Virus record (IMG/VR): IMGVR_UViG_3300036790_000378
Location: 1-36,264 of that record
Reading direction: 5' to 3' (one strand)
Source: a virus
Length of the DNA stretch: 36,264 bases
Positions 1 through 36,264 of this stretch are shown one piece after another. The notes beneath the pieces are model-generated. The model was given only the letters and a program-made list of their open reading frames with translations. It was not told where the DNA came from and searched no databases. Within the stretch, counting starts at the first letter, position 1; each line of letters opens with the position of its first letter. The position numbers were made by a program, and so were the translations under genes.

Positions 1-64
1 CGCCGGGCTCGCCGTGCTCGAGATCGACATGGCCAATCTCAACCTGGCCGCGGCCGATACCTGA
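1..64 (+). CDS. C-terminal fragment of cement/decoration-type protein (first copy, 5' truncated)
   Basis: The reading frame enters from the left edge and encodes the 20 residues AGLAVLEIDMANLNLAAADT before a TGA at 62-64. The same residues end the next gene (stop 421-423), so this is a second copy of its tail. Nothing upstream is visible. By position just before a DUF2184 capsid gene it should belong to a small head decoration or cement protein; that role is inferred from gene order. The copy may be real tandem duplication or an assembly loop. Confidence 0.6.
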   Translation, partial: AGLAVLEIDMANLNLAAADT

Positions 65-127
65 GGAGAAGAGACGTCATGAACCTCAACGAATTCGCAT
101 CTCGCATCGACGGCGTCGACTCCTACT
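1..127 (+). repeat. Direct repeat, copy 1 (127 bp)
   Basis: Bases 1-127 are identical to 360-486 and diverge at the next base (c at 128, g at 487). The repeat holds the end of the cement-type gene, the ribosome-binding region and the first 16 codons of the capsid gene. The first copy begins exactly at the window edge, so the true repeat may extend further left. A length of 127 equals a common maximum k-mer of short-read assemblers. Confidence 0.95.
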
Positions 128-423
128 CGCAGCTCGACGCCGACGGCAGCGGATTTTTGCCGGAAACGACGTTCTCGGTGCAGCGCACGAAGCGCATCGT
201 GGTCATCACCGAGGCGAACGTCACTCCGACGAGCGAGGTGCACGTCCGTCACACGGTGAACGGCGCCGGGCATCTTCAGGTCGGCGCGTTCTTGCCGACC
301 GCCGACGCGAACAAGACGATCGACATGTCGGCGTTCGCGTCGTGGCAGGGCACCTACGCCGCCGGGCTCGCCGTGCTCGAGATCGACATGGCCAATCTCA
401 ACCTGGCCGCGGCCGATACCTGA
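79..423 (+). CDS. Capsid N-terminus joined to a cement/decoration-type protein (114 aa)
   Basis: This ORF starts with the same 16 residues as the capsid protein (MNLNEFASRIDGVDSY) because it begins inside the 127-bp repeat, then switches to an unrelated body starting SQLDADG. The body is rich in beta-forming residues and ends NLNLAAADT. In phages with DUF2184 capsids a small structural cement protein commonly lies just before the capsid gene, which fits this position. The shared N-terminus is probably not native to the cement protein; either recombination or an assembly artefact made the join at base 127/128. A real intact cement gene probably exists in the genome with a different start. Confidence 0.45.
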   Translation: MNLNEFASRIDGVDSYSQLDADGSGFLPETTFSVQRTKRIVVITEANVTPTSEVHVRHTVNGAGHLQVGAFLPTADANKTIDMSAFASWQGTYAAGLAVLEIDMANLNLAAADT

Positions 424-486
424 GGAGAAGAGACGTCATGAACCTCAACGAATTCGCATCTCGCATCGACGGCGTCGACTCCTACT
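360..486 (+). repeat. Direct repeat, copy 2 (127 bp)
   Basis: Second copy of the 127-bp exact repeat, offset by 359 bases. It spans the end of the cement-type gene and the start of the intact capsid gene, which is the arrangement expected in a normal genome, so this copy looks like the native one. Confidence 0.95.
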
Positions 487-1433
487 GGCTGAGCAATCAG
501 CTCCAGAAGCTCGACCCGACGAAATACTACAAGGTCGTTCCGGGACTCGTGGGCCGGAAGAACCTTCCGCTCGTCGAAGGCGCGTCGCCGAACCTTCCGG
601 TGTACAAGTACGCGCTCACCGAGTTCCAGGGCAGCGCGAAGAAGACCGGTCCGGGCGGTCGTGACGGCGGCACCATCAAGGTGATCCGTCGCGAGACGAC
701 GCAGGCCGTGAAGACGATCAAGGCGTCGTTCGGTTGGACCGTCGACGACATCCGCGCCGCATCGGAGACCGGACAGGACTTGCCCGGCGATTCGCAGGTC
801 GGCGCGGTCAATACGATCGAGCAGCAGATCGACGGGCTGCTCTGCACCGGCGACTCGCCGACCGGCATCCCAGGGATCGCTAACTTCCCAGGCGTCGCGA
901 CGACGGCTCCAGTCATCAAGGACGGCGGCAGCGCGACGGCATGGAACGCGACGGGGGCTGACCCGTACAAGATCGTCCAGGACGTCGCGAACATCATCAC
1001 CGCCGCAAACTCGGCGTTGAAGCAGGCGCAGCTTCCGGGCTCCGACGTGCCCGCGTTCGACCAGTACGTGCTGTTCCTGCCGTACGATCGCTGGACGCTC
1101 ATCGCGACCACGCCGCTCAACCCGTCGAGCGGATCGCCGGTGACGATCCTCGCGTTCATCGAGGCGAACTTCAAGATGCTGAAGGCGATCGTGCCGTGGT
1201 GGCGCTTGTCGACCGCCGACGCTTCGCACTCGAACGGCCCGATGATGGTGCTCGCTCCTGCGATGGACAACGGCACCGTCAACCCGATGAGCGGCGGCGC
1301 GCTGATTCCGAGGAGCTACGAGCAACTCGCCGAGCAGTACGACGACGACAACATCATCATTCCGGCGCGCGGCAAGTGCGGCGGATACGTGATGCGCCAC
1401 GTCGTCGCGTACCGCTACATGCTCCAGATCTGA
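438..1433 (+). CDS. Major capsid protein, DUF2184 family
   Basis: A 331-residue protein that forms the phage head shell. It matches the DUF2184 major capsid family in length and style: N-terminal arm (residues 1-40), a central region with the stretch WTVDDIRAA, and a C-terminal part ending in PARGKCGGYVMRHVVAYRYM. The frame is open further upstream, but ATG 438 is chosen because it follows the purine-rich gaggagaagagacgtc and gives the expected N-terminus. It follows the cement-type gene and precedes head-completion genes. A hairpin with a short T-run and a degenerate tRNA follow the stop, consistent with a transcript end after this highly expressed gene. Confidence 0.88.
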   Translation: MNLNEFASRIDGVDSYWLSNQLQKLDPTKYYKVVPGLVGRKNLPLVEGASPNLPVYKYALTEFQGSAKKTGPGGRDGGTIKVIRRETTQAVKTIKASFGWTVDDIRAASETGQDLPGDSQVGAVNTIEQQIDGLLCTGDSPTGIPGIANFPGVATTAPVIKDGGSATAWNATGADPYKIVQDVANIITAANSALKQAQLPGSDVPAFDQYVLFLPYDRWTLIATTPLNPSSGSPVTILAFIEANFKMLKAIVPWWRLSTADASHSNGPMMVLAPAMDNGTVNPMSGGALIPRSYEQLAEQYDDDNIIIPARGKCGGYVMRHVVAYRYMLQI

Positions 1434-1439
1434 TCGAAC

Positions 1440-1462
1440 GCCGCCGTGCGGGCGGCCTTTCT
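1440..1462 (+). terminator. Possible intrinsic terminator after the capsid gene
   Basis: GCCGCC (1440-1445) pairs with GGCGGC (1451-1456) around a 5-base loop, followed by ctttct. The stem is short and the T-run weak, so it may be a partial terminator or an mRNA-stabilising hairpin. It begins 6 bases after the capsid stop codon and runs directly into the tRNA-like sequence. Confidence 0.45.
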
Positions 1463-1532
1463 GCGGGCAGGTGAACCAGTAACACGCGTGGCTCATACCC
1501 ACGAGAACCGGGCGCGATTCCCGGGCCCGCTA
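1462..1532 (+). tRNA. Degenerate tRNA-Met-like gene (anticodon CAT)
   Basis: The segment folds as a short cloverleaf. The acceptor pairs GCGGGC (1463-1468) with GCCCGC (1525-1530), with a T:T mismatch at the outer pair. The D stem is GTG/CAC with a shrunken loop lacking the usual GG. The anticodon stem is a perfect CGTGG/CCACG with loop CTCATAC (anticodon CAT at 1494-1496), and the T stem is a perfect CCGGG/CCCGG. The T loop reads CGCGATT rather than TTCGATT, and base 8 is A rather than T. No CCA is encoded. All stems lie in register, so descent from a tRNA is likely, but the lost tertiary-contact bases make function doubtful. Confidence 0.55.
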
Positions 1533-1571
1533 CTAACGCACGTCGCGCCGCTCGGCGCCGAGGAGACGACC

Positions 1572-1766
1572 ATGGCGCGTTCGCGAAGCAAGTACGAGAA
1601 GCGGTTCGAGGCGCGGCATCGCAAACCAGCGAAGCCGTCGCCCGCGAAGCCGGTCGCTCCGACGCCCGCTCCGCTTCCGCCCGCTCCGGCGCCGACGCCT
1701 CCATCGGCGCAAGAGCCGCCGGTCGCTCCGACGCCCGCGAAGGTCGGCGGCAAGCCGGCGAAGTGA
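1572..1766 (+). CDS. Small Lys/Arg- and Ala-Pro-rich protein (64 aa)
   Basis: The protein starts with a basic segment (MARSRSKYEKRFEARHRK) and continues as a Pro-Ala-rich low-complexity tail with repeated APTPA-like units. No enzymatic domain is visible. A gaggagacgac purine tract precedes ATG 1572, and the stop lies 11 bases before the DUF4054 gene. Its position among head genes suggests a minor virion or head-assembly component, but that is only positional. The frame is open further upstream (to 1446), over the tRNA-like segment; the shorter start is preferred because of the ribosome-binding sequence. Confidence 0.6.
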   Translation: MARSRSKYEKRFEARHRKPAKPSPAKPVAPTPAPLPPAPAPTPPSAQEPPVAPTPAKVGGKPAK

Positions 1767-1776
1767 GCGCCGCGCG

Positions 1777-2157
1777 ATGGCCGACATCGCGTGGACCGAC
1801 GTCGTAAACATCGCGGCGACGTCGCAGCAAGCGGCGACGCTCACGGCGATCCTGACGTCGGCGCAGACCGAGATCCTCGCGTACGTCAACGCGGCGTTCG
1901 AATGCGGCTACTTCGACGGCGAGGACGGCGTCGAGTACGCGCGCGCACGCGCGCTGCTAGCGGCCCACTACGCGGTGATGCAGTCGAGCTCGACGCTGCC
2001 GGCCGGTCCGGTCGTCGGCGAGGAAGCGTTCGGCCTCCAGCGCAGCTACGCGCCGCCGCCGATGCTCGCGTGGATCGCGCACCCCGAGACGTCGTTCGGC
2101 CGCATGTTCGACGAGATCGTGCACGGGCGTCCGAACCGCGCCGGGATCGTCACGTGA
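1777..2157 (+). CDS. DUF4054-type head-tail connector protein (126 aa)
   Basis: Small, mostly helical protein with the DUF4054 layout: an N-terminal helical region, a central AHYAVMQ segment after the helix ARARALLAAH, and a C-terminal TSFGRMFDEIV. Proteins of this family sit between the capsid and tail-completion genes and are thought to act as head-completion or connector subunits below the portal. The stop overlaps the GTG start of the next gene by 4 bases, so the two are probably translationally coupled. Confidence 0.72.
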   Translation: MADIAWTDVVNIAATSQQAATLTAILTSAQTEILAYVNAAFECGYFDGEDGVEYARARALLAAHYAVMQSSSTLPAGPVVGEEAFGLQRSYAPPPMLAWIAHPETSFGRMFDEIVHGRPNRAGIVT

Positions 2158-2630
2158 AGTCGCCGACCTTCAACGATAAGAAGTGGCGCGTCCTCGCCGC
2201 GTCGATCGTCGACAGCGCCCGCAAGGTCGCCAAGGTCGGCGTGTTCTCGGGTACCGAGGCGGACGGGACGTCGCTCGCCGACGTGCTCGCATTCCAAGAG
2301 TTCGGCACAGCCACGATCCCGGAGCGCCGGCCGCTGCGACGAACGTTCGAAGAGAAGCGCGCCGAGCTCGTCAAGGTCTGTGAGGGCGCCGCGAAGCAGG
2401 TCGTGCTGCACGGCATGTCGGTCGCGCGCGCCGTCGGCCTGATCGGCGCGTGGGGCGCCGGAGCGGTCAAGGCGACGATCACGCAGGGCGACCTGCCGCC
2501 GCCGCTCGCGCCCGCGACGATAGCCGCCAAGGGCAGCTCAAAGCCGTTGGTCGATACCGGCAGGTTGCTCGGCGCGATCACGTGGTCCGTGGTCGACGAG
2601 GCGGACGCGAAGGGCGGCGTCGGGGAATAG
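2154..2630 (+). CDS. HK97 gp10-like / virion morphogenesis tail-completion protein (158 aa)
   Basis: Begins at a GTG overlapping the previous stop (GTGA). The segment VLAFQEFGTATIPERRPLRR is the hallmark of gp10-like and Mu-type virion morphogenesis proteins (an F-x-E-F-G-T stretch followed by I-P-x-R-x-L). The C-terminus with PLVDTGRLLGAITWSV matches the family's L-V-D-T-G-x-L motif. These proteins complete the tail or neck where it meets the head. Length is typical. Confidence 0.8.
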   Translation: MKSPTFNDKKWRVLAASIVDSARKVAKVGVFSGTEADGTSLADVLAFQEFGTATIPERRPLRRTFEEKRAELVKVCEGAAKQVVLHGMSVARAVGLIGAWGAGAVKATITQGDLPPPLAPATIAAKGSSKPLVDTGRLLGAITWSVVDEADAKGGVGE

Positions 2631-2632
2631 CC

Positions 2633-2989
2633 ATGTCGCTGCTCGACTCACTCGCCGCCTTCAAGACCGGCTGTTACGTCGTCACGCGCACGACCTACGC
2701 GCCGGCCACCGGCGGCGTCTACGCGGCGCCTGACGTCTCGACGATCGAGATCGACGCCGTCGTGGTTCCGTACGGCGGCGAGCTCGAGGCGCTGCCCGAG
2801 GGCGTGAACGCAAGCATGACGCGCGTCATCGGCACCTCGATCGAGCTGCTCGACGCGGCCAATGGTCGCACCCCGGATTCGATCGCGATCGGCGCCGACA
2901 ACTTCCTCGTGTTCCGCGTCGACGGCCCGGTCATGATGCCGGACAGCGTCCACTACCGCGCGTTCGCCGCGCGTCGGCGGCTGCCGTGA
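2633..2989 (+). CDS. Unknown head-tail/neck-region protein (118 aa)
   Basis: ATG 2633 follows the previous stop by 2 bases. The protein is predicted to be beta-rich, with a hydrophobic run IAIGADNFLVFRVDGPVMM; no family is recognised with certainty. Its place between a gp10-like completion protein and a tail-terminator-like protein suggests a neck or stopper role. The stop overlaps the GTG of the next gene. Confidence 0.7.
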   Translation: MSLLDSLAAFKTGCYVVTRTTYAPATGGVYAAPDVSTIEIDAVVVPYGGELEALPEGVNASMTRVIGTSIELLDAANGRTPDSIAIGADNFLVFRVDGPVMMPDSVHYRAFAARRRLP

Positions 2990-3873
2990 GCGGCGCCACC
3001 GGCATCGCGTGGGACGCGATCCTGCCCGCGATCCAGGCGTGGGTCATGCGAGGCAGCGGGCTCGACGACGCGCACGTCGTGTACGCCGACCAGGGCTCGG
3101 ATCCGAGCGGCGGCACGCGGCCGCCGCGCCCGAGCGGACCCTACATCTCGATGCGGCTCACCGTCGGCGGCGTCGGTGGTTACGACTGGTACGCGCGCGA
3201 GCCGAACGTGCTCACCGTCCCGACGATCACCGTCAGCGCGATCGATACCGGCACGTCGAAGCTGACCGCGACGGCGCACGGTCGCGTCACCGGCGACGGC
3301 CCGCTCGAGCTCGACGCGTCGGTCACGCTGCCCGAGCCGCTCGTCGCCGACCAGCCGCTGTGGGCGATCGCGATCGACGCGAACACGCTCCAGATCGCCG
3401 CGGACTTCTTCGACGCGATGGCATCGCCGCCGGTCCCGATCACGCTCGAGAGCGCCGGCTCGGGAACGATCACGATCGTCGGCACGGCCGACACGGTGCG
3501 CGCCGGCCAGGAGGTCACGCAGCACACGCAGGGTCCGCGCGCGGGCACGCTCGAGCTGACGGCCTTCGCGGGCGCCGGCGGGACGGGCATCGGCGCGAGC
3601 TCGCCGCTCGGCATGCTCGACGGCGTCATGACCGCGAGCCGCCTCGAATCGGTGGCGGCCGCGCTGGCAACCGCCGGCGTCGCCGTCGCCACGTTCGAGC
3701 GACCGCGCTCGATCGGCTCGGTCGTCAACGCGTCCGAATTCGAGCCGCGAGCGTTCGTGACGATCGCGCTCAACCTGGCGAGCTCGTTCGACGAGACGAG
3801 CACGTACATCGAGCGGGTTACCGCCACCGGGACCATCGACAACGCGACGGTCGACATCGACACGTCCGACTGA
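2986..3873 (+). CDS. Tail terminator / neck protein (gp12-like, LIC_12616-type) with inserted beta domain
   Basis: The outer parts look like a phage neck/tail terminator: an N-terminal helix (GIAWDAILPAIQAWV), a VVYADQG strand, GPYISMRLTV, then after a gap EVTQHTQGPRAGTLELTAF and a C-terminal segment with ASRLESVAAALATAGVAV and the strand FEPRAFVTIAL. Between about residues 70 and 165 lies an inserted module with TATAHGRVTGDG and a closing GSGTITI, a beta domain common in phage tail proteins. The family caps the tail tube at the head end. Start is GTG 2986 (GTGA overlap). Confidence 0.68.
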   Translation: MSGATGIAWDAILPAIQAWVMRGSGLDDAHVVYADQGSDPSGGTRPPRPSGPYISMRLTVGGVGGYDWYAREPNVLTVPTITVSAIDTGTSKLTATAHGRVTGDGPLELDASVTLPEPLVADQPLWAIAIDANTLQIAADFFDAMASPPVPITLESAGSGTITIVGTADTVRAGQEVTQHTQGPRAGTLELTAFAGAGGTGIGASSPLGMLDGVMTASRLESVAAALATAGVAVATFERPRSIGSVVNASEFEPRAFVTIALNLASSFDETSTYIERVTATGTIDNATVDIDTSD

Positions 3874-3888
3874 CGCTAATCCCGCAGC
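3872..3888 (+). promoter_or_regulatory. Shared 17-mer upstream of the sheath gene (contains TAATCCCGCAG)
   Basis: Sequence gacgctaatcccgcagc recurs exactly at 16604-16620, and a one-mismatch core (TAACCCCGCAG) lies at 11643-11653. In all three cases the TAA of the core lies 42-45 bases before the next start codon. It is followed here by a small hairpin, CCGAC-ttcccc-GTCGG. It could be a late-promoter element or an mRNA signal; function is not shown. Confidence 0.35.
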
Positions 3889-3919
3889 CGACTTCCCCGT
3901 CGGCACGACCCTGTGCGCC

Positions 3920-5269
3920 ATGGCGGACTCGGATTACGTCGACGTCGAAATCTCGCTCGCTGCGGCGGCAACCGCGGTGGCCGGCTTCGGCATCGCGCTG
4001 ATCCCGAGCTACACGGCGAGTTGGCCCGAGCGGACGCGAACCTACTCGAGCGCGGCCGGCATCCTCGCCGACTTCGCGAACGCGAATCTGCCCGAGAACC
4101 GGATCGCCGCGGCGCTGTTCGCGCAGCCGACGCCGCCGACGCCGGTCGTGGTCGGCCGGTTCGCGCTCAAGCCGACGAAGATTCTCTCGATCTCCGCGAT
4201 CAACCCGACGACGACCGCCTCGCACACCTACTCGCTGCGCGTCCGCTGCGATACGTCGAGCTCGGTCGACACGACCGTCACGTTCACGAGCGACTCGTCG
4301 CCGACGGACGCCGAGTGGGCGGCTGCGGCGGTCACCGCGCTCAACGCGGTCGCGAACAAGAACTACACGGCGGCTGGCTCGTCGAGTCCCGTCACGATCA
4401 CCGGCAGCGCGGCCGGCGATTGGTTCAGCGTCGAGGTCGACGATCCGACCGTCATGAAGATCAGCGAGACGACGGCCGACGCGGGCATCGCGACGGATCT
4501 CGCCGCGATCTTCAACGAGAACAAGACCTGGTACGCGTTCGGCAACACGTTCAACAGCGCCGCGGTCGCCGACGCCGCCGCAGTGTGGATCGAGGCCAAC
4601 AAGCGGCTGTTCATCGTCCAGTCGCAGGACACGTCGACGATCCTGACCGCGGCCGGTAACGGCGACGCGATCGACACGCTCAAGACGAACAACTACGGCC
4701 GCTCGGCCGGCTTCTACCACCCGCACCCGTCGGAGTTCGGCGACTTCGCATGGATGGGCACGATGCTGCCGCTGATGAAGCGCGGCCTCGGCATCTGGCC
4801 GACGTGGGCGATCAAGCCGCTCGCCGCGGTGTCGGTCGTCCCGCTGACCGAGACGCAGCGCGCGAACATCGTCGCTCGCAACGCGACGTCGTTCGAGCTC
4901 GTCTACGGCGTCAACCGCACGATGAACACCGCGCAGGTCGGCAGCGGAGAGTACATCGACACGACGATCGGCATCGACGCGATCCGCAACGACGGCAACG
5001 CGTCGGTGTTCGACCTGCTCGATCAGAACGGGCAGGTCCCATACACCGATCCGGGCATCTCCGGCGTCGGCGCGAAGATCCGCGCGACGCTCAAGCGCGC
5101 CGAGTCGGATCAGATCCTCGTCGCCGGATCGTCGTCGGTGACGACGCCGAAGCTCGCCAACGTCTCGCCGAGCGACAAGTCGTCGCGCACGCTCAACGGC
5201 GTGACGTTCACCGGCGAGATCGCCGGATCGATCCAGGCCGCGAACATCAACGGGTTCCTGACCCAGTAA
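3920..5269 (+). CDS. Tail sheath protein, DUF3383 family (449 aa)
   Basis: Contractile sheath subunit. The N-terminus (DYVDVEISLAAAATAVAGFG) and the later segments YAFGNTFNS, LFIVQSQDTS, WAIKPLAAV and NGFLTQ at the C-terminus fit DUF3383 sheath proteins such as those of KPP10- and Pam3-like phages. Length is normal. It lies directly before the tube gene, the standard order. Presence of a sheath gene is the main evidence that this phage is a myovirus. ATG 3920 is the first start in the frame. Confidence 0.88.
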   Translation: MADSDYVDVEISLAAAATAVAGFGIALIPSYTASWPERTRTYSSAAGILADFANANLPENRIAAALFAQPTPPTPVVVGRFALKPTKILSISAINPTTTASHTYSLRVRCDTSSSVDTTVTFTSDSSPTDAEWAAAAVTALNAVANKNYTAAGSSSPVTITGSAAGDWFSVEVDDPTVMKISETTADAGIATDLAAIFNENKTWYAFGNTFNSAAVADAAAVWIEANKRLFIVQSQDTSTILTAAGNGDAIDTLKTNNYGRSAGFYHPHPSEFGDFAWMGTMLPLMKRGLGIWPTWAIKPLAAVSVVPLTETQRANIVARNATSFELVYGVNRTMNTAQVGSGEYIDTTIGIDAIRNDGNASVFDLLDQNGQVPYTDPGISGVGAKIRATLKRAESDQILVAGSSSVTTPKLANVSPSDKSSRTLNGVTFTGEIAGSIQAANINGFLTQ

Positions 5270-5284
5270 CCGAGGAGCGCGACG

Positions 5285-5719
5285 ATGTCCGGTTTCTTCC
5301 GCAACTACGACCCCGAGCGCTACGTGCTGACCATCAACGGTCAGCCCGTGCAGGGGCTCGTGACGGCGTCGTCGATCAAGGTGTCGCGCGTCACCAAGCT
5401 GTTCACCGACGTGGTCGGTCTGCAGGGCGACGTCGTCGACGTCCGCTCGCAGGACAAGCGCGGCCGGATCGTGTTCCGCACGATGCAGCAGGCGCCCATC
5501 AACGACATCCTGTCGAGCTTCATCCTCGCCGACGAGACGAACGGCTCGGGTACGTTCGAGGCTCAGCTCGAGGACCTCAACGGTACGACGCTGCACCACG
5601 GCGACAACGCCCGACTCGAAGGCTATCCCGACGATGCGCGCGCCGCGACGGCGGGCGAGTTCGAGTGGACGGTGCTCGTGCCGCAGCTCGAGATGTTCGA
5701 CGGCGGGGCGACTTCGTGA
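5285..5719 (+). CDS. Tail tube protein, DUF3277 family (144 aa)
   Basis: Inner tail tube subunit. The segments NYDPERYVLTINGQPVQG, IKVSRVTKLFTDVVG and VRSQDKRGRIVFR match the DUF3277 fold, and the length is typical. A purine-rich ccgaggagcgcgacg precedes ATG 5285. It follows the sheath gene, and its stop overlaps the GTG of the chaperone gene. Confidence 0.85.
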   Translation: MSGFFRNYDPERYVLTINGQPVQGLVTASSIKVSRVTKLFTDVVGLQGDVVDVRSQDKRGRIVFRTMQQAPINDILSSFILADETNGSGTFEAQLEDLNGTTLHHGDNARLEGYPDDARAATAGEFEWTVLVPQLEMFDGGATS

Positions 5720-6153
5720 CGAACGGCGTCGCCCAGACCAAGACGATCCGCGGCGTCGACGTGACCACCGTCAAGATGCGCGCGATGCGCGGCTCGCGGC
5801 TGCGCCACGAGGTGCAGCGGCTGATCGCGAAGGAAGCCGACCGACGCGGCACGCCGCTGACCAAGATCGGCAAGGACGACGTCCGCAGCATCATCACGAC
5901 GGCGTTCGCCTCGATGACCGCCGACGAGCACGAGCGGTTCACGATCGACGCGCTCCGCGAGACCAGCGTGGTCAAGCGCGACGGCAACGGGCAGCCGCGC
6001 AAGATCGACCTACTCGATGCCCGATCCATCGATGACGCGTTCGGCACGGACCACTACGCGCTCGAAGCCGCCGTGATGTTCGCGGTCGAGACGAACCTCG
6101 CCGCGAGTTTCGTCGAAGGCGCCGGGTCCGAGCAGCCGACCCCGACGCCGTAA
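5716..6153 (+). CDS. Tail assembly chaperone, gpG-like (145 aa)
   Basis: Starts at GTG 5716 overlapping the tube stop. It is a helical protein containing RGSRLRHEVQRLIAKEAD, a D-rich middle and the C-terminal segment DAFGTDHYALEAAVMFAVE. Position between tube and tape-measure genes, size, and an overlapping downstream frame in the -1 phase all fit the gpG member of a tail-assembly-chaperone pair, which coats the tape measure during tail assembly. No sequence-family name is certain. Confidence 0.65.
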   Translation: MTNGVAQTKTIRGVDVTTVKMRAMRGSRLRHEVQRLIAKEADRRGTPLTKIGKDDVRSIITTAFASMTADEHERFTIDALRETSVVKRDGNGQPRKIDLLDARSIDDAFGTDHYALEAAVMFAVETNLAASFVEGAGSEQPTPTP

Positions 6154-6356
6154 CGATCGAGATCCCGGAAGGGCTCGAGGCTGTCTTCCCATGCTTGCGG
6201 CTCGTCGCCGAGAGGTACTGCACGTGGACCGACCTCGAGAACATGACCATCGACGACGTCGACGCGCAGTGGGCGGTCATCGAGTCGATCAACGACGCGG
6301 CGCGGGCTTCGCGTCTACTCGTCGAGGAACGGCTGCGGCGCGAGAGGGGACGGTGA
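6150..6356 (+). CDS. -1 frame extension of the tail chaperone (gpGT-like T domain)
   Basis: After the gpG-like stop, the -1 frame stays open to TGA 6354-6356 and encodes a plausible helical domain: IEIPEGLEAVFPCLRLVAER, then WTDLENMTIDDVDAQWAVI and a basic coiled tail. The frame is open upstream only to a stop at 6033-6035, so a shift would occur between 6036 and 6153. There is no good start codon at the head of this frame, which favours programmed -1 frameshifting as in phage lambda G/GT. I see no canonical X-XXY-YYZ heptamer, so the slip site is unknown and reinitiation remains possible. Confidence 0.55.
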   Translation, partial: VTIEIPEGLEAVFPCLRLVAERYCTWTDLENMTIDDVDAQWAVIESINDAARASRLLVEERLRRERGR

Positions 6357-6360
6357 CGTC

Positions 6361-6915
6361 GTGAAGCGGATCGGTGAAGTGGCGCTGACATCAGCTGAGC
6401 GGAGCGCGAGATATCGCGCCACGCATATTGACGAGCGTCGTGCTGATGACCGCGAGCGCGCATATCAGAAGATGCTGGCAGATCCGCAGGCGCACGCCGA
6501 CAAGCACCGCCGCTGGCGTGAGCGAGACCCTGAACATGCCCGCGCTCTCGTCCGCAAGGCAGGAGCAAAGTGGCGCGCCGGTAACAAAAAGAAGATCAGC
6601 GAGCTCGGGAAACGGGATCGCGATCAGAACCCCGGTCGCGTTCGCGCTGCCGTTCTGAGGCGCAACTTCGGAATCACGCCGCTGCAGCTTGCCGCCGCCG
6701 TCTACTTTCAGTTGGGACGCTGCGCGATCTGTCGTCGCGATCTGATCTTCGACAAGAACTTGAAGGTCCGCGTGCACGTCGATCACGACCATCGCAGCGG
6801 CGCATTCCGCGGCGTGCTGTGCGTCGGCTGTAACAGCGCTATCGGCAAGCTGAAGGACGACCCTGCGGTTCTCATGCGCGCTGCAGACTACGTGCGTAAT
6901 GAAGGTAAGCTGTGA
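6361..6915 (+). CDS. HNH / recombination endonuclease VII-like nuclease (184 aa)
   Basis: Free-standing endonuclease VII-type protein. The N-terminal 90 residues are basic and helical (DNA-binding, homing-endonuclease style). The catalytic core has zinc ligands C121 and C124 (CAIC), the motif VDHDHRSGAFRGVLC (D141-H144) and C154/C157, ending in a helix with AADYVRNEG. It interrupts the conserved order chaperone to tape measure, and the DNA is visibly less GC-rich than its neighbours, so it is probably a mobile homing-type gene. Start is GTG 6361, 4 bases after the previous stop. Confidence 0.8.
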   Translation: MKRIGEVALTSAERSARYRATHIDERRADDRERAYQKMLADPQAHADKHRRWRERDPEHARALVRKAGAKWRAGNKKKISELGKRDRDQNPGRVRAAVLRRNFGITPLQLAAAVYFQLGRCAICRRDLIFDKNLKVRVHVDHDHRSGAFRGVLCVGCNSAIGKLKDDPAVLMRAADYVRNEGKL

Positions 6916-8429
6916 TTATAGCTGAGCTTTTTGCTACGCTCGGCTTGGAGCCCGATGAGCATTCGTGGCGCGCCGGCAACGAGCTGATCGAGCACGCGAA
7001 GACCGCCGTCGAGGCGCTCGCGGTGTACGAGGGATTCAAGCACGTCGTCGAGGCGTTCAACGGCGTCGCGGAATCGGTCGAGCACGCCGAGCTCGCCGCG
7101 AAGAGCCTCGGCACGACCGCCGCCGCGGTGCAGGAGCTCGCGTACTCGACGAAGCTACTCGGCCTGTCCAGCGAGGAGTCCGAGGACTCGCTGACGCACC
7201 TGGCGCGCTCGGTTGCGGATGCGCGCAAGGGCAGCGGGCCGGCCGCCGAGGCGTTCCAGAAGCTCGGCATCTCCATGAGCGACCCCGCGATCAAGAGCGG
7301 GGACACGTCGAAGATCCTCGACAGGGTCGCCGACGCGTTCGCGAAGCTGCCGGACGGCGCGACCAAGACTGCGCTGTCGATGGACCTGTTCTCGCGCAGC
7401 GGCGCCACGATGATCCCGCTGCTCGACAAGGGTGCCAAGGGACTGGCCGCGCTCCGCGAAGAGGCGCACGCGAGCGGCAACGTGATCGAAGGCGAGGGCG
7501 CCGAGTCGCTGCACGCCTACACCGACGCGGTGCGCGGCATCGGCGCGTCGTTCTCGGGACTGAAGAACACGCTCGTGGTGGGCCTGGCGCCGACGGTGGT
7601 CAAGCTCGCCGAGGAGTTCAAGACGTGGCTCGACGGTCACCACGAGCAGATCATCGACGGCATCACGTCCGCGGCGAGCGCGCTCGGGTCCGCACTGTCC
7701 ACGGTGGCGGACGTCGTCGGCGACGTCTACGACCTGTTCGTCGCCGCGTTCGACGGCGACACCGGCGCGCAGGCCGTCCTGATCGGCGTCGCCGCGGTCG
7801 TGGCGGCTTCCGTGGTCCCGGCGTTCATCGCGTGGGCGACCGCGACGCTCGCCGCGACGTGGCCGCTGCTCGCGATCGGCGCCGCGGTCGCCGCGGTCTC
7901 GCTGGGCGTGCTCGAGCTCGTCAAGCACTGGGACGGCGTGAAGCACGCGATCGGCGAGGCGTGGGACGAGCTCAAGAACGCCGGCGAGGCGGTGCTCGAT
8001 TGGATGGCCGACTTGCCGGTGATCAAGCAGCTGCTCGAGCTGATGGAGTGGATCAAGAACGAGGCGGGGTTCTCGACGGAGCACGGTGCCAAGGAGCAAG
8101 ACGTCCAGGACCAGGCCGACGCGTACCAGCGCGCGCATCCCGAGGATCCGACCCTGAAGAATGCGCCGTTCGCCGGTACCGATCAGGACCTGCAGAGCTT
8201 TAACCGCGACGTTCTGTCGATCGACGCCACGGGCGGCCCGGCGTTCTCGGCTCCTGTCGGCGGTCGCGGTGGCGACACGCACATCACGATCGGCTCGCCG
8301 AACATCCACATCACCGCGCCGAGCGGCGACGCGCGCGACATCTCGACTGCGGTGCAATCCGGCATCAGCGAGTGGTGGGACGGCACGCTACGCGACGCGC
8401 ACGCGGGCACCGGCGGAGCCGACCTGTGA
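6912..8429 (+). CDS. Tail tape measure protein (505 aa)
   Basis: The tape measure sets tail length and helps DNA entry. The N-terminus (IIAELFATLGLEPDEHSW) is typical of tape measures, followed by a long helical region with alternating Ala/Leu/Glu, a hydrophobic stretch at about residues 285-345 likely to cross a membrane, and a Gly/Ser-rich C-terminus. At 505 residues it is short, predicting a short tail. GTG 6912 overlaps the endonuclease stop. The first dozen or so codons are as AT-rich as the endonuclease gene, so the insertion may have altered the original N-terminus. Confidence 0.8.
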   Translation: MIIAELFATLGLEPDEHSWRAGNELIEHAKTAVEALAVYEGFKHVVEAFNGVAESVEHAELAAKSLGTTAAAVQELAYSTKLLGLSSEESEDSLTHLARSVADARKGSGPAAEAFQKLGISMSDPAIKSGDTSKILDRVADAFAKLPDGATKTALSMDLFSRSGATMIPLLDKGAKGLAALREEAHASGNVIEGEGAESLHAYTDAVRGIGASFSGLKNTLVVGLAPTVVKLAEEFKTWLDGHHEQIIDGITSAASALGSALSTVADVVGDVYDLFVAAFDGDTGAQAVLIGVAAVVAASVVPAFIAWATATLAATWPLLAIGAAVAAVSLGVLELVKHWDGVKHAIGEAWDELKNAGEAVLDWMADLPVIKQLLELMEWIKNEAGFSTEHGAKEQDVQDQADAYQRAHPEDPTLKNAPFAGTDQDLQSFNRDVLSIDATGGPAFSAPVGGRGGDTHITIGSPNIHITAPSGDARDISTAVQSGISEWWDGTLRDAHAGTGGADL

Positions 8430-9271
8430 CGACGCCTCGCCGCTCCATCGTCATCGGCGCGTACACGATCGACGCGTCGATCCGCGAAGTGCACACCTAC
8501 GAGAGCGAAGTGACGCAGTTCCCGGTCGAGCAGGGCTCGCCGATCGCCGACAACGTGCGCCCGAAGCCGATCACGGTGCAGCTCGAAGGCGTCGTCAGCG
8601 ACACGCCGCTGCCGCCGATCGCGCAGGGTCGTGATGTCGTGGGCTCGGGACAAGGCGACGGCGACGACTCGCCGCCGAGCGTCGGCGCGCTGGCGGCGCT
8701 GCTCGCGATCCGTGACGCGCGCGAGCCGGTCACGATCTCGACGGCGCTGAAGTCGTACGACAACATGGCGCTGCAGAACCTCGAGATCCCGCGCGACACG
8801 ACGACGGGCGAGGCGCTGCGCTTCACCGCGACGTTCGTGCAGATCGTGATCGTCACGACGACGCGTGCCCTTGTGCGCACCACGGTCGCTCGGACCGCTC
8901 GCCCGGGCGACAGCGCCGCGAAGAACTTCGGCAAGCACGTCGGCCCGAACGTCGCGATCGTCTACGTCATCTCGCTGCCCGCGAACACGATCCCGTCGAC
9001 GGTGGCGTCGTACACGCGAATCTATGGACCGCCGGTCCTGCAGGACTCGACCGGCTTCCATTTCCGCGACGTCAATCCGAAGACGACGCCGCCCGACGGC
9101 TACGTCGCGAAAAACCAGTACCACGCGCTCGGCTCGTCGGCATCCGACACGGTGCCGAGCGACGCGACCGGCTACGACCCGGGCACGAACACGTGGACGA
9201 ACGATCAAGGTCTGCCCGTCTCGGCCGTCCCGCCGCCGGACGTGCCCGACTGGACCTTCCCGATGAAATGA
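8426..9271 (+). CDS. Dit-like baseplate protein (281 aa)
   Basis: GTG 8426 overlaps the tape-measure stop. The first 150 residues are beta-rich, with DASIREVHTYESEVTQFPVE, a P-I-T-V-Q-L-E-G strand and GALAALLAIRDAREPVTIST, resembling the N-terminal domain of Dit-like tail proteins that form the hub ring at the tail tip. The C-terminal third has no recognised domain. Position directly after the tape measure and before the plug and hub genes supports a baseplate role. Confidence 0.68.
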   Translation: MTTPRRSIVIGAYTIDASIREVHTYESEVTQFPVEQGSPIADNVRPKPITVQLEGVVSDTPLPPIAQGRDVVGSGQGDGDDSPPSVGALAALLAIRDAREPVTISTALKSYDNMALQNLEIPRDTTTGEALRFTATFVQIVIVTTTRALVRTTVARTARPGDSAAKNFGKHVGPNVAIVYVISLPANTIPSTVASYTRIYGPPVLQDSTGFHFRDVNPKTTPPDGYVAKNQYHALGSSASDTVPSDATGYDPGTNTWTNDQGLPVSAVPPPDVPDWTFPMK

Positions 9272-9277
9272 ACCGCC

Positions 9278-9646
9278 ATGGCCATCCAGCAAATCCCGCT
9301 GCAACAGGGCGTCGCGAACTACCGTGTCGGCGTGACGCTCGACGGCGTCGCGTACCTGTTCGACCTCTCGTGGAACGCCTACGACGAATCGTGGTGGCTC
9401 AGCGTGTACGACGCGACCGAGGCGCCGATCCGGACCGGCATCAAGTGCGTGCTCGGGACGTTCCTCGGACGCACGTGCCAGACCGCGCCGTTCTTCGTCG
9501 GCGCGCTGGTCTGCTACGACACGAGCGGCCAGCAGCTCGACGCCGCGTTTAACGACTTCGGGACGCGCGTGAAGATGGCGTACCTGCCGGCGATCGACCT
9601 GATCGCTTTCGAGCAGACCCCCGACGCGTTCTCCGAGGGCACGTGA
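9278..9646 (+). CDS. Baseplate plug protein, Pam3 gp18-like (122 aa)
   Basis: Small beta protein with the pattern QQIPLQQGVANYRVGVTLDG, then LSWNAYDESWWLSVYD, matching the plug domain described for cyanophage Pam3 gp18. That protein closes the tail tube lumen at the baseplate. It lies between the Dit-like and hub genes, as in Pam3-type baseplates. ATG 9278 is 6 bases after the previous stop. Confidence 0.72.
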   Translation: MAIQQIPLQQGVANYRVGVTLDGVAYLFDLSWNAYDESWWLSVYDATEAPIRTGIKCVLGTFLGRTCQTAPFFVGALVCYDTSGQQLDAAFNDFGTRVKMAYLPAIDLIAFEQTPDAFSEGT

Positions 9647-10548
9647 GCTCGCGGCTGTTCAAGCGCGGCGCGCGCGTCACCGCGTACCAGGCGCAGCCGC
9701 TCGGCGCCGGCGGATTCACCGCGCAGAACCCCGGCTACTTTCAGCCGCTGCCGAACGCGATCGTGATCGAGAACCTGCGCGTGCAGTTCAAGATCGAGAA
9801 GTCGATCACGCGCACGCCGAACAAGTGCGAGCTCACGATCTCGAACTGCGCCCCCGACACGCGCACGCTGCTGCAATCCAAACCGACGCGCATCATGCTC
9901 GAGGCCGGCTACGACGGCGACCTTCGCCACGTGATCACCGGCGACGTCCGCCACGGCTACTCGCACTACGTCGACGGCGATTGGGAGACGGTCGTCGAGC
10001 TCGCGGACGGCGACCGCGCGTACCGCTACGCTGCGGTGTCGCGGTGCTTCCCGAAGGGCACGAACGTCGTCACCGCTCTCGCCTACGCGGCGTCCACGAT
10101 GGGCTTGCAGCTGTCGTCGGACATCGCAGCGAGCTCCGATCTGCGCGCGCAGTTCGCGACCGGTCGCACGCTGCAGGGTCCGGCGCGCGACGAACTGACG
10201 CGGCTGCTCGCGCCGTACGGCTACCACTGGTCGATTCAAGACGGTCAACTGCGCATCCTCAAGGATCAGAACGCCGCGCCGGGCACCGCGTTCCTGATCG
10301 CGCAGTCGACCGGCATGATCGGCTCGCCGGAGTACGCGATTCCAGACAAGGCCGGGCAGCCGCCGCAACTCAAGGCGCAGTCGCTCCTGTACACGGACCT
10401 CACCGGCGGCGCGATGGCCCAGGTGCAGAGCGAGCAGATCAACGGCTTCTTCCGGTTGAACAAGATCACGCACGATGGCGACACGCACGGCGATCCGTGG
10501 ACGAGCTCCATCGAGGCGTCACCCTCACCGCAGACGAGGGCCGCGTGA
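9643..10548 (+). CDS. Baseplate hub protein, gp44/gp27-like (301 aa)
   Basis: Hub that joins tube and spike. It contains FKIEKSITRTPNKCELTISN early on (typical of hub first barrels), a central VVELADGDRAYR, and the segment RDELTRLLAPYGYHWSIQDG followed by LRILKD, a pattern widespread in late-control D / XkdQ-type hubs. Start GTG 9643 overlaps the plug stop. The next gene is a spike protein, as expected. Confidence 0.8.
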   Translation: MSSRLFKRGARVTAYQAQPLGAGGFTAQNPGYFQPLPNAIVIENLRVQFKIEKSITRTPNKCELTISNCAPDTRTLLQSKPTRIMLEAGYDGDLRHVITGDVRHGYSHYVDGDWETVVELADGDRAYRYAAVSRCFPKGTNVVTALAYAASTMGLQLSSDIAASSDLRAQFATGRTLQGPARDELTRLLAPYGYHWSIQDGQLRILKDQNAAPGTAFLIAQSTGMIGSPEYAIPDKAGQPPQLKAQSLLYTDLTGGAMAQVQSEQINGFFRLNKITHDGDTHGDPWTSSIEASPSPQTRAA

Positions 10549-11192
10549 GTGACGTCGAGCCGACCCCGAATCTCGCGACGGTGCTCGGCAAGGCGTTCGC
10601 CGCGCACGCGCGCTGGATGCGCGTCGCGCTGCCCGGCCGCGTCGAGAGCTACGACGCGTCGACGCAGACCTGCTCGGTGCAGCCGCTCGTGCAGGACGGT
10701 GTGAACGACGAGACGGGCACGCGGAACGCGGTGCGGTTGCCGGTCGTGCAGAGCGTGCCGGTGGCGTGGCTCGGCGGCGGCGGCTGTTCGATCACGTCGC
10801 CGCTCGCGGCCGGCGACACGGTGCTGCTCGTGTTCTCGAGCTCGTCGATCGACCGCTGGGTCGCGCTCGGCGGTGAGGTCGATCCGATCGACGATCGGCG
10901 CCACCACATCACCGACGCGTTCGCGATCCCGTGCGTCAACGATCTGCAGCACGTGCTCGGATCGGATGCCGTCGACGGCACCGCACTGGTCGTGAAGGCA
11001 CCGACGGTCAAGCTCGGCAGCTCGTCGGCGGCCGATCCGCCGGCGCTTAACGTCGACCTCGCCGCGGTGATCGCGGCGATCGTGGCGTGCACGCCGGCCG
11101 AGCTCGAGACTGGGCTCGCGGGGCTCAAGGCGGCGATCATCTCGGCCTTCCCATCCCCGCCGACCGGCGCGACGAAAGTTCTCGTGGAGTGA
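10545..11192 (+). CDS. Baseplate spike, gp138 N-terminal-domain family (215 aa)
   Basis: The segment RVALPGRVESYDASTQTCSV followed by VQPLV matches the OB-fold N-terminal domain of phi92 gp138-type spikes. The middle carries LAAGDTVLLVFSSSSIDRW. The C-terminus is short and includes KLGSSSAADPPALNVDLAAV, a common spike ending. It pierces the outer membrane at contraction. GTG 10545 overlaps the hub stop. Confidence 0.8.
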   Translation: MSDVEPTPNLATVLGKAFAAHARWMRVALPGRVESYDASTQTCSVQPLVQDGVNDETGTRNAVRLPVVQSVPVAWLGGGGCSITSPLAAGDTVLLVFSSSSIDRWVALGGEVDPIDDRRHHITDAFAIPCVNDLQHVLGSDAVDGTALVVKAPTVKLGSSSAADPPALNVDLAAVIAAIVACTPAELETGLAGLKAAIISAFPSPPTGATKVLVE

Positions 11193-11195
11193 ATC

Positions 11196-11645
11196 ATGGC
11201 GACCACCGACGCAGCGGGACGACCGCTTCCCCTCTCGACCGACCCGGTCGACTTCGCGCAAGATCCGACGACGGGCGACCTCGTGATCGTCGGCGGCAAG
11301 CTGCAAACGGTCGCGGGCGCGGGCGCCGCCGAGCAGGGCATCCGACGCCGCATCAAGCGCGTCGCTGGCGAGTGGTTCCTCGATCTCGACGCCGGGGTGC
11401 GTTGGCTCGAGAACGACGCCGTGACGGCGCAACAGGCCATCCTCGCGCAAGGCTTCGACCCCGCGAAGGCCGACGCCGAGATCCGGGCGGCCATCCTCGA
11501 CGCGCCGGCCGTTACCTCGGTGGCGTCGCTGGCGATCGCGTTCGACCGATCCACCCGCAAGGCGGCGATCACCTTCGGGGCCGTGTGCTCGTTCGCCGAC
11601 CTGAGCGCCGACGCGCTCGTGACCGGCGCGATGACCGTTCCGTAA
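11196..11645 (+). CDS. Baseplate wedge protein, gp25 / Mu gp46-like (149 aa)
   Basis: The gp25-like pattern is clear: an N-terminal DPTTGDLVIVGGKLQTV, then GAAEQGIRRRIKRVAGEWFL with DLDAGVRW. This small protein joins wedges to the sheath start. It precedes the J gene as in Mu and P2. The TAA stop at 11643-11645 is also the first part of the shared TAAYCCCGCAG motif. Confidence 0.85.
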   Translation: MATTDAAGRPLPLSTDPVDFAQDPTTGDLVIVGGKLQTVAGAGAAEQGIRRRIKRVAGEWFLDLDAGVRWLENDAVTAQQAILAQGFDPAKADAEIRAAILDAPAVTSVASLAIAFDRSTRKAAITFGAVCSFADLSADALVTGAMTVP

Positions 11646-11653
11646 CCCCGCAG
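11643..11653 (+). promoter_or_regulatory. Third copy of the TAAYCCCGCAG motif (one mismatch)
   Basis: TAACCCCGCAG differs from the copies at 3877 and 16609 at one base. It lies 42 bases before GTG 11685, matching the 43- and 45-base distances of the other two copies. The overlap with a stop codon means it could be coincidental. Confidence 0.25.
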
Positions 11654-11684
11654 GGAGCGGCGACGGGCGGTCGACGCTGGCATC

Positions 11685-13085
11685 GTGACCGTCGCGTATG
11701 GGCTGACTCCGACCGGCTTCGTGGCGAAAACGACGGACGTCGTACGCCAGCAGGTTGACGCGAGCGCGATCGCATCGTTTGGCGCGTCGTGGGACACGAG
11801 CGACGCGAGCGTCTACGGCGAGATGGCCGGCATCTTCTGCGCGGCCGCGGGCGACGCGTGGGGCGCCGCGCAGGGCGCGAGCGCGTGCTTCGATCCGGAC
11901 GCGTCGACCGGAGCAGCACTCGACGGCGTCGCGGCGTTGACCGGTACGTTTCGCGAGCCACCAAAGTCGAGCGTCGTCACGCTGACGCTGACCGGCACGC
12001 CGACCACGACCGTCGACGCAGGTTCGCTCGTTGCCGCGACCAGCACGGGCGCGCAGTTCGGGACGAGCGCGAACGCGATCATCGCATCGGTCGCCGCGTG
12101 GGGAGCGAGCACCGGGTACACCGCCGGCGCGAGCGGCAGCCCGGGCGCGGGGTCGCGTGTCACCAACGGCGGCAACGTCTACCTGTGCATCGTCTCCGGA
12201 ACGTCCGCGGGCAGCGGCGGACCGACCGGGACCGGATCGTCGATCGTCGACGGCGGCGTCACGTGGCAGTGGCTCGGCGCCGGCACCGGCGCGGTCGATG
12301 CGGTGGCCGCTAGCGTCGATCAAGGCGCGATCGTCGGCGCGAGCGGAGACATCACGACGATCGCCACCCCGGTGGGCGGCTGGTCGAACGTCGTCAACCT
12401 GCTCGACGCGACCCTCGGCGCCGCGGTGCAGACCGACGCGAGCCTGCGCGCGACCCGGACCGCCGAGCTGTCCTCGAGCGGCGCGGGCACGCCCGACGCG
12501 ATCCGCGCCGCCGTGCTCAAGGTCTCCGGCGTGACGACGTGCACCGTGTTCAACAACGCGACGAGCTCGAGCGTCACCATGGACGGCGACACGATGCCGC
12601 CGAACAGCATGGAGGCGCTCGTCCAGGGCGGCGCCGACGCGGACATCGCCGCAGCGCTGTTCGCCGAGTGGCCGGGCGGCATCGCGTACGCAGGCACGAC
12701 GAGCGTCACGGTCACCGATTCGCAGGGTCAGCCGCAGGTCGTGCAGTTCTCGCGGCCGACCACGACGCCGATCTACGTGACGATCAGCGTCACCGTCGAT
12801 GCGACGCAGTTCTCGAGCGGTGGCACGACCGCCATCGCCGAGGCGATCGCCGACTGGGGCAACGGCCTGGCGGTCGGTCGCGACGCGGTTGCCGCCGCGC
12901 TCGGTGCGCAAGCGTTCACGGTGCCGGGCGTACTCGACGTGCCGCGGTCCGGATCGCTCGGCGGCACGCTGATCGACACGAGCGCGAGCCCGAGCTCGGA
13001 CGCTACGGTGGTCATCGGTTCGCGGCACCTCGCGACATACGACACCAGCCGCATCGTCGTGAACGTTACGGATGGTTCGCCATGA
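11685..13085 (+). CDS. Baseplate assembly protein J-like (Mu gp47 type, 466 aa)
   Basis: Wedge protein of the J family. Features are the N-terminal GFVAKTTDVVRQQVDASAIA, the helical DPDASTGAALDGVAALTGTF, a C-terminal half with DASLRATRTAELSSSGAGT and ISVTVDATQF, and closing beta-rich segments. A Gly-rich module near residues 145-190 (carbohydrate- or tail-fibre-like, NGGNVYLCIVSGTSAGSGGP) is inserted in the first half. Start is GTG 11685 after a 39-base gap. The ATGA overlap at 13082 couples it to the fibre gene. Confidence 0.85.
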   Translation: MTVAYGLTPTGFVAKTTDVVRQQVDASAIASFGASWDTSDASVYGEMAGIFCAAAGDAWGAAQGASACFDPDASTGAALDGVAALTGTFREPPKSSVVTLTLTGTPTTTVDAGSLVAATSTGAQFGTSANAIIASVAAWGASTGYTAGASGSPGAGSRVTNGGNVYLCIVSGTSAGSGGPTGTGSSIVDGGVTWQWLGAGTGAVDAVAASVDQGAIVGASGDITTIATPVGGWSNVVNLLDATLGAAVQTDASLRATRTAELSSSGAGTPDAIRAAVLKVSGVTTCTVFNNATSSSVTMDGDTMPPNSMEALVQGGADADIAAALFAEWPGGIAYAGTTSVTVTDSQGQPQVVQFSRPTTTPIYVTISVTVDATQFSSGGTTAIAEAIADWGNGLAVGRDAVAAALGAQAFTVPGVLDVPRSGSLGGTLIDTSASPSSDATVVIGSRHLATYDTSRIVVNVTDGSP

Positions 13086-14566
13086 TCAAACACACGTTTG
13101 TTTCTGCCAAACCGGCGTCGACCGATGCCAGCGTAGTAGGCGCCAGCCAGTGGAACGCCGATCACACCATCACGAGCGACGTCGACTTTGCGACGCACAA
13201 AGCGATCAACGTCGTCGATCCGACCAGCGCCCAAGATGCGGCGACGAAGAACTACGTCGACACGCACGCGGGCGGCGGATTCTCCAAGGTGAGCGGCAGT
13301 TTCAACGCCGGCACGTACACCGTCACGGCGACCGCATCGAGCAATGCGATCGTCGAGGTTCCCAACTCGACGGCCGACACGGCGATCGTGCTCGTCGATC
13401 TCGGCACCGCCCCGTCGACCGGGCAGATCTTAGTGATCTCCGTGTTGCCGACGGCGACCTTCGGATTCGACATCTTGACCGGCGGCACGGCGAGCGGAAC
13501 AGCGAAGGCATTTGCGGCGAGCTCGAGCATCGCGCCGCCCGGATCGGCCGTTTGGTTCTATTACAACGGCACGCAATGGTCGCCGCTGTTCGCTACGCCC
13601 GGGCAGACACTGAAGGTCACGACCTCGATCATCAGCGCGAACAGCATCAGCGCGAGCGGCGACATCACAGCGATCCAGCTGCTAATGGGCGGTGCGCTGC
13701 GCGTGCAGGCGTGCATCCTCACGACGAGCATCGGCGCAAACGCCACGGTCGATCTGAACGCGACGAGCGAGGGCGTCGTGCAGCGGCTGTTCACGCACGG
13801 ACAGACCGGCGCGGGAAGCATCAGCAACATCATCAACAGCGCCGCGACGCCGACCGGCGGTCAGTCGATCGAAATCACGAACGATTCGGCGTTCAACGTC
13901 ACGCTCAATGCGATGGCGGGTGGCACCGGCCAGATCTGGCTGCCGAACTCGATGACAACGCTCGTCATCCAGCCCGGTATGACCGTGTTTTGCGACTACG
14001 ACAGCGCGAACGAGCTGGGCCATGGCTCGGATGTCGTGATCGTTCAAGGCTGGTCGTCGGCGACGGCGGTGTTCGGTTCGAGCGGCGGCTACTGGGGCAA
14101 GTCCGGGCTCATTCTGATCAACGAGTCGACGGGCGACATCATCTCCGCTGGCAACGTGACCGCGAGCGGATCCGTCACGTCCGGTCAAAACTTTTCCGCC
14201 GGCGGCGCCGTTCTCATGTTCAGTGACCTCGCGACGTCGAGCGGCGACGCCGACGTCAGTCTCACGGCCGCCGGAACCGGCGCGGTAAAGATCAACGCCA
14301 ACACCGCCGGTCTCGCTAACGGCGGCACGGGCGGCCTTGTCGTCTACGGCGGCGCGAACGGCTCGACACCGAAGGTGGCGCTCAGCGCCGACGGAACGAT
14401 CACGCTCAACAACGGCCCGAAGATTCACACCGGATCCGGCTCGCCGAACAGCAGCGTCACGGGCAACCCGGGCGACTTGTATCTGAACACCGGCGGCGGG
14501 TCCGTGACGACGTTGTGGGTCAAGGAATCCGGCACCGGCACGAACACGGGGTGGGTCGGGAAGTGA
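13082..14566 (+). CDS. Tail fibre protein (494 aa)
   Basis: The N-terminal part has ASQWNADHTI and VVDPTSAQDAATKNYVD, a pair of motifs seen at the base-attachment end of many phage fibres. The rest is low in charge, rich in Thr/Ser/Gly/Ala, with beta-strand repeats, and ends with SVTGNPGDLYLNTGG and a Trp-containing tip. It recognises the host surface. Its place between J and the gpI-like gene, rather than after gpI, is a variation on P2/Mu order. ATG 13082 overlaps the J stop. Confidence 0.78.
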   Translation: MIKHTFVSAKPASTDASVVGASQWNADHTITSDVDFATHKAINVVDPTSAQDAATKNYVDTHAGGGFSKVSGSFNAGTYTVTATASSNAIVEVPNSTADTAIVLVDLGTAPSTGQILVISVLPTATFGFDILTGGTASGTAKAFAASSSIAPPGSAVWFYYNGTQWSPLFATPGQTLKVTTSIISANSISASGDITAIQLLMGGALRVQACILTTSIGANATVDLNATSEGVVQRLFTHGQTGAGSISNIINSAATPTGGQSIEITNDSAFNVTLNAMAGGTGQIWLPNSMTTLVIQPGMTVFCDYDSANELGHGSDVVIVQGWSSATAVFGSSGGYWGKSGLILINESTGDIISAGNVTASGSVTSGQNFSAGGAVLMFSDLATSSGDADVSLTAAGTGAVKINANTAGLANGGTGGLVVYGGANGSTPKVALSADGTITLNNGPKIHTGSGSPNSSVTGNPGDLYLNTGGGSVTTLWVKESGTGTNTGWVGK

Positions 14567-15195
14567 GCGATGCGTTTGACGTCGGATGCTTCGATCCGGA
14601 CGTCTTCGACGCTGGTGTCACGCTGCCCGTCGTCGGCGTAGACGTGCCGGACCTCGTCGCCGAGGCGCTCTCGCGGCTGCTCGAGCAGGACAAGAACAAG
14701 CCGAACGTCGCCGCGCTGCTGACCGCGATCGTGTCGCCGCTGCAGGACGTCGTGAACGCCTGCTGGCAGCTTCAGACGCAGCGCACGCTCGACACGGCGA
14801 TCGCGGCGCAGCTCGACGGCCTTGGCAGTATCGAAGACTTCGCTCGGCAGGGACTCGACGACGATACATATCGGCGCTACCTGCGCGCGAAGGTCGCCGC
14901 GGACAAGAGCGACGGGACCGTCGAGGCGCTGATCGGCGTGGCGGTCGCAGCGCTGAGCGATCTGTCGTCGCTGGTTATCGTGACGCCGCAGCCGAACGCC
15001 GAAGTTCTCGTGCGCATCGCCGACATCGTGCTCGCCGACGCGGTCGGAGCGATCGTCTACGCGCTCGAGGCGGTCGCGGCGAAGGGCGGCGTGCGGATCA
15101 TCGTGCAGTGGACGACATATCCGCTGGCCAACACATTTCGGCTGGACGTTGGCCCCGGACTCGATTCCGGGCACCTCGCCAGTGCGGAGGGATGA
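14563..15195 (+). CDS. DUF2612-like baseplate protein, gpI counterpart (210 aa)
   Basis: GTG 14563 overlaps the fibre stop. The DUF2612 pattern is visible: a helical region AEALSRLLEQDKNKPNVAAL, then RTLDTAIAAQLDGLGSIEDF and RQGLDDDTYRRYLRAKVAAD. Such proteins end the wedge and connect to fibres, as P2 gpI does. The following gene starts right at the stop. Confidence 0.78.
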   Translation: MSDAFDVGCFDPDVFDAGVTLPVVGVDVPDLVAEALSRLLEQDKNKPNVAALLTAIVSPLQDVVNACWQLQTQRTLDTAIAAQLDGLGSIEDFARQGLDDDTYRRYLRAKVAADKSDGTVEALIGVAVAALSDLSSLVIVTPQPNAEVLVRIADIVLADAVGAIVYALEAVAAKGGVRIIVQWTTYPLANTFRLDVGPGLDSGHLASAEG

Positions 15196-16053
15196 ATGTC
15201 GAAACCGAGCGCACTTCCCATTTGGGATTCCGGAAACGTAAACACGTCGCCAACGACCGGCGGTCATCAGACGAGCGGATTCGCGAACGGCGAGATCCCT
15301 ACGGCGGCAGAGATTAATTACTTTTGGCTGCTCCTCTGCACATGGATCGCGTGGATCCTCAACAACGTCGCGACCATTTCGCGCGCTCGTACGCCGCCGA
15401 CGATCGTCACGTCGAGCACGAACGTCACGCTGCAGGTCGCGAGCTTGAGCGGCAGCAACAGCACGGTCTGCTACGCGACGAGCTCGGCCGCGCCAAGCGG
15501 ATCGTTCAACCTCGATCTCGACATCCCGCAAGGCTACAAGCTCGCGTCGCTGACGGTTCGCGTGTACGGGCCGACGGGCAATGGCTTCAATCTCGGAATC
15601 GAATCGTACAGCGATGGCGGCACCGTTCCAGCGACGCTCGCGTCGATGACCGGCGTTCCCGGCGGCGGCACGACGTCGTGGGGATCCGATCACACGTTCA
15701 ATTTCGCCGCGGCCAGTGCGGCGCAATCGTTCACCGCGGCGAGCGGCGGCATCTACACGCGATCGACGGGCAGTTTCGTCACCGACGGCTTCTTCGTCGG
15801 CCAGGCCGTGCAGTGGTCGGGGTTCACGAACTCGGGCAACAACGTCGCGGGCGTGATCTCGGCGGTCAGCGCGCTGAGCATGACGATCAGCACGACGGGG
15901 CAGACCTCCGAGACGGCGGTCGCCGCGAGCGTCACGAACACGATGCCGACGACGGACGGCACGTTCATCCCGCAGCTGACCGTGACCGGCTTCGGATCGA
16001 CGGCGAGCACCACGGCACTTTCGTACCTGCGCTACACCGTCGCGCCGCAGTAA
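15196..16053 (+). CDS. Fibre- or baseplate-associated structural protein (285 aa)
   Basis: The N-terminus (PIWDSGNVNTSPTTGGHQTS then GFANGEIPTAAEINYFWLLL) resembles the attachment start of many phage appendage proteins. The middle is a beta-rich lectin-like region with GSFNLDLDIPQGYKLASLTV. Around residues 185-240 is a module with FVTDGFFVGQAVQWSGFTNS and GNN, common in tail fibres. No catalytic motif is visible. It is the last plus-strand virion gene before the strand switch. Confidence 0.65.
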   Translation: MSKPSALPIWDSGNVNTSPTTGGHQTSGFANGEIPTAAEINYFWLLLCTWIAWILNNVATISRARTPPTIVTSSTNVTLQVASLSGSNSTVCYATSSAAPSGSFNLDLDIPQGYKLASLTVRVYGPTGNGFNLGIESYSDGGTVPATLASMTGVPGGGTTSWGSDHTFNFAAASAAQSFTAASGGIYTRSTGSFVTDGFFVGQAVQWSGFTNSGNNVAGVISAVSALSMTISTTGQTSETAVAASVTNTMPTTDGTFIPQLTVTGFGSTASTTALSYLRYTVAPQ

Positions 16054-16060
16054 CGGTCGC

Positions 16061-16495
16061 TCAGATGCCGCACGCGTCGTGCGCGTGGTTCTGCGCATTG
16101 TACGCGGCGGCGTCGATCTCGATGCCGGTCACCACAAGGTTGGTCGCGATGCGCCAGAGATCGGCAGCGACGCGATGGCGCTCCGTCGCACCACGCATGT
16201 GCTCGCCGCCGAATTCAAACGTCTCGTTCACGCCGGCGAGCGCGACGCCGATGCCGCCGAAGTACGCGACCTCGGCCCCCACGTCGGGATGCGCGCCGAG
16301 CGCCGTGTTCGTCTCGTGAATCGTCGGATCGTGGGCCATCTCGCCCTCGACGAGCGCCGTGTGTGTCGACGCCGCATCGCATGCGAGGCTACCCTCGGCA
16401 ACGACCTCCGTCGCGATCGCCGCATAGTGCACCGCGCGAGGCATGTCCGCGCATCCGAGCAACCCCACCACGATGACCAGCGCGAGAGTCTTCAC
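16061..16495 (-). CDS. Putative lipoprotein (144 aa), opposite strand
   Basis: The N-terminus KTLALVIVVGLLGCADMP is a signal peptide with a lipobox (L-L-G-C, Cys15), so the mature protein is likely anchored to a membrane. The rest has ACDAASTHTALVEGE and HETNTALGAHPDVGAEVAYF with a short hydrophobic segment. It is the only minus-strand gene between the virion and lysis genes and converges on the appendage gene. It may be a moron expressed from the prophage or a lysis accessory protein; neither is shown. Start is GTG 16495, with TGA of a 35-residue ORF overlapping. Confidence 0.6.
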   Translation of the reverse strand: MKTLALVIVVGLLGCADMPRAVHYAAIATEVVAEGSLACDAASTHTALVEGEMAHDPTIHETNTALGAHPDVGAEVAYFGGIGVALAGVNETFEFGGEHMRGATERHRVAADLWRIATNLVVTGIEIDAAAYNAQNHAHDACGI

Positions 16496-16599
16496 GCCAT
16501 GAACATAAGACCTCCGCGCGCGCCGTCCAGGTAGCGGTCGGTAACCCGATCGTCGTCGGTCCGGACAACCCCGGACACCGTCGGGGCGATCCGGAACAT
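16492..16599 (-). CDS. Possible small ORF before the lipoprotein (35 aa)
   Basis: ATG 16599 opens a 35-codon frame beginning MFRIAPTVSGVV and ending GGLMFMA, whose TGA overlaps the lipoprotein GTG (GTGA). The overlap pattern is the same as between most real gene pairs here. It has no known relatives and may simply be a leader that couples lipoprotein translation. Confidence 0.35.
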   Translation of the reverse strand: MFRIAPTVSGVVRTDDDRVTDRYLDGARGGLMFMA

Positions 16600-16603
16600 C
16601 GTC

Positions 16604-16620
16604 GACGCTAATCCCGCAGC
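16604..16620 (+). promoter_or_regulatory. Second exact copy of the late 17-mer motif
   Basis: Identical to 3872-3888. It lies in the 154-base gap between two divergent genes and its TAATCCCGCAG core is 45 bases before GTG 16654, the first gene of the lysis-region operon. A transcription start for that operon is expected somewhere here because the upstream neighbour is on the other strand. Confidence 0.4.
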
Positions 16621-16653
16621 GCCCGGCTCGTCGACGCGCAGCCTCGGCCGGTA

Positions 16654-17283
16654 GTGCCCGACGACCGCGATCCCAAGCCGCTCGCGCGCGCGCCGCTGGT
16701 CCGGCAGGACCGGCGCGACTTCGAGCCGCCGAAAACCGCGACGCCGCCCGGTGGTTACCCGATCCCGCCGCGGCAGGACGACCAGGCGATCGTCGCGCCG
16801 GTCCCGCAGGACTTCGCGATCGGCGCCGCGCCGATCACCAACGTCGGACTTCCCGCCGACGTCGAGCTCGCCGCGCGCGTTCGTCGCACGCAGCACGCCA
16901 CGGAGAGCGTCGCGGCGACGTCGATCACGATCAACAGCCGGCTCACCGCGGTCGAGCTCGACGTCAAGGCGGTGAAGTCGTCGCTCACCGCGCAGGACAA
17001 GGAGCTCGCCACGATCAAGACCGGCGTCGAGACGACGAATCGGTTGATCGGATCCGTCGTCGACGTCGCCAAGAGCAAGATCACCGTCGAGCACGACGTG
17101 CTGCGCGCGCAGGTCGAGCTCGGCACCGCGCAGCAAGTCGACAAGCTCGACCAGGGCAAGCAGCTGCGCGAGCGCGAGACGGTTCGCTACACGACGCGAC
17201 AGAAGGTCGTCGGTGCGCTGGTCGCCGCGATCCTCGGCGCGCTGGGCTGGATCGCTCACGCGCTGATCGCCGGAGCGCACTGA
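16654..17283 (+). CDS. Coiled-coil protein with C-terminal TM anchor (209 aa)
   Basis: The N-terminal 60 residues are Pro-rich. Residues about 75-180 form a long helical, heptad-like region (ATSITINSRLTAVELDVKAV, KDKELATIKTG-like spacing). A hydrophobic segment VVGALVAAILGALGWIAHAL sits near the C-terminus. It is probably tail-anchored in the inner membrane. It is the first plus-strand gene after the strand switch and overlaps the next by 1 base (TGATG). Placement before the endopeptidases suggests a lysis-cassette accessory role. Confidence 0.6.
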   Translation: MPDDRDPKPLARAPLVRQDRRDFEPPKTATPPGGYPIPPRQDDQAIVAPVPQDFAIGAAPITNVGLPADVELAARVRRTQHATESVAATSITINSRLTAVELDVKAVKSSLTAQDKELATIKTGVETTNRLIGSVVDVAKSKITVEHDVLRAQVELGTAQQVDKLDQGKQLRERETVRYTTRQKVVGALVAAILGALGWIAHALIAGAH

Positions 17284-17798
17284 TGTCGGGCGGCCACCGC
17301 GATCGCGACCAGATGCACACGCAGCCGATCCACGTCGAGGAAGTGCTCGAGGCCGAGGCGCGCAACGAACCGCCGCCCGAACCGCCACCGGCGCCCGATC
17401 CCGAGGACGACGACCGGCCGATGCAGCCTCTCACCGTCTCGCTCTTCGTCGGCGCGTTGAACCGGCTCAACAAGACGATCAACGAGCAGACCGCGGCGAT
17501 CCGCGACCTGCGTGCGGTGCTGTCCGGCGTCGGGCGCACCACGACCGTCAACGAGATGACGCTCAAGGCGCTCGACGAGATCCAGAAAAACCTCGAGTCG
17601 CTGTCGAAGATCGCCTACGCGGGCACGGCGACGATGAACGCGGTCGTCGACGTCCGCGACGACCTGCGCACGATCCGAAGCACCGCGATCGCGTCGGCCG
17701 AGGAGATGGCCGTGATCCGCGAAGCCGCCGTGTCGAGCAACGGCCACCTCAAGGCGATCCACGAGCTGCTCGAGCGGGCCGAGGCTCGCGCTTCCTGA
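17283..17798 (+). CDS. Soluble coiled-coil protein (171 aa)
   Basis: The N-terminus carries a Pro/Glu-rich linker (EPPPEPPPAPDPEDDD). The remainder is helical with LNRLNKTINEQTAAIRDLRA and further heptads, and no TM segment. It overlaps the preceding coiled-coil membrane protein, so the two may form a complex. Function is unknown. Confidence 0.6.
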   Translation: MSGGHRDRDQMHTQPIHVEEVLEAEARNEPPPEPPPAPDPEDDDRPMQPLTVSLFVGALNRLNKTINEQTAAIRDLRAVLSGVGRTTTVNEMTLKALDEIQKNLESLSKIAYAGTATMNAVVDVRDDLRTIRSTAIASAEEMAVIREAAVSSNGHLKAIHELLERAEARAS

Positions 17799-17841
17799 CC
17801 AAGGCAACCCGGCGTAAGGCGCCGACGAAAGGCAAACGACC

Positions 17842-18456
17842 ATGACCGCATCGACCATCAAGCTTCTGCTCACCATCATCACCGGCGCGCTCGCGGGCGC
17901 GCAGGCAACCGGCGTTCTGCCAGCGTCCGCCGCGGGCTACGTCGCGACCGCGATCGTCGTGCTCACCGCGCTCGGCTACGGCGCGCACGTCGCCGCCGTG
18001 AGGACCGCGCTCTACACGCCGGTGCCGTTGACGCCGCCGCGGTCGTCGCAAGCGGGAATCACCCGACTCGAAGTGATCGCGCTGCTCGGCGCCATGGGAA
18101 TCGGCTGCATCGCGATCACGACCGGAGCCATTGTGACGAGCTGCACCCACGCTCAAGTCGTCGCCGGCGAGAACGCCGCGAAGGCGTGCGGCGAGGCCGA
18201 TGCCGGCACGCTGCTCGGCAAGATCGAAGCGGCGCTCGCCGCGTCGGACTACGACGTCGAGGTGGCCGCGGTCGCCACGGCGTACAACCTCGCGAGCGAC
18301 GTCGTGAACTGCCTGGTTGCGACGGTGACGGCGGTGGAAGATGCCGCGACCCCGGCCGGCGGTGGCTCGGCGATCACAGCGTCGGTCATCGCGCCGAATC
18401 CGATCGCGGCGCACGGACATGCGTGGCTGAACGCGCATGCGGGGAGTGCGCAGTGA
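17842..18456 (+). CDS. Holin candidate with three TM segments (204 aa)
   Basis: Hydrophobic segments lie at about residues 5-25, 30-53 (YVATAIVVLTALGYGAHVAA) and 75-100 (LEVIALLGAMGIGCIAITTG). A Cys/Ala-rich soluble C-terminal half follows. Three N-terminal TM segments next to peptidoglycan-hydrolase candidates is the usual holin context; it is large for a class I holin, so the call is positional. An aaagg tract lies before ATG 17842. The stop overlaps the next GTG. Confidence 0.55.
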   Translation: MTASTIKLLLTIITGALAGAQATGVLPASAAGYVATAIVVLTALGYGAHVAAVRTALYTPVPLTPPRSSQAGITRLEVIALLGAMGIGCIAITTGAIVTSCTHAQVVAGENAAKACGEADAGTLLGKIEAALAASDYDVEVAAVATAYNLASDVVNCLVATVTAVEDAATPAGGGSAITASVIAPNPIAAHGHAWLNAHAGSAQ

Positions 18457-18692
18457 TCAAGGTCGTCGAGACGCGGAAGTACAGCGACGGCGAGACCGAC
18501 ATCCTCGTCGAGATACGCGACGACGGAACCATCGGCATCGGCATCGTTAACGTCGCGGCCGGAACGGTAATCGGAAGCGCGAAGGGTGTGCTTGGCGTGA
18601 AGGTGTTGGAGCAACTCGCAGCGCTCGCTCGCGACCACGCCACGCCGGAATCGCAGGCGCTGCTTGCGAGGCTGGACGGAGACGGCAAGTGA
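18453..18692 (+). CDS. Unknown small protein (79 aa)
   Basis: GTG 18453 overlaps the holin-candidate stop. It has a beta-rich start (VETRKYSDGETDILVEIRDD) followed by a Gly-rich middle and a helical C-terminus (LEQLAALARDHATPESQALL). No family recognised. Its stop overlaps the GTG of the lipoprotein gene. Confidence 0.6.
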   Translation: MIKVVETRKYSDGETDILVEIRDDGTIGIGIVNVAAGTVIGSAKGVLGVKVLEQLAALARDHATPESQALLARLDGDGK

Positions 18693-18967
18693 AACGGCTC
18701 GCGCTTGTCGCTGCGTTGTTCGGTGGCCCGGTCTTAGTCGTTGCTGCGGCGCTCACCGGCTGCGGTCCGTTCATTGACCACGCCGCTCGGCATCCGATCG
18801 TCTACGACGTCATCGACGGCGTGCTGATCGTCGGCGCGACCACGACGGCGATCGCCGACAACAACGAGGCGGTGCGCGGCACCGCGCTCGGCGTCGACCT
18901 GGTCGCGCTCTTCCTGGTCCCCGCGCTTGTCGTCGCGACGGTCGCCGGGCTGTGGAGGCCGGAATGA
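18689..18967 (+). CDS. Small lipoprotein with a second TM segment (92 aa)
   Basis: The signal sequence VAALFGGPVLVVAAALTGCG ends in a lipobox (L-T-G-C). A second hydrophobic segment (VDLVALFLVPALVVATVAGL) lies near the C-terminus. In a lysis cassette an outer-membrane spanin-type lipoprotein would be expected, but the second TM argues against a simple o-spanin. GTG 18689 overlaps the previous stop. Confidence 0.58.
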   Translation: MKRLALVAALFGGPVLVVAAALTGCGPFIDHAARHPIVYDVIDGVLIVGATTTAIADNNEAVRGTALGVDLVALFLVPALVVATVAGLWRPE

Positions 18968-19161
18968 AGCCGACCGACGAAGTTCATCATCTCGGCAACG
19001 AGATCACGGTCGAGCGCAGGGGCGAAGAGTTGCGGCTCGTCGTCGGCGGTTCGAGTCGCGTGATCAAGGATTTCGACGCGCTCGTCCGCACGCTGGCGTT
19101 CGTCAACGACAACGCGAAGGCGGCGGCCTACAACCCGGAGCCGTACGGAGCGACGCCGTGA
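18964..19161 (+). CDS. Unknown small protein (65 aa)
   Basis: ATG 18964 overlaps the lipoprotein stop. The sequence has HHLGNEITVERRGEELRLVV and then a helix with FDALVRTLAFVNDNAK. Soluble, no motif recognised. Its stop overlaps the GTG of the peptidase gene. Confidence 0.6.
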   Translation: MKPTDEVHHLGNEITVERRGEELRLVVGGSSRVIKDFDALVRTLAFVNDNAKAAAYNPEPYGATP

Positions 19162-19895
19162 CCCGCTGCCTCGGCAAGCTCGCACCTCGCCACGACGCGC
19201 GCACGTTCAAGCTGTGCGCGCTGCTCGGGCCGTCGTTGCCCGCGCCGCCGCCGAGCGTCGACTGGACGAAGCCGCTCCCCGCCGACCTCGGCGAGATGGC
19301 GAACGACCGCCTCGGCGATTGCACGTGCGCCGGCGCCGCGCACCTCGTGCAGACGTGGACCGGCAACCGCGGCGACATGCTGACCATCGCCGACGATGCG
19401 ATCGTCGCGGCCTACTCGGCAGTTGCCGGCTACACGCCGAACGACCCGACGACCGACAACGGCGCCGCGCTGCTCGACGTCCTCAACTTCTGGCGGCAGA
19501 CCGGCATCGGCGGCCACCAGATCGGCGCGTTCGCTGCGGTCGACCACGCGAACGTCGTCGAGGTGAAACAGGCATGCGATCTGTTCGGCGGCCTCTACAC
19601 CGGCGTGCAGCTGCCGCAGTCCGCGATGGACGCCACCGACAACGGCGCGGCGTGGAGCGACGTCGACGACACGAACATCCTCGGCGGCCACTGCGTCGCG
19701 CTCGTCGGCTACGACGCGGACGGCGTCACCTACGTGACGTGGGGAAAGCGCCAGCGCGCAACGTGGGCGTGGGTCGAGCGCTACGCGGACGAGATGTACG
19801 CGCTGATCGCCGCCGACTGGGTCAGCGGCGCAGCCGAGGCGCCGAGCGGCTTCGACCTCGCGCAGCTGCAGGCGGACCTCGGAGCGTTGCGGTGA
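19158..19895 (+). CDS. Papain/C39-like cysteine peptidase family protein (245 aa)
   Basis: The core motif NDRLGDCTCAGAAHLVQTW places a likely nucleophile at Cys55 or Cys57. A downstream LGGHCVALVGYD supplies the His of a papain-like dyad, followed by VTYVTWGK. The fold is expected to be a C39-like peptidase; such proteins are frequent in phages, with cell-wall or processing roles suggested. Location with a second Cys/His hydrolase suggests peptidoglycan cleavage at lysis. GTG 19158 overlaps the previous stop. Confidence 0.65.
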   Translation: MTRCLGKLAPRHDARTFKLCALLGPSLPAPPPSVDWTKPLPADLGEMANDRLGDCTCAGAAHLVQTWTGNRGDMLTIADDAIVAAYSAVAGYTPNDPTTDNGAALLDVLNFWRQTGIGGHQIGAFAAVDHANVVEVKQACDLFGGLYTGVQLPQSAMDATDNGAAWSDVDDTNILGGHCVALVGYDADGVTYVTWGKRQRATWAWVERYADEMYALIAADWVSGAAEAPSGFDLAQLQADLGALR

Positions 19896-20086
19896 AACTG
19901 TCGTATCGCGGCTACGAGCTCGAGGCGAAGCGCGAGCAGTCGCTCGGCGGTGACTCGCTGCTGTACTGGAGCGTCTTCCGCGAGTCTGATCAGTTCGAGG
20001 TGGACAGCGGATTCTCGTACGAGCGGACGTCGCCCGAGCGCTACATCAAGACGCTGCAGAAGCAGGTCGACGAGAGGCTTGCATGA
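19892..20086 (+). CDS. Unknown small protein (64 aa)
   Basis: GTG 19892 overlaps the peptidase stop. It reads KLSYRGYELEAKREQSLGGD and SLLYWSVFRESDQFEVDSG, a small alpha/beta protein with a basic C-terminal helix (YIKTLQKQVDERLA). No assigned function; the arrangement suggests it is translated with the peptidase. Confidence 0.6.
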   Translation: MKLSYRGYELEAKREQSLGGDSLLYWSVFRESDQFEVDSGFSYERTSPERYIKTLQKQVDERLA

Positions 20087-20166
20087 AGCTCCGCCACCGC
20101 ATCGTGGTCGCGCTGCTCTTCGCGTGGCACGGAGTCCGCTGGTGGAGAGCAGGGGCGAGACGGTGA
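20083..20166 (+). CDS. Tiny basic/hydrophobic peptide (27 aa)
   Basis: ATG 20083 overlaps the previous stop (ATGA) and the stop at 20164-20166 overlaps GTG 20163 of the next gene. The peptide has a basic start, a hydrophobic stretch IVVALLFAWHGVRWW and a basic end. It is short enough to be a linker ORF, but both overlaps fit the coupled gene chain. It might insert into membranes. Confidence 0.5.
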   Translation: MKLRHRIVVALLFAWHGVRWWRAGARR

Positions 20167-20339
20167 GCGAGCTGTCGGAGCGCCAGATCTGCCTGGGCTG
20201 CAAGAGGCGGATCAATCTGCTCGTCGACGGCTTTCGCTGTCTCGACTGCCCGTTTTTCTTCTGTCGGCCGTGCGCCGAGTACCACTTCGGAAAGACCGAC
20301 GTGTCGCCGGTGACGGGGCTCAAGGACAAACCGCTATGA
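20163..20339 (+). CDS. Small zinc-finger-like protein (58 aa)
   Basis: Three C-x-x-C pairs (CLGC, CLDC, CRPC) over 40 residues with CPFFFCRPCAEYHFG suggest binding of two zinc ions. GTG 20163 overlaps the preceding peptide stop; its own stop overlaps ATG 20336. Function unknown; protein or nucleic-acid contact is possible. Confidence 0.6.
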   Translation: MSELSERQICLGCKRRINLLVDGFRCLDCPFFFCRPCAEYHFGKTDVSPVTGLKDKPL

Positions 20340-20944
20340 GCGACGTCGGCCTCATCCCGTGTTCGCTCGAGCTCGCCGTGCAGCGGATGCTCGAGCTCGA
20401 GGCGTCACGCAAGGGCTGCTACAGCTGGGGGGCAGGGCATTGGGACGCAACCCACCCCGAGCAGCTCGGCATGACGGTCGGCGATAATGGGCTGCTCGGC
20501 TGGGACTGCGCCGGCGCCGCGATCAGCTACGCGTTCATGCTCAACCGTCACCGGCCGGGCTTCAACGCGCAGCCGCACGCGACGATCACCGACGACCTCA
20601 ACGTCGACAGCGTGATCGAGGACGCCGACCCGGCGCGCGGCGGTCGGCTCGAGCTCGGCGAGCTGGTCACGATTCCGGCGCCGGGCGTGCTGATTCTGAC
20701 GCCGACCGTGCGCATCCCGGCGAAGAACTTCGTCGACCCGGGCCACGTGCGGATGGTGCTCGACGCGACGAAGTGGAACCCGGCCGCGCCGCGCTACGCC
20801 GACCTCGTCTACCTCGAGTGCCGCGGGCCGAGCGGACGCAGCCCGGGCGTCGTTCGGAACACCGGCGAGAGCGTCGACCAGTGGGACGCGGTGTGGCCGA
20901 CCCACAAGGCGGCGATGGTCCGCGTTCGAGCCCGAGGCGCATGA
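20336..20944 (+). CDS. NlpC/P60-like peptidase, probable endolysin (202 aa)
   Basis: The sequence GLLGWDCAGAAISYAFML gives a nucleophile Cys58 in the NlpC/P60-style D-C-x-G context, preceded by CYSWGAGHWD. VDPGHVRMVLD supplies His137. The layout (Y-x-W-G-x-G before the Cys, P-G-H-V after) is that of phage peptidoglycan hydrolases that cut stem peptides. With the holin candidate upstream this is the best endolysin candidate. No signal peptide, so export would rely on a holin. Confidence 0.68.
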   Translation: MSDVGLIPCSLELAVQRMLELEASRKGCYSWGAGHWDATHPEQLGMTVGDNGLLGWDCAGAAISYAFMLNRHRPGFNAQPHATITDDLNVDSVIEDADPARGGRLELGELVTIPAPGVLILTPTVRIPAKNFVDPGHVRMVLDATKWNPAAPRYADLVYLECRGPSGRSPGVVRNTGESVDQWDAVWPTHKAAMVRVRARGA

Positions 20945-21102
20945 AGACCAAGACGCCGAAGATTCGCTACCGCGTCTGCAAGCGCTGCAAGCAGACCGCG
21001 ATCGTGAATCCCGACAACACGCTCAAGCTGCACGACACCGGCGAGACGATGTGGAGCTACACGACCGGCGCGATCCTTCGCGTGAAGTGCAGCGGCCGAT
21101 GA
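20941..21102 (+). CDS. Small basic zinc-ribbon-like protein (53 aa)
   Basis: ATG 20941 overlaps the endolysin stop. It carries RVCKRCKQTAIV and a lone Cys near the end (LRVKCSGR), resembling half of a zinc ribbon, with a basic N-terminus. No function known. Confidence 0.58.
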   Translation: MKTKTPKIRYRVCKRCKQTAIVNPDNTLKLHDTGETMWSYTTGAILRVKCSGR

Positions 21103-21314
21103 TCGACTTCGCGACGCTGCAGCGCTACGACCTCGAGCTCATCGTCGCGTTCGACCGGTTCGAGCGCATGTGGCACGGCTCGGTCAGCGGTACGAACCTC
21201 AACGGCGAGCCGCAGACGATGATCGTTGTCGACCAAGATCCCGTGGTCGCCGCGAGCACGGCGATCGTGAAGTTCGTCGCGGACTGCAGGCCGAAGGCCG
21301 ATGGCTCGGCTTGA
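21099..21314 (+). CDS. Unknown small protein (71 aa)
   Basis: ATG 21099 overlaps the previous stop. The sequence reads IDFATLQRYDLELIVAFDRF with an alpha/beta pattern and no known motif. It is the last gene of the plus-strand chain and converges on the integrase gene, whose stop is 38 bases away. Confidence 0.58.
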   Translation: MIDFATLQRYDLELIVAFDRFERMWHGSVSGTNLNGEPQTMIVVDQDPVVAASTAIVKFVADCRPKADGSA

Positions 21315-21352
21315 TTTGAACCGGCGACTGTCACACCGGCGGCACAACCACT

Positions 21353-22612
21353 TCAGACAACTCTCAGCTTCGTTTGCGATAATGCTCGCTTGGGCGCGAG
21401 TTCCGTGAGGACTGAAAATCCGCGTGTCGGCGGTTCAACTCCGTCCCTGGGCACTTCGAAACTCGACGAAGCGAACGATTCCTCGACGGAATTTCGGATC
21501 GACGTCGGATGAGCGCTGTGTCCTCCAGCGCCAGGCTGTGCCACGTGCGGCAACTCGTGCGGCACACCGGCGTCACAGCCTCCGGGCAGCCGGCCGATCG
21601 CCTCGATGAGCGTCGCGTCGTCGAGCTGGCCGTAGACAAGCTCGACCATGCGCGTGCTCGAGTGCCCAAGCAGCCGCGACACGACGTAGAGCGAGACGCC
21701 CTCCTGCACGAGCCAGCTCGCGAAGGTCCGGCGCAGGTCGTTGGGCGTGAGTTTTTGCTTGGCCGTGGGAAGCCCGGCGCGCTTGGCAGCCCACTCCAGA
21801 TCCCGCGTCACATTCGACCACGGGTCGACGACCGGGCCCGAGCCTTCGTGCATCGCGTCGAGCCACGGCCGGAGCTGTTCATGGATCGCGATCGGCCGCC
21901 CCTTGGTCTTGCCCTTCGGGATCGCGATGGTTCCGCGCTCGAGGTCGACGTGCGACCAGTCGAGCACCTCGAGCTCGCCGCGGCGCGGGCTGCCGTACAC
22001 GATCAGCAGGCAGTACAGCGCGCGCCGCTGCTTGCGGGCGAGCACCTTCGCGAGCGTCTTCGGCTTCGCCTTGGGGCCCGGCGGCTGGACGAGGTGATCG
22101 ATCACGGCGATGAACTCGTCTGGCGTCAAGTAGGTCGTCCGCGGCACGTAGCCAGATTCGAATTCGGGCACGACCTCGAGCGAGCCATGGAATCGCTCTC
22201 GCGCTTTCGCCGCCTTGAGCGCTCCGCGCAGCACGACGAGCTCCTTGTGCACGCTGTGCGTGTGCGCGCCGGCCTTGAGCCGCGCCGCGATGTAGCGCTC
22301 GACAAGCTCGCGCGTCAGCTCGTCACATTTGACGTCGCCGAGTCCGGTCGCGACGTGGCGCTGTTTCTGATCGTAGCAACGCCGCGTGCCGCTGCTCTTG
22401 CTCGCGCATACGACGTCGACGAAGTAGCTCAGGGCAGCGTCGAGGGCTTCGGTTTGGTGCGGGGCACGATCGGTCGTCTGGAGCTCAAGGTCGCGGAGCC
22501 GGGCACGTGCGACGACAGGATCTGTGGTCCGCGTCGAGACGCGCTGGCGGACGTTGTCGCGGTCGTAGTAGTCGGCCCACAAGGTCTTTCCGCGGCGGTA
22601 GAGGCGTCCCAT
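21353..22612 (-). CDS. int: Tyrosine-recombinase integrase (419 aa)
   Basis: Catalyses site-specific integration and excision. Residues 5-40 form an arm-binding start (RRGKTLWADYYDRDNVRQR). The catalytic part contains R210/R211 in GSPRRGELEVLDW, a beta-hairpin Lys candidate near K234-K237 (PKGKTKGRP), N291-D-L-R294 (where many relatives have His-x-x-Arg), H317 in LLGHSS and nucleophile Y327 in VYGQL. The C-terminal about 35 residues (VPRDGVEPPTRGFS...) are encoded by the antisense of the tRNA-Phe-derived attP core, so the tail would change on integration. ATG 22612 is downstream of the excisionase start and overlaps its frame. Confidence 0.92.
   Translation of the reverse strand: MGRLYRRGKTLWADYYDRDNVRQRVSTRTTDPVVARARLRDLELQTTDRAPHQTEALDAALSYFVDVVCASKSSGTRRCYDQKQRHVATGLGDVKCDELTRELVERYIAARLKAGAHTHSVHKELVVLRGALKAAKARERFHGSLEVVPEFESGYVPRTTYLTPDEFIAVIDHLVQPPGPKAKPKTLAKVLARKQRRALYCLLIVYGSPRRGELEVLDWSHVDLERGTIAIPKGKTKGRPIAIHEQLRPWLDAMHEGSGPVVDPWSNVTRDLEWAAKRAGLPTAKQKLTPNDLRRTFASWLVQEGVSLYVVSRLLGHSSTRMVELVYGQLDDATLIEAIGRLPGGCDAGVPHELPHVAQPGAGGHSAHPTSIRNSVEESFASSSFEVPRDGVEPPTRGFSVLTELAPKRALSQTKLRVV
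21410..21454 (+). other. attP: attP core: 3' part of a tRNA-Phe gene
   Basis: The plus strand reads as the anticodon loop to the 3' end of tRNA-Phe: CTGAAAA (anticodon GAA), a T arm with stem GGCGG/CCGTC and loop TTCAACT, then an acceptor strand ending in gggcac. No matching 5' half of the tRNA exists in the window. The 5' strand of the anticodon stem is only partly complementary, placing the left limit of host identity near 21410. Position inside the integrase 3' end supports an attachment site, implying integration into the host tRNA-Phe gene with its 3' end rebuilt by phage DNA. Confidence 0.85.
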
Positions 22613-22785
22613 GCGATCGGCTCCTTCATCTTCGAGGCGATGTAGCGTTCCACGGCCTGCTCTGGCACCACAAGCCGGCCGCCGATCTCGCCGCGGACCA
22701 TCTCCTTGACGAGCCGATAGGCGGTGCGCCGCGAGACGCGCAAGCGCTCGGCAACCTCCTCGACGGTGAGGAGCTTCGATGTCAC
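22429..22785 (-). CDS. xis: Excisionase / MerR-type HTH protein, overlapping int (118 aa)
   Basis: The start reads SKLLTVEEVAERLRVSRRTA followed by YRLVKEM and VPEQAVERYI, a classical excisionase-family HTH of about 60 residues. The family usually ends near residue 65, but here no stop occurs and the frame runs about 184 bases into the integrase gene before TGA 22429, adding a Thr/Ser-rich tail without a recognised domain. Start GTG 22785 overlaps the previous stop (GTGA); ATG 22803 is an alternative. The protein should steer Int toward excision. Confidence 0.7.
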   Translation of the reverse strand: MTSKLLTVEEVAERLRVSRRTAYRLVKEMVRGEIGGRLVVPEQAVERYIASKMKEPIAWDASTAAERPCGPTTTTATTSASASRRGPQILSSHVPGSATLSSRRPIVPRTKPKPSTLP

Positions 22786-23270
22786 CGCGAGCGCTCCAGC
22801 CATTGATCCATGAACACCGCGAAGCCCTGGTCCTCGTTGTTGTTCGTCGTCAGCATCACCGCGGCGCACCACAGATGGAATGCGAACAGCCGCGGCCAGC
22901 CCGGCATGCGCTTCTGCATCTCGACGAGAGGATCGTGTGGCTTGGGGCCGAGCGCGTCGAGCCACACCTCGCGACGCACGTGCTCGAACATCTTGCGCGT
23001 CCGCTCGTTCAGCGGCGTCATCTCCATCCCGAGCACGTTGACGCGCTTGCCATCGCACTTTGCACATTCGGTAGCCATGCAGCGGCCGATTTGCTTGCGG
23101 TAGCTGTGCGCGAGCTCGTTGAGAAACGTGGCGGCCTTCGGCGACAACTCGAACTCGGGGTGATTGCTCGCGTTGAACGCAGCGAAGCGCACGAATCGCT
23201 TCTCTGTCGAGCCGGGCGAGAACTTGCAGCGCTCGAGCGCGCGAGCCTGTGCGAGCTGCGTCTCCGTCAC
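22782..23270 (-). CDS. Unknown protein with a Cys pair (162 aa)
   Basis: GTG 23270 overlaps the stop of the upstream gene. It contains CKFSPGSTEKRFVRFAAFN, a C-x-x-C (CAKCDGKRVNVLG) and an aromatic segment WPRLFAFHLWCAAVML, then NNNEDQGF. The longer upstream frame is Arg-rich and antisense-like, so it was not used. Position next to xis suggests an early/lysogeny accessory role. No family recognised. Confidence 0.6.
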   Translation of the reverse strand: MTETQLAQARALERCKFSPGSTEKRFVRFAAFNASNHPEFELSPKAATFLNELAHSYRKQIGRCMATECAKCDGKRVNVLGMEMTPLNERTRKMFEHVRREVWLDALGPKPHDPLVEMQKRMPGWPRLFAFHLWCAAVMLTTNNNEDQGFAVFMDQWLERSR

Positions 23271-23677
23271 CGGCTCGACCCCATCGATGCCAGCACGCCG
23301 AACGCGACCTCGAGCGCCGTCCAAAGCTCGTCGGACAGCAGCACGATGCGCGGCAGCACCTGCCACGTCGGATGCTTCTTCTGTCGCGAGTGGAAGCCCT
23401 GCGCGACGCACGTCGAGCAGTAGTGGACGGGCAACTTGTTGCGTCCGTAGCGCTGCGCGAGCACCGACTCGCGACGATGCATCCGGCATCGCTGGACGAT
23501 CCGGATCGATCCACCGATCGTTTCGAGAATGCTCACGCCGCCGCGCAATGAGACCTGCTCGTGGATGTTCAGCGCGGCCATCTTCGGTGCGAACGCTGCC
23601 GGCAATCGCTTGTCGCCGCGCTGCGGTCGACGCCTGCCGAGACGTGTCGTGACGTTTGCGGTCACGGTGTCGCTCAC
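23267..23677 (-). CDS. Unknown protein with C/H pairs (136 aa)
   Basis: GTG 23677 overlaps the stop of the neighbouring gene. It has a basic N-terminus, a helical core (ALNIHEQVSLRGGVSILETI) and two clusters CRMHRRES and YCSTCVAQGFHSRQKKH that look like zinc ligands. The C-terminal helix contains LPRIVLLSDELWTALEVAFG. No known function. Confidence 0.6.
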   Translation of the reverse strand: MSDTVTANVTTRLGRRRPQRGDKRLPAAFAPKMAALNIHEQVSLRGGVSILETIGGSIRIVQRCRMHRRESVLAQRYGRNKLPVHYCSTCVAQGFHSRQKKHPTWQVLPRIVLLSDELWTALEVAFGVLASMGSSR

Positions 23678-23889
23678 CCTGTCGCCTCCGCGTCAATGTG
23701 CTTCTGCACGAGGCAGCCGATGCACGCGATGCCCTTCTCGAGGTACCGCGGCGCGCGCCGGCGCGTGATCCAGTGGCCGCACTCGAGCACGAGCGCGACT
23801 TGCCGGCCGCCGCGAGCTCCGCGCACGTAGATGATCCGCCTGACGTCGCGGAGCGGCGGTCGCTCGTGGTTGAAGAAGCCGTCGGTCAC
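23674..23889 (-). CDS. Small zinc-finger-like protein (71 aa)
   Basis: GTG 23889 overlaps the methyltransferase stop. The sequence has VLECGHWITRRR and a later CIGC with H, spacing like a small RING or zinc finger (C-x-H ... C-x-x-C). It is a common type of phage protein with no defined role. Confidence 0.6.
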   Translation of the reverse strand: MTDGFFNHERPPLRDVRRIIYVRGARGGRQVALVLECGHWITRRRAPRYLEKGIACIGCLVQKHIDAEATG

Positions 23890-24416
23890 AGATCAAGCCT
23901 CGGCTGTTCGCGTTCGAAGATCGTGATCGCGCGCATCGGCATATTGAAGCCCGTCGACATCCCGAACGCGCGCACGAACCGCGTGCCCTCGACGGGGTTC
24001 GGCGTGATGTAGTGGACGATCGCGATCCGCCCCCCCCTACGAACGACGCGCGCGGCCTCGCGAAGTAGCGCCGACGGTCGCGCGTACTCGACGCCGTAGA
24101 GCGACTTCGCGTAGTGCTCGCTGTACGGCGGATCGATCATCACCGCTGCGACGCTTTCGTCGGCGAGCGGCAACGCGCGGCCGTCGGCGAGGATGTCGGG
24201 CTTCGCCTCGGGCCGGATGTCGACGCGGATGCCTTCGCCCGGCGGCAGGCCGCCGCTGCACACGTGCAGGATCTCGTGGCGCTCGCAACGCAGCCACGGC
24301 AGCATCTTGTGGATCAGCGCGCGCGGGTACATGCCGTAGACCTGCTGCGGCATGTACCCGGCGTCGGGCGGCGCGAGGTCCTCGTACAGAACGAGCCATG
24401 CTTGTCCGGTTGTCAC
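23886..24416 (-). CDS. SAM-dependent DNA methyltransferase with DPPY motif (176 aa)
   Basis: The segment VAAVMIDPPYSEHYAKSLYG contains D-P-P-Y (residues 95-98), motif IV of N6-adenine or N4-cytosine methyltransferases. LHVCSGGLPPGEGIRVDI is the probable SAM-binding motif I, and RRGGRIAIVHYITPNP lies later. It lacks a clear target-recognition domain at this size. It could protect phage DNA or regulate genes. GTG 24416 overlaps the transposase stop, showing that the transposase gene is part of this operon. Confidence 0.72.
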   Translation of the reverse strand: MTTGQAWLVLYEDLAPPDAGYMPQQVYGMYPRALIHKMLPWLRCERHEILHVCSGGLPPGEGIRVDIRPEAKPDILADGRALPLADESVAAVMIDPPYSEHYAKSLYGVEYARPSALLREAARVVRRGGRIAIVHYITPNPVEGTRFVRAFGMSTGFNMPMRAITIFEREQPRLDL

Positions 24417-25444
24417 CCAACGCTCCCATCGGTAGTGCCGGGATGAATCCAATCTCCATCGTACAACTCGTCATATGTGGGAGCCTCTTTGCTGGCGCTC
24501 AAGCCGAGCAACGACCGGAACGCGTTGAACGGGTAGAAGCGCCGGTTGAATCGGAACACGAACTCGTTGAGGTACGCCTGCAAGTGGTCGGGTGAGACGC
24601 CGTGGTGCGTGCCATTGATCCACGCCTTCAGGTTCGAGAACACGAGGTGGATGATCGGCAGGTAGTCCTCGGCAACTCCGGGCTCGCCACGCTCGGGACA
24701 CGCGAGGTGCTGGTAACCGTGCCGCGCGAGGCCCGCGTAGCTCTGCGAGCCGTCAGTGACCACCATCTCGGTGAGCGTGTCGACGTTCGCTTGGATGAAC
24801 CCCTGGCAGATCTTCGCGGTCTTGTCTGGGATCACTTGGAGGCGCAGCCGACCTGCGTAGCGTCCGCCGCGACGCGGCTTCCGCTTGCTGTGCAGCTCGT
24901 GCTCGGACTCGATCCGCTCGACCTTGCGCTGCTTTACCTCGACGGCGCCGATCACACGGACCTGGTTCGTGACACCGCGTCCCTCGCCGCGCGTGCGCCC
25001 GCCGACGAACGTCTCGTCGATCTCGACGTGGCACTTGCCGCCAATCGGTCCGCTCGTCGTGCCCATCCCACTGCGAAGTTTGTGCAGGATCTGGAACGCG
25101 GTCTCGTATCGCGTGAGCCCGAGCTGGCGCTGGAGTTGGACGGCCGACATGCCGGGCGTTTGCGAGGAGATGAGGAATGCGGCCCAGAACCACGTAGAGA
25201 GCGGCGTGTGCGTGCGCTCCATGACGGTGCCTGCGGTGAGTCCGATGTCTTTCTTGCAACCCTTGCAGCGCAAAACGCCAGGCCGATTTCCGAAGCGGTA
25301 GGGCACGGCGGTCGAATTGCATCGCGGGCACTGGAAGCCGTCTCTCCAGCGGATCGATTCGAGGTAGCGAGCACACGCGGCGTCGTCAGGGAACATCTTC
25401 TGAAACCCTGGAAGCGACTCGGGGAATTTGTCGGCCATGCCCAT
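24413..25444 (-). CDS. IS1595/ISXO2-type transposase, embedded in the operon (343 aa)
   Basis: Complete IS1595-type protein. A zinc ribbon (C39, C42, C60, C63: CPRC and CKGC) is followed by a helical region (SAVQLQRQLGLTRYETAFQI) and catalytic acidic residues D143 (HVEIDETFVGGR) and D231 (VVTDGSQSY), with NLKAWINGTHHGVS and FNRR at the C-terminal end. No inverted repeats or flanking noncoding DNA are seen: the upstream gene stops 3 bases before ATG 25444, and the stop overlaps the next gene by 4 bases. It is either an IS whose ends have been lost or a captured gene. Confidence 0.9.
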   Translation of the reverse strand: MGMADKFPESLPGFQKMFPDDAACARYLESIRWRDGFQCPRCNSTAVPYRFGNRPGVLRCKGCKKDIGLTAGTVMERTHTPLSTWFWAAFLISSQTPGMSAVQLQRQLGLTRYETAFQILHKLRSGMGTTSGPIGGKCHVEIDETFVGGRTRGEGRGVTNQVRVIGAVEVKQRKVERIESEHELHSKRKPRRGGRYAGRLRLQVIPDKTAKICQGFIQANVDTLTEMVVTDGSQSYAGLARHGYQHLACPERGEPGVAEDYLPIIHLVFSNLKAWINGTHHGVSPDHLQAYLNEFVFRFNRRFYPFNAFRSLLGLSASKEAPTYDELYDGDWIHPGTTDGSVG

Positions 25445-25447
25445 AGG

Positions 25448-25663
25448 CTAACCGGCATCTCCAGCGCCCAGACGGCGCAGAACGTCGGCCGTGCCTTCTC
25501 GCTGCGTATCGAGCGCTCGCTCCAACGTCTCGTAGGCGCGACGGTAGATCGCGGCGTCACGTCGATTTCCGCTGGCCTCGTGCGAGTCGCGGATCAAATC
25601 GCAGGCGTTGGCGGCAGCTTCGGCTTGCTCGAAAGTGAGACGGACGACAACGTAGCGCGACAT
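25448..25663 (-). CDS. Unknown small helical protein (71 aa)
   Basis: It reads VVVRLTFEQAEAAANACDLI and ends GTADVLRRLGAGDAG, helical and Ala-rich with no known domain. ATG 25663 directly follows the stop of the His-rich gene, and its stop is 3 bases before the transposase start. Confidence 0.6.
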   Translation of the reverse strand: MSRYVVVRLTFEQAEAAANACDLIRDSHEASGNRRDAAIYRRAYETLERALDTQREGTADVLRRLGAGDAG

Positions 25664-26059
25664 CTAAGCGACCTTCTTGGCGTTGATGACGCGGACGCTG
25701 CGCACAACCGCCTTGCTTTCGAGCTTCAGGCGCTCGGGGACGTATGCGCCGTCGACCGATCCGGGCGCGCCGACGAAGATGACATCGAACTGCATCGGCT
25801 CGGTTTCAATGACCGGAAGTTGCAATCCAGTCGCGCGAACCGTGAATTGCTTACGACCGCCGCCGCGCAGCCCAGTGCGGCGATACCAGTCGTCTTTGTC
25901 GATCGTGTAATAGGACGGGCCGGTGTGCTCGTGCTCATGCGGACGATCGCCGCCCTCGTGCGAGTGACGCAACTTGCTGCGCTCGCCGGCCCAACGAGCG
26001 TTCGGGCCCGAAATGTAGGAGTGTTCGTGCATCTCAAGAGTTGCCTTGTTTTTGCCCAT
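25664..26059 (-). CDS. His-rich metal-binding-like protein (131 aa), leaderless
   Basis: Two His clusters (MHEHSYISGP and HSHEGGDRPHEHEHTGP) in the first third, followed by a beta-rich part with TIDKDDWYRRTGLRGGG. The clusters suggest divalent metal binding, a pattern recurring in phage proteins of unknown function. Of two in-frame ATGs, the second (26059) is chosen because it lies 7 bases after the -10 hexamer of a strong promoter; the first (26068) overlaps that hexamer. It opens the int-proximal part of the minus-strand genes. Confidence 0.68.
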   Translation of the reverse strand: MGKNKATLEMHEHSYISGPNARWAGERSKLRHSHEGGDRPHEHEHTGPSYYTIDKDDWYRRTGLRGGGRKQFTVRATGLQLPVIETEPMQFDVIFVGAPGSVDGAYVPERLKLESKAVVRSVRVINAKKVA

Positions 26060-26066
26060 ATGTCCC

Positions 26067-26095
26067 ATACTAGCTACGGGTCACTTGGGTGTCAA
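26067..26095 (-). promoter_or_regulatory. Promoter P1: TTGACA-N17-TAGTAT
   Basis: On the minus strand a perfect -35 TTGACA (26090-26095) is followed by a 17-base spacer and -10 TAGTAT (26067-26072). ATG 26059 starts after exactly 7 more bases, so the mRNA should begin at or next to the start codon. No GGTTAG-type operator is seen, unlike P2 and P3, so this promoter may be active in the lysogen and serve the genes down to int. Confidence 0.7.
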
Positions 26096-26307
26096 CCGGA
26101 TAAGCATGGAACGAGCACCGGAGGACGTCGCGGCTCGGAACCGCTCGTCGGCGACGATCCGCCGTGCTCGAGATCCAGCCGAGCACGGCGCCGTGCCGTG
26201 CGCCGTGCCGTGCTCCCTGCGAAGTCGGTACGCGAGCGGTTGCGATCGGTTCCGAGGTGCTCCGGCGCGCGCGGCACGTTGCGCTTCGGGTTCGAGCGCG
26301 AGCTCAT
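26092..26307 (-). CDS. Possible small Arg/Pro-rich ORF (71 aa), doubtful
   Basis: ATG 26307 overlaps the DUF1643 stop (ATGA), as in true gene pairs here. The product is Arg-, Ser- and Pro-rich with no fold signal, and it covers a set of inverted GC repeats. It may therefore be noncoding sequence between two operons. It ends right at promoter P1. Confidence 0.3.
   Translation of the reverse strand: MSSRSNPKRNVPRAPEHLGTDRNRSRTDFAGSTARRTARRRARLDLEHGGSSPTSGSEPRRPPVLVPCLSG
26161..26215. repeat. Three-part inverted repeat (mutually exclusive hairpins)
   Basis: gccgtgctcg (26161-26170) is the perfect complement of cgagcacggc (26180-26189), with a 9-base loop. The middle arm can instead pair with gccgtgctc (26207-26215). 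The result is a three-arm array as in attenuators. No T-run follows in either direction. It lies between the end of the upstream operon and P1, so it may end or modulate transcription into P1. Confidence 0.5.
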
Positions 26308-26864
26308 GCGATCTGCACCGGCGCGACGTCGTCCGGGATGTAGTGCTTGCCGCGCGCGAGCGGATGCATCGGCAATCCACTCTCGGTGACGCGGAGCGCG
26401 TTGACCTGCTTGCCGAGGTGCTGAAGTAGATCGATGATCGCCTCACCGCGATCCTGCAGCGCACCGTGATTGCCCCATGCGGCGAACACTGTCGCCGCCC
26501 CCCAGTCCTCGCACGCCTTGCTGATCGCGTCGTCGTTCGTCAGGTCGGCGCCGATGGGCTCGGCGCGCTTCGCGGCTGCGTAGAGGTCCTTGGGACACGG
26601 CGAGCGCAGCGCGAACAGATTGACGACTTCGAGCACGTCGCCGCCGAAGCGCCGCGCGAAGTTGATGCAGCGGCGCACGGTCGGGTCCACATTGAACGCG
26701 TCGGCCGTCGACGGGTTGAGCATGACGAACACGACCGCGTGCGATTCTTCGTACGGTCGCGAGAACGCGCCGGGTGTGAGCTCGCGCTGCAAGCGATAGC
26801 GGAATCGTCGGCAGTCGCCGAACTGCGCGAATCCGGTGCCATCGAGGCTGCGCTCGTCGATCAC
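26304..26864 (-). CDS. DUF1643 family protein (186 aa)
   Basis: The family signature is clear: VVFVMLNPSTADAFNVDPTV followed by RRCINFARRFG, EVVNLFALRSPCPKDL, FAAWGNHGALQDRG and SGLPMHPLARGKHYIP. DUF1643 proteins are common in phages and bacteria; their biochemical role is not established. GTG 26864 overlaps the stop of a 22-residue ORF. Confidence 0.85.
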   Translation of the reverse strand: MIDERSLDGTGFAQFGDCRRFRYRLQRELTPGAFSRPYEESHAVVFVMLNPSTADAFNVDPTVRRCINFARRFGGDVLEVVNLFALRSPCPKDLYAAAKRAEPIGADLTNDDAISKACEDWGAATVFAAWGNHGALQDRGEAIIDLLQHLGKQVNALRVTESGLPMHPLARGKHYIPDDVAPVQIA

Positions 26865-26929
26865 CGCGGCGCCTCGAGCTCGACCTTCGCCGAGCGACCG
26901 TGACCGGCCGGGATGTCTCGCACCTTCAC
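26861..26929 (-). CDS. Micro-ORF between two genes (22 aa)
   Basis: GTG 26929 overlaps the stop of the methyltransferase fragment (TGA 26926), and its own stop overlaps GTG 26864 of DUF1643. The peptide begins VKVRDIPAGHGRSAKVE. Because both ends follow the operon's GTGA pattern it is probably translated, but it may serve only as a coupling link. Confidence 0.4.
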   Translation of the reverse strand: MKVRDIPAGHGRSAKVELEAPR

Positions 26930-27240
26930 GTCACTTCCCCGAGCGCGGCGATCGCCGCTTCGATGAAGGCCGCTGCGACTTGCGGGACGATGGCGTTGCC
27001 GAATCCGGCGAGCGCGCCGGTGCGGTTGTACCAGTGCTCCTCTTCGGTCGATTCGTCGGCGCGGCGAACAACCACTCGACCGGATACCCCATGAGCCAAC
27101 GGCTCAAGTCCGGGTTCAACTGGCCGCGAGACTCCGTCGGTGCAGGCGATCCATTCGACGACGGACCAGTTCGACGCGCGGTCTGAGCCAGACAGTCCGT
27201 ACCTTCCGCATTCGCACCCGACGTCGGTCCGCGCGCATCC
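26926..27240 (-). pseudogene. 3' fragment of a cytosine-C5 DNA methyltransferase
   Basis: The frame ending at 26926 encodes about 104 residues that look like the C-terminus of a phage cytosine-5 methyltransferase: ASNWSVVEWIACTDG, RPVEPGLEPLAHGV and GALAGFGNAIVPQVAAAF. The catalytic Pro-Cys motif and the SAM-binding motif, which lie in the N-terminal half, are absent. Upstream sequence in this frame is Arg-rich and is the shadow of the HerA-like frame. It follows a truncated HerA-like gene and cannot be active alone. Confidence 0.65.
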
Positions 27241-27644
27241 CGCGCAAGCGGGTGCCACAGCTCGCGCGGTGCGTTCACGAGCGCGTCGAGGAACAGCCGC
27301 ACGAACCGGGCACGGTGCGCGCCGAGCTCGTAGATGTCGACGATCGCCGAGACGTTGAGCTCGAGCAACCGCCGGGCGAGCAGCGCCGCGCTCTTCGTGT
27401 CGGCCGGGCAGTCGCCGCCCTTCTGACCGGCGAGCACGTAGTCGAACTTCTCGCGGAGCGTATGGAACTCGCCCTCGACGTCGATCACGATCTGCGGCAC
27501 GTGCGCGTAGCTCTGCTCGAGCAGGCGACGGAGCGCCCACGATTTGCCGGCGCCGCTGTTCGCTTGCACGAGCAGCCGCGACTCGATCAGGCGGTCGACG
27601 TTCAGTGGCGCGTCGGGGCCGAGGGATGCGTGTTGCTTCGTCAC
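26931..27644 (-). pseudogene. Truncated HerA-like ATPase (N-terminal ~135 residues) with out-of-frame tail
   Basis: The first ~130 residues match HerA/DUF87-type phage ATPases: NSGAGKSWALRRLLEQS (Walker A, residues 29-36), QIVIDVEGEFHTLREKF, DYVLAGQKGGDCPAD and FLDALVNAPRELWHP. After about 27250 the frame has no family resemblance (Ser/Pro/Arg-rich), because it now reads the methyltransferase fragment out of frame. Walker B and the C-terminal half are missing. A deletion or assembly join near 27240-27255 is the simplest explanation. GTG 27644 overlaps the DUF5131 stop. Confidence 0.65.
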
Positions 27645-28651
27645 GATTGAATCTCCGGGAACGCAGCGTGCTGCTTGCCGTCGAGGTAGGGCAGTTCGAT
27701 GACGCCGCGTGCCTTCGCGCGCGAACCGTCACCCGCGCAGACGATGTCGATCCATCGTTGCCCGCTCTCGGTGAGCGTCGTGACCGTGCTCGGATCGGCA
27801 TCATCGGGCGCCGGGATACACGCGGGCACCGCGCGCGCTTGCTTCAGGAAGAACGCGACGCCAGCGTCGGCGCACTGGTCGCGTAGCGAGCGCAGCCACT
27901 CGACGTTACAAGAGCGCGCGCCGGGGCCGCTCTCACAGCCGGCGATCGCCCAATGAATGCGAGGCCCCGACCACGTCGGGTTCGGGCCGAACACGTGGAC
28001 CGTCGGCATATCGATCGGTCCGAGTAGCGGCTCGCAGCTCAGGAACCGCACCGCGGCCGGCGTTGCGAGCAGCTCAGGGATGCGTGCGGCCGCCGTCTCC
28101 TGATTCTCGACGCTCACGCCGAGCCACACGTTCGGCAGCGGCCACGCCTTTCGCAGTCGTAGAAATCCGAGCATTCGACCCTGGTCGTCGTCGGTCGGGA
28201 TCGCGTGCTCGGCGTAGCCGTAGAGCGCCGACGGCGTCAGGTCATCGGCCCACTCGAACCACTCGCGCATGCGCCTCGCGCGCTTCGTCAGCACCTGAAA
28301 CGTATGCTGCGGCGCCGACGCCATGACGGCGAACACCGCCGCGATCTGCTCGTTCGTCAGGTTCTCGTGGAACAGGTCCGACATCGAGTTGACGAAAATT
28401 CGGCGCGGCTTCTTCCAGCGCAGCGGATCGGCAAGATGGTCGGCGATGAAGCGAACCTCTCCGGTCCACTTCGGATGGTGGCCCGTGCGCACGCCGATCT
28501 TCGCGAGACCCTCGTACGGCTGGCCGGGTCCGCTGAAGCGCGCGGCGACCGCCTCGGCGTAGCAGTGACGGCACCCATCGCTGACGCGCGAGCAGCCGCG
28601 GATCGGATTCCACGTCGCGTCCGTCCAGCTGATCGACGTCGCGTCACCCAC
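27641..28651 (-). CDS. DUF5131 / phage Gp37-Gp68 family protein (336 aa)
   Basis: The signature is strong: WNPIRGCSRVSDGCRHCYAE (C20, C27, C30; a radical-SAM-like C-x6-C-x2-C set), WKKPRRIFVNSMSDLFHENL, APQHTFQVLTKRARRM, PNVWLGVSVENQ and FLSCEPLLGPID. The family is widespread in phages; the reaction is unknown, though an Fe-S radical chemistry is often suspected. Its last residues are P-E-I-Q-S. It overlaps the upstream gene by 8 bases. Confidence 0.88.
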   Translation of the reverse strand: MGDATSISWTDATWNPIRGCSRVSDGCRHCYAEAVAARFSGPGQPYEGLAKIGVRTGHHPKWTGEVRFIADHLADPLRWKKPRRIFVNSMSDLFHENLTNEQIAAVFAVMASAPQHTFQVLTKRARRMREWFEWADDLTPSALYGYAEHAIPTDDDQGRMLGFLRLRKAWPLPNVWLGVSVENQETAAARIPELLATPAAVRFLSCEPLLGPIDMPTVHVFGPNPTWSGPRIHWAIAGCESGPGARSCNVEWLRSLRDQCADAGVAFFLKQARAVPACIPAPDDADPSTVTTLTESGQRWIDIVCAGDGSRAKARGVIELPYLDGKQHAAFPEIQS

Positions 28652-29054
28652 GGTGCGGTCCCGACAGCTGCTCGAGCTGCTGCTGCGCGAGCTCGTGGTT
28701 CGTCCAGCGGCCGAGACCGAGTGCGCCCATCGCCTCGCACTCGGGGCACGCGTCGTTCGGCGAGCACGTGCACTGCGCGTGGTCGCAGACGCTCGCCCAG
28801 AGCATGCGGACGAGCGCCGACTTCGCGGCCGCGGTGATCAGCTCGTTCGCGCGCTGCAGGTCGGCGACGCGCCGGTCGAGCTCGGCGTAGCGATCGGTGA
28901 GCCGCTCGACGGCGTCCCACTCGTCCTGCCGAAGCACGATCGTGCCGCACATCGGCCGGCTGCCCGCGACGCCGGCGCCGAGCACGCGCGCGTGGACGTG
29001 CACGCCGTTCGATTCGCCGAGGAACGTGATCGGGCCGATGTGGAGCTCAGCCAT
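28644..29054 (-). CDS. Unknown protein with Cys-rich C-terminal third (136 aa)
   Basis: The N-terminus contains IGPITFLGESNGVHVHARVL, the centre a coiled coil (VERLTDRYAELDRRVADLQR), and later CDHAQCTCSPNDACPECEAM is a possible zinc site. ATG 29054 overlaps the next upstream gene by 8 bases. Function unknown; DNA binding is only a guess. Confidence 0.62.
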   Translation of the reverse strand: MAELHIGPITFLGESNGVHVHARVLGAGVAGSRPMCGTIVLRQDEWDAVERLTDRYAELDRRVADLQRANELITAAAKSALVRMLWASVCDHAQCTCSPNDACPECEAMGALGLGRWTNHELAQQQLEQLSGPHRG

Positions 29055-29487
29055 GGTCGACTCCTGGCCGCATCCGCATGTCTTCGCCGGTCGCGTTCGC
29101 GTGCCAGTTCAGCGCGACGGCGGCGACCGTGATGATGTGGTGAAGAAGCTTGGCGCGATCACCGTCGAAGTGCGCCTTGGCTGCCTTGCCGAGCAGGTAC
29201 GTGTAGAGCGTGATCCAGTCCTCGGGGCGCTTGCCGGCATCGTGATCGGCGCCCCATCGCTCGCGCTGATGTGCTGCCTCGACGCGAACCGCGTCGATGA
29301 AGTTCGCGGTTTGCGGCGTGTTCAGCTCGTGCGTCAGGCGCAGGACTTCAGCCGCGAGCTGCGGCTCTCGCGTCACCGCGCGATGCCACCACTCGTCGAA
29401 GGGCACGACGGAAGCGTTCGTCTCGCGATCGGTCTCAGCGTCGGCGAGCGCTTCTTTCGCGAGGACGCAAATCGGAGATTCAGCCAT
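29047..29487 (-). CDS. Conserved phage protein with His motifs (146 aa)
   Basis: ATG 29487 is chosen because it overlaps the upstream stop by 8 bases; upstream codons are Arg/Ser shadow sequence. The segments RWGADHDAGKRPEDWITLYT, YLLGKAAKAHF and LLHHIITVAAVALNWHANAT form a family pattern common in prophages. The D-H and H-H motifs resemble metal-dependent MazG/HD-like nucleotide phosphohydrolases, but no reaction is established. Confidence 0.65.
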   Translation of the reverse strand: MAESPICVLAKEALADAETDRETNASVVPFDEWWHRAVTREPQLAAEVLRLTHELNTPQTANFIDAVRVEAAHQRERWGADHDAGKRPEDWITLYTYLLGKAAKAHFDGDRAKLLHHIITVAAVALNWHANATGEDMRMRPGVDHG

Positions 29488-29884
29488 GTGACTCCACCTT
29501 CGCGACCGCGGCGCGCAGCGCCTTTTCGGCCGGCGCCGCCGCGCAGCTGTCGTGATCGCCGGCGCTGCAATTCGAATCGCGGGTGTGCTCGGCTTCGCAG
29601 AACGCGAGCGCGAGCACGTAGATCGGCCGCATCGCGTCGACCTCGGCGCGCAGCTTCGCGAGCTCGGCCTCGAGGTCGGTGGGCGCGACGAGCTGCAGAT
29701 CGACGAGCCGTTCCGCACCGACGATCTGCGGTCGCCAGCTGCGGATGTGCGCGACGACGGTCGAGGCCAGATCATCTACCTCGCCGGGCGCTAGCTTGGC
29801 GTGATCGTCGAGCGCGGCGAACGTCGCGCGCAGCGTCTTGAGCAGCGCGGCGCCGCGCGGCGACATGGAAGCCACGGCGACCAC
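29480..29884 (-). CDS. Unknown protein (134 aa)
   Basis: A helical protein with FAALDDHAKLAPGEVDDLAS, a coiled segment LEAELAKLRAEVDAM and CSAGDHDSC near the end. Start may be GTG 29884 or the internal ATG six residues later; the former touches the RecE-like gene's stop (TAG 29885). No known function. Confidence 0.55.
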   Translation of the reverse strand: MVAVASMSPRGAALLKTLRATFAALDDHAKLAPGEVDDLASTVVAHIRSWRPQIVGAERLVDLQLVAPTDLEAELAKLRAEVDAMRPIYVLALAFCEAEHTRDSNCSAGDHDSCAAAPAEKALRAAVAKVESHG

Positions 29885-30724
29885 CTAGAGCTCCATCTCT
29901 TCGCCGTCGACGATCAGCACCGTGTCGCCGTCGTCCGACAGATCGAACGGTTCGATCGTCTGCGTGTAGCCCGGCCATTCGTTGGCCGCCTCGCACACCG
30001 CGAGGCGTTCCCACCACAACCGCCAGCACTTCTCGCCCTCGGCGATCGTCCGCGGCACGACCTCGAGGACCGTCACGACGTACGGACGCTTCGACTCGAT
30101 CGCGACGACGTAATTATCCTTGGGCGCGCGGCCGGTCTCGGTCCGGATCGCCTCGCCGTAGAAGCTGAACTGCGCGTGGTAGCCCATGAACTGCGCGTCG
30201 CGGCTGAACTTGCGCGGCTCCGAGCAGCGCGTCGTCTTGAGGTCGACGAGCAGGTCGTTCGTGCGGCGCGAGTCCGGTCGCGACGTGCACTTCCGGCCGT
30301 TCAACTCCCACTCGATCGTCCGCTCGAGCTCGACGCCGGCGGCGAACAGCAGGTCGTGCGCCTGACGGTGCCGATGCACCGCGGTCGACATTCCTTCGGC
30401 CTGCGCCCACTCGTTCGCGTTGAGGATCTCTTTGTCGGCGTTGGCCGCCTTGAACGAGTCCCAGTCCTTGCCGCGGCGCTGCTTGCCGGTGAACTTCACG
30501 ACCGGCATGCCGAGCAGCATCGCGTGCACGCCGCGGCCGAGGCGCATCGCCAGCGAGTCGTCGGCGTCCTCCTGGACCGCGGCGAGGTAGTGCGCCGGCG
30601 ACTTCGCCATGTTCTTGAGCCGGCTGAACCGGACCGGCACGGTGCGCGGATCGATCGGCTCGCGGAGCAGCGAGACGAGCCGCTCGTCGGCGGGCACGTC
30701 GTCCATCTCGACCGCGGCGGACAT
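29885..30724 (-). CDS. RecE-like exonuclease, PD-(D/E)XK family (279 aa)
   Basis: The N-terminal segment RFSRLKNMAKSPAHYLAAVQ is typical of RecE-like nucleases. The core shows RLGRGVHAMLLG (H67), WELNGRKCTSRPDSRR (D151), LLVDLKTT (D161-x-K163) and GYHAQFSFYGEAIR. This arrangement (H, D, D-x-K and a Q-x3-Y helix) matches the exodeoxyribonuclease VIII PDDEXK-like domain that resects double-stranded DNA ends for recombination. Its ATG overlaps the stop of the SSB-like gene (TGATG), pairing the two. Confidence 0.82.
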   Translation of the reverse strand: MSAAVEMDDVPADERLVSLLREPIDPRTVPVRFSRLKNMAKSPAHYLAAVQEDADDSLAMRLGRGVHAMLLGMPVVKFTGKQRRGKDWDSFKAANADKEILNANEWAQAEGMSTAVHRHRQAHDLLFAAGVELERTIEWELNGRKCTSRPDSRRTNDLLVDLKTTRCSEPRKFSRDAQFMGYHAQFSFYGEAIRTETGRAPKDNYVVAIESKRPYVVTVLEVVPRTIAEGEKCWRLWWERLAVCEAANEWPGYTQTIEPFDLSDDGDTVLIVDGEEMEL

Positions 30725-31218
30725 CAGGCGTCACCCGCGGCTTCGGCGGCTTCGATCGCGCGCTTGTCCGCTTCGCTGAGGTCGGCCGGCTGCGCGGGCG
30801 TCGCCGCTTCGCGGATCGCTTCGGCGAGGTCGGGCTCCTTCGCGGCGGCCTTGCCGTTGCCGTTCTTCGACGAGCGCGGAGATGCCGCCTTGCCCTGCGG
30901 GACGTGCGGTCGGACGCGAATGCAGTCGACGGTCTCGCCGCCGAACTCGGTCGTCGTCGGGTAGAGCGTGATCCACTGGCCGGCCCAGCTGTCGGCGTCC
31001 GTGCCGTACAGCGACGCGATCGTCTTGCCATTGGTCTTATTGATAGCGAGCTTCTTTTCCTTGCCGACGAACTTGAGCATCGGCTTCTTGCTCTTGCGGC
31101 CCTTGTCGCCCTGGAGCTCGCCCGCGAAGCACTTCTCGATCTGCACCGTGACCTCGCGGCCGTCGAGGTCGAACGCGTACAGGTGCTCCTTGTCGTCGAA
31201 CATCTTCTTGTAGTGCAC
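30724..31218 (-). CDS. Putative OB-fold ssDNA-binding/recombination partner of RecE (164 aa)
   Basis: The core KPMLKFVGKEKKLAINKTNG and YGTDADSWAGQWITLYPTT followed by GGETVDCIRVRP is a conserved pattern found next to RecE-like genes in other phages. The C-terminal 50 residues are acidic, Ala-rich and flexible, like an SSB tail. It probably binds DNA or the nuclease during strand annealing; this is inferred. Start GTG 31218 has a good aggaggcagct ribosome site. Confidence 0.65.
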   Translation of the reverse strand: MHYKKMFDDKEHLYAFDLDGREVTVQIEKCFAGELQGDKGRKSKKPMLKFVGKEKKLAINKTNGKTIASLYGTDADSWAGQWITLYPTTTEFGGETVDCIRVRPHVPQGKAASPRSSKNGNGKAAAKEPDLAEAIREAATPAQPADLSEADKRAIEAAEAAGDA

Positions 31219-31281
31219 AGCTGCCTCCTGATTTGGTGGTCGGTTGCGAGCGGCTTACTTGGCTGCGCTCGGGTGAATCGG

Positions 31282-31539
31282 TTACGCGGCTTTCGTCGCG
31301 CTCTTCGCCGGCGCGTGATCGCGGCACCGCGACGCTTGGCGATCGCCGGTGACGTGCACGGCCTCTTCGCCGCAGTGATGCCCGTCGACCTTCTTCCGGC
31401 AGACGTACGCGATGACGCCTTCGCTCGCGGTTCGCATCTGGCCGGACATCAGCGCCGGCTTGTGCCCGACGACGCCGCACGCGCACGCGTAGCGGTTGCG
31501 TGCGCGATCGGCGACCCACTCGTGGACGTGCTCCGTCAT
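31282..31539 (-). CDS. Small Cys/His zinc protein (85 aa)
   Basis: ATG 31539 overlaps the previous stop (ATGA). The segments MTEHVHEWVADRARNRYACA and CGVVGHKPALM, then YVCRKKVDGHHCGEEA, CRDHAPAK give two C/H clusters likely to bind zinc. A stretch of 63 bases without a gene follows to the SSB-like start. No function is known. Confidence 0.6.
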   Translation of the reverse strand: MTEHVHEWVADRARNRYACACGVVGHKPALMSGQMRTASEGVIAYVCRKKVDGHHCGEEAVHVTGDRQASRCRDHAPAKSATKAA

Positions 31540-31688
31540 CGGCGACCCTTGCCCCACACGCGCTGGAGGTCGGCCTTGTTGCGCTTCCGCGCGCGGTCCG
31601 TCGGGCTCGTGATGCTGAGCCGATCGGTCGCGAGGCCGACGATGACCAGCGCAATGAAGATGTAGGCGATGATTTCGGTGGCGGTCAC
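31536..31688 (-). CDS. Small membrane protein (50 aa)
   Basis: GTG 31688 overlaps the upstream stop and the stop overlaps ATG 31539. A single N-terminal hydrophobic segment (TEIIAYIFIALVIVGLATD) is followed by a basic tail (DRARKRNKADLQRV). One TM segment with a positive cytoplasmic tail is expected. Function unknown. Confidence 0.6.
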   Translation of the reverse strand: MTATEIIAYIFIALVIVGLATDRLSITSPTDRARKRNKADLQRVWGKGRR

Positions 31689-31873
31689 GACACGGCCTCG
31701 ACGTCGACGACGGTTTTCGACTGCGCGACCTTCGCGATCGCGTTGGCGAAGATGTGGCCGCTCCGAAGCAGATCCTCGGCGACCTCGGGGTGCGACTCGC
31801 GAACGCTGAAGTACAGCGTCCGCGCTTGCTCACTGAGATCCGCGAGCGAGGCGAGTAGGGCGGAGTCCTTCAT
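31685..31873 (-). CDS. Unknown small helical protein (62 aa)
   Basis: ATG 31873 overlaps the stop of the upstream gene; the longer frame lies antisense-like and is not used. The sequence KDSALLASLADLSEQARTLY and FANAIAKVAQSKTVV is helical and acidic/Ala-rich. No family recognised. Confidence 0.58.
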   Translation of the reverse strand: MKDSALLASLADLSEQARTLYFSVRESHPEVAEDLLRSGHIFANAIAKVAQSKTVVDVEAVS

Positions 31874-32088
31874 CGACGAACCTTTCCGGTCGTGGAGTCG
31901 ACCCACACGTCGGGGTGCTTCTTCGACGTCGAGCACTCGTAGACGTCCGAGCGACCGCTCGTGTAGCGGTGATGCGTCTCGCCGCCGCAGGTCTCGCAGC
32001 GCGGCGCGCCGGTGGCGGCCGCATCCGCGAGCTCGGACGGGTCGAGCGTCGACTCGAGGAAGGATCTGCGCTGCGCGTCGGTGGCCAT
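31870..32088 (-). CDS. Small zinc-ribbon protein (72 aa)
   Basis: ATG 32088 overlaps the stop of the 25-residue gene. After a helical start comes a zinc site: CETCGGETHHRYTSGR with a later single Cys (YECSTSKKHPDVW), fitting a C-x-x-C ... C knuckle. Nucleic-acid or protein binding is possible. Confidence 0.6.
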   Translation of the reverse strand: MATDAQRRSFLESTLDPSELADAAATGAPRCETCGGETHHRYTSGRSDVYECSTSKKHPDVWVDSTTGKVRR

Positions 32089-32165
32089 CAGCGCGCCTCC
32101 TCGCGGTGCAGCGTGCAGTCGCGGAGCGAGCCGTACTGCATCAGGTAGAGGGCGGGCGCCTTCAC
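32088..32165 (-). CDS. Micro-ORF in the early operon (25 aa)
   Basis: GTG 32165 overlaps the stop of the first early gene and the stop overlaps ATG 32088. The peptide starts VKAPALYLMQYGSLR. The double overlap fits the coupled chain of this operon and makes translation plausible. Confidence 0.45.
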   Translation of the reverse strand: MKAPALYLMQYGSLRDCTLHREEAR

Positions 32166-32662
32166 GCCGCCTCGCTCTCGTCGACGCAGTAGCCGGCGAC
32201 CACCTGCGTGATCTGCGCCGCGATGTCGGCGGCGCGCCGCGCGTCCATCGAGACGCCGCATTTGAAGGAGACTTCGTGCGCCACGACCGCGGCGACGTCG
32301 GACTGCATCGCGCGGAGGTCGCGGGTGCCGGCGAGGGCGTCGCGCTGCGCCTCGGCACGAACCGCCTGATCGAGGTACATGTCGCGCTCGCGCTCGAGCC
32401 GCGCGATGCGACGCTGCGCGATCGCCAGCTCCTGCTCGACCGACCCACGGCCGCCGCCGGCGACCTCGCCGCACTCGGGGCGCGGCGTGTCGAGGAGCAC
32501 GCGGAGCACGCGTTGGCCGGGGAGGTCGAGCATCGCCTGGTCGGCGGCCGCGACCGCGAGGTCGGCGAAGTCGCGCTCGGTGAAGTCGACGCACGCGTCG
32601 AGCGCGCGATCGACCTTCGGGTTGGAGTAGGAGCCGAACGCCGAGCCGGTGTTGCTTGCCAT
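32162..32662 (-). CDS. First gene of the leftward early operon, coiled-coil protein (166 aa)
   Basis: Start is ATG 32662, which lies 7 bases after the -10 of promoter P2; upstream in-frame codons lie inside the promoter. The N-terminal part has DACVDFTERDFADLAV, then a coiled coil (EQELAIAQRRIARLERERDM) and a helical C-terminus (MDARRAADIAAQITQVV). No family is known. Expression should be repressed in the lysogen by the operator sites here. Confidence 0.68.
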   Translation of the reverse strand: MASNTGSAFGSYSNPKVDRALDACVDFTERDFADLAVAAADQAMLDLPGQRVLRVLLDTPRPECGEVAGGGRGSVEQELAIAQRRIARLERERDMYLDQAVRAEAQRDALAGTRDLRAMQSDVAAVVAHEVSFKCGVSMDARRAADIAAQITQVVAGYCVDESEAA

Positions 32663-32664
32663 GT

Positions 32665-32681
32665 GTATAGTCATACTAACC
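32665..32681. promoter_or_regulatory. Repressor operator O2 (GTATAG-N5-CTAACC)
   Basis: A 6-5-6 site whose right half is identical to O1 and left half keeps 4 of 6 bases of GGTTAG. It covers the -10 hexamer of P2 (32670-32675), so bound repressor would block the early leftward operon. Confidence 0.6.
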
Positions 32682-32698
32682 AACAACGACCGTGTCAA
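32670..32698 (-). promoter_or_regulatory. Promoter P2, leftward early promoter
   Basis: A perfect -35 TTGACA at 32693-32698, a 17-base spacer, and -10 TATGAC at 32670-32675 (minus strand). ATG 32662 follows after 7 bases, so the message should be leaderless. Operators O1 (upstream) and O2 (over the -10) flank it, the arrangement of a repressed early promoter. Confidence 0.7.
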
Positions 32699-32704
32699 TG
32701 GTCT

Positions 32705-32721
32705 GGTTAGAAAAACTAACC
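32705..32721. promoter_or_regulatory. Repressor operator O1, perfect palindrome (GGTTAG-N5-CTAACC)
   Basis: GGTTAG-AAAAA-CTAACC is a perfect inverted repeat 40 bases (centre to centre) from O2, just upstream of the P2 -35. Half-sites of the same sequence occur twice more in the Cro-repressor gap, and nowhere else that I could see in the window. Confidence 0.72.
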
Positions 32722-32722
32722 G

Positions 32723-32899
32723 CTAGCGTCGGCGTCGACGAGAAACCCGGAACGTCGCCAGGGCTTCGAGCAGTTCGACAAGTGCGCGAAGCGATCTCTC
32801 ATCGCCATCGAGCGCCACTAAACACCGCACCGCAGTGCGCTCTTTGCTTCCGGTTCCGGCCCGTCGCGGTGCCGTCGTCGACTTCTTCTTCACTGCCAT
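32723..32899 (-). CDS. Small protein downstream of the repressor (58 aa)
   Basis: ATG 32899 has an aggagag ribosome site directly upstream. The protein has a basic start (MAVKKKSTTAPRRAGTGS), then VALDGDERSLRALVELLEAL and an Arg-rich end. The stop (TAG) is 1 base from operator O1. It is on the same strand as the repressor, 149 bases downstream, so the two may share a transcript. It might be a small regulator; nothing identifies it. Bases 32900-33048 hold no gene that I can see. Confidence 0.5.
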   Translation of the reverse strand: MAVKKKSTTAPRRAGTGSKERTAVRCLVALDGDERSLRALVELLEALATFRVSRRRRR

Positions 32900-33048
32900 C
32901 TCTCCTGCGCGAGCATCGCGGCACGTGGCCCTAGGTCGCGCTGTTTGAGTTGGAGGCAGCCTACGCCACTGGTCTGATGCGCAGTGCGCAGATCCGCGTA
33001 GTCAGTTGTCCGCGATCCATCGGACGAGCGGTCCGGAGTGGCGCGAAC

Positions 33049-33465
33049 CTACTCCTCTTTCGCGGCTAGTTTGTTTTTTTCAAGGAACGTCACCACGTTC
33101 TCTTGAGCGCCGAGATCAGCCGGAAGTGCTTGAGATAGTCGTCGGAGCAGATCGATCTCGCGCTGTCTAGCCTTCTCGTCGACGACGCCGATCTCACGAG
33201 CCTGCGCCGGTCCATCGTAGACGCGCAACAGCGCCAGATACATCGACCGCGCGAGCGTCAGTTGAATGCCGCGCTCGATGTTGGTCACCGTTCCGTGTGA
33301 GAAGACATTCCCGGCTGCTGCGGCCACTTCTCTCGTCGACATGTCGAGCTCTTTGCGGCGCTTCTTGAGTCTCTTGCGTTCCTTGTCGGTGATCTTCACC
33401 TGGGGATCGCTCGTGTCCGGCGGCGTACGCGTCTCGCGGGCCATGATTTGACGCGATGCGACCAT
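33049..33465 (-). CDS. XRE-type repressor (138 aa), candidate CI-like lysogeny regulator
   Basis: The HTH sits at about residues 40-66 (ELDMSTREVAAAAGN with FSHGTVTNIERG). The C-terminal half is helical (AREIGVVDEKARQREIDLLR) and has no S24 autocleavage domain, so induction must differ from lambda CI. It lies opposite a smaller XRE gene with four 6-5-6 operators between or near them, the classic switch layout. Operator O3 starts 8 bases upstream of its ATG, suggesting autoregulation. The exact start may be ATG 33465 or 33444. Confidence 0.7.
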   Translation of the reverse strand: MVASRQIMARETRTPPDTSDPQVKITDKERKRLKKRRKELDMSTREVAAAAGNVFSHGTVTNIERGIQLTLARSMYLALLRVYDGPAQAREIGVVDEKARQREIDLLRRLSQALPADLGAQENVVTFLEKNKLAAKEE

Positions 33466-33472
33466 GACGATC

Positions 33473-33489
33473 GGTTAGTGGTACTTGAC
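33473..33489. promoter_or_regulatory. Repressor operator O3 (GGTTAG-N5-CTTGAC)
   Basis: Left half identical to O1, spacer 5, right half degenerate. The right half overlaps the -35 TTGACA of P3, and the left half is close to the repressor start codon, so it could control both directions. Confidence 0.6.
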
Positions 33490-33513
33490 AGGAGTTGGTT
33501 AGACGAACTAGAC
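33485..33513 (+). promoter_or_regulatory. Promoter P3, rightward promoter of the Cro-like gene
   Basis: Perfect -35 TTGACA (33485-33490). The -10 is weak: with a 17-base spacer it is CTAGAC (33508-33513), and shifted by one it is TAGACA. With the 17-base reading, the ATG again comes 7 bases after the -10. An aaggag tract is only 1 base from the ATG, too close for normal use. O3 covers the -35 and O4 the -10. Confidence 0.55.
33497..33513. promoter_or_regulatory. Repressor operator O4 (GGTTAG-N5-CTAGAC)
   Basis: Left half identical to O1, spacer 5, right half differing from CTAACC at two bases. It coincides with the -10 position of P3, 24 bases (centre to centre) from O3. Confidence 0.6.
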
Positions 33514-33520
33514 AAGGAGC

Positions 33521-33745
33521 ATGGAGCTTGCTGAGCGAATCACCGCCTGGCGTGAGTTCAGGGGGATGTCTCGCCCTGAGCTAGCTGCCGCCGTCGGCGT
33601 GACTCGCGCTGCGGCGTATCACTGGGAAGCGACCGACGACACCGGCGTGAAGCCACGGCAAGAGACGCTCGAGAAAATCGTCGAAGCGTTCGGTATCACC
33701 ATGGCGCGCTTCTGGGGCGCACTTCCGAGCAAGAAAGCCTCGTGA
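33521..33745 (+). CDS. Cro-like XRE-family HTH protein (74 aa)
   Basis: Compact HTH protein: ERITAWREFRGMSRPELAAA and VGVTRAAAYHWEATDD give a textbook HTH_3 fold, followed by RQETLEKIVEAFGITMARFW. Small size and position opposite the larger repressor suggest a Cro-type regulator. Start ATG 33521 is 7 bases after the P3 -10. Its stop lies 2 bases from the convergent membrane-protein gene. Confidence 0.75.
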   Translation: MELAERITAWREFRGMSRPELAAAVGVTRAAAYHWEATDDTGVKPRQETLEKIVEAFGITMARFWGALPSKKAS

Positions 33746-33747
33746 CA

Positions 33748-34197
33748 TCACTTGGCGTTCTTGGCGTTCTTGATGGCCCACCGCCAGTCGTGGAACAGCT
33801 CGCACTCGCCGAGCTGGTCGTACTCGGCGTCGCGCACAAGCCCGCGCCGGAAGTCGACGCACTCGCCGTACATGCGGAAGCACCATCGCGTTCGCTTGTC
33901 GGCGGTGATCGCGCGGCCTCGCACGCACGCGTAGGCGTCGACCTCGTCGCACGCGAGCCCGCGATGCTCGCACTCCGCGCCGCCGTCGACCCAACACACG
34001 TCGCCGATGCCGGACACGTTCTCGCGCGCGCAGAACGCCGGGTCGGATCGGTCGCGTTCGTCCTGGAGCGCGGCGTCGTGTCGCTGGATCAGGAAGAACG
34101 CGCCGACGCCCATGCCGGCAAGCGCGACCACGATGCCGATACCGGTCAGAAACAACCGCATCCGATAAGTCTCTTTTTTTTGCTCATTTCGGTCCAT
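33748..34197 (-). CDS. Cys-rich membrane-anchored protein, possible moron (149 aa)
   Basis: A basic start is followed by one TM segment (LFLTGIGIVVALAGMGVGAF) and then an extracytoplasmic domain with about nine Cys (CARENVSGIGDVCWVDGG, CEHRGLACDEVDAYAC, CFRMYGECVDF, CELFHDW). Such spacing suggests disulphides. It lies on the opposite strand from its rightward neighbours, close to the switch, as expected for a lysogenic-conversion gene. Small Cys-rich secreted proteins are common in Myxococcota. Function unknown. Confidence 0.65.
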   Translation of the reverse strand: MDRNEQKKETYRMRLFLTGIGIVVALAGMGVGAFFLIQRHDAALQDERDRSDPAFCARENVSGIGDVCWVDGGAECEHRGLACDEVDAYACVRGRAITADKRTRWCFRMYGECVDFRRGLVRDAEYDQLGECELFHDWRWAIKNAKNAK

Positions 34198-34207
34198 GCG
34201 AGTCGGT

Positions 34208-34222
34208 GCGAATTCAATTCGC
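34208..34222. promoter_or_regulatory. 15-bp perfect palindrome between divergent genes
   Basis: GCGAATT-C-AATTCGC is a perfect inverted repeat about 11 bases upstream of the membrane-protein start and 26 bases upstream of the HTH-gene GTG. A dimeric regulator could bind here and control both. It is unrelated to the GGTTAG sites. Confidence 0.45.
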
Positions 34223-34247
34223 TTGCGTTCGCTCCGGAGGTCTGTCC

Positions 34248-34625
34248 GTGCAATTGACGACGGACAACCTCACTGACGAGGGACGCGCGTGGGTCGCGCT
34301 CCACGACGCGGTGCTCGAAGCGGTTCGACTGATCACGCCGAAGGAACTCTGCTTCCGGCTCGGCATCACCGCGCAGTACCTGACCGAGGCGCTGCACAAC
34401 CTCAACCGCAAGGGCTTCCGACTCGAGTGGTTGCCGACCGTGATCTTGATGGCGCCGATCGACGCGGTCGCGCCGATCGTTCGCGCGCTCGCCGAGCTCC
34501 GCGGCTTCACCGTCGAGCGCAAGAAGCAGCTGACCGCCGCCGAGGAGCTCGTCGCCACGCGTGACGTGCTCAAGCGCGTCGCGCCGGGCGTGCTGTCGCT
34601 CGTCGACCAGGAGCTCGGCAAGTGA
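34248..34625 (+). CDS. HTH regulatory protein, CII-like position (125 aa)
   Basis: GTG 34248 is chosen because a perfect ggagg lies 7 bases upstream; the frame is open to 34206. The segment ITPKELCFRLGITAQYLTEA and LHNLNRKGFRLEWLP is an HTH-type region like phage-regulatory proteins that use a Pro-Lys-Glu helix start. It is the first gene of the second rightward operon, where lambda has CII/early functions, but the assignment to CII is positional. Confidence 0.6.
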   Translation: MQLTTDNLTDEGRAWVALHDAVLEAVRLITPKELCFRLGITAQYLTEALHNLNRKGFRLEWLPTVILMAPIDAVAPIVRALAELRGFTVERKKQLTAAEELVATRDVLKRVAPGVLSLVDQELGK

Positions 34626-35083
34626 CCGCCGCACGCGTTTACTTCGTCGAAGCCGGACCAGGTGGACCGATCAAGATCGGAACGTCGCTCGACGTCGCGT
34701 CACGTTTACGCGATCTGCAGGCGACCTGCCCGGAAACGCTGCGCCTGATCGTGGCGATCCCTGGCGGTCACGAGGACGAGCACCGCCTGCACTGTCGGTT
34801 CGCCGACGAACGCCTGCACCACGAATGGTTCCGTGGCGACGGTGCCGTTCGGTCATTCGCATTGTCGCTCGCATCCGCGAACCTAGAAACCGTCATCGAG
34901 ATGACTCGACCGGTGAAGTCGGCGCGTCGTCGCCTGCTCCGCTCTCGCGAACCAAAGCCCAAACGTCTGACGCTCGACGAGTACCGCGCGCTGTTCTTCG
35001 TCGGCGAGGGCAGCGACATCTATCGCTCCGCTGATGCCGAAGCCGTGCTGCTGCGCGCCGAGAAGCGCCGCAGACCTTACTAG
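34622..35083 (+). CDS. GIY-YIG / T5orf172-type nuclease (153 aa)
   Basis: GTG 34622 overlaps the previous stop. The motif RVYFVEAGPGGPIKIGTSLD and VASRLRDLQATCPETLRLIV with GHEDEHRLHCRFADER and HEWFRG matches the T5orf172/MUG113 branch of the GIY-YIG fold (V-Y-F ... K-I-G-T ... R-L ... E ... E-W-F). The family cuts DNA; this could be a homing, repair or junction-cleaving enzyme. The C-terminal about 45 residues are basic. Confidence 0.75.
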   Translation: MTAARVYFVEAGPGGPIKIGTSLDVASRLRDLQATCPETLRLIVAIPGGHEDEHRLHCRFADERLHHEWFRGDGAVRSFALSLASANLETVIEMTRPVKSARRRLLRSREPKPKRLTLDEYRALFFVGEGSDIYRSADAEAVLLRAEKRRRPY

Positions 35084-35141
35084 CCGTTCTCGCGGGCGCG
35101 TCGGGTGGACGCGTTCGCTCGCCTTCGTTCGGAACCACAAC

Positions 35142-35456
35142 ATGAGCCACGACACGACAAGCAGGGTGAACGGATCGACGAGCGCGAAGTCGCGTCCGGA
35201 TGGCGCGTTTATGTCAAGCGTGGTCCCGATGCGTGTCGTCTGCGCTCGTGCAGCGGCCGACGCGGTTGCCGAGCTCGGCAGCAAGACTGCCGCCGCGAAC
35301 GCGCTCGGGATTTCGACGCGGACCCTCTACCGCTTGCTCCGTGCCGTCGGCGTGAGCATCGACGCCAATCGTGTCGCTCCGATGTTGCGCGCGCGTCGGC
35401 TGAGACGCGAAGCCGATCGGATCGGAAAACCCGTGACCTGGAGTGGCTGGTTATGA
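35142..35456 (+). CDS. Fis-type HTH protein (104 aa)
   Basis: The HTH lies at LGSKTAAANALGISTRTLYR, followed by LLRAVGVSIDAN, a Fis-family C-terminal-like helix pair. The N-terminus is Ser/Thr-rich and may be disordered. The first ATG is used, but ATG 35211 is a possible start. Probably a transcription regulator; its stop overlaps the next ATG by 4 bases (ATGA). Confidence 0.65.
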   Translation: MSHDTTSRVNGSTSAKSRPDGAFMSSVVPMRVVCARAAADAVAELGSKTAAANALGISTRTLYRLLRAVGVSIDANRVAPMLRARRLRREADRIGKPVTWSGWL

Positions 35457-36264
35457 ACGCGCTCGACGTCCACAGGCAGATCGCCGCGCTCGAGATCGAG
35501 GCACGCGGCGACAAGCACGCCCGGCTCGTCTTGTCGGATCTCTACGAGGACTTGGGCAAGCCGAGCGTTGCCGAGTCGTGGCGAAAGGTCGTCGACGAGA
35601 CGCAGCCGATCCGCGCCATCGATTCGTTCGGCGTCCGCGACGATGTCGCTCGTCTAATGCTGGACGAGTTGCCTGAGAAGTCGTTCCGAACGCGGAAGCG
35701 CGTCGACAAAATGACCGACGCCGAGGCCGCCCAGATGGCGTCGTGGGCGAAGAAGTGGATCGAGATCGGGTTGTGCACGAAGCCGGCGGATCGGCCGTTG
35801 TTCGAGGCGGCCGTCCGCGCGTGCTATCGCCACTCTGGGTTGCTCGAGCCCAAGGTCGTCGTGTGGGCACCATGCCCGCTCGTCGTCGCGTACGCCGGGC
35901 CCATCGCAGCGTGGTGGTGCGACCGGATCGTCGACGCCTCGGTCCTCGCCTCGGTCCGCGCCTCGGTCGACGCCTCGGTCCGCGCCTCGGTCGACGCCTC
36001 GGTCCGCGCCTCGGTCGACGCCTCGGTCCGCGCCTCGGTCGACGCCTCGGTCGGCGACTCGGTCGACGCCTCGGTCCGCGCCTCGGTCCGCGCCTCGGTC
36101 CGCGCCTCGGTCGACGCCTCGGTCGGCGACTCGGTCCTCGCCTCGGTCGACGCCTCGGTCGGCGACTCGGTCGACGCCTCGGTCCGCGCCTCGGTCCGCG
36201 CCTCGGTCCGCGCCTCGGTCGACGCCTCGGTCGGCGACTCGGTCCTCGCCTCGGTCGACGCCTC
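35453..36264 (+). CDS. DUF6745-like repeat protein, 3' truncated (270 residues visible)
   Basis: ATG 35453 overlaps the previous stop. Residues about 5-55 (IAALEIEARGDKHARLVLSD, LYEDLGKPSVAESWRKV) resemble the TIGR02996 repeat-companion domain. Residues about 110-160 (GLCTKPADRPLFEAAVRACY, LEPKVVVWAPCPLVVAYAGP) resemble the DUF6745-type domain. From residue 160 the protein is only V-x-A-S or V-G-D-S units through the window edge, with x being D, R, L. The frame has no stop, so the end is unknown. Repeat proteins of this kind occur in phages and Myxococcota; function is unknown. Confidence 0.75.
   Translation, partial: MNALDVHRQIAALEIEARGDKHARLVLSDLYEDLGKPSVAESWRKVVDETQPIRAIDSFGVRDDVARLMLDELPEKSFRTRKRVDKMTDAEAAQMASWAKKWIEIGLCTKPADRPLFEAAVRACYRHSGLLEPKVVVWAPCPLVVAYAGPIAAWWCDRIVDASVLASVRASVDASVRASVDASVRASVDASVRASVDASVGDSVDASVRASVRASVRASVDASVGDSVLASVDASVGDSVDASVRASVRASVRASVDASVGDSVLASVDA
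35930..36264 (+). repeat. 12-bp coding tandem repeats (about 28 units)
   Basis: Units of gtc-NNN-gcc-tcg repeat from 35930 to the window end, encoding V-x-A-S, with some V-G-D-S. A higher-order 9-unit (108-bp) block repeats: 36031-36156 is identical to 36139-36264. All units stay in frame. The window ends inside the array, which probably stopped the assembly. Confidence 0.95.

Follow-up and report, generated by a model that had tools for sequence, protein, structure and literature searches.

The window analysed here is the whole of a 36,264-bp IMG/VR virus record with a GC content of 67%, which encodes a major head protein, a tail sheath, a tape measure protein, a baseplate and an integrase; on the evidence of the integrase and the tail genes, it is a temperate myophage. 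The phage collection has no close record to it, two scans of genome_contigs returned 0 relatives, and scans of viral_contigs with single proteins (the repressor, the Cro-position protein and the first gene behind pL) also returned 0 relatives. Four 17-bp dyads, best written GGTTAGW-N3-ACTAACC, flank the gene for a putative XRE-family repressor as two pairs, each at one of two predicted early promoters: OL (32665 and 32705) and OR (33473 and 33497). The features of this region, in window coordinates, are the following.

29885..31218, minus strand: leftward early genes, including the exonuclease VIII-like gene and its neighbour, common to the contig L005
29885-30724, minus strand: exonuclease VIII-like gene (phrog_412, 3e-42)
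30724-31218, minus strand: neighbour of the exonuclease VIII-like gene, within the DNA common to L005
32162..32662, minus strand: first gene of the leftward early operon, 166 aa, ATG 7 bp past the -10
32665..32681, no strand: OL site a, GTATAGTCATACTAACC, over the pL -10; 2 mismatches; rank 2 with the L011 matrix
32670..32698, minus strand: predicted promoter pL, TTGACA (32698-32693), 17 nt, TATGAC (32675-32670), 7 nt, ATG at 32662
32705..32721, no strand: OL site b, GGTTAGAAAAACTAACC, perfect dyad, 6 bp upstream of the pL -35; rank 1 with the L011 matrix
32723..32893, minus strand: small gene, 56 aa, GTG at 32893 with GGAGAG upstream; 57% identity to L011:1573-1752
33049..33465, minus strand: putative XRE-family repressor (CI position), 138 aa, HTH_31/HTH_3; 41% identity to L011:2654-3070
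33473..33489, no strand: OR site a, GGTTAGTGGTACTTGAC, overlapping the pR -35; 3 mismatches; counterpart at L011:3078
33485..33513, plus strand: predicted promoter pR, TTGACA (33485-33490), 17 nt, CTAGAC (33508-33513), 7 nt, ATG at 33521
33497..33513, no strand: OR site b, GGTTAGACGAACTAGAC, over the pR spacer and -10; 2 mismatches; counterpart at L011:3102
33521..33745, plus strand: Cro-position XRE protein, 74 aa, HTH_3 1.2e-7; 53% identity to L011:3127-3354

The original prediction described four 6-5-6 operators at these positions. All four are there, each with a 5-base spacer, the site at 32705 being perfect and those at 32665, 33473 and 33497 having 2, 3 and 2 mismatches; the spacer thus stood, but a description as 17-bp dyads fits the sites better, because A occupies position 11 in 8/8 sites of the window and its relative L011. 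From centre to centre, the two OL sites are 40 bp apart and the two OR sites 24 bp. Of all half-sites CTTGAC (in 33473) is the weakest; it doubles as part of the -35 hexamer, and the same is found at the same place in L011 (3078), where the counterpart of this 3-mismatch site has 4. Over the whole window, the number of sites at ≤3 mismatches is near expectation (5 seen versus 3.1 expected; reached by 20/100 shuffles, not significant), as would be seen if the dyads were a chance or compositional effect. Against this stands their clustering: the 115 bp of promoter DNA (two segments) hold 4 sites against a shuffle mean of 0.047, a count that 0/5000 shuffles reach, and a motif-free search also favours four such sites, less strongly (2/300 shuffles reach it). 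A matrix derived from L011 gives its four highest scores to the four sites of the window (24.3, 20.8, 18.0 and 18.0; next, 9.4), and a matrix built from the window ranks the L011 sites first too. This reciprocal test refutes a chance origin, and with the clustering and the recovery of a homologous switch by operator sequence alone, it leaves that explanation practically no probability. A further window site at 21182 (2 mismatches) was treated as chance; it lies inside an ORF and has a matrix score of 9.4.

The homologous switch came from a scan of viral_contigs (2.9 million viral contigs) for GGTTAG-N5-CTAACC and then for a second site, with no protein query. This gave two matches, L011 and L012, of which L012 was rejected as chance: it is AT-rich, its sites lie in a coding repeat and no switch genes were recognised around them. 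In L011, a 44.7-kb contig, both OL sites (1522 and 1562) are perfect, and the OR sites have 4 mismatches (3078) and 1 mismatch (3102); the centre spacings of OL (40 bp) and OR (24 bp) equal those of the window. OL site b is identical to L011:1562-1578, spacer included, and OL site a aligns with the perfect site L011:1522-1538. The L011 repressor has the same length as that of the window and 41% identity to it, and identity is 53% for Cro and 57% for the product of the small gene that separates OL from the repressor gene. At the DNA level, a 10.9-kb locus of L011 matches the window at OL and the small gene (70%), at OR (72%) and in one 36-bp stretch, and within the alignments the operator and leftward -35 positions are identical at 90% (OL) and 79% (OR) versus 56-58% outside. 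By these comparisons L011 is a true relative with a homologous switch, and the only relative known to have GGTTAG operators. The search of relatives for GGTTAG-N5-CTAACC, which had been proposed together with the sites, found a phage with a homologous repressor and Cro. Conserved genes without conserved sites would have counted against the prediction; L011 instead keeps all four sites at identical centre spacing, which speaks for it. L011 also has an additional XRE gene of 107 aa (2330-2653, plus strand), convergent to its repressor gene, which is absent from the switch of the window.

The small gene between OL and the repressor gene is listed as an ORF from ATG 32899, and its stop adjoins OL site b. 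Its differences between the window and L011 fall on the three codon positions as 21/15/31, and a 23-nt stretch is fully identical in L011. The product is basic and Arg-ended, the gene occupies the position of rex, and we regard the 56-aa protein as a candidate regulator.

Both predicted early promoters combine a consensus -35 box with a poor -10 box, for which reason a consensus promoter scan called no promoter at pL or pR; at pR, TAGACA with an 18-nt spacer is an alternative -10. The case for them as promoters rests on geometry kept in relatives, that of pL being the same in L011 and L005 and that of pR the same in L011. The overlaps of sites and promoters were foreseen correctly at the pL -10 (32665), the pR -35 (33473) and the pR -10 (33497). 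However, a single site (33473) both overlaps the pR -35 and lies 8 bp from the first repressor ATG, where two sites had originally been assigned, and the perfect site at 32705 covers no promoter element. Because the -10 element sits 6-8 bp before the start codon in the six early promoters (pL and pR of three phages), both early mRNAs are probably leaderless, with starts at or beside the start codon. The ATG of the Cro-position gene lies 7 bp past the pR -10, and we infer that the AAGGAG before it is too close for a usual ribosome-binding site. Leaderless early genes are a known feature, as the cI and cro mRNAs of phage PY54 are leaderless (PMC4488713); here they would be expected at pL as well.

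The assignment of two divergent XRE-family genes holds, as both proteins match HTH_3 or HTH_31 above the curated cut-off and so belong to the XRE (Cro/C1-type HTH) family. For the repressor, a start at the second in-frame ATG (33444) is possible; L011 has a methionine at the same place, and its ORF begins with GTG. An AF2 model of the repressor of moderate confidence (pLDDT 70, from two input sequences) has an HTH at 27-84 and two long C-terminal helices, and its Foldseek neighbours, SinR and P22 c2 among them, are weak, with E values from 0.05 upwards; all Foldseek matches of the two models have E > 0.001. PDB profile matches of the Cro-position protein include P22 c2 and a 434 variant. The T-x-TNIE of the repressor recognition helix is kept between the window and L011, phages with common operators, and the phage collection gave 0 matches to the repressor of the window or to its L011 homologue.

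Gene order is what points to the 138-aa protein as the lysogenic repressor. The small rightward protein could instead be the true repressor, with the sites mainly its own and the 138-aa protein an accessory or antirepressor. It has the stronger HTH match (HTH_3 1.2e-7 versus 2e-5), is better conserved in L011 (53% versus 41%) and is near RstR-type repressors. However, Cro proteins also carry an HTH; the leftward gene, flanked by OL and OR and in the direction of pL, has the place of lambda cI, and the small HTH protein is encoded by the first gene behind pR, the place of cro. We therefore consider this exchange of roles improbable, and keep the leftward protein as the putative repressor.

A second contig, L005, is 78% identical to the window in DNA over 29803-31271 (1.5 kb, in the early leftward operon), and an alignment scan of viral_contigs with the exonuclease found L005 again and nothing else. 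Its promoters are without GGTTAG sites. TGGGCA-N5-TGCCCA dyads occur at 2922, 2955, 3639 and 3682, two at each end of the gene in repressor position, and in the whole 44.7-kb record just two other places match this dyad with 2 mismatches. The pL of L005 reads TTGACA, 17 nt, CATGCT, 6 nt, ATG, and its two sites take the positions seen in the window, one over the -10 and the other upstream of the -35; its pR, as read, is TTGACT, 17 nt, TACCCA, 7 nt, GTG. For the proteins in its repressor and Cro positions, Pfam and NCBIfam gave no HTH match, and profile comparison showed no similarity with the switch proteins of the window; their roles are assigned by position only. With early genes in common, other sites and unrelated switch proteins, L005 looks as expected of a heteroimmune relative. 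At first sight, the membrane-anchored genes that follow cro resemble each other in the window and L005, but this likeness was not borne out (E 0.20).

L005 also bears on a further reading, in which the sites serve some other autoregulated XRE pair, a toxin-antitoxin module or a restriction-modification controller. Such modules often contain XRE pairs with palindromic operators, and the structural neighbours of the two models include HipB and C proteins. However, a second operator pair lies at a distant early phage operon with an exonuclease in both the window and L005, the paired layout recurs in all three phages, the window is temperate and no toxin or restriction gene was recognised beside the switch, all of which makes such a module very unlikely.

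We therefore favour, with a probability of about 0.87, a lambda-type lysis-lysogeny switch with paired operators and a repressor that lacks an autocleavage domain. In lambda, the immunity region has the order OL/pL, rex, cI, OR/pR, cro, and the operator sites are 17 bp long with a 24-bp centre spacing in OR. The window resembles it in gene order (OL, small gene, repressor, OR, cro), in operators at both ends of the repressor gene that cover pL and pR, in 17-bp sites, in the small gene in the rex position and in the 24-bp centre spacing of OR. The window has an operator cluster on either side of the repressor gene, each overlapping an early promoter, an arrangement kept in L011 and L005. In contrast to lambda, which has two sets of three operators ~2.3 kbp apart (PMC5880393), the window, L011 and L005 have two sites per operator, OL and OR of the window are ~0.8 kb apart, the repressor is without an S24 domain and the early genes are probably leaderless. 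The lambda-like switch that had been predicted is thus supported, although three things were absent from the prediction: the conserved small gene next to OL, the probable lack of leaders in the early mRNAs, and a relative that looks heteroimmune.

In the prophage, the XRE repressor (33049-33465) would bind as dimers to the pairs of 17-bp operators that border the immunity region on either side. At OR, the repressor would lie over the -35 and -10 of pR and silence cro and the rightward operon; at OL, it would lie over the -10 of pL and on the site just upstream of the -35 and silence the leftward operon with its exonuclease gene. The small XRE protein encoded rightward (33521-33745) would act as Cro at the same sites, and both early mRNAs would probably begin at the start codon. 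By its architecture the switch would work like that of lambda, and its general kind is already known.

The absence of S24, also part of the original prediction, extends from the repressor to the phage records: no match to S24 (PF00717) was found in the three records (window, L011 and L005), whereas control genomes gave matches, and the HTH is the sole domain found in the 138-aa repressor. Because both the three-operator set and the S24 domain are missing, the switch is not filed with the cleavable CI repressors. The same three records, which are possibly incomplete, gave no match to an ImmA-type protease (Peptidase_M78, PF06114), as would belong to an ImmR/ImmA-type system. With neither a cleavable repressor nor such a protease, induction most likely proceeds through a separate protein (an antirepressor, or Cro itself acting like Mor) or through host proteolysis. 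Gifsy phages, which have lambda-like immunity, a repressor that is not cleaved and heteroimmune variants, are induced by antirepressors without repressor cleavage (PMC3121763). Unlike in these phages, no Gifsy-type antirepressor was identified in the window, and four consensus patterns, which may not fit the host, found no LexA-like box there. In TP901-1 and phi13, the repressor is countered by direct binding of the antirepressor Mor, so that CI:Mor pairs allow induction without cleavage (PMC11149083), and such a pair may serve as a model for the two XRE proteins of the window. The cI/cro switch of PY54, with leaderless cI and cro mRNAs, is a parallel to the probably leaderless early genes here and is also similar in its simplified operator set, but one 16-bp site, OR3, is all that the Cro of PY54 binds.

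A conserved chassis could consist of two sites per operator, a near-consensus -35 that adjoins the sites or separates them, and predicted leaderless first genes, at both early promoters. Unrelated repressor/operator cassettes would be exchanged within it, and an antirepressor of a novel type, perhaps the product of the small gene next to OL, would silence the repressor; we put this forward as a speculative combination that is more doubtful than likely. The window and L005 form a natural pair with early genes in common and different immunity sites. The sites amount to a predicted operator code, open to testing, for a group of temperate phages with a repressor unmatched in the phage collection, and a homologous immunity module of uncultured phages can be found from the operator sequence alone. 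If the leaderless early mRNAs and the non-cleavable repressor are true, this would be a compact switch with its induction route open.

Several other features of the window may be mentioned. The first leftward early gene (32162-32662) belongs to no recognised family. The leftward early region also carries a transposase of the IS1595/ISXO2 type (24413-25444, minus strand; PF12762, 9.9e-29), which adjoins a methyltransferase gene. A DUF5131 (phage Gp37/Gp68) protein is encoded at 27641-28651 (minus strand), and its first 271 aa are 57% identical to one on a Gemmatirosa kalamazoonensis plasmid. The gene convergent to cro (33748-34197, minus strand) encodes a product with a hydrophobic N-terminus and many cysteines, and could be expressed in the lysogen. 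The rightward operon encodes a probable HTH protein (34206-34625, plus strand) with 40% identity over 55 aa to L011:3782-4165, for which a CII-like or replication role is possible. At 35930-36264, a 12-bp tandem repeat in 28 copies, corresponding to a four-residue protein repeat, runs up to the contig end; because of this repeat, and because repeat genes lie near the ends of L005 (a pentapeptide-repeat gene) and L011 (a repeat ORF), the record of the window probably breaks inside a repeat gene.
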